Assembly: GCF_014696135.1 (NCBI RefSeq)
Contig: NZ_JACJPP010000013.1
Coordinates: 124,001 to 188,000 of the forward strand
Length of the DNA: 64,000 bases
Direction of reading: 5' to 3'
DNA from: Nodosilinea sp. FACHB-141
Lineage (GTDB): Bacteria; Cyanobacteriota; Cyanobacteriia; Phormidesmidales; Phormidesmidaceae
In this document: piece after piece, positions 1 through 64,000 of the stretch
Position numbering within the stretch: the first letter of the stretch is position 1
How the letters are laid out: the number at the start of each line of letters is the position of its first letter
Made by a program: the position numbers and the translations under genes
Notes under the pieces: generated by a model
Databases searched by the model: none
Seen by the model: the letters and a program-made list of their open reading frames with translations, nothing else
Told to the model about the DNA's origin: nothing

Positions 1-823
1 GCCCACCAGCCCCATCAGGCATCAGATTTTGCTCTCCCTCCCACAGACTCAGGTGCAGGTGGCACCCGCTGCCTGCACAGGACTCAAACAGCTTGGGCAC
101 AAAGGAAGCAACTAGACCGTGCTGGTGGGCGATCGCCTTTACCGTCTCGCGATAGACCACCTGCTGATCGGCGGCAGCTAAGGCATCGGTGTAGCGCACC
201 GAAATTTCCTGCTGCCCCGGCCCCGACTCGGGGTAATACTGCTCTACGGCCATGCCTTGTGCGCTTAGGGCATCTGCGATCGCCATCACCACCTCCTGGT
301 GCAGGTCCATCGCCAAACTAGCGGCAAAGGGCATATTGTCAGCAGGGAAAATGTCTTGGTCGCGCTGCTTGAGCAAGTAAAATTCCGGCTCAAAGGCCGC
401 TTTGATCGTCAACCCGCGATCGCCCGCCCGCTGCACCATGCGCTTGAGAAACTGCCTTGAACACCAGGGCCAGGGCTGGCCATCCTTCACCATCTCTCCC
501 AGCGCCCGCGCCTGGCCAGGGGCGTAGGGAAGCATTTGCAGCGTCTTCCAGTCGGGCACCAGCCAGACCTCTCCTACTGGCCCCAGCCCGCTGCCGGGGG
601 CCACTGCGTCAGCCACCACCGGAATTGCCTGCTGCGCTGCCGATAGACCCACGGCAACAGTTTCTCCCCCTTCCAATTGCCGCGTCAGCGCATCAATGTG
701 GATGGCCTTGCCACGAATGACGTTGCCGTTGTCACACCACACCACCCGCACAAAACGAACCTTGCCCTCCCGCAACCGAGTCAAAATCGTCGAGGCATTC
801 TCTGGCATAGACCTGTCTGGCAT
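1..823 (-). CDS. Glutamine synthetase family protein (3' end outside window)
   Basis: This is the N-terminal ~274 residues of a glutamine-synthetase-fold enzyme; the rest lies beyond the left edge. Visible family marks are an N-terminal beta-grasp-like segment (RFVRVVWCDNGNVIRGKA), the first catalytic glutamate region (AFEPEFYLL), a second (ESGPGQQEISVRYTDAL) and the ammonia/ATP loop GSGCHLHLSLW. The segment order and short N-terminus resemble the GlnT/gamma-glutamyl-amine ligase branch rather than housekeeping GlnA, but the C-terminal half is needed to decide. The substrate could be ammonia, a polyamine or another amine; I cannot tell. The start is the ATG at 823, with an in-frame ATG 15 bases downstream as alternative. 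No operon partner is visible, since the next gene on the same strand ends 182 bases upstream. Confidence 0.85.
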   Translation of the reverse strand, partial: MPDRSMPENASTILTRLREGKVRFVRVVWCDNGNVIRGKAIHIDALTRQLEGGETVAVGLSAAQQAIPVVADAVAPGSGLGPVGEVWLVPDWKTLQMLPYAPGQARALGEMVKDGQPWPWCSRQFLKRMVQRAGDRGLTIKAAFEPEFYLLKQRDQDIFPADNMPFAASLAMDLHQEVVMAIADALSAQGMAVEQYYPESGPGQQEISVRYTDALAAADQQVVYRETVKAIAHQHGLVASFVPKLFESCAGSGCHLHLSLWEGEQNLMPDGAGG

Positions 824-1005
824 AAAAGCATCGTCTGGACCCTGAAGACCTTGGCCCTTAGCAACCCAATCATAGTAGGCCGCTCCAAATCCCTCACTTT
901 GCAAAACGGGAACTGCATGGGTTGCTCAGGTTAATCCTGATTTCTGTAGTCTGTTGATGCAGTGCCGCCATGCCCAACCAGGCGTCAACCAGCAATCCCA
1001 GCCTC

Positions 1006-1476
1006 CTAGCTCAACTGTGCTGTACATTCTAAAATCAGTCGCTGGTTGACCAGCGCGTAGGGTTGCACCACCAACGCCCGACGAAACGACTGAATTGCCT
1101 CCTCGTACTGTCCTAAGGCCGCATAGCACAGCCCCAGCCCATGGAGCGCTCCAAAGTGGTAGGGCACCAGCTCAATCACCTGCTCACAGTCAGCCAAGGC
1201 CTCCGCGTAGCGTTTCTGAACAAAGTAGAGCACCGCCCGGCGATTCCAGGCTTCAGCAAAATCCGGCAGTTCGCCCACCAAGGTTGAAAGCAGGTCCTCT
1301 GCCGCATCCATCTGGCCGCTATCCACTAAAGCCTGAGCGTCTTGCAGACGCTGATTGCCCCCTTCACCCTTTTGGTAAAACCAACGCTGCCAGAGAGCAG
1401 CGGTTGCCAACTCGCGCTGATACTCATCGGCCTGCTTCAAGCTCTGCAGCAGCACTTCTAGGGTCGAGTCATCCAT
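1006..1476 (-). CDS. Small TPR-repeat protein
   Basis: A protein of about 156 residues with tandem tetratricopeptide-type helices in its C-terminal two thirds (AEAWNRRAVLYFVQKRYAEAL, then a repeat with GALHGLGLCYAALGQYEEAI). TPRs scaffold protein-protein contacts; the partner is unknown. No signal peptide or membrane segment is seen. The ATG at 1476 is preferred because the longer reading opens only at a TTG at 1518. The gene is divergent from gvpA, with about 300 bases between the two starts, so the two may share a regulatory region. That is inference only. Confidence 0.75.
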   Translation of the reverse strand: MDDSTLEVLLQSLKQADEYQRELATAALWQRWFYQKGEGGNQRLQDAQALVDSGQMDAAEDLLSTLVGELPDFAEAWNRRAVLYFVQKRYAEALADCEQVIELVPYHFGALHGLGLCYAALGQYEEAIQSFRRALVVQPYALVNQRLILECTAQLS

Positions 1477-1518
1477 GCTTCCTTTGCCTAACCGTTGTGT
1501 TGCGCCTTTGATTATCAA

Positions 1519-1780
1519 GTATTTGGCTGAGATTGGCTGTCTAAAAGCGTTTTGGCCTTTGGTTCCTAGAGCTCAAAGCGTTGCAAGTAACAATAAGTGA
1601 ACTGATTTTTTCAAAGTTGTGAGCAGTTCTAAGCAGATGGGCAGACTACAAATGTGCAAGGAATAAGCCCTACGCACTAAGTCTGTTTCTACCGCTTCTT
1701 TGCAGTAGCAGTCAGGTGCATCCAAAGGCATTCTTCTTGCAATTTCATTGAACACATTAATCGTTTAGGGATTCAAAACC
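1519..1780. promoter_or_regulatory. Divergent intergenic region carrying the gvpA promoter
   Basis: AT-rich relative to the surroundings, lying between the leftward TPR gene and gvpA. In other cyanobacteria gvpA is transcribed from a strong promoter directly upstream, so this stretch must hold it if that applies here. I could not pick convincing -35/-10 boxes. An AGGGA element about nine bases before the gvpA ATG is a plausible ribosome binding site. Confidence 0.4.
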
Positions 1781-1999
1781 ATGGCTGTCGAAAAAGTAAA
1801 CTCTTCCTCTAGCTTGGCTGAAGTTGTTGACCGCATTTTGGATAAAGGCATCGTTATTGATGCTTGGGTTCGTGTTTCTCTGGTAGGGATTGAGTTGCTG
1901 GCGATCGAAGCCCGCGTTGTAATCGCTTCCGTTGACACCTATCTAAAGTATGCCGAAGCCGTTGGCCTGACTGCTCAAGCCGCTGTACCTGCTGCCTAA
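1781..1999 (+). CDS. gvpA: Gas vesicle structural protein GvpA
   Basis: The 72-residue main shell protein of the gas vesicle, which polymerises into the ribbed hollow cylinder that gives buoyancy. Length and sequence are canonical: [20 protein letters not shown], then [20 protein letters not shown] (the hydrophobic strands facing the gas) and an Ala-rich C-terminal tail. It is the first gene of a rightward gas vesicle cluster and is separated from gvpC by 284 bases containing a hairpin. This fits the usual pattern in which a short gvpA transcript is much more abundant than the read-through operon transcript (established for other cyanobacteria, inferred here). Only one gvpA copy is present in the window. 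Confidence 0.97.
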
Positions 2000-2020
2000 G
2001 AGCGCCGCTTTTGATACCTA

Positions 2021-2065
2021 ATGGGGCAGTAGAATGCTGGATTAACCAACGTTTAGCTGCCCCAT
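2021..2065 (+). terminator. Hairpin downstream of gvpA
   Basis: ATGGGGCAG at 2021-2029 pairs perfectly with CTGCCCCAT at 2057-2065, with a 27-base loop that can form a smaller inner stem (TGG/CCA). No U-run follows, so it is more likely a 3'-end stabilising or partial-termination structure than a strong terminator. Its place just after gvpA suits a role in giving gvpA more transcript than gvpC-K. The remaining bases to 2283 hold nothing else I recognise apart from the AGGGAG ribosome binding site of gvpC. Confidence 0.5.
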
Positions 2066-2283
2066 AAATCGAACAAATTCAATGCTTTGAATAGCGACCA
2101 TCAGCGGCAATTCTGCTGTCGGCAAGTTTCAGAACAGCGCCTCATTACTGCACTAAGACACTCAAACATAGCTAAGTTTTAGAGTCTAGCAACGTTCTTC
2201 TCTCCGCGCCATCTCCTCTCCTTGCCGTCCTCAAATACCACACATTCACCCCGTTTCATTTTCACCAAAGGGAGAGCAGTCCT

Positions 2284-3504
2284 GTGACAGCACTTTATGA
2301 CCAGTGGCAAGCCGCAAGACAACTGCGCCAGAGCGAGGTGGTTAACCGGCGCGATCAGGTCTCTGCTGACCTAGAGCGCTGGCAGACTGATCGGCTGACC
2401 CACGCTGTGCAGCTGCGCCAAGACCTCGACCAGCTGATGGCCGACCTGCGCGCCAACACTACCCTATGGCTAGCTCAAACAACCGCCGATCGCGCCGTCC
2501 AGATTCTACCCCGGCAGCAGGCTCGCCAAGACTATATTCAGCAGCTCCAGGCTGATACTGAAGTGCTGCTTGCAACGTACCAAGCCGATCGCGAAATTTG
2601 TGCCGCTGAGGTGCGAGACAAGCTCGCTTACGATTGCCAAGTACTTCAAGCTACTGTTAGCGAACTGCGGCTAGAGATTGCCCAGGAACTGCGCCAGGTG
2701 CAGCAACAGGTTGCCAACATTCAGGCTCAAACGGCTGTTGAGCTAGCGGGCTATCGCCAAGAGCAGGCTATGGTACGCGCCGAACTGCTACCTCAGCTTA
2801 CCGCCTACGTCGAAGACCTCCAGGTGCAGGTACAGGCCACCCTCAAAGACCTGACCACTGTGCGTCAGCAAGCAGCAGTAGTAAACCAGGAGCAGCGGCA
2901 AAGCGATCGCGCCGCCCTCACCGATTCCGTAGACGCCATGTTCACCGAACTGGCCGACTTTCGCCACCAGCTTCAGGCCCAGCGGGCTCAGCTCTCCCAC
3001 GTTGTCTGGGGCAGCGCTGCCGTAGCTCAGACTCTAGCCCCTCACTCAGCCACGAGCCGGCCGGCCGTTACTTCGGTACCTGCTCGTGGGCCTGCGCCAG
3101 CCAAGGTGGCCCCTAAAGCTGCGCCAAAACCCGTAATCGCCAAAGCGGCACCAGCTAAGGCAGCTCCTGTGGCTAAGGTTGCTCCAGCCCCAACGGCCAT
3201 GGTCAAGACCGCCCCTGCTCGCGCTGTTGCAGCAACCCGCTCTGCCCCGGTTGCTACCGTCACGGCCCCAGCTGTCCCGGCAGCGGTGGCTGTGGAACCG
3301 CCCCCCGCCCCCGAGCCCCCTTCCCTTGAAGAGGTAGTTTACAACTACCTGCACCTGGCTCAGGGTGCCCGTCTCAGCAAAATTGAGACGGAGCTTGGCA
3401 TTAACCGATTTCAGGCGGTAGACGCGCTGCGATCGCTCATCCAAAAAGACCTCGTCGTCAAGCAAGACCGTACCTATCTCGTCCAAGAGGAAGCCGTTCT
3501 GTGA
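2284..3504 (+). CDS. gvpC: GvpC-like gas vesicle outer-surface protein with extra C-terminal domain
   Basis: A 406-residue protein in the gvpC position. Residues ~1-250 are long amphipathic, Gln/Ala/Leu-rich helical repeats (for example [20 protein letters not shown] and [14 protein letters not shown]-like units), as expected of GvpC, which wraps and stiffens the GvpA shell. The repeats are much more diverged than the textbook 33-residue repeats. Residues ~265-345 are a Pro/Ala/Lys/Val-rich linker. Residues ~348-406 form a compact domain with the motif [11 protein letters not shown] that also ends GvpN (see findings) and looks like a small helical or winged-helix fold. It starts at GTG with AGGGAG upstream. 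The stop overlaps the gvpN start by four bases (GTGA), so translation is probably coupled. The assignment rests on position and composition; the exact repeat family should be tested. Confidence 0.75.
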
Positions 3505-4874
3505 ACACCGTTCTACAAGCCCGCCCCCGCAACTTTGTCTCCACCCCCACCCTAGAGCGCACCAGCCTCAGAGCCTTGCGGTACTTGCAATCGGGGTACT
3601 CAATTCACCTTAAAGGCCCCGCTGGTACCGGCAAAACTACCCTGGCCCTGCACCTAGCCGACCTGCTGGCTCGCCCGATCATGCTGCTGTTTGGCGATGA
3701 CGAGTTCAAAACCTCGGACCTGATCGGCAACCAGTCGGGCTACACCCGCAAAAAAGTGGTCGACAACTACATCCACAGCGTTGTGAAAGTGGAAGACGAG
3801 CTGCGCCACAACTGGACTGACTCGCGCCTCACCCTGGCCTGCCGCGAAGGCTTCACCATGGTGTACGACGAGTTCAACCGCTCCCGCCCCGAGGTCAACA
3901 ACGTGCTGCTGTCGGCCCTCGAAGAAAAACTTCTGGTGCTGCCCCCCAGCAACAACCGGGCCGAGTACATTCGCGTCAGCCCCCACTTCCGTGCCATTCT
4001 CACCTCTAACCCCGAAGAATACTGCGGCGTCCACGGCACCCAAGATGCGCTCCAGGACCGTCTAATCACCATCAACATGCCCGAGCCTGACGAACTGGCT
4101 CAGCAGCAAATTTTGGTGCAAAAGGTTGGCATCGACAGCTCTGCGGCACTGCAAATTGTGCAGTTGGTCAAGGCCTTCCAGTCGTCGGTCGCCCCAGACA
4201 TGGTCTCCAGCTTGCGCCCCAGTCTCATGATTGCCACCATCTGCAACGACCACGGCATTTTGCCCCTGGCCGAAAACGCCGACTTCCGCGATGTGTGCAG
4301 CGACATTTTGCTAGCCCGCTCCAAAGAGCCCGCCCCAGATGCCACCCGCCACCTGTGGAACTTGTTCAACCGCTTTGTGGTGTCCCAGGCCGCGCTGGTT
4401 AACGACCTCACCCTCAAGCCCGAGGCCCAGCCCGCTGCCCGTTTCCATGGCGAAGAAGAGGATGACGCCCCGCTCCAACCCCTTGAGGCACTGGTTGAGT
4501 CTGCCGAGGACGATGTTGCGATTGATGATGAGCCCGTCGTTGAGGCCCAAGACCAAGACCTTCAAACTGAAGACCTCGCTGAGTCCATCAGCCCTGAGGC
4601 TCAAAGTGAAACCATAGTAGAAGCACCCGCTGAAGCCGAGTCTTTGCCAGAGGAGGTGCTCAAGGTGCAGGTCAACCCCAACGATGATATTGAAACTCGC
4701 ATTTTTGACTATCTCGACACGACCGGTACCGCATCTCTCGTTAACATTGAGGGAGCCCTAGATCTGAACCGATTTCAGGCTGTCAATGCTGTCAAGTCGA
4801 TGCTCGATCAGGGCTTAATAGAGAAACAGGAAACTGACGGGCAGCTCCAGGGCTACCAGCTGAGTTCTAACTGA
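3501..4874 (+). CDS. gvpN: Gas vesicle AAA+ ATPase GvpN with extra C-terminal domain
   Basis: A MoxR-type AAA+ ATPase needed for gas vesicle enlargement in other organisms. The Walker A motif GPAGTGKT is at residues 39-46 and the Walker B MVYDEFNR near residue 120; the sensor region [20 protein letters not shown] and arginine-rich segments follow. Residues ~1-295 match the usual GvpN core. A Glu/Asp-rich disordered linker (~310-390) then leads to a terminal domain at ~395-457 with [11 protein letters not shown], homologous to the end of the upstream GvpC. At 457 residues it is longer than the ATPase core needs. The GTG start overlaps the gvpC stop by four bases, and gvpJ follows after 12 bases. 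Confidence 0.93.
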
Positions 4875-4886
4875 AGGTAATCTGTC

Positions 4887-5237
4887 GTGACCCCCTCCAC
4901 CCCCGCGACCCGTCCCCAACCCGGTCGCAGCATGGCCACCGCCACCCAGGGGTCTTCCCTGGTGGATGTGATTGAGCGAGTGCTCGATAAAGGCATTGTG
5001 ATTGCTGGAGATATCTCAGTCTCCGTCGGTTCTACAGAACTGCTGAGCATCCGCATTCGCCTAATTATCTCCTCGGTCGATAAAGCTCGCGAAATCGGCA
5101 TTAACTGGTGGGAGAGCGATCCCTACCTCAGCAGCCGCACCAATGAACTGCTAGAGGCCAATCAACAGCTCCAAACTCGTTTAGAAACCTTAGAGGCCGA
5201 ACTCAAAGCCCTACGATCTGCCGAACCCGTGAGTTAG
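4887..5237 (+). CDS. gvpJ: Gas vesicle protein GvpJ
   Basis: A GvpA-related minor shell protein thought to act in nucleation or the conical tips. The GvpA-like core is clear (SLVDVIERVLDKGIVIAGD, then STELLSIRIRLIISSVDKA). A charged coiled-coil-like tail rich in Glu/Leu/Gln follows, absent from GvpA and typical of GvpJ. The GTG at 4887 has an AAGG element about ten bases upstream, giving 116 residues; an ATG at 4932 would give 101. It sits 12 bases after gvpN in the same operon. Confidence 0.92.
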   Translation: MTPSTPATRPQPGRSMATATQGSSLVDVIERVLDKGIVIAGDISVSVGSTELLSIRIRLIISSVDKAREIGINWWESDPYLSSRTNELLEANQQLQTRLETLEAELKALRSAEPVS

Positions 5238-5333
5238 GCTAGCAACCCAGTCGATTTGCCACAGACAAACCCTTGGGTTCTTGAAGAATCCAGGGGTTTC
5301 CCATGCAACCCAACACCCCAAAGAAGAACTACT

Positions 5334-5528
5334 ATGCTGACGATTCGCACCCTGCGGCAAATTGCCACTAGCCGTACCATTCCCAGCTTTCGCTCGGTCC
5401 CTAGCCGCAGCCAAGGCGATCGCCTACGTCCAGTTGATGCAGGCCGCATAGGCCAACAACAAAGTCGAGCCCAAGCAGAAGAAGCCCGTCGCCAGTGGCT
5501 TCAACAGCAGTGGCAAAATCGGCCATAG
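5334..5528 (+). CDS. Small basic protein of unknown function inside the gas vesicle operon
   Basis: A 64-residue ORF between gvpJ and gvpK. It opens with MLTIRTLRQIA and ends in a Gln/Arg/Trp-rich helix (EEARRQWLQQQWQ). The protein is strongly basic with no membrane segment. In several cyanobacterial gas vesicle clusters a small poorly conserved gene (gvpX) occupies this position; I cannot show homology to it, so the symbol is left empty. A purine-rich AAAGAAGAA precedes the ATG. Co-directional placement with 97 bases before it and 52 after supports its being transcribed with the cluster. Confidence 0.55.
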   Translation: MLTIRTLRQIATSRTIPSFRSVPSRSQGDRLRPVDAGRIGQQQSRAQAEEARRQWLQQQWQNRP

Positions 5529-5580
5529 CCAGGGCTATAGAGGCAGAATCGCCTGCCTTGGGATGCACTAGACTGTGGCT

Positions 5581-6051
5581 ATGACTTCCGAAAATGCCGA
5601 GCCAGACCTGTCGACCACGCTAGCGCTACAGCCTCCCGCCAAAACTGATGCGGGCTTAGCGCCGCTGCTGCTCACCGTCATTGAGCTAGTGCGGCAGCTG
5701 ATGGAAGCTCAGGTCATTCGCCGCATGGAATCGGGCGACCTGAACGACAATGACCTCGAACGAGCCGCCGACAGCCTGCGCAAGCTAGAGGAGCAGGTCG
5801 TTTCGATGTGCGAAATCTTTGATGTAGACCCGGCCGACCTCAACATCGACCTAGGGGAAATCGGTACCCTGCTGCCTAAAGAAGGCAACTACTACCCCGG
5901 CCAAAAAAATCAAAACCCCACCATTTTAGAGCTGCTCGATCGCCTCCTCGATACCGGTGTCGTCGTCGAAGGCGACGTTGACTTAGGGATGGCGCAACTC
6001 AACCTCATCCACGCCAAGCTGCGTCTAGTGCTGACCTCCAAACCTATCTAA
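5581..6051 (+). CDS. gvpK: Gas vesicle protein GvpK
   Basis: A 156-residue GvpK homologue, an accessory protein required for gas vesicle formation. Characteristic segments are LLLTVIELVRQLMEAQVIRR, DLERAADSLRKLEEQV, an acidic centre (DPADLNIDLGEIGTLLP) and a GvpA-like end (ILELLDRLLDTGVVVEGD, then LAQLNLIHAKLRL-like residues). A GTG six bases earlier is an alternative start. It is the last gas vesicle gene here: a kinase gene converges on it 35 bases later, so gvpF, gvpG, gvpL, gvpV and gvpW are not in this cluster. Confidence 0.93.
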   Translation: MTSENAEPDLSTTLALQPPAKTDAGLAPLLLTVIELVRQLMEAQVIRRMESGDLNDNDLERAADSLRKLEEQVVSMCEIFDVDPADLNIDLGEIGTLLPKEGNYYPGQKNQNPTILELLDRLLDTGVVVEGDVDLGMAQLNLIHAKLRLVLTSKPI

Positions 6052-6086
6052 ACTACTTAACCCCCTACCCCTTACGCCTCCACCTG

Positions 6087-8183
6087 CTACCGCTGCCACT
6101 GCCACAGCTTAATGGTCTTATCAGTACTAGCACTAGCCAATAGTTTGCCACCCGCCTGCACCGCTACCTGATGCACGGGATTCATATGGGCCGACAGGGT
6201 ATTTTTGAGTGTGCCATCTTTGCTGTGCCAAAACCGCAGAGTTCCGTCGCTGCTACCACTGACTAGCCGCTGTCCATCAGGGAAGAAGGCCACAGTATTC
6301 ACTTCCTGGGTGTGGCCTTGGAGCGTATGCAGTAGGGTACCTGCGGCTAAATCCCATAGACGCACGGTGCGGTCTTTGCTAGCGCTGGCGATTAGGCGAC
6401 CATCTGGGCTAATCGCAACTTGGTTGACAGTATTGGTGTGGCCAGTGAGAACTTTAAGGGTAGTGGCGGTTTGCGCGTCCCAAACGCGAACGGTATTGTC
6501 AAGGCCGCCGCTAACCAGCCGCTGGTCGGCAGCGGCAAAGGCTACGGTTTTGAGCATGCCCGCCGAGCCTGGCAGGGTTTTAAGCAAGGTGCCCTGGCTC
6601 AGATTCCACAGTTTCAGAGTGCCGTCTTCACTGGCACTAGCGATCAAGTTACCGCCATGGCCAAGAGCGATCGCATTCACATCTCGCAAATGGCCCTTGA
6701 GGGTGTGGCGCAGCGATCCGTCGCCTAGCTGCCAAATTTTTATGGTCGCATCGTCGCCACAACTGACCAGCAGTTGCCCACGCCGATCAATGGCCACAGC
6801 ATTAACACCTCGAGCGTGCCCCTTGAGGGTGTGAAGCAAGTCTCCCGTCTGCCAGTTCCAAATGCGAACGCTGTCGTCTAAGCTGCCGCTGACAAGCACG
6901 GGCTGTTGGGCGCTAAAAGCAAGGGCAGTAACCCACGACTGGTGCCCCTTCAAGGTAGCAATGAGCTGCCAGCCTAGGCCAGAACTAGGCGGCTGCGAGC
7001 TGGGGCCGTTACTGATAGGCGGTCGGCTCACAGGTCGAGGTAAGCCAGAGGCAGGTTTGCCAGAAACTGGCCCGGGCTGAGAACTTGGGGTAGGGTCAGT
7101 CAGGGGGACCTGGGGCTCAGCCATGGAAGGCAGCGAGGTGGTGGGCATAACCAGGCCAGCCGACTGACCTGGTCTGCTCAGGGGGGGGCGATCGATGCCG
7201 GTAAATAAGCTTTGGCCAGATTGATTTGAAACCCAGCCCGGCACCGCACCCTCGATCTTGGGCAGTCGTCGCAGGTCGTCCAGCACGGATTGGGCGGTTT
7301 GGTAGCGCTCGCTAACCAAATCCTTGGTCATGTAGTTGAGCACCTCCGCTAGGCCGGCGTGAATGGTGCGCCCTTGTTTTTGCAGGTGCTCTTGCCACAG
7401 CCAGCGGCCCTCCTGGGGACTGTATAAGTCTTCTGGCTTGCGGCCGGTCAACAGATGCAGGCAGGTGGCCCCCAGACTATAGAGGTCGCTAGAGGGGTAA
7501 GCCTGGCCGCTGCGCAGCTGTTCGATAGGGGCATAGCCTTCGGTGCCAATGCGTGTGCCTTGCTCGTAGCGAATCGCTTCGCTGAACTGTTTAGCTACAC
7601 CAAAATCGATTAGCACGGGCTTTTGGTCAATTTTGCGGCGAATGATATTCGACGGGGTAATGTCTCGGTGAATGACGCCGTGCTCGTGGATGAAGTGCAG
7701 CACCGGGAGTAGATCTTCTAGCAGCTGGCGTAGGCTGCCCTCGCTGTAGGCCGCTTGGGCTGAAATCTCCTGATACAGGGTGCGCCCCTGAATCATCTGC
7801 TGCACCAAGTAGAGATACTTATTTTGCTCAAAGTAGGCCAACAGCGTGGGAATTTGTGGGTGCTCTCCCAGTTCGTGCAGCCGTACCGCTTCCTGCTCGA
7901 ACAGCTGTACGGCCTTTAAAAATGATTTGGTGCCCTGGGTCTGAGGAGCAAATTGCTTGATCACGCAACGGGTGTTGAGGCGATCGGCATCAAGGGCAAA
8001 GTAGGTGCGCCCAAAACCACCCCGGCCAATCAGCTTCAATGGACGGTAGCGGCCCCGAAGACGATGCTCTAAGGGGCTGCCGCAGGTGGGGCAAACCGCA
8101 GCCAGGGTAGCGTGATTAGGCTGGGTGCAGTGGGGATTGAGGCAGCAGATCATCACAACGGTAAACCCGGGGAGCGGAGGCAT
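6087..8183 (-). CDS. Serine/threonine protein kinase with C-terminal WD40 propeller
   Basis: A 698-residue Hanks-type kinase. A short N-terminal Cys motif (CCLNPHC, then CPTCG) forms a probable zinc ribbon. The kinase domain lies at ~45-310, with glycine loop IGRGGFGRTY, catalytic HRDITPSN and metal-binding DFG in LIDFGVAKQF. A Pro/Ser-rich linker follows (~320-405), then seven WD40 repeats (~410-698, with GHQSWVTALAFS and SASKDRTVRLWDL as examples) that would close a seven-bladed propeller. HRDITPSN in place of HRDLKPxN is common in this cyanobacterial kinase group. The substrate is unknown. An ATG at 8153 (MICCLNPHC) is an alternative start. It converges on gvpK with only 35 bases between, so read-through could produce antisense RNA to gvpK; this is inference. 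Confidence 0.92.
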   Translation of the reverse strand: MPPLPGFTVVMICCLNPHCTQPNHATLAAVCPTCGSPLEHRLRGRYRPLKLIGRGGFGRTYFALDADRLNTRCVIKQFAPQTQGTKSFLKAVQLFEQEAVRLHELGEHPQIPTLLAYFEQNKYLYLVQQMIQGRTLYQEISAQAAYSEGSLRQLLEDLLPVLHFIHEHGVIHRDITPSNIIRRKIDQKPVLIDFGVAKQFSEAIRYEQGTRIGTEGYAPIEQLRSGQAYPSSDLYSLGATCLHLLTGRKPEDLYSPQEGRWLWQEHLQKQGRTIHAGLAEVLNYMTKDLVSERYQTAQSVLDDLRRLPKIEGAVPGWVSNQSGQSLFTGIDRPPLSRPGQSAGLVMPTTSLPSMAEPQVPLTDPTPSSQPGPVSGKPASGLPRPVSRPPISNGPSSQPPSSGLGWQLIATLKGHQSWVTALAFSAQQPVLVSGSLDDSVRIWNWQTGDLLHTLKGHARGVNAVAIDRRGQLLVSCGDDATIKIWQLGDGSLRHTLKGHLRDVNAIALGHGGNLIASASEDGTLKLWNLSQGTLLKTLPGSAGMLKTVAFAAADQRLVSGGLDNTVRVWDAQTATTLKVLTGHTNTVNQVAISPDGRLIASASKDRTVRLWDLAAGTLLHTLQGHTQEVNTVAFFPDGQRLVSGSSDGTLRFWHSKDGTLKNTLSAHMNPVHQVAVQAGGKLLASASTDKTIKLWQWQR

Positions 8184-8513
8184 AGCTTCTGCTTATGCTT
8201 ACTTCCATTTAACCCGCAATCGGTCGGAGAGGGGGATTTTGCCCAGCTAGCCAAAGCACAGAGTGACGCTGCATAACCAAGAGGAAGCAGGATGAAGATG
8301 CTGCGTAACTCCCAAGTTAAACAAAAGCGTAGCAAGAACCTAGGGCGATCGCATTCTCACCCCCTTTTTACTGCGGTGCTAGTGCGTTTGATGTCCTGTT
8401 GAGTCGTAAGACCGGCGCTATATTTCGTAATAATTGGGCGATCGCGCCAATCGGCCCAAACCCTTGCGGTATGGTGAAGAACAGCTGTCACTGAGCAATC
8501 CACCACCGTCGCT
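8184..8513. other. Divergent intergenic region, kinase / bciB
   Basis: 330 bases between divergent genes, which should contain both promoters. A 36-codon reading frame (8292-8402, plus) has a fair AGGA-type ribosome site, but no recognisable product and no membrane segment, so I do not call it. HIP1 octamers are present. No tRNA or clear operator is seen. Confidence 0.4.
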
Positions 8514-9710
8514 ATGACCCTGGCCCAGCCTTCCCACAACAAAGCTAAAGCCCTCCGCCCCGGGGCCACCCGCCCCGCCAAAGAACTCTGTAGCGAGTGC
8601 GGCTTCTGCGATACCTACTACATTCACTACGTCAAAGAGGCCTGCGCCTTTCTCAACCAGCAGTTCCCTACCCTAGAGCAGCAGACCCACGGGCGCAGCC
8701 GCGATCTAGAGGCTGAGAACGATGTCTACTTTGGCGTGCACCAGGACATGATGGCCGCCCGCAAGCAGCAGCCCATCGAGGGAGCACAGTGGACCGGTAT
8801 CGTGAGTACCATTGCCATTGAAATGCTGACCAAAGGGTTGGTAGAAGGGGTGGTGTGCGTTCAGAATACGGAGAGCGATCGCTTCCAGCCCCAGCCAGTC
8901 CTCGCTACCACCCCCGAAGAAATCTTGGCAGCGCGGGTCAATAAGCCCACCCTGTCGCCTAACCTATCCGTCTTAGAACAGGTGGAGCGATCGGGCATGA
9001 AGCGCCTGCTGGTGATTGGCGTCGGCTGCCAAATTCAAGCATTGCGGGCGGTGGAAAAGCAGTTGGGTCTAGAGCAGCTCTACGTGCTGGGCACCCCCTG
9101 TGTCGATAACGTCAGCCGCGCCGGGCTACAAAAGTTTCTCGAAACCACCAGCCGATCGCCCGACACTGTAGTCCACTACGAATTCATGCAGGATTTTCGG
9201 GTGCACTTCAAGCACGAAGATGGCTCTACCGAAACGGTGCCCTTCTTTGGCCTCAAGACCAACCAGCTCAAGGACGTGTTTGCCCCCTCCTGCATGAGCT
9301 GTTTTGACTATGTGAACGGCTTGGCTGATTTAGTCGTGGGCTACATGGGTGCCCCCTTCGGCTGGCAGTGGATCGTGGTGCGCAACGATCGCGGCCAGGC
9401 CATGCTCGACACCGTCATGGATCAGCTCGACACCCAGCCAGTGATGTCGGTGGGCGATCGCAAGGCCGCCGTACAGCAGAGCATCCCTGCCTATGACAAG
9501 GCTGTTACCCTGCCCATGTGGGCGGCCAAGCTGATGGGTGTCGTGATCGAGCGCATTGGCCCCAAAGGGCTAGAGTACGCCCGCTTTTCGATCGATTCCC
9601 ACTTCACCCGCAACTATCTCTACGTCAAGCGCAACTATCCGCAAAAGCTGGCTGCCCACGTGCCCGAGTTTGCCAAGCGCATTGTCAGTCAGTACAAGCT
9701 GCCCGATTGA
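8514..9710 (+). CDS. bciB: Ferredoxin-dependent 3,8-divinyl chlorophyllide 8-vinyl reductase, BciB type
   Basis: A 398-residue member of the coenzyme F420 hydrogenase/dehydrogenase beta-subunit family. It matches the cyanobacterial BciB group, which reduces the 8-vinyl group of divinyl (proto)chlorophyllide in chlorophyll a synthesis using reduced ferredoxin. The N-terminal cluster-ligand segment is CSECGFCDTYYIHYV. Further cysteines lie in GVGCQIQAL, TPCVDNVS and CMSCFDYVNGLADLVVGYMG, consistent with [4Fe-4S] and FAD binding. Related paralogues (7-hydroxymethyl chlorophyll reductase) are close in sequence, so a phylogeny would confirm the call. It stands alone, with a strong hairpin after it. 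Confidence 0.88.
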   Translation: MTLAQPSHNKAKALRPGATRPAKELCSECGFCDTYYIHYVKEACAFLNQQFPTLEQQTHGRSRDLEAENDVYFGVHQDMMAARKQQPIEGAQWTGIVSTIAIEMLTKGLVEGVVCVQNTESDRFQPQPVLATTPEEILAARVNKPTLSPNLSVLEQVERSGMKRLLVIGVGCQIQALRAVEKQLGLEQLYVLGTPCVDNVSRAGLQKFLETTSRSPDTVVHYEFMQDFRVHFKHEDGSTETVPFFGLKTNQLKDVFAPSCMSCFDYVNGLADLVVGYMGAPFGWQWIVVRNDRGQAMLDTVMDQLDTQPVMSVGDRKAAVQQSIPAYDKAVTLPMWAAKLMGVVIERIGPKGLEYARFSIDSHFTRNYLYVKRNYPQKLAAHVPEFAKRIVSQYKLPD

Positions 9711-9719
9711 TTTGCAGGC

Positions 9720-9751
9720 AAAAAGGGGCGGCGCGATGATCGCGCCGCCCC
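9720..9751 (-). terminator. Strong hairpin terminator for ftsH, shared with bciB
   Basis: GGGGCGGCGCGAT at 9725-9737 pairs perfectly with ATCGCGCCGCCCC at 9739-9751. Read leftward, the stem is followed at once by TTTT, a canonical intrinsic terminator for the minus-strand ftsH gene. Read rightward, the same stem lies just after bciB without a U-run and would act at most weakly there. Confidence 0.85.
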
Positions 9752-9786
9752 CATTGATAAAACATCCCTAGCGGGCTTGAGACTTT

Positions 9787-11556
9787 CTACACTACGCTAT
9801 TGCCCTGGGCCAACCAGGCTTTTAACTCCGCAGGAGCCTGAGCCTGAGCTAAAACTGCCTTGAGCTGTTCACCATCTAGCACCTCTGTTTCAAGCAGCGT
9901 TTGCGTGGCAGACTCCAACAGCCCCCGATTGAGCTGAAGAATCGCCAGCGCCACCGTGCGAGCACCATTGAGCAGCAAATTCACCTGGCGATCGATTTCA
10001 GTAGCCACTTCGGGGCTAGTCACCCGCCTGTCGCTACCCCCATCTAAAAACTGAGCCGAGGCTTTAGCAAAGGCCACCGGCCCGAGGCTGGCACTCATGC
10101 CGTACTCGGTCACCGCTTTCTCAGCCAGGTCGGTTGCTTTTTGAATGTCGTCGCTAGCGCCAGTGGAAACCTTGCCAAAGACAATTTCCTCAGCGGCGCG
10201 TCCCCCCAACAGAGTGGCGAGTTGGCCCCGTAATTCGTCTTCGAGCATCAAAAAGCGGTCATTCTCGGGCATTTGCATGGTGTAGCCCAGAGCTCCTAGC
10301 CCCCGCGGCACAATCGAAATTTTGGTAACCCGGTTGCCGCCCGGTACCAGTGCTCCCACCAGGGCGTGGCCCACTTCGTGGTAAGCCACGGTCTGCCGCT
10401 CCATTGGAGTGAGCACTCTAGACCGCTTCTCTAGCCCGGCAATCACCCGCTCAATGGCTTCCATAAAATCGGTCATTAGCACCGCTTGACGGTTGTGGCG
10501 GGCGGCCATCAGCGCCGCTTCGTTAACTAAATTGGCCAAATCGGCACCAGCGAAACCAGCGGTTTGACCCGCGATTTCTGCCAAGTTCACGTCTTCACCA
10601 AGGACGACAGCCCGACCGTGAACCTGCAAAATCTCTAACCGGCCGCTCTTGTCTGGGCGGTCGACCAGTACTTGACGGTCAAAACGGCCTGGGCGGCGCA
10701 AGGCTGGATCTAGGGTTTCGGGGCGGTTAGTGGCAGCAATTACAATCACACCGTCATTGCCGTCAAAGCCATCCATCTCGGTCAGCAGCTGATTCAGGGT
10801 TTGCTCACGCTCGTCATTGCCGCCCACAGGGTTGCCGCCACGGGTTTTACCGACAGCATCCAGCTCGTCAATAAACACAATGCAGGGCGCTTGGCGCTTG
10901 GCCTTGTTGAACAGATCGCGCACCCGTGAAGCACCAACCCCCACAAACATTTCCACAAACTCCGAGCCCGCCATGCTGAGGAAAGGCACACCCGCCTCGC
11001 CAGCAACGGCTTTGGCTAGCAGAGTTTTGCCTGTGCCCGGAGGGCCTACCAGCAGCACCCCTTTAGGAATTTTTGCTCCCAGTTTGCGGTACTTGTCACC
11101 GTTGGCTAAAAAGTCGACCACCTCTTGCAGTTCCTGCTTGGCCTCGTCTACCCCAGCCACATCGGCAAAGGTGACACCAGTCTTGCTCTTGCTATAGCTG
11201 CGGACCTTACTCTTGCCCATGCCCACAGCGGTGCCAACCCCGCCACCCGCGCTGCTAAATTTTGCGGCCAGGGCCAAGGCTCCAACCAGCAGACCTGACG
11301 AAATAATCAACCCCGCGATGCTCGCTGGCGGTAAAGGTTCAGGAGCAATGGTGATTTGCACCCCCTGACTTTTGAGCTTGCTGATCACCTCATCCGTAGA
11401 CCCGACTGGTTGCGTAGTGTAGCGGCGACGGCCAAATTCAGGCTTGAGGGTATAGTCAATGCGATCGCGCTCGATCGTCACCCGCTGCACCTGGGCATCG
11501 TTGACCTGCTCCACAAAGGTGCTGTAGACCGACTGCAAGGGGGTTTCCGTTTTCAT
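9787..11556 (-). CDS. ftsH: FtsH-family AAA+ zinc metalloprotease lacking the first membrane helix
   Basis: A 589-residue membrane-bound protease for quality control; cyanobacterial FtsH complexes degrade damaged photosystem and other membrane proteins. Walker A GPPGTGKT lies near residue 172, Walker [12 protein letters not shown] follows, and the zinc site HEVGH is near residue 391. Core phrases such as [10 protein letters not shown] and [17 protein letters not shown] resemble the Synechocystis Sll1463 (FtsH4-type) branch from memory. FtsH normally has two N-terminal membrane helices around a lumenal domain. Here the protein opens directly with the lumenal-type domain ([19 protein letters not shown]), and only one helix is visible (~78-99, [19 protein letters not shown]). 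The ATG at 11556 has AGGA at normal spacing; upstream frames encode no helix. It ends at the hairpin terminator shared with bciB. Confidence 0.93.
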
Positions 11557-12435
11557 GGGGCAAGTCCTATAAGATAGGGGCGAATTCAAAGGTGCGAGGC
11601 GCTGGGGAAGCTCCCTGCCAACCGCTCACTGTCTTGATTTTGCAGTACATAACCTTCGCCCTTCCAGAGGGGGAAACGCCCCAAGCTAGCAGTAGTTACC
11701 GAAGGGCCAATCGTTAGCTGTACGGTGCTTACGACCTTTCTTAGACGATTGCCGTACTCCCTATGGACAAGCAGCGCAACGCTCGGCCCAGAATCAGCGT
11801 TACCTCCCCCCCAACCAAGGTTGATATGGTTCACGCGAAGGGAGGTCCGTCACCTACAAAAGGTTGGGAACTAGAAACCACCTAAGCCAGGAACCCAGCA
11901 ACCTCAGCACTGGTCTCGAAGCCTATGCATACATATCTGGCCAAGATGGCTGGTACAGCTCCATAGCCATCTACGTATTTGGCTAGTGTTGGCATAAAAA
12001 AGTTACTCAGATCCTATTAAGTATCGAAAAAATACTCAGTACACAATATGAAGTTCTCACTAAGATGGAGGCCTGAGGTGCACATCCCTAAGCTTACCTA
12101 TTGGTCCCTGGCATACTTGGAGAACAGTTAAAGACATAGCAGGCGATCGCCGTAGTCGTCCTAGCGACTTTACAACCGTGATCGCTTGGCTACAATAGCT
12201 GGGTATTTTAGTAGGTAAACGTTGGTCACTTCCGTAGAAGTGCCCTCGACGTTGACTGGCTATTACCAAAAGCCAATGGAGCACCCCTGTTTTCATCCTA
12301 GGCGTAGCGGCCCTAACTAGGCACTTGATCGCGCTTTAGGCTCATTTATTTGTTGCTGTAAGGTTTAGCCTCCAACCTAAGCCTTACCCCACGCGCGTTA
12401 TCAGTTTTGTTGTTCGGCATATCGGTCTTAGAAAC
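11557..12435. other. Long intergenic region, ftsH / hpsA
   Basis: About 880 bases between the divergent ftsH and hpsA genes. Short reading frames exist on the minus strand, but they have no recognisable product and look like chance. Base composition is more AT-rich than in the genes, especially 11960-12060. No tRNA, repeat array or transposase remnant is seen. It must hold the hpsA promoter; I could not identify its boxes. Confidence 0.4.
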
Positions 12436-15400
12436 ATGAGTCGTCATCTACTGCGAAAGGCTTTGCGGCTTCCTCAGGCAGCAATTAAGCGATTAGTTAC
12501 CGGGCTGCTACAACTTGTGCTTTTGGCTAACCGACCGGCCCGTTTAGCCCGGTCAGGTTTTGTGCTGCCTACCACGGTGTTGTTAGTGCTTATGGTGGTG
12601 CTCACCGCCACCGCTCTTACCTATCGCTCTTTTACCCGCAGCGATATGGCCATCTCCCAGCGTGAGCAGCAGGTCATTTCAAATGCTGCAACGCCTGCCA
12701 TCGACCGGGCCAAAGCCAAGATTGAGTTTTTGTTTCAGACCGATAACCGATTTCCCAGTGGGGTGCCCGCCAGCGACATTCTGGCCGACCTCATGCTCAT
12801 CACCAACACCTATGCAGGCTATACAGGCCGCGTGTCCCGCCTGCCGGGTGCCAACGATCCTTACACTCTTCCCGACGAAACCCGGGTTGACATCAATGAT
12901 GATGGTGAGTTAGACAACGCCTGGTCATTTAACATCGACCTCAATGGCGATGGCACGGTTGCCGCCAACGAACTAGTTGTCTACTCAATTCTGGTCGACG
13001 ACCAAGGGCCAAAAGCCACTACTACCACCCGCATTGATGGCCCCGTCAACCAGGCCAAAGCCAATGCCTTAGTAACCCGCACCGGGCCTCTAGCCACTAC
13101 CGAAGCTAGCGCGGCCTGTGCCGGTGCGCTGGCAGAGGGCGGTTGGCAGGTAGTGCAGCAGGGCAACAACTCAACCCTGCAAAAGAACTTTCAGGTCAAC
13201 GCTTTTGTTGCCAACCTCAACGATGCCAACCGCACCTTTGAGACTTTAGAGTTTCAGCAGTCGCGTACTGCCGCTCGGGCCAATAAGTGGGGTGCCTGGT
13301 TCCGCTACGACTTGGACGTATCCCCTTTTCCAGAATTTAACTGGAATGGCGCCATGCACACCGATGGCAACTTTTTCACCTTTGCGCCTGGTGGCACTGG
13401 CGCTGGCCGCGGCTATCGCGCCCATATGGTCAGCTCTCATAACTCCTGTCTCTATAGCCAGGAAGCCTCAGAAATTTCACTGTCTGAACTCGACCTCAAC
13501 GGCGATGGTAGGGGTGTACCAGGTACTGTAGTCAACGGTCAACAAGAGTTTCAGGGACAGGCCGTTCGAGGCACCATGCGCGACGATGACACACCTGCCG
13601 GCAATAACTCCCTTATCCACGTGTGGAATGGTGCTGGCGTGGCTGCCAAAATTGACCTCAGCCTCACCAATGCGACCGACTCTGTCAGAACTAACGCTTT
13701 AGATAACACCGTCCGTCCATCTGACGTGGCGATGAACCCCCTGGCGCTGTTTACTCGCGACGTCACCGAGCATATCAACCCCGGAGTTTGGCAGCGCGAT
13801 CCTAACTGGGATGACGCTTCCGCGGATGACTTCAAAACTCGCCAACGCATCATCAACGATCAGGTCGTTCGTCCCTTCGTAGACGACTTCTACCGGGCCG
13901 ACAATCGCTGGGGGCCAAAACCCCGCTACGACAGCCGTGACACTACCCTGGATGTCACCAATAACTCAGCCACCATCGGCGATCGCATCAATGGCCTAGG
14001 TCGGCTCACCGATACAGACAATGGCCTCGATGGTTATTGGGAGCGCCAGGCAACCTCGACCGGCATGCGCCTGATTGTGGGCCAGCGCCTGGAGCTGGGC
14101 AATGCCAACACATGGAACTCCAGCCCCGTTGGTGCGGCCCCAGCCGCTGACAACGGCGCAGACCCGCTCTACCCAGCGAAAATTAGACCCGCTGCCGACA
14201 ACCGATTTGGTCGTAGCCACGAATACTTACAGCGCAAATCCCTGCGCGACAACCTGGCCGCCGTCCAGGGCATGGTTGTCTACCACTATCAAATCAACAG
14301 CGGCACCTTCCCCGCCGCCTGCATGGCTACAACAGCCCACCCTGGTACAGCCCAAACCATTCTCAACAGCCGCACTTTCAATAACTACCCAGTTTCTACC
14401 ACGCGCCTGCGAGCCGATTTCTTAAACGGCACTGGCACCAACGGTTGGGAGTTTGCGCTTAACCCGGCCTTTGATACAGAAGGCGAATTTGCCACGCAGA
14501 TTGGCTCTGGTCAGCCCTTGGGTAAAGCCCTCAGAAACCTGGCCTACTTTGCGGGCGATCCCAAAGGGGGTGCTCCTTCGTTTAAGCCCGTGCAAGATGT
14601 AGCTGGTGCCGTTGGTGCTGAAGTGCATCCGGCTCCCTACTTCAACATGTGGGGCGACTTCTCCCCGCTGCGGCGCGTCTTTGTCGAATATCTTGATGCG
14701 GGTACAGCCTACGCCAACCTCAGCCCCGCTGACAAAGCCACCCTGCACAGCGCCGCATGCACCATTAGCCTGCTGGCCTACAACATCCAGAGCGACTACC
14801 TAGAAGCTCGTGCCCTAGCTAGTAGCGATATCAACGTCAACTTCCAAAACATCGGCTCTCAAATGAGAAACGCGCTGTTTCGGATTAACAACTATGTGAG
14901 TCGTGTCGGTGCTGACGACCCGACTGTTAGAGGCACCAGTGTATCGGCACTGTTTGCTCTGATGGGTAAAAGCAGAGACTGGGTAGACAAAGACCCTAAC
15001 TCAAGCTGTGAAAACGGCCTTACTGATTCCGCTGGCTACCAAAAAGATTGTGACTTTGGCGAATATTTTGCCGAGTACACTCGTCAAGACTGGATCACAA
15101 TCCTTGGGAGCCAGGCTACTAACGCGACTCCGGCCGAAGTAGCAGCAATTGCGGATTTCGCCACAAAGATTGATTACTTGACCAGCACTATTCGCGATCG
15201 CGAACTGGGCTTTAGAAAAGGGTTGCCACAAACTTCCCTTGGCCCTACAACCATCGGGGGAAACAACGTAACTTGGGATCCAGCGACCGGCTACACAACT
15301 CCCATTAATCTGTTTGGCAGCAATAGCGCTCGCTTTAAGCTACAGTGCGACCCCAACTTCTTCGGTGAAACTGTCGCTGGTGGAAATGGTGGCGAAGACG

Positions 15401-17316
15401 ACGTTGGCATCTTTGGTTACATTGCCTGTAGCCAATCTACAGTTATGGATGTCCGCCACCCGTCGCTGTACTACCTGTTCCCATTGGCTGACCACGATCT
15501 CGATGGCGACGGCCGCACCCAGCAGCCCGATGGCACCGTTTTCTCCATCCTCCCTCAGCCTGCTGAAGAGTACATCACCAACCCCTACGTTCGCGCAGTC
15601 AACCCCCCTGGCTCTACCACAATTCTCTTCCGCCGGGTAGGCAGCGGTGCAGACCCCGTTGTTGATACCGACAACCTTGCCGCCGTACCCAAGTCGGCTA
15701 CCCCTGGCAGCTGGGCCGTACCTGCTGCCACTGCTACCGGGGCACCCACAGCCGCAAACATTAGCGATCAGGATCAAGCCTTCAAAATCCTTGGCCCTGG
15801 CGGTGCCGTCATTCGAGTTCCCTTCCTGGACAAAGGCGTCTACAACGGTCGCGAACAGCTCAATACTCGAGCATTAGATATTGACATTGAGGCGCTAACT
15901 ACCCGCACAACTCCTGGTGGTGACTTCTGGCTCTCGGCCAACCCCGACAACCGGGGCGAGGGCGTCGTCTACGCCTTTAGAGAAGACGCCGTGCGAGAAG
16001 ACGAAGTCACCCGACCCAAAAATGCCACGAACACTGTCACAGCAGCCTTCTGCCAAACACTTAATGGCTCTGCCCCTAGGCGCTTTAATATTGAAACCGA
16101 GGCCAACTGCCGCATGCGGGTTGAGCCAGGGACTACCCCTGTCTTTCAAGACCCACCCCTAACAGATGAGTTAATCAGCCTCAAACCCGTAGACTTCTAT
16201 GCCGATCCTCAGCGTCGGGCCCACGGCTTTAGGCTCCGCACTTTTAGCGGCTCCCCGGCAGACTTTAGCGGCACTAGCTTTGCCCGCCGGGTAGGTATGA
16301 CATTTGTTACCGACAACAGCGTCTACATTCAAGGAGACTTCAACCCCCACAGCACCACGGGTGGCGTTGGCAACATCATTGAGGAGTTTACCGACACCCT
16401 TTACAACAAAACCCCTGCCAACGCCTTTGGCCTGCCGTTCTACAACGCCCGAACGCAGGCTGAGCTGAACACCAGTACGTTTGCAACCCTCTCTGCAGAC
16501 CACTGGAGACCGGTAGAAATTTTGGCCGATGCCATCACCATTCTCTCTGGCTCCTTCAGAGACGGTGCCATAGAAGACGGCTTTGTTAGGGCTAGGCCAG
16601 CAACTCTCGGTGGTGCTACCTCGTCTTACATGAACCAAAACCGTCCTACGCTGAGCGCCGATCAAACAGGCTGGGTACGTGAGAGTGCTGCTGTGGTTGG
16701 AGGTGTTCCCGTTGCTCCGGTATGGATTGATCGCAATGGCACCTACTACCGCAGTAATGCTACTACTGGTACTCCAATTCAACCGTTCTACAGTCTCTAC
16801 GACAGCGCCAGTGCTTGGACAGATTTCACAACTTCTGACGACGATAGACGGAGAAACACACAAAGGGCTACTACAACCTTCGTCAATGCCACTTTTGTCA
16901 GCGGTCTGGTACCCCAGCGCCCTCAACAAAGCTACGGCGGTCTTCACAACTTTGTGCGCCTGCTAGAAGACTGGAACGACGATGTGGATCTACACATTGC
17001 TGGGTCGTTGATTCAGCTCAACTTCTCAACCAATGCCACAGGTCCCTTTGAGCATGATGCCTGGCACCCTACTCAAAACCCTGAAACCGCAGAACGGCTG
17101 GGCTATTACAAGCCGCCCAGTCGCCGCTGGGGCTACGATGTAGCTCTACTCTACGTGCCCCCAGCCCCTGCGGCTCGACGCTTCGTGAGCATTGGCACCC
17201 CCCGCAGCGAGTACTACCGCGAGCTGCCATCCGACGACCCATACATCGTTAACCTGCGCTGCGCAGAAGATGCTGCTGGTACAAGGCTGATGCCTAATTT
17301 CTGTACAAAAGCCTAA
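12436..17316 (+). CDS. hpsA: HpsA-like hormogonium polysaccharide secretion protein
   Basis: A 1626-residue protein matching the HpsA family. In Nostoc punctiforme hpsA is required for secretion of the polysaccharide used in gliding motility of hormogonia. Residues ~38-66 hold a pilin-like hydrophobic helix after a basic N-terminus (SGFVLPTTVLLVLMVVLTA), followed by RSDMAISQREQQVISNAATP and a very large extracytoplasmic domain. That domain carries several calcium-loop-like Asp clusters (DINDDGELDN, DLNGDGTVAANE, DLNGDGRG, DLDGDGRTQQPDG) and scattered cysteines. It heads a rightward run with hpsB, hpsC and a fourth pseudopilin at short spacing, the gene order of the Nostoc hpsABCD cluster. A surface or pilus-associated location is inferred. 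The glycosyltransferase genes hpsE-G are not adjacent. Confidence 0.88.
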   Translation: MSRHLLRKALRLPQAAIKRLVTGLLQLVLLANRPARLARSGFVLPTTVLLVLMVVLTATALTYRSFTRSDMAISQREQQVISNAATPAIDRAKAKIEFLFQTDNRFPSGVPASDILADLMLITNTYAGYTGRVSRLPGANDPYTLPDETRVDINDDGELDNAWSFNIDLNGDGTVAANELVVYSILVDDQGPKATTTTRIDGPVNQAKANALVTRTGPLATTEASAACAGALAEGGWQVVQQGNNSTLQKNFQVNAFVANLNDANRTFETLEFQQSRTAARANKWGAWFRYDLDVSPFPEFNWNGAMHTDGNFFTFAPGGTGAGRGYRAHMVSSHNSCLYSQEASEISLSELDLNGDGRGVPGTVVNGQQEFQGQAVRGTMRDDDTPAGNNSLIHVWNGAGVAAKIDLSLTNATDSVRTNALDNTVRPSDVAMNPLALFTRDVTEHINPGVWQRDPNWDDASADDFKTRQRIINDQVVRPFVDDFYRADNRWGPKPRYDSRDTTLDVTNNSATIGDRINGLGRLTDTDNGLDGYWERQATSTGMRLIVGQRLELGNANTWNSSPVGAAPAADNGADPLYPAKIRPAADNRFGRSHEYLQRKSLRDNLAAVQGMVVYHYQINSGTFPAACMATTAHPGTAQTILNSRTFNNYPVSTTRLRADFLNGTGTNGWEFALNPAFDTEGEFATQIGSGQPLGKALRNLAYFAGDPKGGAPSFKPVQDVAGAVGAEVHPAPYFNMWGDFSPLRRVFVEYLDAGTAYANLSPADKATLHSAACTISLLAYNIQSDYLEARALASSDINVNFQNIGSQMRNALFRINNYVSRVGADDPTVRGTSVSALFALMGKSRDWVDKDPNSSCENGLTDSAGYQKDCDFGEYFAEYTRQDWITILGSQATNATPAEVAAIADFATKIDYLTSTIRDRELGFRKGLPQTSLGPTTIGGNNVTWDPATGYTTPINLFGSNSARFKLQCDPNFFGETVAGGNGGEDDVGIFGYIACSQSTVMDVRHPSLYYLFPLADHDLDGDGRTQQPDGTVFSILPQPAEEYITNPYVRAVNPPGSTTILFRRVGSGADPVVDTDNLAAVPKSATPGSWAVPAATATGAPTAANISDQDQAFKILGPGGAVIRVPFLDKGVYNGREQLNTRALDIDIEALTTRTTPGGDFWLSANPDNRGEGVVYAFREDAVREDEVTRPKNATNTVTAAFCQTLNGSAPRRFNIETEANCRMRVEPGTTPVFQDPPLTDELISLKPVDFYADPQRRAHGFRLRTFSGSPADFSGTSFARRVGMTFVTDNSVYIQGDFNPHSTTGGVGNIIEEFTDTLYNKTPANAFGLPFYNARTQAELNTSTFATLSADHWRPVEILADAITILSGSFRDGAIEDGFVRARPATLGGATSSYMNQNRPTLSADQTGWVRESAAVVGGVPVAPVWIDRNGTYYRSNATTGTPIQPFYSLYDSASAWTDFTTSDDDRRRNTQRATTTFVNATFVSGLVPQRPQQSYGGLHNFVRLLEDWNDDVDLHIAGSLIQLNFSTNATGPFEHDAWHPTQNPETAERLGYYKPPSRRWGYDVALLYVPPAPAARRFVSIGTPRSEYYRELPSDDPYIVNLRCAEDAAGTRLMPNFCTKA

Positions 17317-17359
17317 CTAACAACTGCACCCGCACTGTGACACCAGGAGGCCGCACACC

Positions 17360-18046
17360 GTGATTACCAATCGACTCAAACGCCATCTTTACTGGGCTGG
17401 GGGGCGATTCCCAGCCCAAGGGCAGCAGGGTCTCACCCTGATTGAATGTCTAGTCGCCATTATTGTCGTGGGTTTGGTCAGCAGCGCCATTGCTCCTGCC
17501 CTGGTTATTTCGGTAGCCACTCGGGTACAGAGCCAAAAGGCAGAGCAGGCCCTAGAGCTAGCCCAGTCTGAAATCGATCGGGTGCGTCTACTCGTCGAGC
17601 GCGCTGAGGCCAATGATAGCAATCTGCCGCCCTCTACTCCCATCGCCGGTGCTAACCCAGACAGTAGGGTGGCTGAGGTGGCCGGGCCAACCTACGGTGC
17701 CCCTGTGGCTGCCCCCACTACGGCCTTTCAGACCCGTGCAGCTAGCCTCAACGGCAACCAGTTTGCCGTGCAGACCTACCGTACCCCAGGTCGATTTGTC
17801 GGCAGTGTACCCGTTACCTTTGGCATGGGCGTGCGGGTGTACGACTACGAAGCTGTGTTGACGGGCAGCGGCAACTTATCTAAAGACCCCGCTGCTCTAC
17901 GCATGGTTGATGGTGCAGGGCAGCGGGGCCGACGCCCTCTAGTTGCTCTTTACACCAATGTCACAGTGGGAGAGGGCGGTAATTCGCTGTGTCAATACAT
18001 TCAGCATCTCAATACTGCGGCTTCGGTGCCTACCGGCTGCAACTAA
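17360..18046 (+). CDS. hpsB: Pseudopilin HpsB-like
   Basis: A 228-residue type IV prepilin-like protein. A long basic leader ends at Gly24 (AQGQQG) before LTLIECLVAIIVVGLVSSAI, with Glu at mature position 5, as needed for prepilin peptidase cleavage and methylation. The rest is a soluble domain with no close match I can name. It starts at GTG with an AGGAGG ribosome site about nine bases upstream, 43 bases after hpsA. Position and type match HpsB, a minor pseudopilin of the hormogonium polysaccharide system; it is probably part of a pseudopilus-like secretion or motility apparatus. Confidence 0.82.
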   Translation: MITNRLKRHLYWAGGRFPAQGQQGLTLIECLVAIIVVGLVSSAIAPALVISVATRVQSQKAEQALELAQSEIDRVRLLVERAEANDSNLPPSTPIAGANPDSRVAEVAGPTYGAPVAAPTTAFQTRAASLNGNQFAVQTYRTPGRFVGSVPVTFGMGVRVYDYEAVLTGSGNLSKDPAALRMVDGAGQRGRRPLVALYTNVTVGEGGNSLCQYIQHLNTAASVPTGCN

Positions 18047-18084
18047 CTGTGCGATCTACAATCATCTCTTGAGGGTGACACCCT

Positions 18085-19059
18085 ATGGCTAATAAAGCCG
18101 ATATGAATTTAATGCTGGCTTGGCTGCTGCGGGCGAAACAAACTAGTCGTCGGGGCTTTACCTTAATTGAGCTGCTGGTTGCGATCGTAGTTGGGTCGCT
18201 CATCGTTGGCACCATGCTATATTTGGTGGTTGAGATGCTGAGAATCAACCGCCGCGAAGAAATACTGACCCAAACTCAGCAGGATATGCGTCGCGCGATC
18301 GACTACATCACTCGCGACGCTGGTGAGGCTGTCTATATTTACTCAACTCCCGCTGCGGTACTTGGCCAACTCAATGGGTTTCCCAACGGTGGCGAAGTGC
18401 CAGTGCTCGCCTTTTGGCGGCTAGACCCGTTAGATCCAACTAATGCTGGCGTTCGAACCTTTTTTAACACAGCATGTTCTGCAGCCTTTTCAGGGGTCAA
18501 ACTCAACGAGTGCAATACTCTACGACTTCGCCAGGGCTACTACACCCTTGTGATTTATGCCCAACAGCAAAACACTGGCAACGACATTTGGGGTGGCAGG
18601 TCTAGAATTGTGCGCTACGAGCTACCCAAATACACGGCAACTGGGTTGTCAAGCCTAACTATTACGCCGGGCTATGCAGAACCGACGGGCAGCACCAATA
18701 CCTTTGCCACCTGGACAAAAGGAACAGGAACTACCCCTCGCAACCTGTCGGTGCTTACCGACTATGTAGACAATACTGATCCAAACGAAGCGACTACTGG
18801 CCTTTGCCCAACAGGCTATTTGCAAACTCCAGCCAATGCAAATAATTTTTATGCCTGTGTGAGGCAAGGCACCACGCAGGTTAGCACTGAAGACAGTAGC
18901 TTAACTGTTGGCAGTAACCAAACGCTAATTGTATTTTTGCGAGGCAATACTGCCGCTGACAATCCGGCTCTTGGAGCATTTTCGCAGGCCGGTCGCTTAC
19001 CCACACTGAAGTCTGAAGTGCTGATCCGGGGTGTTATAGACAAGCAACCTGGGTTGTAG
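18085..19059 (+). CDS. hpsC: Pseudopilin HpsC-like
   Basis: A 324-residue prepilin-like protein. The leader ends at Gly24 (TSRRG) before FTLIELLVAIVVGSLIVGTM, again with Glu5. The segment TQQDMRRAIDYITRDAGEAV is typical of the PilW/GspJ-like minor pilins that include HpsC. The C-terminal region contains cysteines (ACSAAF, NECNTL, GLCPTG, FYACVR) that may form disulfides. It lies 38 bases after hpsB and 57 bases before the next pseudopilin, so one operon is likely. Confidence 0.82.
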   Translation: MANKADMNLMLAWLLRAKQTSRRGFTLIELLVAIVVGSLIVGTMLYLVVEMLRINRREEILTQTQQDMRRAIDYITRDAGEAVYIYSTPAAVLGQLNGFPNGGEVPVLAFWRLDPLDPTNAGVRTFFNTACSAAFSGVKLNECNTLRLRQGYYTLVIYAQQQNTGNDIWGGRSRIVRYELPKYTATGLSSLTITPGYAEPTGSTNTFATWTKGTGTTPRNLSVLTDYVDNTDPNEATTGLCPTGYLQTPANANNFYACVRQGTTQVSTEDSSLTVGSNQTLIVFLRGNTAADNPALGAFSQAGRLPTLKSEVLIRGVIDKQPGL

Positions 19060-19116
19060 TTGATTAGGTGCAGTTCAAGGTTAGTTTGAGTTGAGTTGTT
19101 TTCTTTGGTAGCTGCT

Positions 19117-19695
19117 ATGAAACGCCTGCGCACACTAGCTAAACAGTCTGAAGCGGGGTTTACCCTAATTGAGCTGCTGGTGGTCATTGTTATTGCTGGG
19201 GTGCTAGCTGGTATCGCGGCACCGAGCTGGTTTGCCTTTTCAAACCGCCAGAGGGCGATCGCTGTACGTAGCGATGTTATTCAAGCGGTTAAAACTGCTC
19301 AGCAAGACGCCATACAGCTGCGGCAGGCCAGGCAGGTAGAGGTTGTGAGTACTGCGACTAACCCCACCCTTAGAATTGGCTCGTTAGACTTTAGCACCGG
19401 CACCGCGGTATTTAACGGCAGGGAACAGGTACTTGGGGGAGAAGCTAACAAAACAGGGCAAATTACGGTAACAGCCTACAGGGCATTGCCTAACGGCACT
19501 AGAGACACTACGGTAAACAGTATTGCCTTTAACCACCAGGGATTGCCTACTGATAGAAATAGACTGCCCTTTGTAGTTACTATCAGCGGCGGGCCAGGCA
19601 CAATCCAGCAGTGTGTAATCGTGGCTAACTTGTTAGGTAGTCTCAAAACCGCCAATAACACTGAATGCGATAACCCCAGAGTTGGTCTTAACTAA
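19117..19695 (+). CDS. GspH/FimT-type pseudopilin (fourth gene of hps cluster, hpsD position)
   Basis: A 192-residue prepilin-like protein. The leader ends at Gly14 (KQSEAG) before FTLIELLVVIVIAGVLAGIA, with Glu5. The following region (PSWFAFSNRQRAIAVRSDV) resembles GspH/FimT minor pilins. Cysteines near the end (QQCVIV, TECDNP) could form a disulfide. By position it may correspond to HpsD, but I cannot separate that from generic FimT, so no symbol is given. The ATG at 19117 is preferred over an upstream TTG. It is the last gene of the hps run; fabG follows after 124 bases. Confidence 0.75.
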   Translation: MKRLRTLAKQSEAGFTLIELLVVIVIAGVLAGIAAPSWFAFSNRQRAIAVRSDVIQAVKTAQQDAIQLRQARQVEVVSTATNPTLRIGSLDFSTGTAVFNGREQVLGGEANKTGQITVTAYRALPNGTRDTTVNSIAFNHQGLPTDRNRLPFVVTISGGPGTIQQCVIVANLLGSLKTANNTECDNPRVGLN

Positions 19696-19765
19696 CCAAG
19701 TACCACACTGTTAAAAGTCGCAGCTAGGCGATCTGATGCCCAGGGTTTATCTACTCACGACTGGC

Positions 19766-19790
19766 CCCATTTTGTGATAAAAACAATGGG
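19766..19790 (+). terminator. Weak hairpin between hps cluster and fabG
   Basis: CCCATT at 19766-19771 pairs with AATGGG at 19785-19790. A GTTTT stretch lies shortly after. The stem is only six pairs, so it is a possible weak terminator for the hps run. Confidence 0.35.
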
Positions 19791-19807
19791 CGTGTTTTGC
19801 GAGCTAA

Positions 19808-21156
<1,349 letters not shown>

Positions 21157-21220
21157 ACCTGTGATTCTAGCCTGGGGACAGGGTCTTCTGAATGATACAT
21201 TTGGGGAAAGGCTTGGGGGC

Positions 21221-22636
21221 ATGGATATGGTAGAAGCGATTGACCAGGCAAAGACTCGGGTGCAGGAGTTATGCGATCGCTGGGGTCCCCGCGTAGACTA
21301 TTTGGCCATTCGCCTAGAGCAGTCGGAGGGCACCGACATTTTTCTGCGGGGTGGGCAGGCAGAAACCCTCAGCGAGGCGATCGCGATCGGAGGCCATGTG
21401 CGGGCCTGTTACCGGGGAGGCTGGGGCTTTGCTAGCTTCAATGATCTAGAGAGCTTGGCCCCCTGCGTCGAAGCTGCGATCGCTGCCGCTCGCCTAGTCG
21501 GCCATGACGAAACCCTGCTGGCCCCCGTAGACCCCGTGCAAATCACCCGCCAATTGCCTCTTACCGGCACCGACCCACGCCAGATCTCTCTAGCCCGCAA
21601 AAAGGCCTTGTGCAACCACTACGCTGACCTGCTCCAGAGCATCGACAACCGGATCGCCACCACGTCTGTGCGCTACAACGATGTGGCCCAGCGAGTGCTC
21701 CTAGCCACCTCCGAAGGCACTCTAATCGATCAGGCCTGGTCAGACATGGAAATGCGCTTTGCCGCCACCGCCCGCGACGGCAACACTGTACAGACCGGGC
21801 GTGAAACCACTGGCTCGCGTAAGGCTTACGAAGATTTAGAGGATCTGGATGGTCAAGTCATGGGAGCCGCCCAACGGGCAGTTGCGGCGCTGGATCTACC
21901 ATCTGTGCGGGGCGCCGCCTACGATGTGGTGATCGACCCAATTTTGACCGGACTGTTTGTTCACGAGGCCTTTGGTCACCTGTCAGAAGCCGATATGGCC
22001 TACGAAAATCCCGACCTGCTGGAGTCGATGAGTTTGGGCCGGCGGTTTGGCCCCGACAGCCTGCAAATTTTTGATGGCGCTGCTCCCCAGGGCCACCGGG
22101 GCAGCTATTTTTATGACGACGAGGGTACCCCCGCCACCACCACTCAGCTGATTGAGAATGGCGTTTTGGTAGGGCGACTGCACTCCCGCGAAACGGCGGG
22201 TAAGCTGGGTGAGCAGCCCACGGGCAATGCCCGCTGCCTCAACTATCACTACTCGCCCCTGGTGCGCATGACCAACACTTGGATTGAGCGGGGCACCACG
22301 CCGGTTGATGACCTATTTGCTGACATCAAAGAAGGCGTCTATGCCCGCAACTGGCTAGAGGGCATGACCAATGGCGAAATGTTTACCTTTACCGCCGGGG
22401 AAGCCTGGATGATTCGCAACGGTAAGCTGGCGGAGCCCGTGCGCGATGTTACCCTATCGGGCAATGTGTTTCGCACCCTGGCCGATATTGAAGCGATCGG
22501 CGATGACTTCTACTGGGATGAGTCGGGAGGCTGCGGCAAGGGTGGGCAGAATGGGCTGCCCGTGGGCTGTGGAGGCCCCAGCTTACGCATTCGCAATGTG
22601 GTGGTAGGGGGCGAGGCTGAAGACGAGGATGAGTGA
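21221..22636 (+). CDS. tldD: TldD-family metalloprotease
   Basis: A 471-residue TldD/PmbA-superfamily protein. The metal-binding signature HEAFGHLSEAD (HExxxH) is at ~248 and identifies the catalytic TldD-type subunit. The C-terminal half contains ENPDLLESMSLGRRFGPDSL and TLSGNVFRTLADIEAIGDD, typical of the family. In E. coli TldD works with TldE (PmbA) to degrade unfolded peptides. No TldE gene lies next to it here, so the partner must be elsewhere if needed. The ATG at 21221 has GGGGAAAGG upstream. It overlaps the following Uma2 gene by eight bases. Confidence 0.9.
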   Translation: MDMVEAIDQAKTRVQELCDRWGPRVDYLAIRLEQSEGTDIFLRGGQAETLSEAIAIGGHVRACYRGGWGFASFNDLESLAPCVEAAIAAARLVGHDETLLAPVDPVQITRQLPLTGTDPRQISLARKKALCNHYADLLQSIDNRIATTSVRYNDVAQRVLLATSEGTLIDQAWSDMEMRFAATARDGNTVQTGRETTGSRKAYEDLEDLDGQVMGAAQRAVAALDLPSVRGAAYDVVIDPILTGLFVHEAFGHLSEADMAYENPDLLESMSLGRRFGPDSLQIFDGAAPQGHRGSYFYDDEGTPATTTQLIENGVLVGRLHSRETAGKLGEQPTGNARCLNYHYSPLVRMTNTWIERGTTPVDDLFADIKEGVYARNWLEGMTNGEMFTFTAGEAWMIRNGKLAEPVRDVTLSGNVFRTLADIEAIGDDFYWDESGGCGKGGQNGLPVGCGGPSLRIRNVVVGGEAEDEDE

Positions 22637-23132
22637 CAGTTCAGTGAACCAGGGGCGCATTTTACGCAATCTTATGCGCCTGATGGACGTTACCTGCGGC
22701 CACAGCCTCTACGAGGTGCTGCCCCGCGGAGTACAGGTCTGGCTGCCAGAGCAAGGTAAAGGGATTTACCCCGATCTGCTGGTGGTGGCTGGCGAACCTC
22801 TGCTCCACAATGGTCAGGCTGATAGATTGCTCAACCCCTGCGTCATCTTCGAAATCCTAACAGGGCCAACCCCGAGTTACGACCCAGAATCTGCCACGTT
22901 GCCCGAGCGCAGCCGCATGTTTCGCCACTGCCGGGCAATTCCTTACCTGCAAGCCTACTTGTTTGTGCACCAGACTGAGGCCCGGGTAGAGCAATTTTAT
23001 CGGGCAGAGGAGCATCTGTGGGGCATGACGGCTCAGAGCGGGCTCGACTCAGTGGTAGAGCTGGCGATTACCGATGCCCGCCTGCCCATGATGGATATCT
23101 ATGAGCGAGTGGACTTTAGCCTGTTGGTCTAG
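22629..23132 (+). CDS. Uma2-family (DUF820) putative endonuclease
   Basis: A 167-residue protein of the Uma2/DUF820 family, which expands greatly in cyanobacteria and has a PD-(D/E)XK nuclease-like fold of unknown role. Seen here are the pattern YPDLLVVAGEP (Asp of the core) and NPCVIFEILTGPTPSYD (the ExK-like strand, here Glu followed by Ile-Leu-Thr where most members have a Lys or Ser). The core may therefore be altered. It starts within the tldD stop region (eight-base overlap), suggesting coupled translation. Its stop overlaps the stop of the convergent pdxH gene. Confidence 0.7.
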   Translation: MSDSSVNQGRILRNLMRLMDVTCGHSLYEVLPRGVQVWLPEQGKGIYPDLLVVAGEPLLHNGQADRLLNPCVIFEILTGPTPSYDPESATLPERSRMFRHCRAIPYLQAYLFVHQTEARVEQFYRAEEHLWGMTAQSGLDSVVELAITDARLPMMDIYERVDFSLLV

Positions 23133-23764
23133 GGAGAGAGCCGGGCGATCGCCCACTCATCCTCCTGCCAGCTATACAAGAATCGGTCGTGGAGGCGGCT
23201 GGGTCGCCCCTGCCAAAACTCAAAGCTGGTGGGCTTGACCCTGTATCCCCCCCAAAAGTCGGGTAGGGGTACTTCCTGATTGAGAAACTTTTCCTTCATC
23301 TTCTCAAACTGCATCTCTAGCATCTGCCGTGAGGCGATCACGCTGCTCTGCTGCGATACCCAAGCCCCCAGCTGACTACCCCGGGGGCGCGACGAAAAGT
23401 AGCGCAGCGACTCTGCCGCCGAAATTTTGCTGGCGGGGCCGGCGATCGTCAGCTGCCGCTCTAGGGAATACCACGGGAACAGCATCGAAACCTGGGCATT
23501 CTCAGCGATGTGCTGAGCCTTGCGGCTGCCGTAGTTGGTAAAGAAGACAAAGCCGTCGCGATCGAAATATTTGAGCAGTACGGTGCGCTGGTAGGGAGCC
23601 CCTGCTGGAGACACCGTAGACAGCACCAGCGCATTGGGCTCTAATAACTCAGCCTCACGGGCCTGCTGAAACCACAGCTCAAATTGGGCAAAGGGGTCGG
23701 GGTTGAGCTCACTTAGGTCTAACCCCCGCTGACTGTAGTCACGGCGCAGTTCACCAATATCCAT
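23129..23764 (-). CDS. pdxH: Pyridoxamine 5'-phosphate oxidase
   Basis: A 211-residue FMN enzyme that oxidises pyridoxamine- or pyridoxine-5'-phosphate to pyridoxal-5'-phosphate. It begins MDIGELRRDYSQRGLDLSEL and has the FMN-site segment QRTVLLKYFDRDGFVFFTNY and the SRKAQHIAENAQVSMLFPWY block. The substrate/FMN region LPDFWGGYRVKPTSFEFWQG comes before the RLHDRF ending, all diagnostic of PdxH. Length is normal. It is downstream of the epimerase gene on the same strand (41 bases), possibly co-transcribed. Confidence 0.95.
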   Translation of the reverse strand: MDIGELRRDYSQRGLDLSELNPDPFAQFELWFQQAREAELLEPNALVLSTVSPAGAPYQRTVLLKYFDRDGFVFFTNYGSRKAQHIAENAQVSMLFPWYSLERQLTIAGPASKISAAESLRYFSSRPRGSQLGAWVSQQSSVIASRQMLEMQFEKMKEKFLNQEVPLPDFWGGYRVKPTSFEFWQGRPSRLHDRFLYSWQEDEWAIARLSP

Positions 23765-23805
23765 GACGTGTTTCGGCTTAATCTTTCAGGCTTAAGGGCT
23801 CGGTA

Positions 23806-24726
23806 TTAAACAATCTCGTCTAGGGCGTCTTTGACCTGGGCGTAGTGGTAGGTAAATCCGCTGGCCTCGGTGCGTTTGGGTAAGACCTGCTGCCCTTCTA
23901 GCACCACCTGGGCTCCGTCGCCCAGAATGGCTTCTAGCACGAAGTCAGGCACTGGCAGCCAAGAAGGGCGATTGAGAACTTTACCCAGGGTTTTGCAGAA
24001 CTCGGCCATGCGCACTGGGTTGGGGGCGGTAGCGTTGTAAATTCCTTCCATTTGAGGGTCGTTGAGCGCTTTTACAATCAGATTCACGAGATCGTCGCGG
24101 TGAATCCACGAAAACCACTGGCGACCACTGCCGATTGGCCCGCCGGCAAACATGCGAAAGGGGGTGAGCATTTTGGCCACCGCTCCGCCCATGCCCAGCA
24201 CAATGCCAAAGCGCAAAATGACTAAGCGAGTGCCGTAGTCTTTGACCGAGTGGGCCGCCCCTTCCCAGGCCTGGCACACCTGAGAGAGAAAGTCATTTTC
24301 GATGGGGGTGCTGGTTTCGTCGAAGGTGGTGCTTTCGCTGGTGCCGTAGTAGCCAATGGCCGAAGCGTTTACCCACACGCTGGGTTTGGGATCGGCCTTA
24401 GCCAAGGCCTCGACTAGCTTTTCGGTGCCCACCTTGCGACTGTCTAAAATCGCCTGCTTGTGCTCGTCGCTCCAGCGCTCTGAAATCGGTGCCCCAGCTA
24501 GGTTGACCACCCCATCGCAGCCCGAGAGTATGCCCGTTTGCCAATTGCCTGACTCTAGGGGGCTGTAGGCCACCACTTCCACCTTGGGGAAGGCGGCTTG
24601 AGGAAATACCCGGCGGCCATGATCGATGCTGCGGGTGAGCACCACCACCATGTGGCCATCGGCCTGGAGCCGTTCTACCAAGCGGCTGCCAACAAAACCC
24701 GTGGCTCCAGTAATTACAATTTTCAT
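23806..24726 (-). CDS. TIGR01777-family NAD(P)-binding epimerase-like protein
   Basis: A 306-residue extended short-chain dehydrogenase. The Rossmann start is MKIVITGATGFVGSRLVERL. The family-defining GVVNLAGAPISERWSDEHK follows, with SRKVGTEKLVEAL and VNASAIGYYGTSES carrying the Tyr region. Members are often misnamed cell division inhibitor SulA; the plant homologue is a chloroplast protein. The substrate is unknown. It lies 41 bases before pdxH on the same strand. Confidence 0.85.
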   Translation of the reverse strand: MKIVITGATGFVGSRLVERLQADGHMVVVLTRSIDHGRRVFPQAAFPKVEVVAYSPLESGNWQTGILSGCDGVVNLAGAPISERWSDEHKQAILDSRKVGTEKLVEALAKADPKPSVWVNASAIGYYGTSESTTFDETSTPIENDFLSQVCQAWEGAAHSVKDYGTRLVILRFGIVLGMGGAVAKMLTPFRMFAGGPIGSGRQWFSWIHRDDLVNLIVKALNDPQMEGIYNATAPNPVRMAEFCKTLGKVLNRPSWLPVPDFVLEAILGDGAQVVLEGQQVLPKRTEASGFTYHYAQVKDALDEIV

Positions 24727-25229
24727 GGGCACCTGATTCTAGGTAAGGGTAAGGTTAGCCCGCTAGATGGGCCACCAGTGGGCGATCGCTGCCCAAAATT
24801 GGGACAGCAGCAGGCTCACAACCGCCTGCGGTTCAGACTTACAGCACCATCCTGAGGTCGGTGCTGCATGACCCTGCCATTGAAGCAGGCTTGGTCTAGG
24901 ATAAACCATCTGCTTGAGCCGATTCACCACAGGCCATGCTGTTTGCCCCAGTGAAACGCCTCTTAGAGCACATTGAGGATAGCCCTCGATCGTCGCGATC
25001 GCTGACTAGGCCGCATTCTATCCCTTGCGATCGATCGCCCTTGGAGCCACCAAAAATTAATGGAATACTTTTTGGCCCGCTAAGGAGAGTACCTTCATGA
25101 GCCAGAATCAGCAACACCGTGCGATTTTCTATCGCCCCATCCTCACCTCAAGCTACCCCTGCCCATGATCTCGACCATGCCCGCGTGAAATTTGGCGGTG
25201 GAAGCTCAAGTGGCTATGGTAGAACGGAG
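24727..25229. other. Intergenic region with one possible micro-ORF
   Basis: 500 bases with several GCGATCGC-like sites. A 23-codon frame at 25097-25168 (plus, MSQNQQHRAIFYRPI) has an excellent AAGGAG ribosome site, but no product I recognise; it might be a real micro-protein or the decayed 5' end of a lost gene. Otherwise I see no gene, RNA or repeat. Confidence 0.35.
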
Positions 25230-25913
25230 CTAGCGGCGGCGGTTGATTAAAATGATGTAGTAAAGCAAATTGAGAAACGCGGTAAACGCCGTGGCTACGT
25301 AAGTCAGAGCGGCGGCACCGAGCACGGCTCTCGCCCCTTTATTCTCTTCACCCTGAAGAATGCCCAACTCATCGACCAACCGCAGGGCCCGACGCGAAGC
25401 GTCAAACTCTACCGGCAGGGTAACGACGTGAAACAACAACACCGTCGCAAAGAAAATGACCCCTAGCCAGGCCAAATTGAGAATGTTAAAAATCAGCCCC
25501 GCCATAATCAATATCGGCCCCATGTGAGAGCCTAGGTTAACCACCGGCACGAGGGCAGCCCGCAGGTTCATAAACTTATAGCCCTCCACGTCTTGCAGCA
25601 CATGGCCGCACTCGTGGGCCGCCACCGCCGCCGCTGCTAACGAACCTGACCTGTAGATGCCCTCGGAAAGGCATACGGCCTTAGCGCGGGGATCGTAGTG
25701 ATCGGTGAGTTCACCAGCCACAGGCTCAACCTTGATATCGCGCACACCCTTTTTGACCAGAATGGTTTGGGCCACTTGGGCTCCCGTCATCCCCATGGTG
25801 GAATGCACTTGAGAATATTTGCGATAGGTACCTTTGACCTTGCTCTGCGCCCAAAAGGTGAGGATGGCTGTGGGGATAGCAACCAGCAGGATGTAAATGG
25901 GGTCGAAGAACAT
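25230..25913 (-). CDS. YugP-type zinc metallopeptidase
   Basis: A 227-residue membrane protein of the neutral zinc metallopeptidase 2 (YugP) family. An N-terminal helix (PIYILLVAIPTAILTFWAQ) precedes the zinc motif AAHECGHVLQD (HExxH), and the second conserved region LPVEFDASRRALRLVDELG contributes the third ligand. Two or three further helices follow (IMAGLIFNILNLAWLGVIFF and the C-terminus). The substrate is unknown. It is a single gene with no clear operon. Confidence 0.88.
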   Translation of the reverse strand: MFFDPIYILLVAIPTAILTFWAQSKVKGTYRKYSQVHSTMGMTGAQVAQTILVKKGVRDIKVEPVAGELTDHYDPRAKAVCLSEGIYRSGSLAAAAVAAHECGHVLQDVEGYKFMNLRAALVPVVNLGSHMGPILIMAGLIFNILNLAWLGVIFFATVLLFHVVTLPVEFDASRRALRLVDELGILQGEENKGARAVLGAAALTYVATAFTAFLNLLYYIILINRRR

Positions 25914-26012
25914 GACCTAGCCTGGAGGTGTAGATGACTGACAAGTTGTCTTCCGGGAATGATAGCAGCCGCGTTGTCAGGACTCCTTAAGCTTTAAGGT
26001 GCTTCTAAGGAT

Positions 26013-26103
26013 TGGGGGGAGGTGTGGGGAGTGGGAGGGTAGGGGGTGGATGGGTAGGAGGTAGGGGTACATTCCTCAGCCCTACACTCTACGCCTCACC
26101 CCT
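26013..26103. repeat. Polypurine/polypyrimidine repeat downstream of the RDD gene
   Basis: A G-rich run (GGGGGGAGGTGTGGGGAGTG, then GGGTAGGGGGTGGATGGGTA) up to ~26070 is followed by a C/T-rich half up to the RDD stop. The two halves form a loose inverted repeat. The G-rich half has at least four runs of three or more G within short loops, a G-quadruplex motif. The same units recur at 26884-27060, inside mfd, inside the double-AAA gene and between xseA and xseB. Confidence 0.75.
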
Positions 26104-26883
26104 TCACTTCCCTTGTTGGTAGGCAGAGTAGAGGGCTTCTAAGAAGGTGTCGGCAGTCATCTCAGTTGGCAGAGTCTCAAGACCGAGTTGATCTCTAAAG
26201 CGGCGGGCTAGCTGGTCGCTGACTAGGATTTTGGCTTTGGGGCTCATGGCCTGTCGGCGCTGCAAAAACTCGCGCACGGTGGCAAAGTCGTCGGGGGAGA
26301 GCCGGGTGATATCTACCAGGGCTAGCAGGTCTTTGCCGATCGCCTGCGATCGCTCGGACACTTGAATCTCACCGCTGGTCACGGGGTCGGTTTGCACGAC
26401 CAGGGTGCCAGCTAGCCAGTCGCCTACTCGCTTCTCGGTTTTGCTCAGCAACACGCAGAAGAAGCCGACAAAAAGAATATCGTCGATGGGGCGCAGCAGC
26501 GATCGCAGGGTAGCCTGGGGCAATCGCTCGGGCTGACCATCGTCGCGAATGACGCGAATTTTGGCGTAGCGCTTGCCGGGGGTTTGGCCATACCACCAGG
26601 TTTCAAACAGGGCAAAGTAGCCGACGTAGAGGGCAAAGGCGAGAACGGCGGCGATCGCTGTGATCCACAGCTGCACGGTCTCGCTCGGAATCGTCAGCAG
26701 CGTATCCATCGCCAGCAGCCGCACCAGCAAAAAACTATAGATAACGGCTAGTCCCGTTAGCCCTGCCCCCAAGCAGAGGTAGTCGAGGGTGAGCGCGACA
26801 GCCCGACTACCTACTCCCGCCAGCACAAACTCTAGTTCAACGCTCTCGGGGGTGCGAATGGTGACGGTGTTGAAGAGGGGCAT
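26104..26883 (-). CDS. RDD-family membrane protein
   Basis: A 259-residue protein with the RDD domain in its N-terminal two thirds: VGSRAVALTLDYLCLGAGL (the Arg-Asp signature), three hydrophobic helices, TPGKRYAKIRVIRDDG and the second motif RSLLRPIDDIL, with VGDWLAGTLVV after. The C-terminal ~90 residues are soluble and unassigned. RDD proteins are often transporters or accessory membrane proteins; in many genomes they neighbour SpoIIM and polytopic membrane proteins, as here. The start codon is immediately preceded by the pyrimidine-rich strand of a repeat, so there is no clear ribosome site. Confidence 0.85.
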   Translation of the reverse strand: MPLFNTVTIRTPESVELEFVLAGVGSRAVALTLDYLCLGAGLTGLAVIYSFLLVRLLAMDTLLTIPSETVQLWITAIAAVLAFALYVGYFALFETWWYGQTPGKRYAKIRVIRDDGQPERLPQATLRSLLRPIDDILFVGFFCVLLSKTEKRVGDWLAGTLVVQTDPVTSGEIQVSERSQAIGKDLLALVDITRLSPDDFATVREFLQRRQAMSPKAKILVSDQLARRFRDQLGLETLPTEMTADTFLEALYSAYQQGK

Positions 26884-27060
26884 GGAGGGGTGGGGGATGA
26901 GGGAGTGGGGAGTGGATGGGTAAGGGAGTGAATGGGTAAGGGGGGTGGGGAAGGTGAGGAGGGTGGGGAAGGTAGGGAAGTTTTATCAAACGGTTTTATC
27001 TCTTCACTCACCTACTCTCCCTAACCTCCCATCTCCCTTATCTCCTCATCGTCCTTACCT
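26884..27060. repeat. Polypurine/polypyrimidine repeat upstream of the RDD gene
   Basis: A G/A-rich half with GGGGAGTGGATGGGTAAGGG and several GGTGGGGAAGGT units ends near 26980. A T-rich turn (TTTTATCAAACGGTTTTATC) is followed by a C/T-rich half to ~27058. The arms are loosely complementary, so the whole could fold as a long imperfect hairpin. Together with 26013-26103 it brackets the RDD gene. Confidence 0.75.
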
Positions 27061-27065
27061 CAGGA

Positions 27066-28052
27066 CTAAGGATCAGAATTAAGCCCTTGCCCGTCATCGT
27101 GGCGTAGGGAGAGATCTAGTCCCTCACGGCGGCTACGCAGGTCGTAATAGAGCACGCCTTTAACCGCCTGCCACAGGGGTAGCACCACCAAGCTGCCCGC
27201 TATGCTCAGCAACAGGCTGAGCATAGCGGTAATGCCATAGACTGCGTCATTGACGGGCATCAGCTCCAGCAAAATGCTGGGGATATAGTTAGTCACAGCC
27301 AAAATGGGCAGCTGAATTAAAAACGTTGCCAGAAACACCACCTGAATGCGCACAATTGAATCTTTGGTGAGTTCCCAACTGCGGCTCAGGCTGCCGCCAG
27401 CATCGCATTGAGGCTCGATGGCTAGCACTACCTCAGAAATAAATAGCCGCGAGGCTATCCAAATCAGCGCTACGAGCAAAACACCAAAGCCGATCAGCAT
27501 CCCTAAGGAAATGCCTATCACACCGCCGACCGATTCATTAATCAGCGCCGAAAAAATGCCTGCTGTCAAAAATCCGATGCTACCTCCAGCAATCAGCGCC
27601 AGCAGTGACCCCGCCAGGTAAGCGGCCATATAGGCCAGCAGCAGTAAGAAGCCCAGAAATAAGAACTGCCCCAAACGAGGAGCCACTGCGCGCCTAGCAT
27701 CTAAGGCGGTCTCGGGCTGGCTGATCAGCTCTCGAAACGAAAGCCTGCCGATAACGCTGGAGAGCGCGTAATACTTAGCAGAGCCGTAGAGCAAAGGCGC
27801 AAACCCTAGCAGTGATCCTACTAGGCCACCAATCACAGCCCCCGCCTCACCGCCAGCCCCATAGCCGATGCCGGCCAGAATGGCGATCGCCAGACCCATG
27901 CCAAAAACCCCACCCACAAGCCACAGGGTGGCCAGCGCTGCCAACTGACAAAACGTTTTGAATCGGTCTTTGCAGAGCCGCAGCGCCGCGCTCACTACAT
28001 CACCGGGATTGAGGGGGCCGAGATGGCTACCCTGCTGTGCGAATGGGGTCAT
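27066..28052 (-). CDS. Polytopic membrane protein of unknown function
   Basis: A 328-residue protein with about six to seven strongly hydrophobic helices rich in Gly/Ala/Leu. It opens with NPGDVVSAALRLCKDRFKTF, a pattern seen in membrane proteins related to the glycerophosphodiester phosphodiesterase membrane domain/DUF975 group. I cannot assign a function. Context is informative: RDD on the same strand and SpoIIM divergent, a trio recurring in bacteria near envelope or membrane-remodelling genes. Confidence 0.65.
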   Translation of the reverse strand: MTPFAQQGSHLGPLNPGDVVSAALRLCKDRFKTFCQLAALATLWLVGGVFGMGLAIAILAGIGYGAGGEAGAVIGGLVGSLLGFAPLLYGSAKYYALSSVIGRLSFRELISQPETALDARRAVAPRLGQFLFLGFLLLLAYMAAYLAGSLLALIAGGSIGFLTAGIFSALINESVGGVIGISLGMLIGFGVLLVALIWIASRLFISEVVLAIEPQCDAGGSLSRSWELTKDSIVRIQVVFLATFLIQLPILAVTNYIPSILLELMPVNDAVYGITAMLSLLLSIAGSLVVLPLWQAVKGVLYYDLRSRREGLDLSLRHDDGQGLNSDP

Positions 28053-28147
28053 CGGCTCCGTCTCCTAGGAGTTTTACAACGGTGTGCGTTCATTTCGAGG
28101 TTAGCCTACACTTCTCTGTAGAATGCCCGTTTTTCTGGCTTTGCTTC

Positions 28148-29152
28148 ATGAATATTCAGCGTTGGATGGCCCGGCGAGAAGCGAGCTGGCGACAGCTCGA
28201 AACTCTACTCGCCCAGGCTGAGAAAAGCGGGCTTAGGTCGCTCTCTGCCGTCGAGGTGCGGCAGATGGCCAGCCTCTATCGATCAGTCTCGGCAGATTTG
28301 GCTCGGGCCAAGGGGCATGGTGTGGGTCAGGCCGTCATTAAGGATCTGCAGCGGCTCACCAGTCGCAGCTATAGCCAAATTTATCAGGGCTCCCGCCGCC
28401 AAGAGTGGCAAGCGCTTTGGGACTTCTGCCGCTATGGCTTTCCGGCGGTAGTGCAGCGAAGTTGGGCCTACATTGCCGTGGCTACGGGACTGTTTGCGAT
28501 CGGTGGGCTGGTGGGCTGGTGGTTTGCCTGGCAAGACCCCGCCTTTCTCACGCTAGTGCTGGGTCAAGAGTTTGTTGAAGAGGTCAAAACCAGCCAGGAG
28601 TTGTGGACGGTTTCGATCATGGGCATTGAGCCCGTTGCCTCCAGCGGCATCATGATCAACAACATTGGGGTTTCCTTGCGGGCGCTGGTGGGTGGTGTGA
28701 CGATGTTTATGCCCGAGGTGCCGTTGGTTACGCCGCCCGGAGCGTTTACGGTGTTTATGTTGGTGTTCAACGGGCTGATGATTGGCTGCGTTGGGGTGCT
28801 GGTGGCCCAAGCCAACCTGGCCTACGACTTGTGGGCTTTTGTGTTTCCCCACGGGGCGCTGGAGCTACCGGCTATTTTTATGGCCGGAGGAGGCGGGCTG
28901 CTGCTAGCTCGAGGCATTTTGCTGCCCGGTCCCTACCGCCGCATTGATGCACTGAAATTGTATGGCCTACAGGCGGCTCAGCTGCTCTACGGCATTATTC
29001 CCATGCTGGTGATTGCGGGGCTGATTGAAGGGTTTTTCTCGCCTCAGACCTGGATTCCTGACGAGTTCAAATACATTGCAGGAATAGTTATCTTCATTGC
29101 CCTAGTGCAGTACTGTCGCACTCAGCGCCCGACAAAGAATTTGATTTTGTGA
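28148..29152 (+). CDS. SpoIIM (stage II sporulation protein M)-family membrane protein
   Basis: A 334-residue protein. A soluble helical N-terminus (MNIQRWMARREASWRQLETL) precedes five or so helices with the family motif NNIGVSLRALVGGVTMF and later FPHGALELPAIFMAGGGGLL. Widespread in non-sporulating bacteria, where the role is not established. The ATG at 28148 begins the conserved part; an upstream frame only adds an unconserved 37 residues overlapping the divergent gene. It is divergent from the polytopic protein, leaving only about 95 bases for both promoters. Confidence 0.85.
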   Translation: MNIQRWMARREASWRQLETLLAQAEKSGLRSLSAVEVRQMASLYRSVSADLARAKGHGVGQAVIKDLQRLTSRSYSQIYQGSRRQEWQALWDFCRYGFPAVVQRSWAYIAVATGLFAIGGLVGWWFAWQDPAFLTLVLGQEFVEEVKTSQELWTVSIMGIEPVASSGIMINNIGVSLRALVGGVTMFMPEVPLVTPPGAFTVFMLVFNGLMIGCVGVLVAQANLAYDLWAFVFPHGALELPAIFMAGGGGLLLARGILLPGPYRRIDALKLYGLQAAQLLYGIIPMLVIAGLIEGFFSPQTWIPDEFKYIAGIVIFIALVQYCRTQRPTKNLIL

Positions 29153-29284
29153 ATAGCAAACAACGCTCAATATACTGAGACGGAGTCATTTAGTTAGTTA
29201 TAGAAACGTTAGAGCAGGGCCGTTAATTTGGGTGGCAATCTCTAAAAGTGGTCTATCTGTCAGAGCGATCGCGAAGCTTATGAC

Positions 29285-29290
29285 TACAAT
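29285..29290 (+). promoter_or_regulatory. Possible -10 box of the FHA-PBP gene
   Basis: TACAAT stands 37 bases before the chosen ATG at 29327. It matches a sigma-70 -10 element well; no good -35 is seen at the right distance. Confidence 0.35.
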
Positions 29291-29326
29291 AGGGCAGTAT
29301 TTCGGTTGGGCTTATTGCCACTTGCC

Positions 29327-31585
29327 ATGTCGCCCTCACCCCCATCCCCGCCTCGCACCCTGCTCAAAACCGTTACCCAGGCCTTTCAGGCTGTGCAAGC
29401 CAAGGTTGACTTTGGCAAGCTGGCGGTCAAGCCTGGGGCTCGCGCCGCCGAGCTAGAGGTCACGGTCAACGGCAAGCCCACCACCTATCCCCTACTAGGT
29501 GAGCACTACATCATGGGGCGCAGCACCTCCCAGTGCGACATTGTGGCCCCCAGCCCCATCGTCAGCCAGGTGCACGCTACCCTCACCCGCGACACCAATC
29601 GCCCCAGCCAGCCCTTCGTGATGAAGGACCGCAACTCCACCAACGGCATTTATCGGGGCAAAAAGCGGCTCACCCAGGTTGTGATGAACCACGGCGATGT
29701 CTATACCCTCGGCCCGCCAGAGCTGGAGGATGCCGTCAAGCTGCGGTTTAGCGAGCCGCCCCCCTGGTACGTCAAAACTGCCCGCTACACCCTTTACGGC
29801 TTTACCGGCCTCTCGCTAGCTGTTGGTGCCTGGATTGTTGGGATAGAGTGGCCCAAAATTCCGATGCGACCTTTGCCCGACTCGGTGCAGGGACCTGTGG
29901 TGGTATTGGGTGAAGAAGACGGGGCTACCGTGCCGCTACGGGAGCAGCTGACTCAGTCTCACCAAGAAATGCGCCGCATAAGCGACTTTTCGGCTTACCT
30001 ACCCCAGGCTCTGATTGCGTCTGAAGATGCTCGCTACTACTGGCACCTGGGGGTAGACCCCCTCGGCGTTTTACGGGCAGTAGTGGTTAATCTGCGCAGT
30101 GGTCGTATTAGCCAAGGGGGCAGCACGATTACCCAGCAGCTGGCCCGCAGCGTCTACCGTGAGTACACAGGCACTGAGGATTCGGCAGGACGCAAGATTC
30201 GTGAGGCGATCACGGCCCTCAAGCTGGAGACTTTCTACAGCAAAAATTACCTGCTGCTCACCTATCTCAACCGGGTTTATCTAGGCGAAACCCTATACGG
30301 CTTTGAGGATGCATCTCAATTTTACTTCGACAAGCCCGCCCGCGAATTGACCCTGTCGGAGGCGGCGACCCTGGTGGGTATCTTGCCCGCTCCCAACGCC
30401 TTTAACCCCGTACAGAACTACGGCGCTGCCGTATCCAACCGCGATCTTGTGCTCGATCGCATGGTGGCCCTAGGCATGGTTAGCCAGGAAGAGGCGCGGC
30501 GGGCGCGGCGATCGCGCATTGAAATCAGCCCCGATGCCACCCGCCAGCTTCAAAGCACTCGCGCCCCCTACTTCTACAGCTATGTCTTTGAAGAGCTAGA
30601 CAATGTGCTGGGCACCAACCTGGCGCGGGAGGGCAACTTTTATGTGGAGACCAGCGTCGATCTCAATCTCCAGACGGCGGCAGAAGAGACCCTCAGCCAG
30701 GATATTGCCACTCAGGGAGCTGCCTTGGCCTATTCCCAGGGGGCTGTGGTCACCCTTGAAACCAGTACCGGAGCCATTCGCGCCCTGGTGGGTGGCGTAG
30801 ACTTTGCCGAGAGCCAGTTCAACCGGGCCTCTCAGGCGCTGCGCCAGCCAGGCTCAACCTTTAAGCTGTTTGCTTATGGGGCGGCCCTAGAGCAGGGCAT
30901 TTCTCCGGGGCGATCGTTCTCCTGTGAACCGATGAACTGGAGCGGCCAGCAGTTTGCAGGCTGCCGGTCGGGCTCAGGCTCGCTGGATATGTATGCCGGT
31001 ATGGCCCGCTCTGAGAATGTCGTGGCCCTGCGCATTGCCCAGGAGGCGGGGTTGCGCAACGTCATCAACTTAGCCCAACGCATGGGCATCGAGTCTGAGT
31101 TGGTGGCCTCGCCGGGCCTCACCCTGGGTGAAAGTGTAGTCACCCCGCTGGAAATCACCGGCTCCTTTGCCGCTGTGGGCAACAACGGCGTGTGGAACCG
31201 ACCCCATGGCGTTTTAAGGGTGCTCGACAGCAGCGACTGCACTGACCTCAACGACATCAACACCTGCCGCGTCATCTACGAGTTTGGCCAGGCCGGAGAC
31301 GCCGATCGCCAGGCCATCGACTCCAGCATTGCTAGCACTCTGACGGGGCTCATGCAGGGCGTGGTGCAGGGTGGTACTGGCCGCAGCGCCTTTTTGGGCC
31401 TAGGGGAAGCAGGCAAAACCGGCACCACGGACGACAACCGCGACCTCTGGTTTATAGGATTTGTTCCCGGCCGCGACCTCACCACGGGCGTCTGGCTCGG
31501 CAACGACGACAATACCTCCACCCAGGGCAGCAGCGGTCAAGCCGCCGCTGTCTGGGGCAACTACATGCGCCAGGTGGTGCAATAA
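29327..31585 (+). CDS. Class A penicillin-binding protein with N-terminal FHA domain
   Basis: A 752-residue bifunctional peptidoglycan synthase. Residues ~45-140 form an FHA domain (YIMGRSTSQCDIV, VSQVHATL, DRNSTNGIYRG), which binds phosphothreonine. A membrane helix lies at ~158-175 (TLYGFTGLSLAVGAWIVG). The glycosyltransferase domain has SEDARYYWHLGVD and QGGSTITQQLARS. The transpeptidase has the nucleophile in GSTFK near residue 510, then SEN and KTGTT. The FHA fusion implies control of wall synthesis by Ser/Thr kinases; the window contains one kinase gene, but no link is shown. The start is the ATG at 29327, just before a Pro-rich stretch. Confidence 0.93.
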   Translation: MSPSPPSPPRTLLKTVTQAFQAVQAKVDFGKLAVKPGARAAELEVTVNGKPTTYPLLGEHYIMGRSTSQCDIVAPSPIVSQVHATLTRDTNRPSQPFVMKDRNSTNGIYRGKKRLTQVVMNHGDVYTLGPPELEDAVKLRFSEPPPWYVKTARYTLYGFTGLSLAVGAWIVGIEWPKIPMRPLPDSVQGPVVVLGEEDGATVPLREQLTQSHQEMRRISDFSAYLPQALIASEDARYYWHLGVDPLGVLRAVVVNLRSGRISQGGSTITQQLARSVYREYTGTEDSAGRKIREAITALKLETFYSKNYLLLTYLNRVYLGETLYGFEDASQFYFDKPARELTLSEAATLVGILPAPNAFNPVQNYGAAVSNRDLVLDRMVALGMVSQEEARRARRSRIEISPDATRQLQSTRAPYFYSYVFEELDNVLGTNLAREGNFYVETSVDLNLQTAAEETLSQDIATQGAALAYSQGAVVTLETSTGAIRALVGGVDFAESQFNRASQALRQPGSTFKLFAYGAALEQGISPGRSFSCEPMNWSGQQFAGCRSGSGSLDMYAGMARSENVVALRIAQEAGLRNVINLAQRMGIESELVASPGLTLGESVVTPLEITGSFAAVGNNGVWNRPHGVLRVLDSSDCTDLNDINTCRVIYEFGQAGDADRQAIDSSIASTLTGLMQGVVQGGTGRSAFLGLGEAGKTGTTDDNRDLWFIGFVPGRDLTTGVWLGNDDNTSTQGSSGQAAAVWGNYMRQVVQ

Positions 31586-31951
31586 CGGGCACTAGGGCGA
31601 ACGACTAGAGTGGCGGCGCGGTTTGGAAATGGGTAGCAATCGCCGAGGTTTTGGTCTTTCCCTAGATAGATTCTGAACAGAAAAGATTTTGCTAAGGTCT
31701 GATAATCTTCGGACGCAGTTAAAAAGCCGAAACAAAACAGCCTTGACTCTCTCAAATAGTAGCGAGGAGGGGTCGCTTTGTTTTGCTTAGAAACCTGCGT
31801 TCTAAGACATTCCCTGATTTGCCCTCGGCTTAGTGTTCTGACTACGGTTGCCCAGGTTTGTTCCTAGGGCTGTCGGCTTTGAGCTGACAACTTTAGAAAA
31901 ACTTGGGTAGCCGATCGCCCTTTACCCATCTATCCCAAGCCCTTCACTCAT
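31586..31951. promoter_or_regulatory. Intergenic region with the glgX promoter
   Basis: 366 bases, AT-richer than the genes. TTGACT at ~31742 is a possible -35 element, but it lies over 200 bases before glgX and I cannot pair it with a convincing -10. Nothing else is recognised. Confidence 0.3.
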
Positions 31952-34081
31952 ATGCATGTTGCAGTTTGGCCCGGTGACGTCTATCCCCTAGGTGCCCATT
32001 GGGACCGCAAAGGCACCAACTTCGCGTTATTTTCTGAGCATGCAACCGCAGTTGAGCTTTGCCTTTTTGATAAAGACGGCACAGAGACTCGGGTTCCCCT
32101 AACTGAAGTCAGCAACTTTGTCTGGCACGGCTACCTACCTGGCATCGGCCCCGGTCAAGAGTATGGCTACCGGGTGCATGGCCCCTATGCCCCCCACGAA
32201 GGGCACCGTTTCAACCCCAACAAACTGCTGATTGACCCCTACGCCAAAGCCATTTCGGGAGAAGTGGGCAGCGGGCCTGAGATCTTTGGCTACGACTGGG
32301 AAAGCCCTGACGAAGACCTCTCCTTTTCCGATCTCGACAGCGCCGCCCTCATGCCCAAGTCTGTCGTGATCGACGAAACCTTTGACTGGGAAGACGATGC
32401 CCTACTGCGCACCCCCTGGCACGAAACCATCATCTACGAAGTGCATGTCAAAGGGTTTACCAAGCAGCATCCCGACATTCCGGAAGAGCTGCGGGGCACC
32501 TATGCGGGCATGGCTCACCCCGTCGCCATTGAGCACCTGCAACGGCTTGGCATCAGTGCTGTAGAGCTGATGCCGATTCACCACTATCTCTCTAGCCCTG
32601 GTCACTTGGTCGACAAGGGGCTAAAAAACTACTGGGGCTACGACTCACTCAACTTTTTTGCACCCTTCTCCGGCTACAGCTCCAGCGGCATTTTAGGAGA
32701 ACAGGTGCAGGAATTTAAGGAGATGGTGAAGGCCCTTCACCAAGCGGGCATTGAGGTGATTCTCGATGTGGTTTACAACCACACTGGGGAAGGCAACCAC
32801 ATGGGGCCAACCCTATCGCTGCGGGGAGTTGACAATGTCAGCTACTACCGCCTGATGGAAGATGACCCGCGCTACTACATGGACTTCACCGGCTGCGGCA
32901 ACTCCCTCCACATGCGTAGCCCCCAAGTGCTCAAGCTGATTATGGATAGCTTGCGCTACTGGGTCGGCGAAATGCACATCGACGGCTTCCGATTTGATCT
33001 GGCGTCTGCCCTAGCCCGAGAACTGTACGACGTCGATCGCTTATCGGCCTTCTTCGACCTAATTCACCAAGACCCGCTGCTGGCTGGGGTAAAGCTGATT
33101 GCTGAGCCCTGGGATGTGGGCATGGGCGGCTACCAGGTCGGCAACTTTCCGGTCAACTGGTCGGAGTGGAACGGCATCTACCGCGACACCGTGCGCGACT
33201 TTTGGCGCGGCCAGGATGAAACCCTGGGTGAGTTTGCCTATCGCCTCACCGGTAGCCCTGACCTCTATTTCCAGATGAATGGTCGGCAGCCCAATGCCAG
33301 CATTAACTTCATCACCGCCCACGATGGCTTTACGCTCAATGACCTGGTGAGCTACAACGACAAACACAACGAAGCCAACGGCGAAAACAGTCAGGACGGG
33401 GAAAGCAACAATTCATCCTGGAATTGCGGGGTAGAAGGGCAAACCGATGACGCCGGGGTCTTGCAGCTGCGCGAGCAGCAGCGGCGCAATTTTTTAACCA
33501 CCCTGATGCTCTCGCAAGGGGTGCCCATGCTGCTGGGGGGTGACGAAATGGGCCGCACCCAGCAGGGCAACAACAACGGCTACTGCCAGGACAATGAAGT
33601 TTCCTGGTTTGACTGGAACCTGCCCAAAGGCAATGAAGACCTGATCAATTTTTGCCGAGAGCTAATTTTCTTTCGGCGGCAGCACCCAGTGTTTCGTCGC
33701 CGCAAGTGGTTTCAGGGCCAGCCCATTCACGGCTCTGGGGTAACCGATATTAGCTGGCACAGCCCCGATGGCACTGAGATGAGCCAAGAGCAGTGGGAAA
33801 TTGGCTACATTAAGTCGGTCGCAGTTTTCCTCAACGGCGACAAGATTCCCAGCCCTGGCAAGCAGGGAGAACGGGTTAGCGACAATGACTTTTTAATGTT
33901 TTTCAACGCCCATTACGAGACCATTGATTTCAAGCTGGCCGAGCTGTTTCAACCCCATGAATGGTCAGTAGTAATCGACACGACGGAACCTCGATTTGTT
34001 AGTGAGGAACGTGTCTTTACAGGTGATGATACTATTCCGGTGGTGGCGCGATCGCTGATGGTTTTGCAGCGGTTAATTTAG
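31952..34081 (+). CDS. glgX: Glycogen debranching enzyme GlgX
   Basis: A 709-residue GH13 isoamylase-type enzyme hydrolysing alpha-1,6 branches of glycogen. The N-terminal CBM48 domain starts [20 protein letters not shown]. Catalytic-barrel motifs are [10 protein letters not shown] (region I), [13 protein letters not shown] (nucleophile Asp), [11 protein letters not shown] (acid/base Glu) and [12 protein letters not shown] (region IV). Length and order are normal for GlgX. It is a single gene followed by two hairpins. Confidence 0.95.
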
Positions 34082-34130
34082 CCTCACTCATAGGACCGGA
34101 TGTATTCATGAAACGCGTTGGAAAGACCCT

Positions 34131-34162
34131 CTTTTTCTCTTCTTAATTAAGGAGAGAAAAAG
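34131..34162 (+). terminator. Hairpin downstream of glgX
   Basis: CTTTTTCTCT at 34131-34140 pairs with AGAGAAAAAG at 34153-34162, with a 12-base loop containing TTAATTAA. It is AU-rich with no U-run after it; it could mark the glgX 3' end. Confidence 0.4.
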
Positions 34163-34193
34163 CTAACTGTAGCTGGTCAGTTACACCCGGTTT

Positions 34194-34222
34194 GTAGGGG
34201 CATTGCAGTGCAATGCCCCTAC
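34194..34222. repeat. Palindromic dispersed repeat (GTAGGGGCA type)
   Basis: GTAGGGGCATTGCA at 34194-34207 and TGCAATGCCCCTAC at 34209-34222 form a perfect 14-bp palindrome around one central base. Its outer part (GTAGGGGCA...TGCCCCTACGA) recurs in degraded form at 63885-63911 inside a coding sequence. It lies between the convergent glgX and topoisomerase genes. Confidence 0.75.
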
Positions 34223-34272
34223 GAGATCTCTGTTTTGAACCAGGGTTTCCCAAGGCGGGTTTCGTATTATTT

Positions 34273-35373
34273 TTATTGTTGAGGATGACTCAGCACCGCA
34301 ACCAAAGCTTTTTCCTCGGTGGTTAAATCTAGATCGCTAGGGGTATGTTCTCCCGCTTGCCAGACTTCTAACAGCCAGCCCTCTTCGTAGGCCTGGGTTA
34401 CGGTGGGGTGCACGTAAAACTTGCGGCAGGTAGCAACCCGGTTGCCCAAGTGCTGCGCCGCTCCTTTAATGGCTTCGCGGATGTTGGCCTGGGCCTGGGT
34501 TTTTGAGGTGGGTTCTCCTAGTTCGTTGAGAATTCGGGCTGTGTAGACAGTACCAGCCCAGGTGCGAAAGTCTTTGGAGGTGAAGTCTTCGCCGGTAATG
34601 GTTTGCAGATAGCGGTTGACATCATCGGAATCGATCGCTTGGGGTTGCCCCTCGTCATCCAAATACTGAAACAGCTGTTGACCGGGGAGATCTTGGCAAA
34701 GTTTAATCGCTCGGGCCAGACGGCGATCGCTCAGTTCAATCTCGTGCTCTACGCCGCTTTTGCCCACGAAGTGAAAGCGAATTTTGCTCGTTCCCACCTC
34801 CACGTGTTGTTCCTCTAGGGTAGTGAGCCCAAAGGACTGGTTTTGGTCTCGGTACTCGTCGTTGCCGATGCGAATCACGGTGGCATCGAGCAGCTGCACG
34901 ACAACTGCCAGCAGCTTTTCTCGCGGAAGGCCACGCTGGCGTAGATCGCGATCGGTGACCTCGCGAATGAGGGGACGAGCATAGGCAAAGGGAATCAGCC
35001 GGTCGAACTTGGTCTGGTTGCGAACGGTGCGCCAGTTGGGATGATAGCGGTACTGCTTGCGCCCTTTGGCATCGCGCCCGGTGGCTAACAGATGCCCTTT
35101 AGGAGAGGGACAGATCCACACCGTTTCCCAAGCGGGGGGGATAACTAAAGCCTCAATGCGTTTCAGCTGGTCGGGGTCTGAGATGCGATCGCCCTTCTCA
35201 TCAAAGTAGATGAACCCCTTGCCGCTGCGCCGCCGTCCCCAACCGGGGCGATCGTCGCAGATGTAGCGCAGCCCAGCAGCCCGAGCTGACTGAACTGGTT
35301 CCACAATTGTGACTGAGGGTAACGCCAGATTCAGGGATGCACTATCAACAAGCGGAGGCGAGGTTGTAGCCAT
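34273..35373 (-). CDS. DNA topoisomerase IB
   Basis: A 366-residue poxvirus/bacterial-type topoisomerase IB, which relaxes supercoils by a 3'-phosphotyrosyl nick without ATP. The N-terminal domain contains GFIYFDEKGDRISDPDQLKR and GRDAKGRKQYRYHPNWR (the first catalytic Arg region). The catalytic core has FTSKDFRTWAGTVYTARIL, and the nucleophile Tyr is in RKFYVHPTVTQAY. Bacterial TopIB occurs patchily and is often thought to be horizontally acquired; composition here is not obviously foreign. The start is MATTSPP at 35373; an upstream start adds eight residues. Confidence 0.92.
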   Translation of the reverse strand: MATTSPPLVDSASLNLALPSVTIVEPVQSARAAGLRYICDDRPGWGRRRSGKGFIYFDEKGDRISDPDQLKRIEALVIPPAWETVWICPSPKGHLLATGRDAKGRKQYRYHPNWRTVRNQTKFDRLIPFAYARPLIREVTDRDLRQRGLPREKLLAVVVQLLDATVIRIGNDEYRDQNQSFGLTTLEEQHVEVGTSKIRFHFVGKSGVEHEIELSDRRLARAIKLCQDLPGQQLFQYLDDEGQPQAIDSDDVNRYLQTITGEDFTSKDFRTWAGTVYTARILNELGEPTSKTQAQANIREAIKGAAQHLGNRVATCRKFYVHPTVTQAYEEGWLLEVWQAGEHTPSDLDLTTEEKALVAVLSHPQQ

Positions 35374-35882
35374 TGAGGTTAATTTGGGGCCAAGCAAACT
35401 AGACTTTGCCCATCAGCATGAACGCGCTGATCCGGCATTTTTCTCAGGCTAAAAGATGTTGGAGACCCATTGGCTCTAGCCGAGGTACAGTCTTCAGACT
35501 CAACTGGCTCAACCTATTTAGGGCTAGCAGGCAGGCGTTGATAAGCGACCTTGGGCAAAGCGAGCTGATCACGTCACGGCCCAGCGATACACCTTCGTCT
35601 ACGTCCCGAGGAGTTCAATCCACCACTCAAGGCCGTCTTGCCAGTAGAGGCGTGAACCACGAAGTTCATCAATAACTAGAAGTATCGTAAATTTACTGAG
35701 AAATTAATTCTGGTGTGTTCTACACCTAGCAGAGTTCCTACATGCTAGAAGGCGCTACTGTGGGAACTTTAGCTGCGATCGCGCCACCGTTTAGCCTTTC
35801 AGACTAAGGCATCGCTCCCCTTCTGCGATCGACCTTATCACTACGTCATTACCGAACTAGCAGCTGTTTTGGAGAGCCTCGC
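35374..35882. other. Intergenic region upstream of the FG-GAP gene
   Basis: About 510 bases. Reading frames here are short and composition-driven, with no product I recognise. The region near 35680-35720 is AT-rich (AAATTTACTGAGAAATTAAT) and is the best place for the promoter of the following gene. No repeat or RNA gene is seen. Confidence 0.35.
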
Positions 35883-37559
35883 ATGTCATTTGATTTTATC
35901 CGTCCTCGCTTGTCAGCTACTATCTATGACCCTGCCATCAATCCGGATCCTTTAGCAGGCGGGTTTTTAACCTATGGTCAACTGCCAACCTTTCCGATTT
36001 TTGTGCAGGCGTTCCCGCCCAGCAACATCTCAGATATCACCGACGTTTTTGAGGTCGCACCTCTCAGCAGAGTCACTAGCAGTGCGGGGGTTCGACTCAA
36101 CACTAGGGGAACGCGGCTGGCAATTTCGCCAGGCTACAATCCGACAGCCTACTATCTCTCAGACGGGGCGACTAAAATCCCCACCGGACGGTTTTTAACG
36201 CCTACCGCCAACCAGGGCTACGCTGGGTTTAGCAACTACAGCATCGATCTTGGTCTTGAAAATGTCGATATTTTTAACTTCAACCTTGACTCGGCCAGTC
36301 TGGTACCGGTTAATCCCTCATTTCTTGCCTTAAATCCAGATTTGGGTTTTAGCATCGAGTTTGATCTGGCCATTGCCTATGAGCAGAGCAATCCCAATAG
36401 AGCCGGGTTTAGCTTCACCCTAATTAGTAACGACCTCAGCAAAGGGGCCGAATTTGGCTTTAAAGAAGCTGGTGCTAATGGCGACTATATTTTCATTCAA
36501 AATGCAAACTTCAATGCGGTCAACGCAGGGGAGAAGAGCACAGCTGCTTTAGAAATCAGCAACAAAAACCAATACCGAGTTACTGTTAAAGGCGATCGCT
36601 ATTCGCTAGCTGTAAATAACGAAACTCTGTTGACGGGGTTACTTCGCGACTATAACTTTGACCCATCTAGTAGCAATCCTCCCTTTCCTACTGCAATTAA
36701 CCCCTACGAAACCCAGAATTTTCTTTTCTTTGGCGATAACACTGACCAAGGTTATGCTGACTTCACTCTAGGCAAAGTCACCCTCAATATTCCTCCCCTT
36801 TTACCCAGTTTTCCCGACTTTAACGGTGATGATACGGCCGATATTGTCTGGCGTAACCAGGCGGGAGGAAAAGTCGGTCTTTGGTTAATGAATAGCACTA
36901 ACTTTTCCAGTGTAGATTTCATCAGCCCTGAAGTTGATGCGGCGTGGGATATCAAAGCTGTAGGTAATTTGAATGGTGACGGTAGTTCCGACCTAGTTTG
37001 GCAACACAAATTTTCTAACCAAGCCGCTATTTGGCTAATGGATGGGGTAAATCTTCTATCGGGTGAGGTATTAGAGAATGTTGGCCCAGACTGGAAGGTA
37101 GTTGAAGCCGGCGATTTTAATAACGATGGTAAGGACGACCTTTTATGGCGACATGGCATCTCCGGTGAAAATGCTGTCTGGATAATGAATGGTACTAAGC
37201 GCATCTCCGCCGAACTCATTACTCCCGTCGCTGACCTAAATTGGGAAGTAGGGGCGGTGGGAGATTTCTTCAACGACGGCAACATGGATATCTTTTGGCG
37301 GCACCGCACTGCGGGCACCAATGTGTTTTGGAGAATGGATGGTACTACCCTTATTGAGGGTATTGAAACCACCGCTGCCCCGGCTGAGTGGCAAGCTCAA
37401 GGCGCTGCTGACTTTGATCAGGATGGCGAATTAGATATTCTCTGGCAGAACCGCACCACGGGAGAAAATGCAGTCTGGCTAATGGACGGCTTCACCCTCT
37501 ACCGTGGTGACCTATTGACTACCGTAGATCCTGCGGCAGGTTGGACATCTACGGTATAA
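35883..37559 (+). CDS. FG-GAP/VCBS-repeat protein
   Basis: A 558-residue protein. Residues ~1-310 are a beta-rich domain with no signal peptide and no match I can name; the part around IEFDLAIAYEQ to FGDNTDQGYADF resembles lectin-like sheets. Residues ~313-555 carry five FG-GAP/VCBS repeats of about 50 residues, each with a calcium loop and a WR/WxMxG phrase (DFNGDDTADIVW, NLNGDGSSDLVW, DFNNDGKDDLLW, DFFNDGNMDIFW, DFDQDGELDILW), folding as a partial beta-propeller. Such proteins are usually exported surface proteins, so the lack of a classical signal suggests type I secretion. No transporter gene is adjacent. Confidence 0.75.
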   Translation: MSFDFIRPRLSATIYDPAINPDPLAGGFLTYGQLPTFPIFVQAFPPSNISDITDVFEVAPLSRVTSSAGVRLNTRGTRLAISPGYNPTAYYLSDGATKIPTGRFLTPTANQGYAGFSNYSIDLGLENVDIFNFNLDSASLVPVNPSFLALNPDLGFSIEFDLAIAYEQSNPNRAGFSFTLISNDLSKGAEFGFKEAGANGDYIFIQNANFNAVNAGEKSTAALEISNKNQYRVTVKGDRYSLAVNNETLLTGLLRDYNFDPSSSNPPFPTAINPYETQNFLFFGDNTDQGYADFTLGKVTLNIPPLLPSFPDFNGDDTADIVWRNQAGGKVGLWLMNSTNFSSVDFISPEVDAAWDIKAVGNLNGDGSSDLVWQHKFSNQAAIWLMDGVNLLSGEVLENVGPDWKVVEAGDFNNDGKDDLLWRHGISGENAVWIMNGTKRISAELITPVADLNWEVGAVGDFFNDGNMDIFWRHRTAGTNVFWRMDGTTLIEGIETTAAPAEWQAQGAADFDQDGELDILWQNRTTGENAVWLMDGFTLYRGDLLTTVDPAAGWTSTV

Positions 37560-37602
37560 GACAGACCAACCGCCCGAGAGATCACTACACAGCATCTCTA
37601 GT

Positions 37603-40600
37603 TTAGATAGCTAGCGGCTCTGGAACTGCCCCCTGCAAGTATCCCAACCATTCGGTCAGGCTCTCCAGCTGCTTTTCGGGCTTGAGCACTCCCAGCCCGC
37701 GCACCACGACCCTGCCGCCGCTGTAGACAAAGCGCGTTTTTAGGTGACTGGGCAAATTCTCGCTGATCTTCTTCCAGGCGGGCTCTTCCATTGGGGTTTC
37801 CATCACCACGTGCTGCTTGCCCTCGGGCTTGATGCGCGAGAAACCAGCGTGCTTGGCCACCAGCTTGAGTTGCAGCATGCGCACGAGTTGCTCGGTCGCG
37901 TAGGGAATGGGGCCGTAGCGATCGCTCAAATCCGCCGCAATCTGCATCAGCTCTACCTTGCTGTTGGCCGCAGCTAGGGAGCGGTAGGCTCCCATCTTCT
38001 GCTCTAGATCGGGGATATAGTCGTTGGGCACAAAGGCAGTGACGTTGAGATCGACCTGAGTGTCTTCCACTTTGGGAATGTCTTGACCGCGAATTTCGGC
38101 GATTTCTTCTTCGAGCATGTCCATATAGAGGTCAAAGCCGATCGCATCCATCTGGCCCGACTGCTCGGCCCCCAGCAGGTTGCCGACACCGCGAATTTCC
38201 ATGTCGCGCATGGCTAGCTGGTAGCCGGAGCCAAGCTGGGTAAATTCTTGGATGGCGCGGAGGCGCTGGCGAGCTTTGTCGGTGAGGGATTTTTTGGGGT
38301 AAAACAGCCAGGCGTGAGCCTGAATACCCGCCCGCCCGACTCTTCCCCGCAGCTGATAGAGCTGGGAGAGGCCAAAACGGTGGGCGTCTTCGATCAAAAT
38401 GGTGTTGACGCGGGGGATATCCAGCCCCGACTCAATGATGGTGGTGCAGAGCAGCACTTCGGCATCGCCGTTGCTAAAGGTGAGCATAGTCGACTCGAGT
38501 TCGCCTTCGTCCATTTGGCCGTGGGCGATCGCAATTCTCGCCGCTGGCACCATCTCCCGAATTTTGGCGGAGACCTCTTCAATGCCCTCAACCCGAGGCA
38601 CCACGTAGAACACCTGGCCGCCGCGATCGAGCTCCTGGCGAATAGCCGTGCGGATCGCTTCGGGGTCGTGGGGCGACAGGTGAGTTTTAATCGGGCGGCG
38701 CGAGGGCGGCGGCGTAGTGATCAGGCTCATTTCGCGCACCCCAGACAGGGCCATGTAGAGGGTGCGGGGGATAGGGGTGGCGCTGAGGGTGAGCACATCC
38801 ACCTGGGTTTTGAGGGATTTGATTCGCTCTTTTTGGTTGACGCCAAAGCGCTGTTCTTCGTCTACCACCAGCAGGCCGAGGCTTTTGAAGGCGACGCCTT
38901 TGCCGAGCAGCTGGTGGGTGCCCACCACCACGTCCAGTTCGCCGGTCTTGAGCCGTTGCAAAATGTCTTTTTTCTCCTGCTGACTGCGGAAGCGGTTGAG
39001 CAGCCCCACCTGAATCGGGTAAGGGGCGAAGCGCTCTTTGAGGGTGTGGTAGTGCTGCTGGGTGAGGATAGTGGTGGGGGCTAGCAGGGCTACCTGCTGC
39101 CCAGCGGTGACGGCTTTGAAGATGGCCCGCAGGGCGACCTCGGTTTTGCCAAAGCCCACATCGCCACAGACCAGGCGATCCATGGGGCGATCGCTCTCCA
39201 TATCGCGCTTGACATCCTGCACGGCCTTGAGTTGATCAGGGGTGGCCTGGTAGGGGAAGGAGTCTTCCAGCTCTTGCTGCCAGGGCATATCGGCGGGGTA
39301 AGAAAATCCCTCCATCCTGGCCCGCTGGGCGTAAAGCCTGAGCAGATCCACCGCCACTTTTTGGATCGCTTTCTTGGCCCGACCCTTGGTTTTCTCCCAG
39401 GCGGTGCTGGTCATTTTGTTGAGCACCGGGGCCTGGCCGCTGGCGGCTCGGTAGCGGGAGAGAGAGCCCACCTGGTCAGCGGCCACCCGCAGCAGCCCAT
39501 CGGCGTACTGAATCACTAGATAGTCGCGGGTTTCGTTGTTGAGCACCAGGCTTTCGAGCTTGATGAATTTGCCGATGCCGTGGCTGCGGTGGACGACAAA
39601 ATCCCCCGGCTTCATCTTGTTGGGGTCAACCTGTTTGGAGGCGGCCCGCCGCCGCTTGCGCACGTAGCCGCCTGTTGCCAGGGTGTGCTGACCAAAAAAT
39701 TCGCGATCGGTCACCACCACAATGCGGAAGGTAGGCAGCACAAAACCTTCTAATTCTGCCAAGCCTGAATACTTGACCGCCACAGGGACATGCTGGGTAT
39801 GCAGCTTGTCGATCGCATTAAAATCTTTGGGGTTAGGGATAAACTGCGCTGGGCAGTCGTGCTCTTGCAGCAGAGATACCGAGCGGGAGGGCTGGGCCGA
39901 GGCCAACCAGACAGAATACTTGCGATCGCACTCCTTGCGAATCGTCTCCGCCAGCTTGCCAAACTGGTGCGGAATTGCCTGCACCGGACGGCTCGATAGG
40001 TTTAAGCCGCTGTTGGCCTCGGCGATTTCCGATAGATCAACGCGCGGGAAAATTTCGGCATCGCTGAGGGTGTCGAGAAAGGGGCGATGAATTTTGGGGA
40101 GGGAGTAGGGGGTGGATGGGTGGATGGGTGGATGGGTGGATGAGTCCTCCTCCGCATCTCCCCCATCCCCTTGACTCCTCACCTCCTGCCAGTGGTCTTC
40201 GACGTGCTCTAGCCAGCGATCGCTATGGGCCTGACACTGATCGACCTCGTCCACCGCCATCAGGGTGTTTTCGGGTAGGTAGTCTAACAGGGAGGCGGGT
40301 TGGGAAAAGGCTAGGCCCAACCACCGACGAGTGCCTTCAGGGAGAATGCCACTTTCTAGCCCTTCGTGAGCAGCTTCAGAAAGCAGTCCCTCCAGCTTGC
40401 CCTGCGATCGCAAATGCTCAATGATCACCGGGCCATATTGAGTGGGGGTAAGCACCAGGTGGTCAATGGCATCCAGGGATCTTTGGGTGGCTGGGTCAAA
40501 TTCCCGCAGGCGCTCCAGCTCGTCGCCAAATAGTTCTAGCCGCACCGGCAGCTCCGACGCCACCGGATACACGTCGATAATGTCGCCCCGCTGCGCCCAC

Positions 40601-41145
40601 TGGCCCTCGGTTTCAACCACTGTGACGCGCTCATAGCCGAGAGTGGCCAACCGCTGCCCCAGCGCCTTGAAGTTAATTTCCTGCTTCAGCTCTAGCCGTA
40701 AGCAGTAGGGTTCCAAAGCAGAAACCGGCGGCAGGTGGGGTTGCAAGGCCCGTTCAGTCGCCACCACCGCTAGCTTGCGCAAGGGTGATGCTTCGCCGGC
40801 CGCCCGCAAGGCCAGCAGCTCTGCCAAGACCTGTAGCTGTCCCCAAGTCATTTCTGACTCTTGATCAAAGGGGTCGTAGGGGGAGGCTTCGGAGGTGGGG
40901 TAAAAGTGCACCGTGTCCCAGCCCATAGCTTCGAGCTGGGTAGCCCAGCGTCCGGCTTCTTCTAGGGTGGCGGTGATCACCAATAGGGGGCGCTGCTGAG
41001 CTAGGGCCAGGGCCGAGGACACCAGCCCCTTAGGTAATCGAGCCACGCCGTTGAGCACCAGTTGGCCCTGCTGGTCGAGCTTAGCCAGCAGTTCCTTAGC
41101 TAAAGGAGAGCGTTGCAGGGCACGGGTAATGGAAGAAAAGGCCAT
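37603..41145 (-). CDS. mfd: Transcription-repair coupling factor Mfd
   Basis: A 1180-residue ATP-dependent translocase that removes RNA polymerase stalled at DNA lesions and recruits the UvrA excision machinery. The UvrB-like N-terminal module is followed by the RNAP-interaction domain ([14 protein letters not shown]), then helicase motifs: Walker [30 protein letters not shown], and [10 protein letters not shown]. The C-terminal TRCF domain ends the protein. Residues ~318-350 ([13 protein letters not shown] region) are encoded by a GGGTGGAT tandem repeat absent from a typical Mfd, an in-frame insertion before the RNAP-binding domain. It is convergent with the FG-GAP gene. Confidence 0.96.
40095..40195. 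repeat. GGGTGGAT tandem repeat inside mfd
   Basis: About four copies of the octamer GGGTGGAT run from ~40108 to ~40141, followed by a C/T-rich half (CTCCTCCGCATCTCCCCCAT). It belongs to the same family as the repeats at 26013, 26884, 58080 and 62833. It is in frame, encoding a Thr/His/Pro-rich loop. Confidence 0.8.
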
Positions 41146-41500
41146 AGGACGCGCGACAGGGCAAAATTAGAAGCACAAAACCCCCTCAACTTTGCAGCCG
41201 AGGGCACGAAAAATCGGCCTTAGAGAGCCAGCCTCACGTTACTTATTTTAATAATGGCCAAGCCATTATGACAGCTTTGTGGAACTCTACTGAGCTAAAA
41301 GAAACGTTTCTAACTCAAACGCCTAGGCACTAACTATAGAAGTTGCTGCCAACGGTTGAGCCCTCCCAGGCCGAGCGCAATGGCCATCAAATTCTATAAT
41401 TTGAGGCAACAGATGAACGCCGAGTGAGCCCTAGCTGAAGTCACTGCCGCCGTAGGCTTGATGAACAGTTCGCCAGAGCAGCTTAATGAGAGCGGTGGGG
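41146..41500. other. Intergenic region upstream of mfd
   Basis: 355 bases between mfd and the phosphoribosyltransferase gene, both minus. The part near 41230-41290 is AT-rich and probably holds the mfd promoter. No gene, RNA or strong hairpin is recognised. Confidence 0.3.
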
Positions 41501-42169
41501 TTATTGAGGGTGGCTGACAGTCTCTAGGGAACGGTGTTTGCCCTGGTTCAGAAGCGATCGCACCTCGTCGTCGGAGGTTTGAGCGAATTCCTCATACCAA
41601 AGCCCCACCGCATAGAACGGTTGGGGAGTCTCGGCACAGATGATGCGATCAACGGCGGTTCCAACTGAGTCGCAAACCTCGCGGTCCGCTACTGGGACGG
41701 CCACAATCAATTTTCTAGGGCGCTGCTGCTTGACGGCTTCAATGGCAACCTGAATGGTTGCCCCAGTGGCTAGGCCATCGTCAACCAAAATAACGATGCG
41801 ATCGCGGAGATCTAGGGGAGTAAGATCATCGCGATAGACTTGCTCTCGTCGCCGCAATTCCTCCTGTTCGTGCTGCACTACGACATCAATTTCCTCAGGC
41901 GTAATAGCCAAACGCCGGATTAAATCTTGATTGAAATATAAAAAATTGCCCGAGGCGATCGACCCCATGGCGGTCTCCCTAAACCCCGGTATACCTAGCT
42001 TTCGAACAATTAGTATATCTAGGGGAGCACTAAGGGCATTGGCGACTTCGGCCGCAACCGGTACGCCACCTCGGGGTAGCGCGACGACAGTTACATCAGG
42101 CCGATTGGCATAGGGTTGTAGGAGATTGGCTAGCCGTTGCCCAGCATCAACTCTATTCTTAAAAAGCAT
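41501..42169 (-). CDS. Phosphoribosyltransferase-domain protein
   Basis: A 222-residue protein with the type I phosphoribosyltransferase fold. The PRPP-binding loop is VILVDDGLATGATIQVAIEA at ~126-145, and an N-terminal block TVVALPRGGVPVAAEVANAL is typical of the stand-alone bacterial PRTase group annotated for stress-linked operons. The specific base or substrate is not known and should not be guessed. It is a single gene, with a long AT-rich upstream region. Confidence 0.85.
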   Translation of the reverse strand: MLFKNRVDAGQRLANLLQPYANRPDVTVVALPRGGVPVAAEVANALSAPLDILIVRKLGIPGFRETAMGSIASGNFLYFNQDLIRRLAITPEEIDVVVQHEQEELRRREQVYRDDLTPLDLRDRIVILVDDGLATGATIQVAIEAVKQQRPRKLIVAVPVADREVCDSVGTAVDRIICAETPQPFYAVGLWYEEFAQTSDDEVRSLLNQGKHRSLETVSHPQ

Positions 42170-42618
42170 GGCTTTAAGCTCGATAAGGTGTTACCCAATA
42201 GCTGAGATATACAACGCATAATGCTGAAGAATTTACCTGATTTAATGCCGCGTTCACATGATTCATCTTTCGGCAACGTTTGACTTGGCAAAAGACCAGG
42301 TTTTAGAACTAATACTAAAAGTTTGATTACATGAATAGATGGTATGACGCCAAACTGTCATCGGCTTCTTTCATTAGATGTATCTCTTAAGAAGAAACTG
42401 TTAAATATTTCACCGCAAAAAGAGCAATTATTGTGGGCCACTAAGCAAGCCAGCAAGCAGTAGAAATGCCTAAGTTTTATAAGGATGCGTTAAGCTGACG
42501 CACTGGTGCATCAACTTGAACGTACCGGTGTGTCAGGCTTACAGCACAACACACCGTGCACAGCGTTGATTTAAGGCGACCTGCGGACTTATCCGTTCAG
42601 GTGACTAGATCTCAAAGG
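42170..42618. other. Intergenic region with hairpin
   Basis: 449 bases, AT-rich at 42230-42430. A hairpin pairs CGGTGTGT (42526-42533) with ACACACCG (42549-42556) just after the secreted-protein gene on the minus strand; it may end that transcript, though no U-run follows. No gene is recognised. Confidence 0.4.
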
Positions 42619-43059
42619 TCAGTCGGTGTAGATTCGCTCGACCGAGAAGGTGTCAATGGTGTCTTCAAAGCGGTTAAAGGTAACGCGCATTTCGTCGTAG
42701 GCTCGAGCTGTAGAGACGCCACCCGGCGTGGGACACTGCACCTGCAGCAGCGTTTGGAACGACTCGTAGGTTGCATGGGTGTACAACGTCTTTTCGCAAA
42801 GGGGGCTGATAAAACCTTCAATGGCAAGCTGGTTGAGTGCGGCTACTCCCATAGGGCTTTGCAGTACAAAGCGCCAAATCAACGCTTCATCTGCTTCGCT
42901 AGCGGGTCGCCACACTTGTGGCAAAGCCGATTCTTCAGCGGTTTGAGCCAAGCTTGGTTCTGCCTGGGTAACTATCGAAATTGCAGCCCCACCGGCAACC
43001 AGTAGACCGAGGCCAGCAGCTAGCCCAAACCACCGTGATAAGCCTATTTGTGTTTTCAT
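42619..43059 (-). CDS. Secreted protein of unknown function
   Basis: A 146-residue protein with a clear signal peptide: MKTQIGLSRWFGLAAGLGLL with a hydrophobic core to ~30 and a likely cleavage after SLAQ. The mature domain contains two cysteines (SPLCEKTL and LQVQCPTPGG) likely to form a disulfide, and ends in VERIYTD. I recognise no family. The ATG at 43059 is chosen because it begins the signal peptide. It is downstream of msrB on the same strand, separated by a hairpin, so it may be a separate transcript. Confidence 0.65.
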   Translation of the reverse strand: MKTQIGLSRWFGLAAGLGLLVAGGAAISIVTQAEPSLAQTAEESALPQVWRPASEADEALIWRFVLQSPMGVAALNQLAIEGFISPLCEKTLYTHATYESFQTLLQVQCPTPGGVSTARAYDEMRVTFNRFEDTIDTFSVERIYTD

Positions 43060-43140
43060 AGCACGCTCTTGTAACTGTTGCTCTATCTTAGAAAAGCCGA
43101 TAGAAGCAACCACCTAGGTTACAGGATTTGCAACAGTAAG

Positions 43141-43170
43141 CCCCCGTTGCGACTAAAGCAACAACGGGGG
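43141..43170 (-). terminator. Hairpin between msrB and the secreted-protein gene
   Basis: CCCCCGTTG at 43141-43149 pairs perfectly with CAACGGGGG at 43162-43170. It is a strong GC stem placed 23 bases after the msrB stop, as expected of an msrB terminator, though no U-run is seen on the minus strand. Confidence 0.55.
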
Positions 43171-43192
43171 CAGAGACAGGCTTAGGGGAGGT

Positions 43193-43708
43193 CTAGGCCG
43201 ACTTGGGTACGAACTCCAGGGATACCCCATTCATGCAGTAGCGCTGACCAGTGGGGGCAGGCCCATCGGGGAAGACGTGGCCTAGGTGACCACCGCAGTT
43301 GGCACAGTGCACTTCGACTCGGGTCATGAAGAAGGAGCGATCGGTGGTGGTAGCAATAGCGCCCTCGATGGGTGCATAGAAGCTGGGCCAGCCGGTGCCG
43401 CTGTTGAACTTGGTGTCAGAGGTAAAGAGGGGAGTGCCGCAACCCGAGCAGTTGTAGGTACCGGGCTCATAGACCTTGTCGAGGGGGCTAGAACCGGCCC
43501 GCTCGGTGCCGTGCTTGCGCAGTACGCGAAACTGCTCAGGGGTGAGCTGGTCACGCCATTCTTGCTCGGTTTTGTTGACGGTAAACTGTTCGTCGGTAGT
43601 AGCCATAGTATCCAGTTGATTAGAAAAAACTTCAGCAGTGAAATTGCTCAAAAGCCAGCTGCCGCCAATAATGGCGGTGCCCGCTTCCAGTAGCTTGCGT
43701 CGCTTCAT
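43193..43708 (-). CDS. msrB: Peptide methionine (R)-S-oxide reductase, probably exported
   Basis: A 171-residue MsrB, reducing methionine-R-sulfoxide in proteins. Zinc-binding pairs CSGCG and CANCG flank the domain, with GTGWPSFY and the catalytic cysteine in GQRYCMNGVSLEF. The N-terminus MKRRKLLEAGTAIIGGSWLL has a twin Arg and a hydrophobic stretch, suggesting a Tat-type leader or membrane anchor, so the enzyme probably acts outside the cytoplasm. The ATG at 43708 begins this leader. Confidence 0.93.
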   Translation of the reverse strand: MKRRKLLEAGTAIIGGSWLLSNFTAEVFSNQLDTMATTDEQFTVNKTEQEWRDQLTPEQFRVLRKHGTERAGSSPLDKVYEPGTYNCSGCGTPLFTSDTKFNSGTGWPSFYAPIEGAIATTTDRSFFMTRVEVHCANCGGHLGHVFPDGPAPTGQRYCMNGVSLEFVPKSA

Positions 43709-43908
43709 GGCAGGGTAACAGTAGGGGGGGTAAGGGCTGGCGATCGCCAAGCATGCCGTGGTCAGAACCTTGTTTTATTTAACTTAACGTATCTCTCCTG
43801 GGCAACGCTGATAGCGCCCTGAGAATTGGCTGCAATTCCCCTGAATCCCCAATTTTTAGTAGGCTATGACTACGATTGATTCCCTTCAGGGATTGCCGCC
43901 GAGCCCCT

Positions 43909-45141
43909 ATGTCAGCTGTTACCTCTGTCTCATCTATCCGCCGCGCCCGCGCTTGGCCCTTTTGGCCCCTAGTGCCCCTCTACCCCTACGGCCAGCGACC
44001 AACCCAGCGGGTGGAGGTGGTCAAAGACCAGGTGTGGACCTTTGAGCAGTTCCAGGGCATTTTCTACGTGGTCGTGCCGATTCGCATGACGGTGGTGCGG
44101 CTAGAGCCCGCCGGGCTGCTGGTGTATTCTCCAGTCGCCCCCACGCCGGAATGCGTGGCTCTAGTGCGTGAGCTAGAAGAGCGCTACGGCCCGGTGAAAT
44201 ACATTGTCATGTCGACGGTGACGGGCATTGAGCACAAGGTGTTTGTCGGTCCCTTTGCCCGTCAGTTTCCCCAGGCGCAGGTGTACGTAACGCCGAACCA
44301 GTGGAGTTTTCCGCTCAACTTGCCGCTGCCGTGGCTAGGGCTACCGCGCGATCGCACCCACATCCTCCCCGCCGAAAGTGCCCAGGCTCCCTTTGCTGAC
44401 CAGGTTGACTACGCCCTGCTGCCCCCGATCGATCTGGGGCTAGGCCCCTTTGGCGAAACCGCCTGCTTTCATCGGGCCAGTCGCACCCTGCTGCTGACCG
44501 ATGCGATCGTAGCCATCCCGGCGGAGCCGCCGGCGATCGTGCAGATCGACCCCTTCCCCCTGCTATTTCACGCTAGAGATAAGGCTACCGATGCGATCGT
44601 CGATACGCCTGAGAATCGCCGCAAAGGTTGGCAACGAATTGCCCTATTTGCCTTTTACTTTTGCCCCAGCACCCTAGATGTGGCCCCGACGGGGGAAATG
44701 TGGCGAGAGGCAAAGCAGGCCCCGGTGCGATCGCGCCAGCACTACTTCGGCCTCTATCCCTTTCGCTGGCGGTCTGACTGGCGCAAATCCTTTGAGGCGC
44801 TGCACAATGGCGGGCAGCTTCAGGTAGCGCCAATTCTCAAAACCTTAATTTTTAATCGAGGACCAGAAGCAGTTTTAGATTGGGCAAAAAAAGTCGCCAC
44901 CTGGCAGTTTGAGCGCATCATTCCGGCTCACCTAGAGGCTCCCATCGCCGCCACCCCAGAGCAGTTTTTAGGGGCGTTTGACTTTTTGCACCTTGACCCA
45001 GCCTCTGAAGCCAGCGCCGCTTTGCCCGCAGCCGATTTTGAACTGCTACAGCAAATCGAAGCGGTGTTGCTTAGCAAGGGCATTTCTCGACCGCGCCAGT
45101 CGATGTTGACCACCCAGGGCAGCAAAAACGAGGCCCTCTAG
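43909..45141 (+). CDS. DUF4336-domain protein
   Basis: A 410-residue protein of the DUF4336 family, conserved in cyanobacteria and plants, of unknown function, with a metallo-beta-lactamase-like outline. Conserved-looking blocks are GIFYVVVPIRMTVVRLEPAG, YIVMSTVTGIEHKVFVGPFA and HRASRTLLLTDAIVAIPAEP, then a C-terminal block FERIIPAHLEAPIAATPEQF. Some histidines of a metal site may be His-substituted relative to true lactamases. The ATG at 43909 is chosen; an earlier start would add 11 unconserved residues. Confidence 0.8.
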   Translation: MSAVTSVSSIRRARAWPFWPLVPLYPYGQRPTQRVEVVKDQVWTFEQFQGIFYVVVPIRMTVVRLEPAGLLVYSPVAPTPECVALVRELEERYGPVKYIVMSTVTGIEHKVFVGPFARQFPQAQVYVTPNQWSFPLNLPLPWLGLPRDRTHILPAESAQAPFADQVDYALLPPIDLGLGPFGETACFHRASRTLLLTDAIVAIPAEPPAIVQIDPFPLLFHARDKATDAIVDTPENRRKGWQRIALFAFYFCPSTLDVAPTGEMWREAKQAPVRSRQHYFGLYPFRWRSDWRKSFEALHNGGQLQVAPILKTLIFNRGPEAVLDWAKKVATWQFERIIPAHLEAPIAATPEQFLGAFDFLHLDPASEASAALPAADFELLQQIEAVLLSKGISRPRQSMLTTQGSKNEAL

Positions 45142-45232
45142 GCCCTTGACAGGGTAATTGTTTTCAGCTTAAAAAGCGGTGGCAATGGACTGTCTAACTC
45201 ACTCAAAGGCACCCTAAAAGGGGCGATCGCGC

Positions 45233-45421
45233 TTACTCGACATAGTCAGTAGCAATTTCGATCGCCAACGAGACATCATCCACCGTGACATAGAACTGAT
45301 TGGGGCGGCAGCAGACCTGGCAGTCTTCGATGTACGACTGGGTAAGCCCGGCCGAGAGATCGACAAAGGTGGTACTGATCTCGCCGCAAAAGGCGCAGGT
45401 ATACTCGGCGGTAGATTCCAT
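45233..45421 (-). CDS. CPXCG-motif cysteine-rich small protein
   Basis: A 62-residue protein with two cysteine knuckles, C9-x-x-C12 and C34-x-x-C37 (C38 adjacent), in EYTCAFCGE and EDCQVCCRPN. This matches the small CPxCG-type zinc-ribbon family of unknown function; here Ala-Phe replaces the Pro of the name motif. It is a short stand-alone gene on the minus strand between two rightward genes. Confidence 0.75.
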   Translation of the reverse strand: MESTAEYTCAFCGEISTTFVDLSAGLTQSYIEDCQVCCRPNQFYVTVDDVSLAIEIATDYVE

Positions 45422-45588
45422 AGGTGAAAGCGGCTCAAAACCGATAGGAACATCTCAAGGGGCGGCTCGTCCTCCTAGACTATAGGTATTGGGGCGATCG
45501 CGAGCCTCAGTTACCCTACCACTCTCCCCTAAGCCCGATTCGCTACGAGGGCACCCCTACATTTTCAAGCATCTTTCTGGAGGTTGTG

Positions 45589-46140
45589 ATGAAAGTCAGT
45601 CACTTAGCCGCTTTGTCGTTAGCGGTCATGCCGGTAATTGCCCTGGAGCAACCTCCCATTGCCCAGGCTCAGCTGTTTGTGTCGTCGCCCATTCAGGCCG
45701 TCACCCCCAACAGCGAGACCCTCTATCTCAACACCGACGCCACAGTCGAGAAGACCCTTCGGGTAGGAGCCGCCACTAATCTCAACGGGCGCAGCATTCC
45801 CGCTGGTTCCCTTGTGCGCGGTCGGTTTGAGCCCGCCGAGGGCGGCGTGCGCTACGTGGCCACCGCTGTCGAAGTGGGCAACCAGGTCTACACCGTCAAC
45901 GCCGTTTCTGAACTGCTGCGCGATATCAAAGACCCCAGAGAAACTAGCACCGGTGCCATTCTGACCGATGCTGGCATTGGGGCGGCGGGCGGTGCTGCTG
46001 TGGGCGGCATTCTTAGCGGGCGCGTCTCGGTGGGCAGTATTATCGGCGGAGCTGCCGCCGGAGCCATTATCGGCAATACGACTGCCCAGCGGGTAGTGGT
46101 GGTTGAGCCCAACCAAACCCTCACCTTGACCTCTCAGTAG
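45589..46140 (+). CDS. Secreted protein with glycine-zipper helices
   Basis: A 183-residue exported protein. The signal peptide is MKVSHLAALSLAVMPVIALE to about QAQ at residue ~30. A beta-rich central domain follows (LYLNTDATVEKTLRVGAATN). Near the C-terminus are two Gly/Ala-rich helices, GIGAAGGAAVGGILSG and IIGGAAAGAIIGN, of the glycine-zipper type that inserts in membranes or oligomerises. Function unknown; an outer-membrane or periplasmic lipoprotein-like role is possible, but no lipobox is seen. An AGGTTG-like purine site precedes it; a GTG three bases upstream is an alternative start. Confidence 0.72.
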   Translation: MKVSHLAALSLAVMPVIALEQPPIAQAQLFVSSPIQAVTPNSETLYLNTDATVEKTLRVGAATNLNGRSIPAGSLVRGRFEPAEGGVRYVATAVEVGNQVYTVNAVSELLRDIKDPRETSTGAILTDAGIGAAGGAAVGGILSGRVSVGSIIGGAAAGAIIGNTTAQRVVVVEPNQTLTLTSQ

Positions 46141-46169
46141 TTTTTCCCCGAGGAAGACAATGGGTGAAC

Positions 46170-46217
46170 GGCTCTGCTCAGCTACCGGAATAAAGTTCTC
46201 GGTAGTTGAGCGCAGCC
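46170..46217. terminator. Strong imperfect hairpin between convergent genes
   Basis: The 18-base arms 46170-46187 (GGCTCTGCTCAGCTACCG) and 46200-46217 (CGGTAGTTGAGCGCAGCC) pair with one mismatch and two G-U pairs around a 12-base loop. It lies between the glycine-zipper gene and the DUF2721 gene and touches the latter's stop codon. It probably ends both transcripts, though no U-run is present. Confidence 0.6.
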
Positions 46218-46621
46218 TAGACTTTGGGATAGCGAGATTTTGCATCGATGTCGGCCAGCTCGGCCTCGATCGCTCGAGTGCTAATGGCAATTTCGTAGAG
46301 CGACGTCAGCAGCGAAGCTACCAGCAAAAGCAGGCTGAGGCCAAACAGCACTTCCGCCAGCTGCTGTTGCTCCAAAAATAGCCCCAGCATCGATAGCGTG
46401 CAGACAATAAAGCTTGAAACCCCTAGAGCCTGCATCAGGCGAATGAGGGCAATCCGCTGGCGCAGGTTAGCGATCTGGCGCTGCACCAGGCTTTGGAAGT
46501 AGTCGCGCTCAGAGCTGTGGAGCTGACGAATCAGTTGAGCCAACACCAAAAAGCGGTTGGTATAGGCCAGCAGCAGCAGCGAAATTGCAGGGAATAGCAG
46601 CGCTGGGGTAGTTAGTTCCAT
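46217..46621 (-). CDS. DUF2721 membrane protein
   Basis: A 134-residue protein of the DUF2721 family. An N-terminal helix (TPALLFPAISLLLLAYTNRF) is followed by an amphipathic stretch with LHSSERDYFQSLVQRQIANL and two further helices (VSSFIVCTLSMLGLF; LFGLSLLLLVASLLTSLYEI). Function unknown. Its start codon directly follows the U-run of the prk terminator, so expression depends on read-through or an undetected promoter. Confidence 0.82.
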   Translation of the reverse strand: MELTTPALLFPAISLLLLAYTNRFLVLAQLIRQLHSSERDYFQSLVQRQIANLRQRIALIRLMQALGVSSFIVCTLSMLGLFLEQQQLAEVLFGLSLLLLVASLLTSLYEIAISTRAIEAELADIDAKSRYPKV

Positions 46622-46624
46622 AGC

Positions 46625-46659
46625 AAAAAGGAGAGGACATCTTCATCGATATCCTCTCC
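46625..46659 (-). terminator. Intrinsic terminator of prk
   Basis: On the minus strand GGAGAGGA (46659-46652) pairs with TCCTCTCC (46637-46630), followed directly by TTTTT (46629-46625). This is a good rho-independent terminator. It sits 84 bases after prk and only three bases before the DUF2721 start codon. Confidence 0.85.
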
Positions 46660-46688
46660 CGATTAAGCCAGATAAACTCAATTAGACC

Positions 46689-46739
46689 GGTTTAAGGTTC
46701 AAGGGTAAGCCTTAAACCCTATACCTGTTACCCTAAACC
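46689..46739. repeat. TTTAAGGTTCA-type dispersed repeat, copy 1
   Basis: An imperfect inverted repeat opening GGTTTAAGGTTCAAGGGT and closing ACCCTAAACC, between prk and its terminator. A related copy lies at 61354-61418. Both share TTTAAGGTTCA(A/G)GGT, a central TATACC and an ACCCT-AA-CC end. Confidence 0.6.
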
Positions 46740-46742
46740 AGC

Positions 46743-47753
46743 TTACGCTTGGGCCGTAGCTGCCACTTCGCGATCGGCGGCGATTAGGCGCTCGTAGGTA
46801 GCGCGCATCTTCAGACCCACCAGCACCTGGAATAGACCACTGCCGTTGGTCGAACCGGGGTACTCGCGGTGTTTGAGCAGCAGCTCAGTCATTTCACCGT
46901 AGTACTTGGTAGAGGTGTTGCTGAGGTGGCTCTCGATGTAGATCAGCTCTTCGAGGCGATCGAACTGGCCGTCTACCTCTAGCACCGACACCTCGTGCCC
47001 GTAGTAGGAGTCAGGGCCGTAGTGCATGCGAATGCCGGGGTAGGAGCAGGTGAGCTTCCGCCCGCAGGGGATCCAGTCGATGGTGGAGCCTTCGTCAAAG
47101 AGGTAAACGGGGTCGAAGCCTTCGATGCCTTCCCGCTGCATGAGGCGCACCCGCAGCACCTTCTTCTCTTCGTCGTTGGGGATGAGCTGGGTGGGCAGAA
47201 TTTGAATCACCACATCGGCATACTGCTTTTGAATGTCGATGTAGGCCTCAAAGTCGGGACGGCGGGCGTTGATAGAAGCCAGCACGTCTTCGTAGGTGTG
47301 ACCACGCTCGGCCATGTCTCGCTGAATCTTCCAGGCGATTTTGACTTCGTCGCTGATGTCGAGGTAAACGCTGAAGTCGATCAGGTCGCGCACGCGCTCG
47401 TCGTAGAGGGGGTGCAGGCCTTCAATGACGATGATGCGGTTGGGGTCAACCCGCTCGGGGGGATCGAGCTCACCGGTTTCGTGGTTGTAGATCGGCTTGT
47501 CAATGCTCTTGCCTTCTTTCAGGGCTTTGATCTGTTCGTACATCAGATCAAAGTTGTTGGCTTTAGGATCGAGGGCGGTCACCCCGGCTTCTTTGCGCTG
47601 CTTGCGATCGAGGCTATGGTAGTCATCTAGGCAGATGACGGTCATGAGTTCAGCGCCAAACAGATCACTCAAGCGCCGCAGAAATGTCGATTTACCGCAT
47701 CCAGAGTCACCGGCGACACCGATTAGAACTACCTTACCTGGCTTGCTAATCAT
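46743..47753 (-). CDS. prk: Phosphoribulokinase
   Basis: A 336-residue Calvin-cycle kinase converting ribulose-5-phosphate and ATP to ribulose-1,5-bisphosphate. The P-loop is GDSGCGKST at 15-23 with Cys19, and the second regulatory cysteine is Cys41 in VICLDDYHS, the pair oxidised in the dark. A further pair (PCGRKLTC) lies in the C-terminal half. Such enzymes form the dark-inhibited complex with GAPDH and CP12. It is divergent from petH across 731 bases, an arrangement also known in Synechocystis. An intrinsic terminator follows. Confidence 0.97.
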   Translation of the reverse strand: MISKPGKVVLIGVAGDSGCGKSTFLRRLSDLFGAELMTVICLDDYHSLDRKQRKEAGVTALDPKANNFDLMYEQIKALKEGKSIDKPIYNHETGELDPPERVDPNRIIVIEGLHPLYDERVRDLIDFSVYLDISDEVKIAWKIQRDMAERGHTYEDVLASINARRPDFEAYIDIQKQYADVVIQILPTQLIPNDEEKKVLRVRLMQREGIEGFDPVYLFDEGSTIDWIPCGRKLTCSYPGIRMHYGPDSYYGHEVSVLEVDGQFDRLEELIYIESHLSNTSTKYYGEMTELLLKHREYPGSTNGSGLFQVLVGLKMRATYERLIAADREVAATAQA

Positions 47754-49747
<1,994 letters not shown>

Positions 49748-49800
49748 GGTTTTTGGTCTCCGTCAATAGTGGATGAGGGCGATCGCTGGTTCGCCCTTTC

Positions 49801-49833
49801 AAAAAAAGGAAGGGCTAAACCCTTCCTTTTTTT
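49801..49833 (+). terminator. Intrinsic terminator of petH
   Basis: AAAAAAAGGAAGGG and CCCTTCCTTTTTTT form a perfect 14-bp stem with a CTAAA loop, ending in seven T. It lies 54 bases after the petH stop and before hom. Confidence 0.92.
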
Positions 49834-49921
49834 GTGGCCGTTGGTATCAGCGCCCAGGGGTGACAACAATCCCTTTACAATTGGGCTAGCGATCGCAGTT
49901 AAGGAAGTCAGACCATTGGTG

Positions 49922-51232
49922 ATGCGTGTCGGTTTGCTGGGGTTGGGAACGGTGGGGTCGGGGACGGCCAAGATTTTGCTGGATCCGGCCCATCGTCATC
50001 CCCTTGTAGGGCAGATAGAGCTGGCCCGCGTGGGGGTGCGCAGTTTGGATAAGCCCCGGTCGGTGGCGATTGAGGGCGATCGCCTCACCACCGATTTAGA
50101 GAGCATTGTCAGCGACCCCACTATCGATGTGGTGGTGGAGGTGATGGGGGGCTTGGAGCCGGCGCGATCGCTAATTCTTAAGGCCATTGCCCACGGTAAG
50201 CATGTGGTGACGGCCAACAAAGCGGTGATTGCCCGCTACGGCGACGAGATTTTTACCGCCGCTAACGAGGCGGGGGTCTATGTGATGTTGGAGGCGGCGG
50301 TAGCGGGGGGCATTCCCGTCATCCAGCCGCTAAAGCAAGCGCTGGGGGTCAACCGCATCCGTGCGGTGACGGGGATTATCAACGGCACCACCAACTACAT
50401 CCTCACTCGCATGCAGCGGGAGGGGGGCGACTTTGAGGCAATTTTGGCCGATGCTCAGCGCCTGGGCTACGCCGAGGCCGACCCTAGCGCCGATGTGGAT
50501 GGGCTGGATGCCGCCGACAAGATTGCGATTCTGGCGTCGCTGGCCTTTGGGGGGCGCATTAAGCTGTCGGAGGTCTATAGCGAGGGCATTCGTCATGTGA
50601 CCGCCGCCGATATTGCCTACGCCGACCGGCTGGGGTTTGTGATCAAGCTGCTGGCGATCGCCCGCCGTGACAGCGACTTCGACGAGACCTCTGACCAAGC
50701 ATTGGATCAATTGCAGCTGAGGGTGCATCCGACCCTGGTGCCCGTGAGCCATCCCTTGGCGTCGGTGAACGATGTTTACAACGCCATTCTGATTGAGGGC
50801 GACCCGATTGGCCAGGTGATGTTCTTTGGGCCAGGGGCGGGGGAAGGACCGACGGCCAGTGCGGTGGTGTCTGACCTGCTGAACCTGGCGGCGAACCTGC
50901 GGGCGGGGACAACGCCTAAAGCCACTAACCCGCTGCTGGCCTGTAGTCATCAGCACTACTGCAAGGTTAGCCCCATGGCTGACATTGTCAGTCGCTTTTA
51001 CGTGCGGCTGCTGGCGGAGGATGAGCCGGGGGTGATTGGCAAATTGGGGCTGTGCTTTGGCCGTCACCGGGTGAGTTTGGAGTCGATTGTGCAAATTGGT
51101 CAGCACGAAACGCGGGCAGAGATTGTGATCGTTAGCCATGAGGTGACGGAGGCGAATTTCCAAACTGCGTTGGATGAGCTGCGAGAGTACAGGGAGATTC
51201 ACAGTGTGGCCAGTGTGCTGCGGGTGTTGTAG
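49922..51232 (+). CDS. hom: Homoserine dehydrogenase
   Basis: A 436-residue enzyme reducing aspartate-semialdehyde to homoserine for threonine, methionine and isoleucine synthesis. The Rossmann start is MRVGLLGLGTVGSGTAKILL. Catalytic signatures are EAAVAGGIPVIQPLKQ, ITGIINGTTNYIL-like (here VTGIINGTTNYIL) and YAEADPSADVDGLDAADKIA, the family hallmark. A C-terminal ACT domain (~358-436, EDEPGVIGKLGLCFGRH) gives allosteric feedback, usually by threonine. The ATG at 49922 is preferred over a GTG three bases earlier and over a long upstream extension that crosses the petH terminator. Confidence 0.96.
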   Translation: MRVGLLGLGTVGSGTAKILLDPAHRHPLVGQIELARVGVRSLDKPRSVAIEGDRLTTDLESIVSDPTIDVVVEVMGGLEPARSLILKAIAHGKHVVTANKAVIARYGDEIFTAANEAGVYVMLEAAVAGGIPVIQPLKQALGVNRIRAVTGIINGTTNYILTRMQREGGDFEAILADAQRLGYAEADPSADVDGLDAADKIAILASLAFGGRIKLSEVYSEGIRHVTAADIAYADRLGFVIKLLAIARRDSDFDETSDQALDQLQLRVHPTLVPVSHPLASVNDVYNAILIEGDPIGQVMFFGPGAGEGPTASAVVSDLLNLAANLRAGTTPKATNPLLACSHQHYCKVSPMADIVSRFYVRLLAEDEPGVIGKLGLCFGRHRVSLESIVQIGQHETRAEIVIVSHEVTEANFQTALDELREYREIHSVASVLRVL

Positions 51233-51609
51233 GGTGCATTCGCGGCCTTCCCCAGCCCGGCTTTGATCTGAGATCTGATAAGCCGCAATGCACCGCTTAG
51301 GGTATCGGATATGTTGCTTAGGCTTGGCGGCGCACAATTGGGGTAAAAAGCCAGATCTGCCGCTGGGGCCATTTCGCAGGCCCTAGACCCACGTCGAGCA
51401 GGACGTTCCGTCGTCCTGCACCTCACGGAAAGAATTAATCAATCATCGGTTTAAATCTCTGTTTTGCAAATTGACTGATTGGCAGCTCTGGTAAGGGGTA
51501 TTGAATCGTAGGGTGGGCGTTGCCAACTGGATAGGCGGCACAGACTTTGGCCTGAGATTATCGAGCTTCTTCTCAATTTTTCGCTCTTCGTCCTTCATTT
51601 TTCTGTTTT
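51233..51609. repeat. Intergenic region with long inverted repeat
   Basis: GGTGCATT (51233-51240) plus GCGGC (51242-51246) pairs with GCCGC (51282-51286) plus AATGCACC (51287-51294), with one bulged base. The ~35-base interior contains the palindrome GATCTGAGATC. The TAGGGTGC opening resembles short palindromic repeats common between cyanobacterial genes, and a further TAGGGTGGGCG lies at ~51510. The rest to 51609 shows no gene. Confidence 0.55.
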
Positions 51610-53388
51610 ATGGCCAGTATTCAATCTGCACGGCACCCCATACAGAGGCTGTTGCGTTACGGGCAGAATTATCGGCCGCAGATTTGGGGTGCGATCGCCA
51701 ACTCTGTTCTCAACACCATCTTCGACCTGGCCCCGCCCTACCTGATCGGTATTGCCATTGATGTGGTGACTAATAACGAAAGCTCGCTCATTGCCCGCGT
51801 GGGGATTACCAGCATTCCAGGGCAGCTAGGGGTGTTGTCGGCGCTGACGTTTTTAATCTGGACCCTGGAGTCGTTGAGCGAGTATATCTATGCGTGGCTG
51901 TGGCGCAACCTGGCCCAGAATTTGCAGCACGACCTGCGGATCGACACCTACAGCCATCTGCAAAGTCAGGATCTTAACTATTTTGAAGACCGCAGCACGG
52001 GCGGCCTGCTGTCGATTTTAAATGACGACATCAATCAGCTGGAGCGGTTTCTCAATACTGGGGCGCACAACCTGCTGCGTTTTTTTACCACGGTGCTGTG
52101 GGTGGGGACGACGTTCTTAATTCTGGCGCCGGGGGTGTCGTGGATGGCGATGCTGCCGATTCCTTTTGTGCTATGGGGGTCGGTCGCTTTTCAGAAGCGG
52201 CTGGCTCCGCGCTACGCCGAGGTGCGCGATAAGGCAGGGCTAATCAGCGGGCGGTTGGCCAACAACCTGTCGGGGATTGCCACAATTAAAAGCTTTACGG
52301 CGGAAAGGTATGAGCGCGATCGCGTCACCCTAGACAGCGATGCCTACCGCTACAGCAACCGCCGGGCGATCGCCCTCAGCGCCGCCTTTATTCCGCTGAT
52401 TCGAATTTTCATCTTGGTGGGCTTTACCCTGATGCTGTTTTTGGGCGGTCTGGCGGTTGCCGATGGCACCCTGTCAGCGGGTACCTACGGCTTTATGGTG
52501 TTCATCATTCAGCGGCTGCTGTGGCCCTTTACCCAGCTCAGCGAAATTATGGATGAATACCAGCGGGCGATGGCTTCGGTGCGCCGGGTGCTGGGCCTGC
52601 TGGATGAACCGATTGAGCTGATCCCCGGTCGCAACCCGCTGCCGGTGGAGCAGGTGCGCGGCGAGGTGCGCTATGAGAATGTCAGCTTTGCTTACGCCAA
52701 CCGCCAGCCGGTGCTCAAGAATCTTTCCCTTCATATCCCTGCCGGTCAGAGCATTGGGGTAGTAGGGGCCACTGGCTCGGGCAAGAGCACCCTGGTAAAG
52801 CTGCTGCTGCGCTTTTATCAGCCCCAGCAGGGCCGCATTTTGGTCGACGGCCAGGAGATTCAAGACCTGCTGCCTCAGGATCTGCGCCGCTGCATTGGCT
52901 TGGTCAGCCAGGACGTGTTTTTGTTCTCGGGCACAGTGGCGGAGAATATCGCCTATGGCACCTTCGATGCCACCCCAGAGCAAATTCTCCACGCCGCCAA
53001 GCTGGCGGAGGCCCACGAGTTCATTGTGCAGATGCCCCAGGGCTATGACACCATTGTGGGCGAGCGGGGGCAAAAGCTGTCGGGTGGCCAGCGGCAGCGG
53101 CTGGCGATCGCCCGCGCCATTCTCAAAGATCCGCCAATTTTGGTGCTCGATGAGGCAACTTCGGCGGTGGATAACGAGACCGAGGCGGCAATCCAGCGAT
53201 CGCTGGCGGTGATCACCCAGGGCCGCACAACCTTGGCGATCGCTCACCGGCTCTCCACCATTCGCCACTGCCACTGCATCTACGTCATGGCCCACGGCGA
53301 AATTGTGGAACGGGGCCGCCACGAAGAACTGCTAGAAATGAACGGTATCTACGCCAGCCTGTGGCGGGTTCAGTCTGGCCTGCGCTAG
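51610..53388 (+). CDS. ABC exporter, fused membrane and ATPase domains
   Basis: A 592-residue half-transporter of the type IV exporter class (MsbA/lipid- or peptide-like). Six membrane helices occupy ~1-320. The nucleotide-binding domain has Walker A GATGSGKST, signature LSGGQRQRLAIARAI and Walker B ILVLDEATSAVD. It would act as a homodimer. The substrate cannot be told. An ATG at 51610 gives a normal length. The next gene is a different type of ABC ATPase, so the two probably serve different systems. Confidence 0.93.
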   Translation: MASIQSARHPIQRLLRYGQNYRPQIWGAIANSVLNTIFDLAPPYLIGIAIDVVTNNESSLIARVGITSIPGQLGVLSALTFLIWTLESLSEYIYAWLWRNLAQNLQHDLRIDTYSHLQSQDLNYFEDRSTGGLLSILNDDINQLERFLNTGAHNLLRFFTTVLWVGTTFLILAPGVSWMAMLPIPFVLWGSVAFQKRLAPRYAEVRDKAGLISGRLANNLSGIATIKSFTAERYERDRVTLDSDAYRYSNRRAIALSAAFIPLIRIFILVGFTLMLFLGGLAVADGTLSAGTYGFMVFIIQRLLWPFTQLSEIMDEYQRAMASVRRVLGLLDEPIELIPGRNPLPVEQVRGEVRYENVSFAYANRQPVLKNLSLHIPAGQSIGVVGATGSGKSTLVKLLLRFYQPQQGRILVDGQEIQDLLPQDLRRCIGLVSQDVFLFSGTVAENIAYGTFDATPEQILHAAKLAEAHEFIVQMPQGYDTIVGERGQKLSGGQRQRLAIARAILKDPPILVLDEATSAVDNETEAAIQRSLAVITQGRTTLAIAHRLSTIRHCHCIYVMAHGEIVERGRHEELLEMNGIYASLWRVQSGLR

Positions 53389-53410
53389 CCTGGGCGGGAG
53401 ACTTAAGTTA

Positions 53411-53435
53411 ATGGGATTGACTGAGTCAATCCCAT
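53411..53435. repeat. Perfect palindrome between two ABC genes
   Basis: ATGGGATTGAC and GTCAATCCCAT form an 11-bp stem with a TGA loop. No U-run follows. It could be a weak terminator or an operator for the following ATPase gene. Confidence 0.5.
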
Positions 53436-53470
53436 GCTCCTCACCGCCCCATCGCCTCCCGTTCGCGCCT

Positions 53471-54190
53471 ATGCCCACTCCACTGATCGAGTTTCGCCAG
53501 CTGCAAAAAGTCTATGGCTCGGGCAATACCGAGGTGCGGGCGCTGTGGAACGTAGATTTGTCGATTTACCCCGGTGAGTACTGCGCCATTATGGGGCCGT
53601 CTGGCTCCGGCAAATCTACCGCCATGAATATGGTCGGCTGCCTCGATCGCCCCACCGCCGGAGAATATTTCTTCGACAGCCAGAATGTGGCCACCTTAGA
53701 AGACGACGCCCTGGCCCTCATTCGCAATCAAAAAATCGGCTTTGTCTTCCAGCAGTTTCACCTGCTGCCCCAGCTCACCGCGCGGGAGAATGTGGAGCTG
53801 CCGATGATCTACGCCGGGGTGCGCAGCGAGGTCCGCCGCCAGCGAGCAACAGAAGCATTGGTGCGGGTGGGGCTGGGCGATCGCATCAACAACAAGCCCA
53901 CTCAGCTATCGGGGGGGCAGCAGCAGCGGGTGGCGATCGCGCGGGCGATCGTCAACGACCCGCTACTCTTACTGGCCGACGAACCTACAGGCGCATTGGA
54001 TACTCACACCACTGATGACGTGCTGGGCCTTTTTGCCGACCTCCACGCCGCAGGCATTACCGTTGTCATGGTTACCCACGAACCCGATGTGGCCCGGGCT
54101 AGCCAGCGCATCGTCTGGTTCAAAGACGGCAAGATTCTCAACGACCACCTCAGCCCCGAGGATCTAGCTCAGTCGCTCGCGGTGCGATGA
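53471..54190 (+). CDS. MacB/LolD/DevA-type ABC transporter ATPase
   Basis: A 239-residue stand-alone ATPase of the MacB/LolD/DevA subfamily. Walker [11 protein letters not shown]-loop [20 protein letters not shown], signature [15 protein letters not shown] and Walker [14 protein letters not shown] are in order. These ATPases drive lipoprotein release or outer-membrane export with a separate permease; none is adjacent here, so the partner must be elsewhere. The ATG at 53471 is preferred over a longer frame that begins inside the upstream palindrome. Confidence 0.9.
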
Positions 54191-54345
54191 GTATCGAAGC
54201 TTAGATAACGTTATCTACTTGCTGAAATACTTACCGTGGAGTGACTACGGGGTGATAGGAACTCTGTCATCAAATAGATTTGGTGGCGTGAATCATGCCA
54301 TGTAGCAAAGCTTACGCTCTTGCGATTACTCTTTAAGATACTGTG

Positions 54346-54363
54346 CCTTACGTTAAAGTAAGG
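54346..54363 (+). promoter_or_regulatory. Candidate operator of the toxin-antitoxin pair
   Basis: CCTTAC (54346-54351) and GTAAGG (54358-54363) form an inverted repeat with a six-base AT spacer, 31 bases before the antitoxin start. AbrB-type antitoxins usually repress their own operon, and this is the best nearby site. Confidence 0.45.
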
Positions 54364-54394
54364 TAAAAAGCACAAACCCCTGGGTACCTATAAC

Positions 54395-54628
54395 GTGCTG
54401 ACTAAACTTACCGAGCAGAATAAAATTACCCTGCCGTCGAGCGTAACTGAGGCACTTGGCCCAGTTGAGTACTTTGAAATAACCCTCGAAAATGGGCAGA
54501 TCATTCTTACTCCCGTCAAAGTTCAACGGTCTGATGCTGTTAGAGAAAAGCTAGCTGAACTGAACATTACAGAGCAGGATATTGCTGATGCTATAGCTTG
54601 GTCTCGCGGCAGTTCTGCGCCTCAGTGA
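54395..54628 (+). CDS. AbrB/SpoVT-type antitoxin
   Basis: A 77-residue protein with an N-terminal swapped-hairpin DNA-binding domain (TKLTEQNKITLPSSVTEALG, then FEITLENGQIILTPV) and a short C-terminal tail that would bind the toxin (LNITEQDIADAIAWSRG). It starts at GTG. Its stop TGA overlaps the ATG of the PIN toxin by one base, the usual antitoxin-first arrangement. Confidence 0.83.
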   Translation: MLTKLTEQNKITLPSSVTEALGPVEYFEITLENGQIILTPVKVQRSDAVREKLAELNITEQDIADAIAWSRGSSAPQ

Positions 54629-55053
54629 TGACTCTCGAACTCAGGGTCGTACTGGATACAAATGTGCTAATTTCAGCTCTAGTATTTAAGCAAGGGATCT
54701 TAGCTACCCTGCGCCAGACTTGGCAGGGCAAAGGCTTTACGCCGCTAGTCTCCCGGGCAACAGTTACAGAGTTGATCCGAGTGCTAGCCTATCCAAAATT
54801 TAGGCTTTCCAAAACCGAGCAGGAAGAACTATTGGCGGATTACCTGCCCTATTGCAACGTCATACCAATGCAATTAGAACTGCCAGCAGTTCCAGACTGT
54901 CGAGATCTGTTTGATGTACCGTTTTTGCAGTTGGCGCTAGTGGGTCAGGCAGATTATTTGGTTACGGGCGATCGCGATCTTCTCAGCCTAACAGCCCTGT
55001 TTGAGATACCTATCGTAAACGCTGAGCAGTTTTTGGCGATCCTCTCTCCATAA
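54628..55053 (+). CDS. PIN-domain toxin (VapC-like ribonuclease)
   Basis: A 141-residue PIN-domain protein. Acidic metal-binding residues are visible in VVLDTNVLISALV (first Asp), ATVTELIRVLAYP (Glu), DLFDVPFLQLAL (Asp) and YLVTGDRDLLSL (Asp), the order expected of an active PIN nuclease. It is encoded directly after and overlapping its AbrB-type antitoxin. The cellular RNA target is unknown. Confidence 0.85.
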   Translation: MTLELRVVLDTNVLISALVFKQGILATLRQTWQGKGFTPLVSRATVTELIRVLAYPKFRLSKTEQEELLADYLPYCNVIPMQLELPAVPDCRDLFDVPFLQLALVGQADYLVTGDRDLLSLTALFEIPIVNAEQFLAILSP

Positions 55054-55082
55054 CCTTTACCAAGCCTTCCATCCGCCTAAAC

Positions 55083-56429
55083 ATGGGCAGAAATACAAAA
55101 CCATCCCCGAGCATTAATGGTGCAGCCGCCTCTCCAGCCTTTCTGCCCAGTTTTCTAAGGCTGGCAGCTGCCAATATCATCTCAAACCTGATGGTGCCCC
55201 TGGCGGGCCTCGTAGATACGGCCTTTCTCGGTCATCTGGACGACATTAGTCACCTAGGTGGGGTAGCCCTGGCCACGGTGATTTTTAACGTGGTCTACTG
55301 GAGCTTTGGCTTTTTGCGCATGGGCACCACAGGTACAACGGCTCAGGCGCGGGGGCGGGGCGATGCCGAGGAAATTTGGCTGATCTTGCTGCGCAACGGG
55401 GCGATCGCCCTGAGTTTTGGGGTAGCGATTTTGCTGCTTCAGGTGCCGATTCGCGACCTTAGCTTTGCCCTGCTCAGCGCTGAACCCGAGGTTAGAGCAG
55501 CGGGCATGGCATTCTACAACGCCCGCATTTGGGATGCCCCAGCAGTGCTGATGAACCTGGTGCTGATGGGCTGGTTTTTGGGTCGCGAAAAGGGTCGCCG
55601 GGTGATTGTGCTGTCGCTGGTAGGCAACGGCAGCAACGTGGTATTCAACACTATTTTCATCAGTGGGTTGGGCTGGGCCAGCACCGGGGCGGGGTTGGGC
55701 ACTGCCCTCAGTCAGTACGTCACCCTGGCGGTGGGGCTGAGCCTGTTGGCTAGAGAAGGCGGCTTCCAAAAGCTCTGGGCAGTAGTGCCCCAGGGGTGGA
55801 ATCTGCAGGCAATTAAAGGGCTGTTTCTGCTGAACCGCGACATTTTGGTGCGCACCTTTGCCCTGGTGCTGAGCTTTGCGCTGTTTACTAATTTCAGCTC
55901 GGCCCTGGGAAGAGAAACTCTGGCAGCGAATACGCTGCTGCTGCAAGTGGTGACGCTCTCGGCCTACTTTATCGACGGCATCGCCTTTGCCACGGAAAGC
56001 TTTGCGGGACGGTATTACGGCAGCGGCGATCGCACCCACCTGCGTCGTCTATTAACCTTGGGAGGATTCACTAGCATCGCATTAGGGCTATCCTTTGCGC
56101 TGGCTTTTGTGCTGTTTCCAGCGCCGCTGTTTGGCCTACTGACGGGCCATCAAGAGGTGATCGCGATTGTAAAAATCTACGTGGGCTGGTTGATTCCCAT
56201 TTTAGGATTGGGCGCGATCGCCTACATGCTTGACGGCTACTTTCTCGGTCTTACCGCTGGCCCAGTGCTGCGCAACGCCACAGTGTTAGCGGCCGGGGTT
56301 GGCTTTTTGCCCCTAGCTCTGCTGGCTCAATCTTTGGGCAGTGCTCACCTACTATGGCTGGCCCTGGTAGGGTTGATGGCCGCCCGCGCCCTCACCCTAC
56401 TCTGGGCTGTACCAAAGTCGTTAGCCTGA
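55083..56429 (+). CDS. MATE-family efflux transporter
   Basis: A 448-residue protein with about twelve membrane helices, of the DinF branch of MATE Na+- or H+-coupled exporters. Signature phrases near the start are NIISNLMVPLAGLVDTAFLG and FGFLRMGTTGTTAQARG. The substrate, usually cationic compounds in the family, is not predictable. It lies 29 bases after the toxin gene on the same strand and may be co-transcribed. Confidence 0.9.
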   Translation: MGRNTKPSPSINGAAASPAFLPSFLRLAAANIISNLMVPLAGLVDTAFLGHLDDISHLGGVALATVIFNVVYWSFGFLRMGTTGTTAQARGRGDAEEIWLILLRNGAIALSFGVAILLLQVPIRDLSFALLSAEPEVRAAGMAFYNARIWDAPAVLMNLVLMGWFLGREKGRRVIVLSLVGNGSNVVFNTIFISGLGWASTGAGLGTALSQYVTLAVGLSLLAREGGFQKLWAVVPQGWNLQAIKGLFLLNRDILVRTFALVLSFALFTNFSSALGRETLAANTLLLQVVTLSAYFIDGIAFATESFAGRYYGSGDRTHLRRLLTLGGFTSIALGLSFALAFVLFPAPLFGLLTGHQEVIAIVKIYVGWLIPILGLGAIAYMLDGYFLGLTAGPVLRNATVLAAGVGFLPLALLAQSLGSAHLLWLALVGLMAARALTLLWAVPKSLA

Positions 56430-56500
56430 CCGCCGCCTGCATCCCTACCGCTTTCTTAACAACGTTTAGCTGTGACAGAAACCCGTTTATGCTTTACGGT

Positions 56501-58390
56501 TTATCCCCGATTCGCCACCGAGCTGCGCTGGCTGAGAATGGCCTGGTGGGCCTGCTCCCAGTGGTGGGCCGCAATGCGAATCTGGCTGGGGTCAGCCATG
56601 CCCTGGGCGCGGTACTCGCGCACGGCTTCGAGGGCCGCCTGGTTGCTGAGTAGGGCCAGGTCGGCACCGTTCCAGCCATCAGTGCGGGTAGACCAGTCGT
56701 TGAGATCGACGGCATCGAGGGGGCGATCGCTGTTGTGCACCTGCAAAATCGCCAGTCGCCCCGCCGCATCGGGCAGGCTAATCTCGAGCTGGAGATCGAT
56801 GCGGCCAGCGCGCAGAATCGCGGGGTCGAGGGCACTGGGGCGGTTGGTCGCCCCAATCAGCAGCACGTTGGTGCAGCCCTGGAGACCATCTAGCTCAGTC
56901 AGCAGCTGACCGACGACGCGATCGCTTACGCCCGAGTCGCCTTGGTACTGGCCTCGGGCGGGCACCAGGGTGTCGATCTCATCAATGAATACGACACAGG
57001 GCGCGGCCTGACGGGCCTTGGCAAACAGCTCTCGCACCGCCTGTTCAGCCGCACCGACCCAGCGGCTCAGCAGCTCGGGACCGTTAACGGCGATAAAGTT
57101 GGCCCGGGCCTGGGCGGCCACAGCCTTGGCCAGCAGAGTTTTGCCTGTGCCGGGAGGTCCCCACAGCAGCAGTCCGCGCGGCGCTTTGGCTCCGGTTTGG
57201 GCGTAGAGTTCAGGGTAGAGCAGTGCCCCCTCAACCGATTCTTGCAGGGTTTGCTTGATGGATTCTAAGCCGCCGATGTCTTCCCAGGCGATCGCAGGCG
57301 ACTCCACCTCCACCGATCGCAGCACTGAGGGCTTGATTTCCTTAATCGCTTGGAGAAAGTCAGCGTGCACCAGGGTCATGGTGTCGGGTACGGGGCCAGC
57401 CAGATCCGGCACCTGACGGCGTAGGGCAAAGTAGGCGGCTTTTTGGCAGAGGGCCTTGAGATCGGCCCCCACCATGCCGACCGCCAGATCGGCGATCGCA
57501 TCCAAATCCACGCCCTGTAGCGGCATGTCGCGGGTCTGAATCTGAAGGATTTCGAGACGACCCGCGCGATCGGGCACGCGAAACTGCACCTCGCGATCGA
57601 AGCGGCCCGGACGACGCAGGGCCGGGTCAATGTGGTCGGGTCGGTTGGTGGCGGCCAGCACGATCACGCCCTTGGTCTGAGCAAAGCCATCCATCAGGCC
57701 CAGCAGGGTGGCGACCAAGCGCTTTTCGACCTCGCCTTCGACCTTGCTGCGATCGGGGGCCAAGCTGTCGATTTCGTCGATAAACACCAGGCAGGGGGCA
57801 GCTTTCTTGGCCTTCTCAAAAATGGCCCGCAGGCGCTGCTCGGCCTCGCCGTAGTATTTACCCATCACCTCGGGGCCGACAATCGCAATGTAGTTGACGC
57901 CTAGGTCTTCGGCCAGGGAGCGGGCGGTGAGGGTTTTGCCCGTGCCGGGAGGGCCAACCAACAGCACACCACGCGTGGGCTCCAGGCCCAGCTTGGCCAG
58001 CACATCGGGCCGCTTAAGGGGAATTTCTACCAGTTCGCGCAGCTCTTGCAGGGTGGCGGAGAGGCCACCGACATCGCCCATGGTGGGGTGATGGGGAGAC
58101 GAGGGGGGCGGGGAGGATGGGGAAGGTGAGGAGGATGGGGAGTTGTCGCCAGCGGGGGGTGGGGTGATGATGACTTCTTCGACGGCGGGATCGTTGATCG
58201 GCGCGCTATCTCCAGGGGTGCGGTTCATGCGGCTGACACCGATGTTAGGGATGTTGCCCTGGCGGGGAATGCTGCCCATGCCCCGAGCGTTGATCTGCAC
58301 GTTGGTTTTAAGCTCACCGCTTTCGGCTTTTTCTTCTAGCGTTTTAGCCAGTTCGAGCAGTTGTTCAAAGCCTTTGAAGAAGTCATTCAT
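56501..58390 (-). CDS. CDC48-like ATPase with two AAA domains
   Basis: A 629-residue protein with two AAA+ modules. The first has Walker A GPPGTGKT, ~147-154, with CLVFIDEIDSLAPDR; the second has WGPPGTGKT, ~407, with CVVFIDEIDTLVPAR. Both keep sensor and arginine-finger regions ([21 protein letters not shown]). It resembles CDC48/p97 in layout but lacks the N-terminal substrate domain: residues ~1-75 hold a helical region (LLELAKTLEEKAESGEL) instead. Residues ~82-103 are a Ser/Pro-rich tract encoded by the GGGGATGGGGAAGG repeat. It probably remodels protein complexes; no substrate is indicated. Confidence 0.9.
   Translation of the reverse strand: MNDFFKGFEQLLELAKTLEEKAESGELKTNVQINARGMGSIPRQGNIPNIGVSRMNRTPGDSAPINDPAVEEVIITPPPAGDNSPSSSPSPSSPPPSSPHHPTMGDVGGLSATLQELRELVEIPLKRPDVLAKLGLEPTRGVLLVGPPGTGKTLTARSLAEDLGVNYIAIVGPEVMGKYYGEAEQRLRAIFEKAKKAAPCLVFIDEIDSLAPDRSKVEGEVEKRLVATLLGLMDGFAQTKGVIVLAATNRPDHIDPALRRPGRFDREVQFRVPDRAGRLEILQIQTRDMPLQGVDLDAIADLAVGMVGADLKALCQKAAYFALRRQVPDLAGPVPDTMTLVHADFLQAIKEIKPSVLRSVEVESPAIAWEDIGGLESIKQTLQESVEGALLYPELYAQTGAKAPRGLLLWGPPGTGKTLLAKAVAAQARANFIAVNGPELLSRWVGAAEQAVRELFAKARQAAPCVVFIDEIDTLVPARGQYQGDSGVSDRVVGQLLTELDGLQGCTNVLLIGATNRPSALDPAILRAGRIDLQLEISLPDAAGRLAILQVHNSDRPLDAVDLNDWSTRTDGWNGADLALLSNQAALEAVREYRAQGMADPSQIRIAAHHWEQAHQAILSQRSSVANRG
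58079..58160. repeat. Polypurine repeat inside the double-AAA gene
   Basis: A G/A-rich tract (GGTGGGGTGATGGGGAGACG, then GGGAGGATGGGGAAGGTGAG) on the plus strand, in frame, giving a run of Ser and Pro codons on the minus strand. Same family as the repeats at 26013, 26884, 40095 and 62833. Confidence 0.75.
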
Positions 58391-58531
58391 GAGCGTTACT
58401 CATCACGGTTTGGGGCTGACAGCGAGGGAATGGGCGCCACTTAGCGTTCCCCAGGCCTAGGGTTCACTCCCGGTCGGCCAAACCGCTTTGCCCTGCCCCA
58501 GTCGTTATAAAAATTGAGAAACAACGCCGAC

Positions 58532-59092
58532 CTAGAGGCTCAGAGCGCTGTAGCCGCCCAAAAACACCAGCCACACCATCACCACCAGCCAGTGCATGGC
58601 CGCCACCACCCACCAAGAACCCGACTTCCAGTAAACGATGGTGCAGATCAAGCCCAGCAGAGCGGCCGACAACAAAAAGACCGGGTTGCTAAAGGTGGTA
58701 AAAGCCACGGGGTAGAGCGCCATAGCATTGAGGGGATGCATGACAACAAACAGACCCAGCATGGGCAGACCCAGCCGCCAGCGACGGCGATCGCTCATGA
58801 TCTCCGTCGGGTGGGGCAGCAGCAGCACCCGCCAAAACCCCTCTTCGAGCAGGGCGGGCACCAGCAGCACGCGCGCCGCCAGCCGCAGTCCATCGCCCCA
58901 GGTGATGTCGGCCAGGGTGGGGGCCAAAAAATGGCTGTGCAACCCTAAGGGAATAGTCACTAGCCCCAGCGCCACCGTTAGCCCAGCCGCTAGTACCCAG
59001 TCCTGGGCCGGGGGCCAGGTAGTCGCGGCCTGCCGCAACCGGTGCAGGGTGAGTCGGAGGGCAATATAAGTGCTAAGGCGAAGGTGTTGCAA
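58532..59092 (-). CDS. CPBP-family (CAAX protease-like) membrane protein
   Basis: A 186-residue membrane protein with the CPBP motifs LLEEGFWRVLL (EExxxR), HPLNAMAL and AAMHWLVVM, so an intramembrane Abi/CAAX-type protease is likely. The substrate is unknown. No ATG opens the frame; a TTG at 59092 gives the shortest start that keeps the conserved part, so the start is uncertain. It is followed on the same strand by the double-AAA gene after 141 bases. Confidence 0.8.
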   Translation of the reverse strand: MQHLRLSTYIALRLTLHRLRQAATTWPPAQDWVLAAGLTVALGLVTIPLGLHSHFLAPTLADITWGDGLRLAARVLLVPALLEEGFWRVLLLPHPTEIMSDRRRWRLGLPMLGLFVVMHPLNAMALYPVAFTTFSNPVFLLSAALLGLICTIVYWKSGSWWVVAAMHWLVVMVWLVFLGGYSALSL

Positions 59093-59475
59093 CGTACCAA
59101 TGCAGTAGTGGCAGCAAACAATTGCAGGCCCCTGGGCCAGTCAGCGACTTGAACAGGGAAAAGCCTTGGCGCTCCAGGGTAATGGTTCCCTAAAGCTCCT
59201 GTTTCCATAGTAAACAGATTGGTTGGGAGGTGGTGTGATGGTGGTTGCCATCTGCTGCCGTCCCTAAATCAGCAGCACCCGGTTTAGACTGCGTGGAGAA
59301 GAGTTAGGAAAGCCAGCTACTTAATCAGAGATTTGAGCGTAACTAGATTCAAGCATCTTCGAAGATTAGGGCATGCTAACAAAGACGCTCCTTTAATTTG
59401 ACGCTGGTTCGACGGGTGTTGCCGGCTCACTCTGGCAAGGTCAGAAATTCTTAAGATGAAGTTACTAGCCACGTC
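59093..59475. other. Intergenic region upstream of the GGDEF gene
   Basis: 383 bases with no frame I can support. An AT-rich segment at ~59320-59460 (TTCTTAAGATGAAGTTACTA) is the likely promoter. No RNA gene or repeat is seen. Confidence 0.3.
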
Positions 59476-61320
59476 ATGCCTTTGCCTGCAGAGTCCGAGC
59501 CCCCCGCTGAATTGGAAGCATCCCCGTCAGATCTTGGCGGGAATATTGCTAGCGCGAACGGAGCAGGGGCTAACCTGCCGTTAGATGCAGCCCTGCCCTG
59601 GAGCATCTTTGAGGCCGCCCTTGATGCCATGCTCATTGTTAATGATGCCGGGTATTATGTGGCGGCCAACCCAGCGGCCTGCGCACTGCTAGAGCTGCCT
59701 CAGGCAGACTTGATCGGGCGACGAGTAGCCGATTTTTTGTCCTTAGACACGGATTTTGAGACGGTCTGGCAGGATTTTTTGGCGGCGGGGCAGATGCGGG
59801 GGGAACAGCAGCTGCAGCTCGACAACGGCACTGTCAAAACGGTGGAGTTTGCGGCGACGGCGCACGTTCAGCCCAATCGTCATCTGTCGATTTTGCGGGA
59901 TATTAGCGATCGCAAGCGGTTTGAAGCCGAGCGCGATGCCCTGTCTCGGCAGCTAGAGCAGTGGGTGATTAGCAGCTCTGAAAAAATAGAGATTACCCAA
60001 GCCGAGCTGCGATCGCAGCAGCAGCGCATTGACAGCATTCTCAACTCGCTGGAGTGCGTGGTGTGGTCAGTTGACCCTTTGACACTGGAGACCATCTACG
60101 TCAACGCCGCTGCTACTGCCCTCTACGGCCACCCCCCAGAGGCTTTTTTAGCCGATGCCGACCTTTGGTTTAACTGCATTCATCCCGACGATTACCCGCT
60201 GCTTTTGGCCGACATTGAGGCCCTGAGCTACCAAGGCAAAATCGACCGAGAGTATCGGATCTTTCGCGCCGATGGCACCCTGTGTTGGGTGCGTGGGCAG
60301 GCCCGCCTAGTGCGCGATGACGTGGGCACCCCCCTCCGCATTGACGGCACTACGCTGGATATCAGCGATCGCAAACGGGCAGAATTTGCCCTCAAAGACC
60401 ACCAGGCCACCCAGCAGGCCCTTCTCGAAGCCATCCCCGATCTGATGATGCGCATCGACGAAAATGGCAATATTCTCGACCTGATTTCGGGCGGCGAGAT
60501 TGTCCTCTACGGCCCCATTGTCCCCGAGCGCGGACAGTCGCTTTACGTCAGCTTTCCCAAGGAACTGGCCGACCAGCGCATGCACTACATACGGATTGCC
60601 CTATCTACGGGCACCCGGCAGCGCTACGAACACACTATTGAGATCAACGGCGAACTGCGCCACGAAGAGTCGCGGGTGGTGCCCATTAGCCAAAACGAGG
60701 TGCTGGTAATTGTGCGCGATATTACCGAGCGCAAGCGAGCCGAAGTCACCCAGGCTGACCTTAACCAAAAACTCAAGCTGGTCAATGCCGAACTCAATCG
60801 ACTGGCCACCGTCGATGGTCTTACCGAAATTGCCAACCGCCGCAGTTTTGACCAGGCCCTCGATTTAGAGTGGCAGCGGGCCCGTCGTCAGCAAAAATAT
60901 TTGTCGCTGATTCTCTGCGACATTGACTACTTCAAGCCCTACAACGACAACTATGGTCACCTGGCAGGCGACGACTGCCTGCGCCGGGTGGCCCAGATGC
61001 TGAGCACCGTGGTCAAGCGCCCGGGCGATCTGGTAGCCCGCTACGGCGGCGAAGAATTTGTGCTGCTGCTACCCGATACCACCCTCGATGGCAGCATTGA
61101 GATCGTTGAAAAAGTTCAGGCGGCGATCGCCCAGTGCCCGCTGCCCCATGATTATTCAGAGGTGAGCTCAAACTTAACCCTAAGCTTTGGCCTCGTGTGC
61201 CACTGCCCTAGCGTCAAAGAGCACTCTCCCAGAGAACTAATCCATCGCGCCGACCTGGCCCTTTATGAGGCCAAGGCCCAGGGCCGCAACCGGTATGTGG
61301 TCGGCGACAGCTTTACCTAA
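59476..61320 (+). CDS. PAS-PAS-PAS-GGDEF diguanylate cyclase
   Basis: A 614-residue signalling protein. Three PAS-type sensor domains at about 45-155 (FEAALDAMLIVNDAGYYVAA), 190-305 (ends TLDISDRKRAE) and 310-425 (ends RDITERKRAE) precede a GGDEF domain whose active site reads YGGEEF. It should make cyclic-di-GMP. The inhibitory I-site RPGD, five residues before GGEEF, is present, so product feedback is likely. No EAL domain is attached. No cofactor ligand can be named for the PAS domains. It is a single gene. Confidence 0.94.
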   Translation: MPLPAESEPPAELEASPSDLGGNIASANGAGANLPLDAALPWSIFEAALDAMLIVNDAGYYVAANPAACALLELPQADLIGRRVADFLSLDTDFETVWQDFLAAGQMRGEQQLQLDNGTVKTVEFAATAHVQPNRHLSILRDISDRKRFEAERDALSRQLEQWVISSSEKIEITQAELRSQQQRIDSILNSLECVVWSVDPLTLETIYVNAAATALYGHPPEAFLADADLWFNCIHPDDYPLLLADIEALSYQGKIDREYRIFRADGTLCWVRGQARLVRDDVGTPLRIDGTTLDISDRKRAEFALKDHQATQQALLEAIPDLMMRIDENGNILDLISGGEIVLYGPIVPERGQSLYVSFPKELADQRMHYIRIALSTGTRQRYEHTIEINGELRHEESRVVPISQNEVLVIVRDITERKRAEVTQADLNQKLKLVNAELNRLATVDGLTEIANRRSFDQALDLEWQRARRQQKYLSLILCDIDYFKPYNDNYGHLAGDDCLRRVAQMLSTVVKRPGDLVARYGGEEFVLLLPDTTLDGSIEIVEKVQAAIAQCPLPHDYSEVSSNLTLSFGLVCHCPSVKEHSPRELIHRADLALYEAKAQGRNRYVVGDSFT

Positions 61321-61353
61321 TAGACTGCTAAGCCAAAGGTGAGCGGTCATTGG

Positions 61354-61418
61354 GGATTTAAGGTTCAGGGTTCAGGTGCAAGGTCGGTCGTGAACCATAT
61401 ACCGTAGACCCTGAATCC
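61354..61418. repeat. TTTAAGGTTCA-type dispersed repeat, copy 2
   Basis: An imperfect inverted repeat opening GGATTTAAGGTTCAGGGT and closing ACCCTGAATCC, with TATACC in the middle. It is related to the repeat at 46689-46739. It lies between the GGDEF gene and xseA. Confidence 0.6.
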
Positions 61419-61590
61419 TAGCTATTCGAACTGGTCACAATTGCTTTGGTTAAGTACTAGCTGCGGCCAAGCGGTTCTTTAAGCAACCCAAACCAAGCCA
61501 AACAGCCGCCAAGACTCGCCCAGCACAACTAGCCGGTTGATGTTCACAGCTATCTAGCCCACACTGGAGTTTGGCTGAGAACGAGACTTC

Positions 61591-62832
61591 ATGACTAACC
61601 CTGAGTTTAATCTGGCTACGGCCCCAGCAGCCTTGAGCGTCGGCGGTTTGGTCGACTACATTAAGGCCGTTTTGGAAGACGACCCCACCCTGCGCCAGGT
61701 TTGGGTCGTGGGGGAAGTGTCTAGCGCCAACAACCACGCCAAGGGGCTGTTTTTTACCCTCACCGACCCCGACACTGGAGCTGCCATCAATGCTGTAGCC
61801 TGGCGCAGCCAGCAGGCGCGGCTTACGACCCTACCTACCGTCGGTGAACAGGTGATCGCTCTAGGCACGGTGAAGGTTTACCCCCAGCGCAGCAGCTATC
61901 AGCTAACGGTGTGGCAGGTGCTGCCCAGCGGCGACGGTCTTAAGGCTCTGCGCTACCGCCAGCTGCGCCAGCGGCTTGCCGCTGAGGGTCTGTTTGACCC
62001 CGAGTTTAAGCGATCGCTGCCTGCCCTGCCCCAGGCCATAGCTGTAGTGTCGTCGCCCCAAGCAGCGGCCTGGGGCGACATTCAGCGATCGCTGCGCCAC
62101 CACCACCCCGGCCTACACATTCTCTTTTCGCCCGCCACGGTGCAGGGCGACACCGCCCCTGCCTCCATCGTGGCCGCCATGGAGCGAGTCGCCGCCGATG
62201 GTCGCGCCGAGGTGCTGATTTTGGCTCGCGGCGGCGGGGCCAGCGAAGATCTGGAGTGTTTCGACGACGAGCGGGTGGTGCGGGCGATCGCCAACTGCCC
62301 AATTCCAGTAGTGACGGGCATCGGCCATCAGCGCGACGAATCGCTGGCCGATCTGGCCGCCGATCTATGTGCCCATACACCGACTGCTGCTGCGATCGCC
62401 GCTGTCCCCGCCTTGGCCGATCTGATCGACGCTCACCGACAGCGCGTAGCCCTGCTCAAAACCCTTACCGCCGATCACCTGCTCGATGCCCAAACCGATG
62501 TGCACCGCCTCGGCCAGCGATTACTGCGCACCCGCCTCGACCAGCGGGTGCAGCAGCAGATCGTTCACCTCAAGCAGCTCAAGCGCCGCCTAGTGCAAGG
62601 GGTACAGGTGGAAATGCGGCAGGCGAGCGATCGCACCGCCGCCCTGCGGAGCCACCTCATGACCCTTGACCCTGACACCGTCGTTAGGCGAGGCTATGCT
62701 CTGGTGCGCGACGAAGCCAACCAGCTCGTTACCCAAGCCCAATCCACCACCCCCGGCCAAACCCTCCAAGTTCAGCTCGCCCAAGGCCACCTCACCGTCC
62801 AAGTCACCCAGGTCCATCCCACCACCCCCTAA
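61591..62832 (+). CDS. xseA: Exodeoxyribonuclease VII large subunit
   Basis: A 413-residue nuclease subunit degrading single-stranded DNA in both directions with XseB. The N-terminal OB fold (VWVVGEVSSANNHAKGLFFTL) precedes the catalytic core AVVSSPQAAAWGDIQRSL, with LILARGGGASEDLECFDDER, PVVTGIGHQRDESLADLAAD and the nearby AHTPTAAA block. A coiled-coil follows. Length matches the shorter cyanobacterial forms. The 3' end runs straight into a polypyrimidine repeat; the last codons (VHPTTP) are already repeat-like. Confidence 0.95.
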   Translation: MTNPEFNLATAPAALSVGGLVDYIKAVLEDDPTLRQVWVVGEVSSANNHAKGLFFTLTDPDTGAAINAVAWRSQQARLTTLPTVGEQVIALGTVKVYPQRSSYQLTVWQVLPSGDGLKALRYRQLRQRLAAEGLFDPEFKRSLPALPQAIAVVSSPQAAAWGDIQRSLRHHHPGLHILFSPATVQGDTAPASIVAAMERVAADGRAEVLILARGGGASEDLECFDDERVVRAIANCPIPVVTGIGHQRDESLADLAADLCAHTPTAAAIAAVPALADLIDAHRQRVALLKTLTADHLLDAQTDVHRLGQRLLRTRLDQRVQQQIVHLKQLKRRLVQGVQVEMRQASDRTAALRSHLMTLDPDTVVRRGYALVRDEANQLVTQAQSTTPGQTLQVQLAQGHLTVQVTQVHPTTP

Positions 62833-62883
62833 TTCCCTTACCTCCCATCTCCATCCACCCCCTACCCATCCATCCCTTCCCCC
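62833..62883. repeat. Polypyrimidine repeat between xseA and xseB
   Basis: Fifty-one bases of C/T/A-rich sequence (CTTACCTCCCATCTCCATCC, then ACCCATCCATCCCTTCCCCC) are the opposite strand of the GGGTGGAT-type repeat. It fills the whole gap and abuts the xseB ATG, leaving no Shine-Dalgarno sequence. Confidence 0.75.
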
Positions 62884-63096
62884 ATGCCTAAGAAAGCCGC
62901 TGATACCTGGAGCTACGAAACCACCGTTGCCACCGTCGAAGGCATCATCGCCGACCTCGAATCGGGCAGCCTGCCCCTGGCGGCGGTGCTGAGTCAGTTT
63001 GAGCAGGCCGTACAAGCCCTCCAGCAGTGCGAAACCTATCTGAACGAAAAACAGCAGCAAGTGGATCTGCTAATTGAGACCCTAGCCGACCACTGA
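62884..63096 (+). CDS. xseB: Exodeoxyribonuclease VII small subunit
   Basis: A 70-residue helical subunit that binds XseA. The family segment is SYETTVATVEGIIADLESGS, then LPLAAVLSQFEQAVQALQQC. It is 51 bases after xseA, normally an operon. The spacer is a polypyrimidine repeat, so no ribosome binding site is visible at its ATG; translation might depend on an unstructured leader or coupling. Confidence 0.93.
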   Translation: MPKKAADTWSYETTVATVEGIIADLESGSLPLAAVLSQFEQAVQALQQCETYLNEKQQQVDLLIETLADH

Positions 63097-63227
63097 TCCC
63101 AACCCCAGGGCTCGGCCAGGCATGCTTTAGACTCACTCCCTAGAGAATGACTAAGTTTCTAGGGCAGCCTCCGGTCATTCCTAAAATTAAGGCTCATCCT
63201 AGAGAAGACCAACTCTCCTCTAGCCCC

Positions 63228-64000
63228 ATGAACCCAGAGCACCAGCGCCTCAAAGCGACCCACACATCGCAAACGCCGTGGAAAAAATGGGGGCCATACC
63301 TGAGCGATCGCCAGTGGGGCACTGTGCGCGAAGACTACAGCGCTACGGGTGCAGCGTGGAATTATTTCTCTCACCAGCAGTCGCACTCGCGGGCCTACCG
63401 TTGGGGCGAGGACGGCTTGGGCGGCATTTGTGATGATCAGCAGTTGCTCTGCTTTGCCCTGGCCCTGTGGAATGGGAACGATCCTGTGCTCAAAGAGCGC
63501 TTGTTTGGGTTGACCGGCGACCAGGGCAACCACGGCGAAGACGTGAAGGAATACTACTTTTACCTCGACAGCACTCCCACCCACAGCTATCTAAAGTTTC
63601 TCTACAAATATCCCCAGGCCGAGTACCCCTACGCTGACTTGGTAGCCGAAAACCAGCGGCGCGGTTACGACCAGCCCGAGTACGAGCTGCTGGATACGGG
63701 TGTTTTCAACGAGAATCGCTACTTTGACATATTCGTGGAATACGCCAAGGCCGACCCCGAAGACATTCTGATTGCCATCGAAGTGGTCAATCGCGGCCCT
63801 GAGCCAGCCACAATCCAAGTGCTGCCAACCCTGTGGTTCCGCAACATTTGGGCCTGGGGTGAGGACGTAGAGAAGCCGAGGTTATGTAAGGGCAAACGGC
63901 CTGCCCCTACGAAGGATGTTGTGATTGAAGCATCTCACCCTACGTTGGGGAACTACTGGCTCCACTGCGAGGGGAATCTGACTGATGATGAAAACTCACC
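63228..64000 (+). CDS. Glucosidase-like (MGH1/GH63-type) protein, 3' end outside window
   Basis: The first 257 residues of a protein resembling the mannosyl-glucosidase/GH63-like family of bacteria (N-terminal phrases [60 protein letters not shown]). The catalytic part is beyond the right edge, so the substrate (for example glucosyl compounds) cannot be judged. Near residue 220 the segment [13 protein letters not shown] is encoded by a palindrome of the GTAGGGGCA family and probably is an in-frame insertion. No operon is visible. Confidence 0.7.
63885..63911. repeat. GTAGGGGCA-type palindrome inside a coding sequence
   Basis: GTAAGGGCA and TGCCCCTACGA in 63885-63911 match the arms of the palindrome at 34194-34222, with one base changed on the left arm and a different centre. 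It is in frame within the glucosidase-like gene. Confidence 0.6.

Follow-up and report, generated by a model that had tools for sequence, protein, structure and literature searches.

The window, by which we mean the whole 64,000-nucleotide stretch of Nodosilinea sp. FACHB-141 DNA that was analyzed, includes part of a cyanobacterial gas-vesicle cluster with gvpA, gvpC, gvpN, gvpJ, and gvpK; a GvpF/L gene lies on the other strand about 3 kb left of the window. The genes and features considered are as follows (coordinates are those of the window).

1781..1999, + strand: gvpA, shell protein (PF00741, E 4.6e-17; PRK09371 GvpA, E 1e-40)
2284..3504, + strand: gvpC, encoding GvpC with a predicted C-terminal winged-helix tail (open reading frame, 406 aa)
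2284..3012, + strand: GvpC helical core, ending in VWG (sequence; the V-W-G motif sets the boundary)
3013..3318, + strand: GvpC linker, A/P/K-rich (sequence)
3319..3501, + strand: predicted C-terminal winged-helix domain of GvpC, the C-tail (AF2 pLDDT 93.3, H-H-H-E-E; tail profile)
3501..3504, + strand: 4-base overlap (GTGA) of the gvpC stop and the gvpN start (open reading frames)
3501..4874, + strand: gvpN, encoding the AAA+ ATPase GvpN with a predicted C-terminal winged-helix tail (TIGR02640, E 3.8e-108)
4341..4682, + strand: end of the GvpN core and acidic linker (sequence)
4683..4871, + strand: predicted C-terminal winged-helix domain of GvpN, the N-tail (AF2 pLDDT 95.3, H-H-H-E-E; tail profile)
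4932..5237, + strand: gvpJ (PF00741, E 1.4e-14; GvpJ model, E 5.1e-16, below the model cut-off)
5581..6051, + strand: gvpK (PF05121, E 7.8e-32)

The gvpJ start was placed by choice at the first ATG of a reading frame that opens at 4887. The 4-base overlap of gvpC and gvpN was also found in 29 of 39 tail-bearing pairs. Between gvpJ and gvpK lies a small basic open reading frame of about 64 aa without a Pfam match (5334-5528), and the window GvpK (5581-6051) carries a GvpA-type domain (PF00741, 50.7 bits) C-terminal to its GvpK domain, a layout also seen in the GvpK of loci L075 and L183-L186.

The window GvpN passed the curated cut-off of TIGR02640 (360.9 vs 266.8 bits, residues 12-273). For GvpC, the 33-residue repeat model PF01304 found no match in the window's genome, nor in the GvpC protein itself at E ≤ 5, and a profile built from seven canonical cyanobacterial GvpC proteins gave a weak match to the window core (E 2.3e-4, 13.2 bits). 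This canonical profile matched the cores of 48 of 52 tail-bearing GvpC proteins at E ≤ 1e-3 and of 50 at E ≤ 0.01, and the reversed-sequence control returned a single match among 52 (E 1.2). In addition, PF01304 repeats were present in two tail-bearing GvpC proteins (G122 and G191), and the window gene sits between gvpA and gvpN in the gas-vesicle cluster. Because the canonical profile matches the cores and two tail-bearing GvpC proteins hold PF01304 repeats, the gene upstream of gvpN is assigned, from its sequence, as a GvpC whose repeats have diverged and to which a tail has been added. Canonical cyanobacterial GvpC, with its 33-residue repeats (Anabaena, Microcystis), is homologous to the tail-bearing proteins in its core by profile; unlike the window GvpC, it stops after the core, without a tail.

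The relationship of the two tails had first been proposed by eye, as 19 identities over 49 ungapped positions. BLASTP bears this out, with 19 identical and 32 positive residues over 48 ungapped positions (E 9e-9), and the local score of 94 for the window tails compares with an average of 22.6 for shuffled sequences (sd 4.4; best shuffle 53; 0 of 20000 as high). When profiles of 25 C-tails and of 38 of the 39 non-redundant N-tails were compared, the two families matched with a probability of 99.9 and an E-value of 2.8e-31. A C-tail query of the window's genome retrieved, besides itself, only the GvpN tail at E up to 10. A GvpN-tail search of 18 genomes gave matches at E < 0.01 in reading frames of 384-880 aa and, where both genes were identified, the matching frames were GvpN and GvpC. 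Named relatives whose tails are 93-98% identical belong to Nodosilinea, Leptolyngbya, Phormidium tenue, and Tildeniella. On these comparisons, GvpC and GvpN end in homologous copies of one small domain carried on flexible linkers, an arrangement widespread among cyanobacteria, and their description as added modules behind low-complexity linkers agrees with the A/P/K-rich composition in GvpC and the acidic composition in GvpN.

The tails do not look like a recent copy of one another. The 14-base word AACCGATTTCAGGC, which the preliminary description had reported as common to both genes, does occur, exactly twice in the window, at 3403-3416 and 4767-4780; it carries no special meaning, and the identity is not evidence of recent copying, because the longest exact DNA runs between C- and N-tails are alike within 48 genomes (mean 9.0 bases, maximum 15) and between different genomes (mean 8.8 bases, maximum 21). 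Recent gene conversion or duplication in the window's lineage was therefore rejected, as tails of the same genome are no more alike, and their DNA runs no longer, than those of different genomes. A tail tree with the 52 C-tails on one side of a branch was not rejected and had the higher likelihood (p-AU 0.941), although the tree is based on 53 columns with most forks open and the free search needed five changes. An artefact of gene adjacency was also rejected, since in four genomes gvpA-gvpC lies about 5-6 kb from gvpN and both proteins are tailed.

Each tail was modeled by AF2 from an alignment restricted to tails of that type. The C-tail model (mean pLDDT 93.3, pTM 0.79) comprises helices at residues 3-14, 19-26, and 30-42 and strands at 46-49 and 52-55; the N-tail model (mean pLDDT 95.3, pTM 0.81) comprises helices at 3-14, 19-26, and 30-43 and strands at 46-51 and 54-60. 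Both confident models thus show the arrangement of a winged helix, with a beta hairpin after three helices. Foldseek returned no match at E ≤ 0.001 for either tail, and its best rows were winged helices with TM-scores near 0.8. By VIA-align, the best Z was 11.7 for the C-tail (4ija, rmsd 1.0, 59 aligned) and 11.8 for the N-tail (3pqk, rmsd 1.4, 61 aligned), each with many rows tied among MarR, ArsR, ROK, and Z-alpha structures. The Pfam matches of the window tails were to TrmB (PF01978) and MarR_2 (PF12802), below cut-off; against the TrmB gathering cut-off of 25.6 bits, the window C-tail scored 22.5 and the N-tail 14.8, and the N-tail of one relative reached 26.0. The small winged-helix outline first suggested by inspection is consistent with these models, in which both tails are predicted winged helices; the two tails, matching each other by profile and sharing this predicted fold, were not placed in unrelated folds. 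The predicted fold is that of TrmB/MarR-type domains, which are found in transcription regulators; the tails instead end a shell protein and an AAA+ ATPase.

The closest named relatives of the tails bind DNA, a likeness of fold that shows no function in itself. The tails might nonetheless bind nucleic acid, either tethering the vesicle to the nucleoid or to mRNA or feeding back on gvp transcription. The DNA-binding families named by fold and by the weak Pfam matches, including the single N-tail above the TrmB cut-off, would favor such a role, as would the alignment of the N-tail profile to CodY, a DNA-binding repressor. Winged-helix domains often touch DNA at the start of the third helix and in the wing; in the models, the third helix starts with the conserved R30 and Q32, and the wing contains D50-R51, which would likewise speak for DNA binding. 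Across 52 genomes, E23, R30, R51, and Y53 are invariant in the C-tails, and the N-tails keep R30 in 51 of 52 and E23 in 45 of 52. A positive charge is generally expected of DNA-binding winged helices, whereas the tails are close to neutral in net charge (C-tail mean +0.63, range -4 to 5; N-tail mean -0.23, range -5 to 3), and position 35 in helix 3 is D, E, or N in all 52 C-tails (D47, E4, N1). The domains moreover ride on a shell protein and an ATPase and, in the genomes searched, occur only in gas-vesicle loci. We consider a nucleic acid-binding role improbable.

Selection on the tails was estimated from 12 close relatives (66 pairs). Median dN/dS values in GvpC were 0.054 for the tail, 0.119 for the core, and 0.225 for the linker, and in GvpN were 0.031 for the core, 0.358 for the linker, and 0.121 for the tail. 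Both tails are under purifying selection, and within the GvpC of the window's genus no other part is as constrained as the C-tail. The linkers differ in charge: those of GvpN were negative in 50 of 52 pairs and neutral in two, and those of GvpC were positive in 32 of 44, the 8 of 52 pairs without a recognized GvpC boundary having been dropped. (A fixed 97-residue stretch made all of the GvpN linkers negative; the 50 of 52 refers to real boundaries.) Tail-less GvpN is likewise acidic (7 of 7 in rows with the C-tail only); the charge contrast is thus independent of the tail, and opposite linker charge is weakened as evidence of attraction and is kept as a side remark only. Two GvpN proteins of 757 and 749 aa (L101:4683-6953 and L102:4325-6571) have an acidic repeat linker of about 400 residues (EEPVLEEPVLEEP type) before the tail.

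The distribution of the tails was examined in two samples. The GvpN family was found above its cut-off in 56 of 386 genomes of the cyanobacterial phylum, at 58 places, and a sample drawn by GvpN covers all 58, with the window standing for its own: 19 had both tails, 8 the N-tail only, none the C-tail only, and 31 neither. A dereplicated set of 93 rows, including 5 that are non-cyanobacterial, adds genomes of the order and a motif scan of named genomes. Among its 88 cyanobacterial rows, 52 had both tails, 21 neither, 7 the N-tail only, and 7 the C-tail only, and in one the GvpN was frameshifted; rows recruited by GvpC or by the C-tail inflate the class with both, and the GvpN-drawn count is the unbiased one. 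The C-tails of L067, L068, L070, and L071 were scored as present by hand, from a whole-genome search and further stretches. A Fisher test of co-occurrence over 87 rows (p 8e-9) ignores kinship and is not relied on. The C-tails of the C-tail-only rows are conserved, with profile scores of 73.5-88.3 bits.

The tails are restricted to gas-vesicle clusters in the genomes searched. The scan with the C-tail motif, which also established that the motif recurs in orthologues, gave 51 loci, with a GvpA-family open reading frame in all 51 and gvpN in 50, the remaining locus being cut by a contig end; a full N-tail was present in 42 of the 50. When 26 whole genomes were searched with a profile of both tails, all matches at E < 1e-12 fell in gas-vesicle loci; at that threshold no other Gvp or unrelated protein was found in these genomes, the best match outside such loci having an E of 2.3e-4. 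In the plasmid records searched, the tail was found only in the GvpN of Nostoc sphaeroides, and outside cyanobacteria no tail was detected in GvpN or its neighbors in the 5 records examined of 25 with GvpN. Individual loci depart from the common layout: (i) at L100:1900-3093, on the same contig as L122, the GvpN frame is disrupted immediately ahead of the tail, part of which is retained in a downstream 50-aa open reading frame; and (ii) at L085:5489-7828 (- strand), gvpC is shortened before the tail, with a second partial gvpC upstream, and the tail is complete in the close relatives L084 and L086.

A tree of the GvpN core, made by a quick method with 34 of 90 inner branches weakly supported, was used to follow gain and loss, both of which are inferred because its root is uncertain. 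A large clade consists mostly of rows with both tails, and the basal rows (families f25, f26, and f12) have neither. Most simply, the tail pair would have arisen once, early, with losses afterwards, the C-tail disappearing in the ancestral lineage of the group with canonical GvpC and in a few others. Under a loss-only count, the N-tail was lost nine times: five losses fell within clades lacking the C-tail (branch length 2.04) vs one where the C-tail was kept (length 9.95; one-sided p 0.0007), the latter being that of the seven C-tail-only rows; the other three fell in lineages that lost both tails, in one order or the other. Without the rows found by the C-tail motif, the losses were 5 vs 0 (p 0.003), in a set that retains rows found by full-length GvpC. 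This test was picked with the tree already in view, and support is weak at many forks; as a post hoc observation, GvpN loses its tail faster once GvpC is tail-less.

Other comparisons did not reveal a specific pairing of the tails. Tails were no more similar within a genome than between genomes (0.415 vs 0.407, permutation p 0.067), and in a mirror-tree analysis the partial correlation of C- and N-tail divergence (r 0.27) was weaker than that of the N-tail and the GvpC core (0.57); on both counts there is no specific signal of tail coevolution. A phylogenetic independent-pairs test was not significant (median p 0.5), with too few pairs. The seven C-tail-only and seven N-tail-only dereplicated rows weaken a strict heterodimer requirement, since neither tail strictly requires the other. 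The preliminary description had GvpC and GvpN meeting through the domain; this is supported in part, but not as an obligate pair, which the one-tail rows and the lack of excess similarity within genomes oppose. The seven C-tail-only genomes imply that the C-tail has another job. Taken together, retention of the C-tail without the N-tail and decay of the N-tail without the C-tail suggest that the C-tail serves a separate purpose and that whatever the N-tail does involves the C-tail.

These patterns also bear on whether the two tails bind one common third partner, such as GvpF, GvpK, GvpV, or a cell component, with the domain serving as a shared address. Each tail occurs without the other, and conservation falls on the same residues in the two families: among 52 tails of each kind, R30 is kept in every C-tail and 51 N-tails, and E23 in every C-tail and 45 N-tails. 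The C-terminal fragment of Halobacterium GvpC is reported to bind GvpF, H, I, and L as well (PMC9501494). The faster loss of the N-tail where the C-tail is missing points instead to dependence on GvpC, and we regard the third-partner explanation as unlikely.

We propose, with a probability of roughly 0.45, that the tails are old paralogous winged-helix copies acting as a protein-protein module, the C-tails forming a mesh and GvpN docking at the growth site. The GvpC core would bind the exterior of the shell and hold the C-tail out on a flexible tether; the C-tails would touch one another to form a mesh on the vesicle surface; and GvpN, bearing a copy of the domain on an acidic tether, would dock into or locally replace the C-tail contacts where GvpA is inserted. 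We infer these contacts, the mesh, and the docking place; the homology, the predicted fold, the purifying selection, and, in the genomes searched, the confinement to gas-vesicle clusters are what the sequences themselves establish. Published work on the proteins themselves is compatible with such a role: a cyanobacterial GvpN is reported to be an active ATPase (PMC7204071), GvpN deletion in other species is reported to block elongation, with mutants making small bicones (PMC11445434), and how GvpN acts in growth and reaches the shell are named as open questions (PMC11445434). The long tethers that would hold the C-tails outside the shell, and their conservation even in C-tail-only rows, could also mean that the C-tail only links neighboring vesicles into gas vacuoles and that the N-tail is a separate aid to oligomerization of the GvpN ring; this leaves unexplained both the homologous domains on the two proteins and the dependent loss, and is very improbable.

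The closest experimental parallel is Halobacterium salinarum, which has the same gvpA-gvpC-gvpN order, the same 4-base gvpC/gvpN overlap and, like the window GvpC, a globular C-terminal domain behind helical repeats. Split-GFP assays there reported that GvpN and GvpO bind the GvpC C-terminal fragment and that the fragment binds itself (PMC9372576), and a review proposed that GvpN bound to GvpC would interrupt the GvpC mesh where GvpA is added (PMC9501494). The Halobacterium domain is described as zinc-finger-containing, unlike the predicted winged-helix tail of cyanobacteria, and the available text of that report describes no domain common to GvpC and GvpN, unlike the cyanobacterial pair (PMC9372576). 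Because haloarchaeal GvpC and GvpN (Halobacterium and Haloplanus; loci L190 and L191) gave no match to the tail profile at E ≤ 0.01, this binding evidence counts by analogy only. By that analogy, the cyanobacterial layout would fit the Halobacterium picture and may add a reason for it, in that the ATPase bears the coat protein's own domain. The proposed mesh and docking could go further into mimicry, in which a regulator-type winged helix became protein glue, GvpC tails hold the coat together, and GvpN bears a duplicate of the GvpC mesh domain that its AAA+ ring would push into the coat to open it at the growth zone; the GvpC copy would survive alone and the GvpN copy decay alone because the former keeps its job in coat cohesion. 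This extension is possible, if somewhat doubtful.

A physical link between GvpC and GvpN had been put forward as missing from current Gvp models; it is not new, because binding of GvpN to the GvpC C-terminal domain has already been reported for Halobacterium (PMC9372576). A domain common to coat protein and ATPase, its cyanobacterial spread, and its absence from canonical GvpC were not found in the open-licence literature, and two papers that mention gas vesicles and winged helices do not, in their available text, concern Gvp domains (PMC8205485 and PMC5605881). As far as these searches reach, one domain on both GvpC and GvpN is new. The best-studied groups, with the canonical GvpC of Nostocaceae and Microcystis, lack the tail on GvpC, which may explain why it was not described earlier. 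The shared tail suggests a way for the ATPase to find the vesicle shell, and one that can be tested; the homologous pair provides separable, soluble domains of about 60 residues for direct tests of contact, localization, and elongation, and a naturally tethered docking domain on GvpC offers a handle for engineered gas vesicles.

Further variation was seen in tail-less loci. At L078:5641-6678 and L082:5294-6433 (both - strand), in two families from early branches of the GvpN tree, GvpC carries another kind of C-terminal domain, about 60 residues long, which gave no convincing Pfam match, and GvpN is short and tail-less. At L075:9989-11866 and L072:7428-9338 (both - strand), where both GvpN proteins are also tail-less, an ArsA/Get3-like ATPase of 626-637 aa adjoins gvpN (PF02374, E 2.6e-49 for L075), and it is possible that this ATPase is a chaperone for the hydrophobic GvpA.
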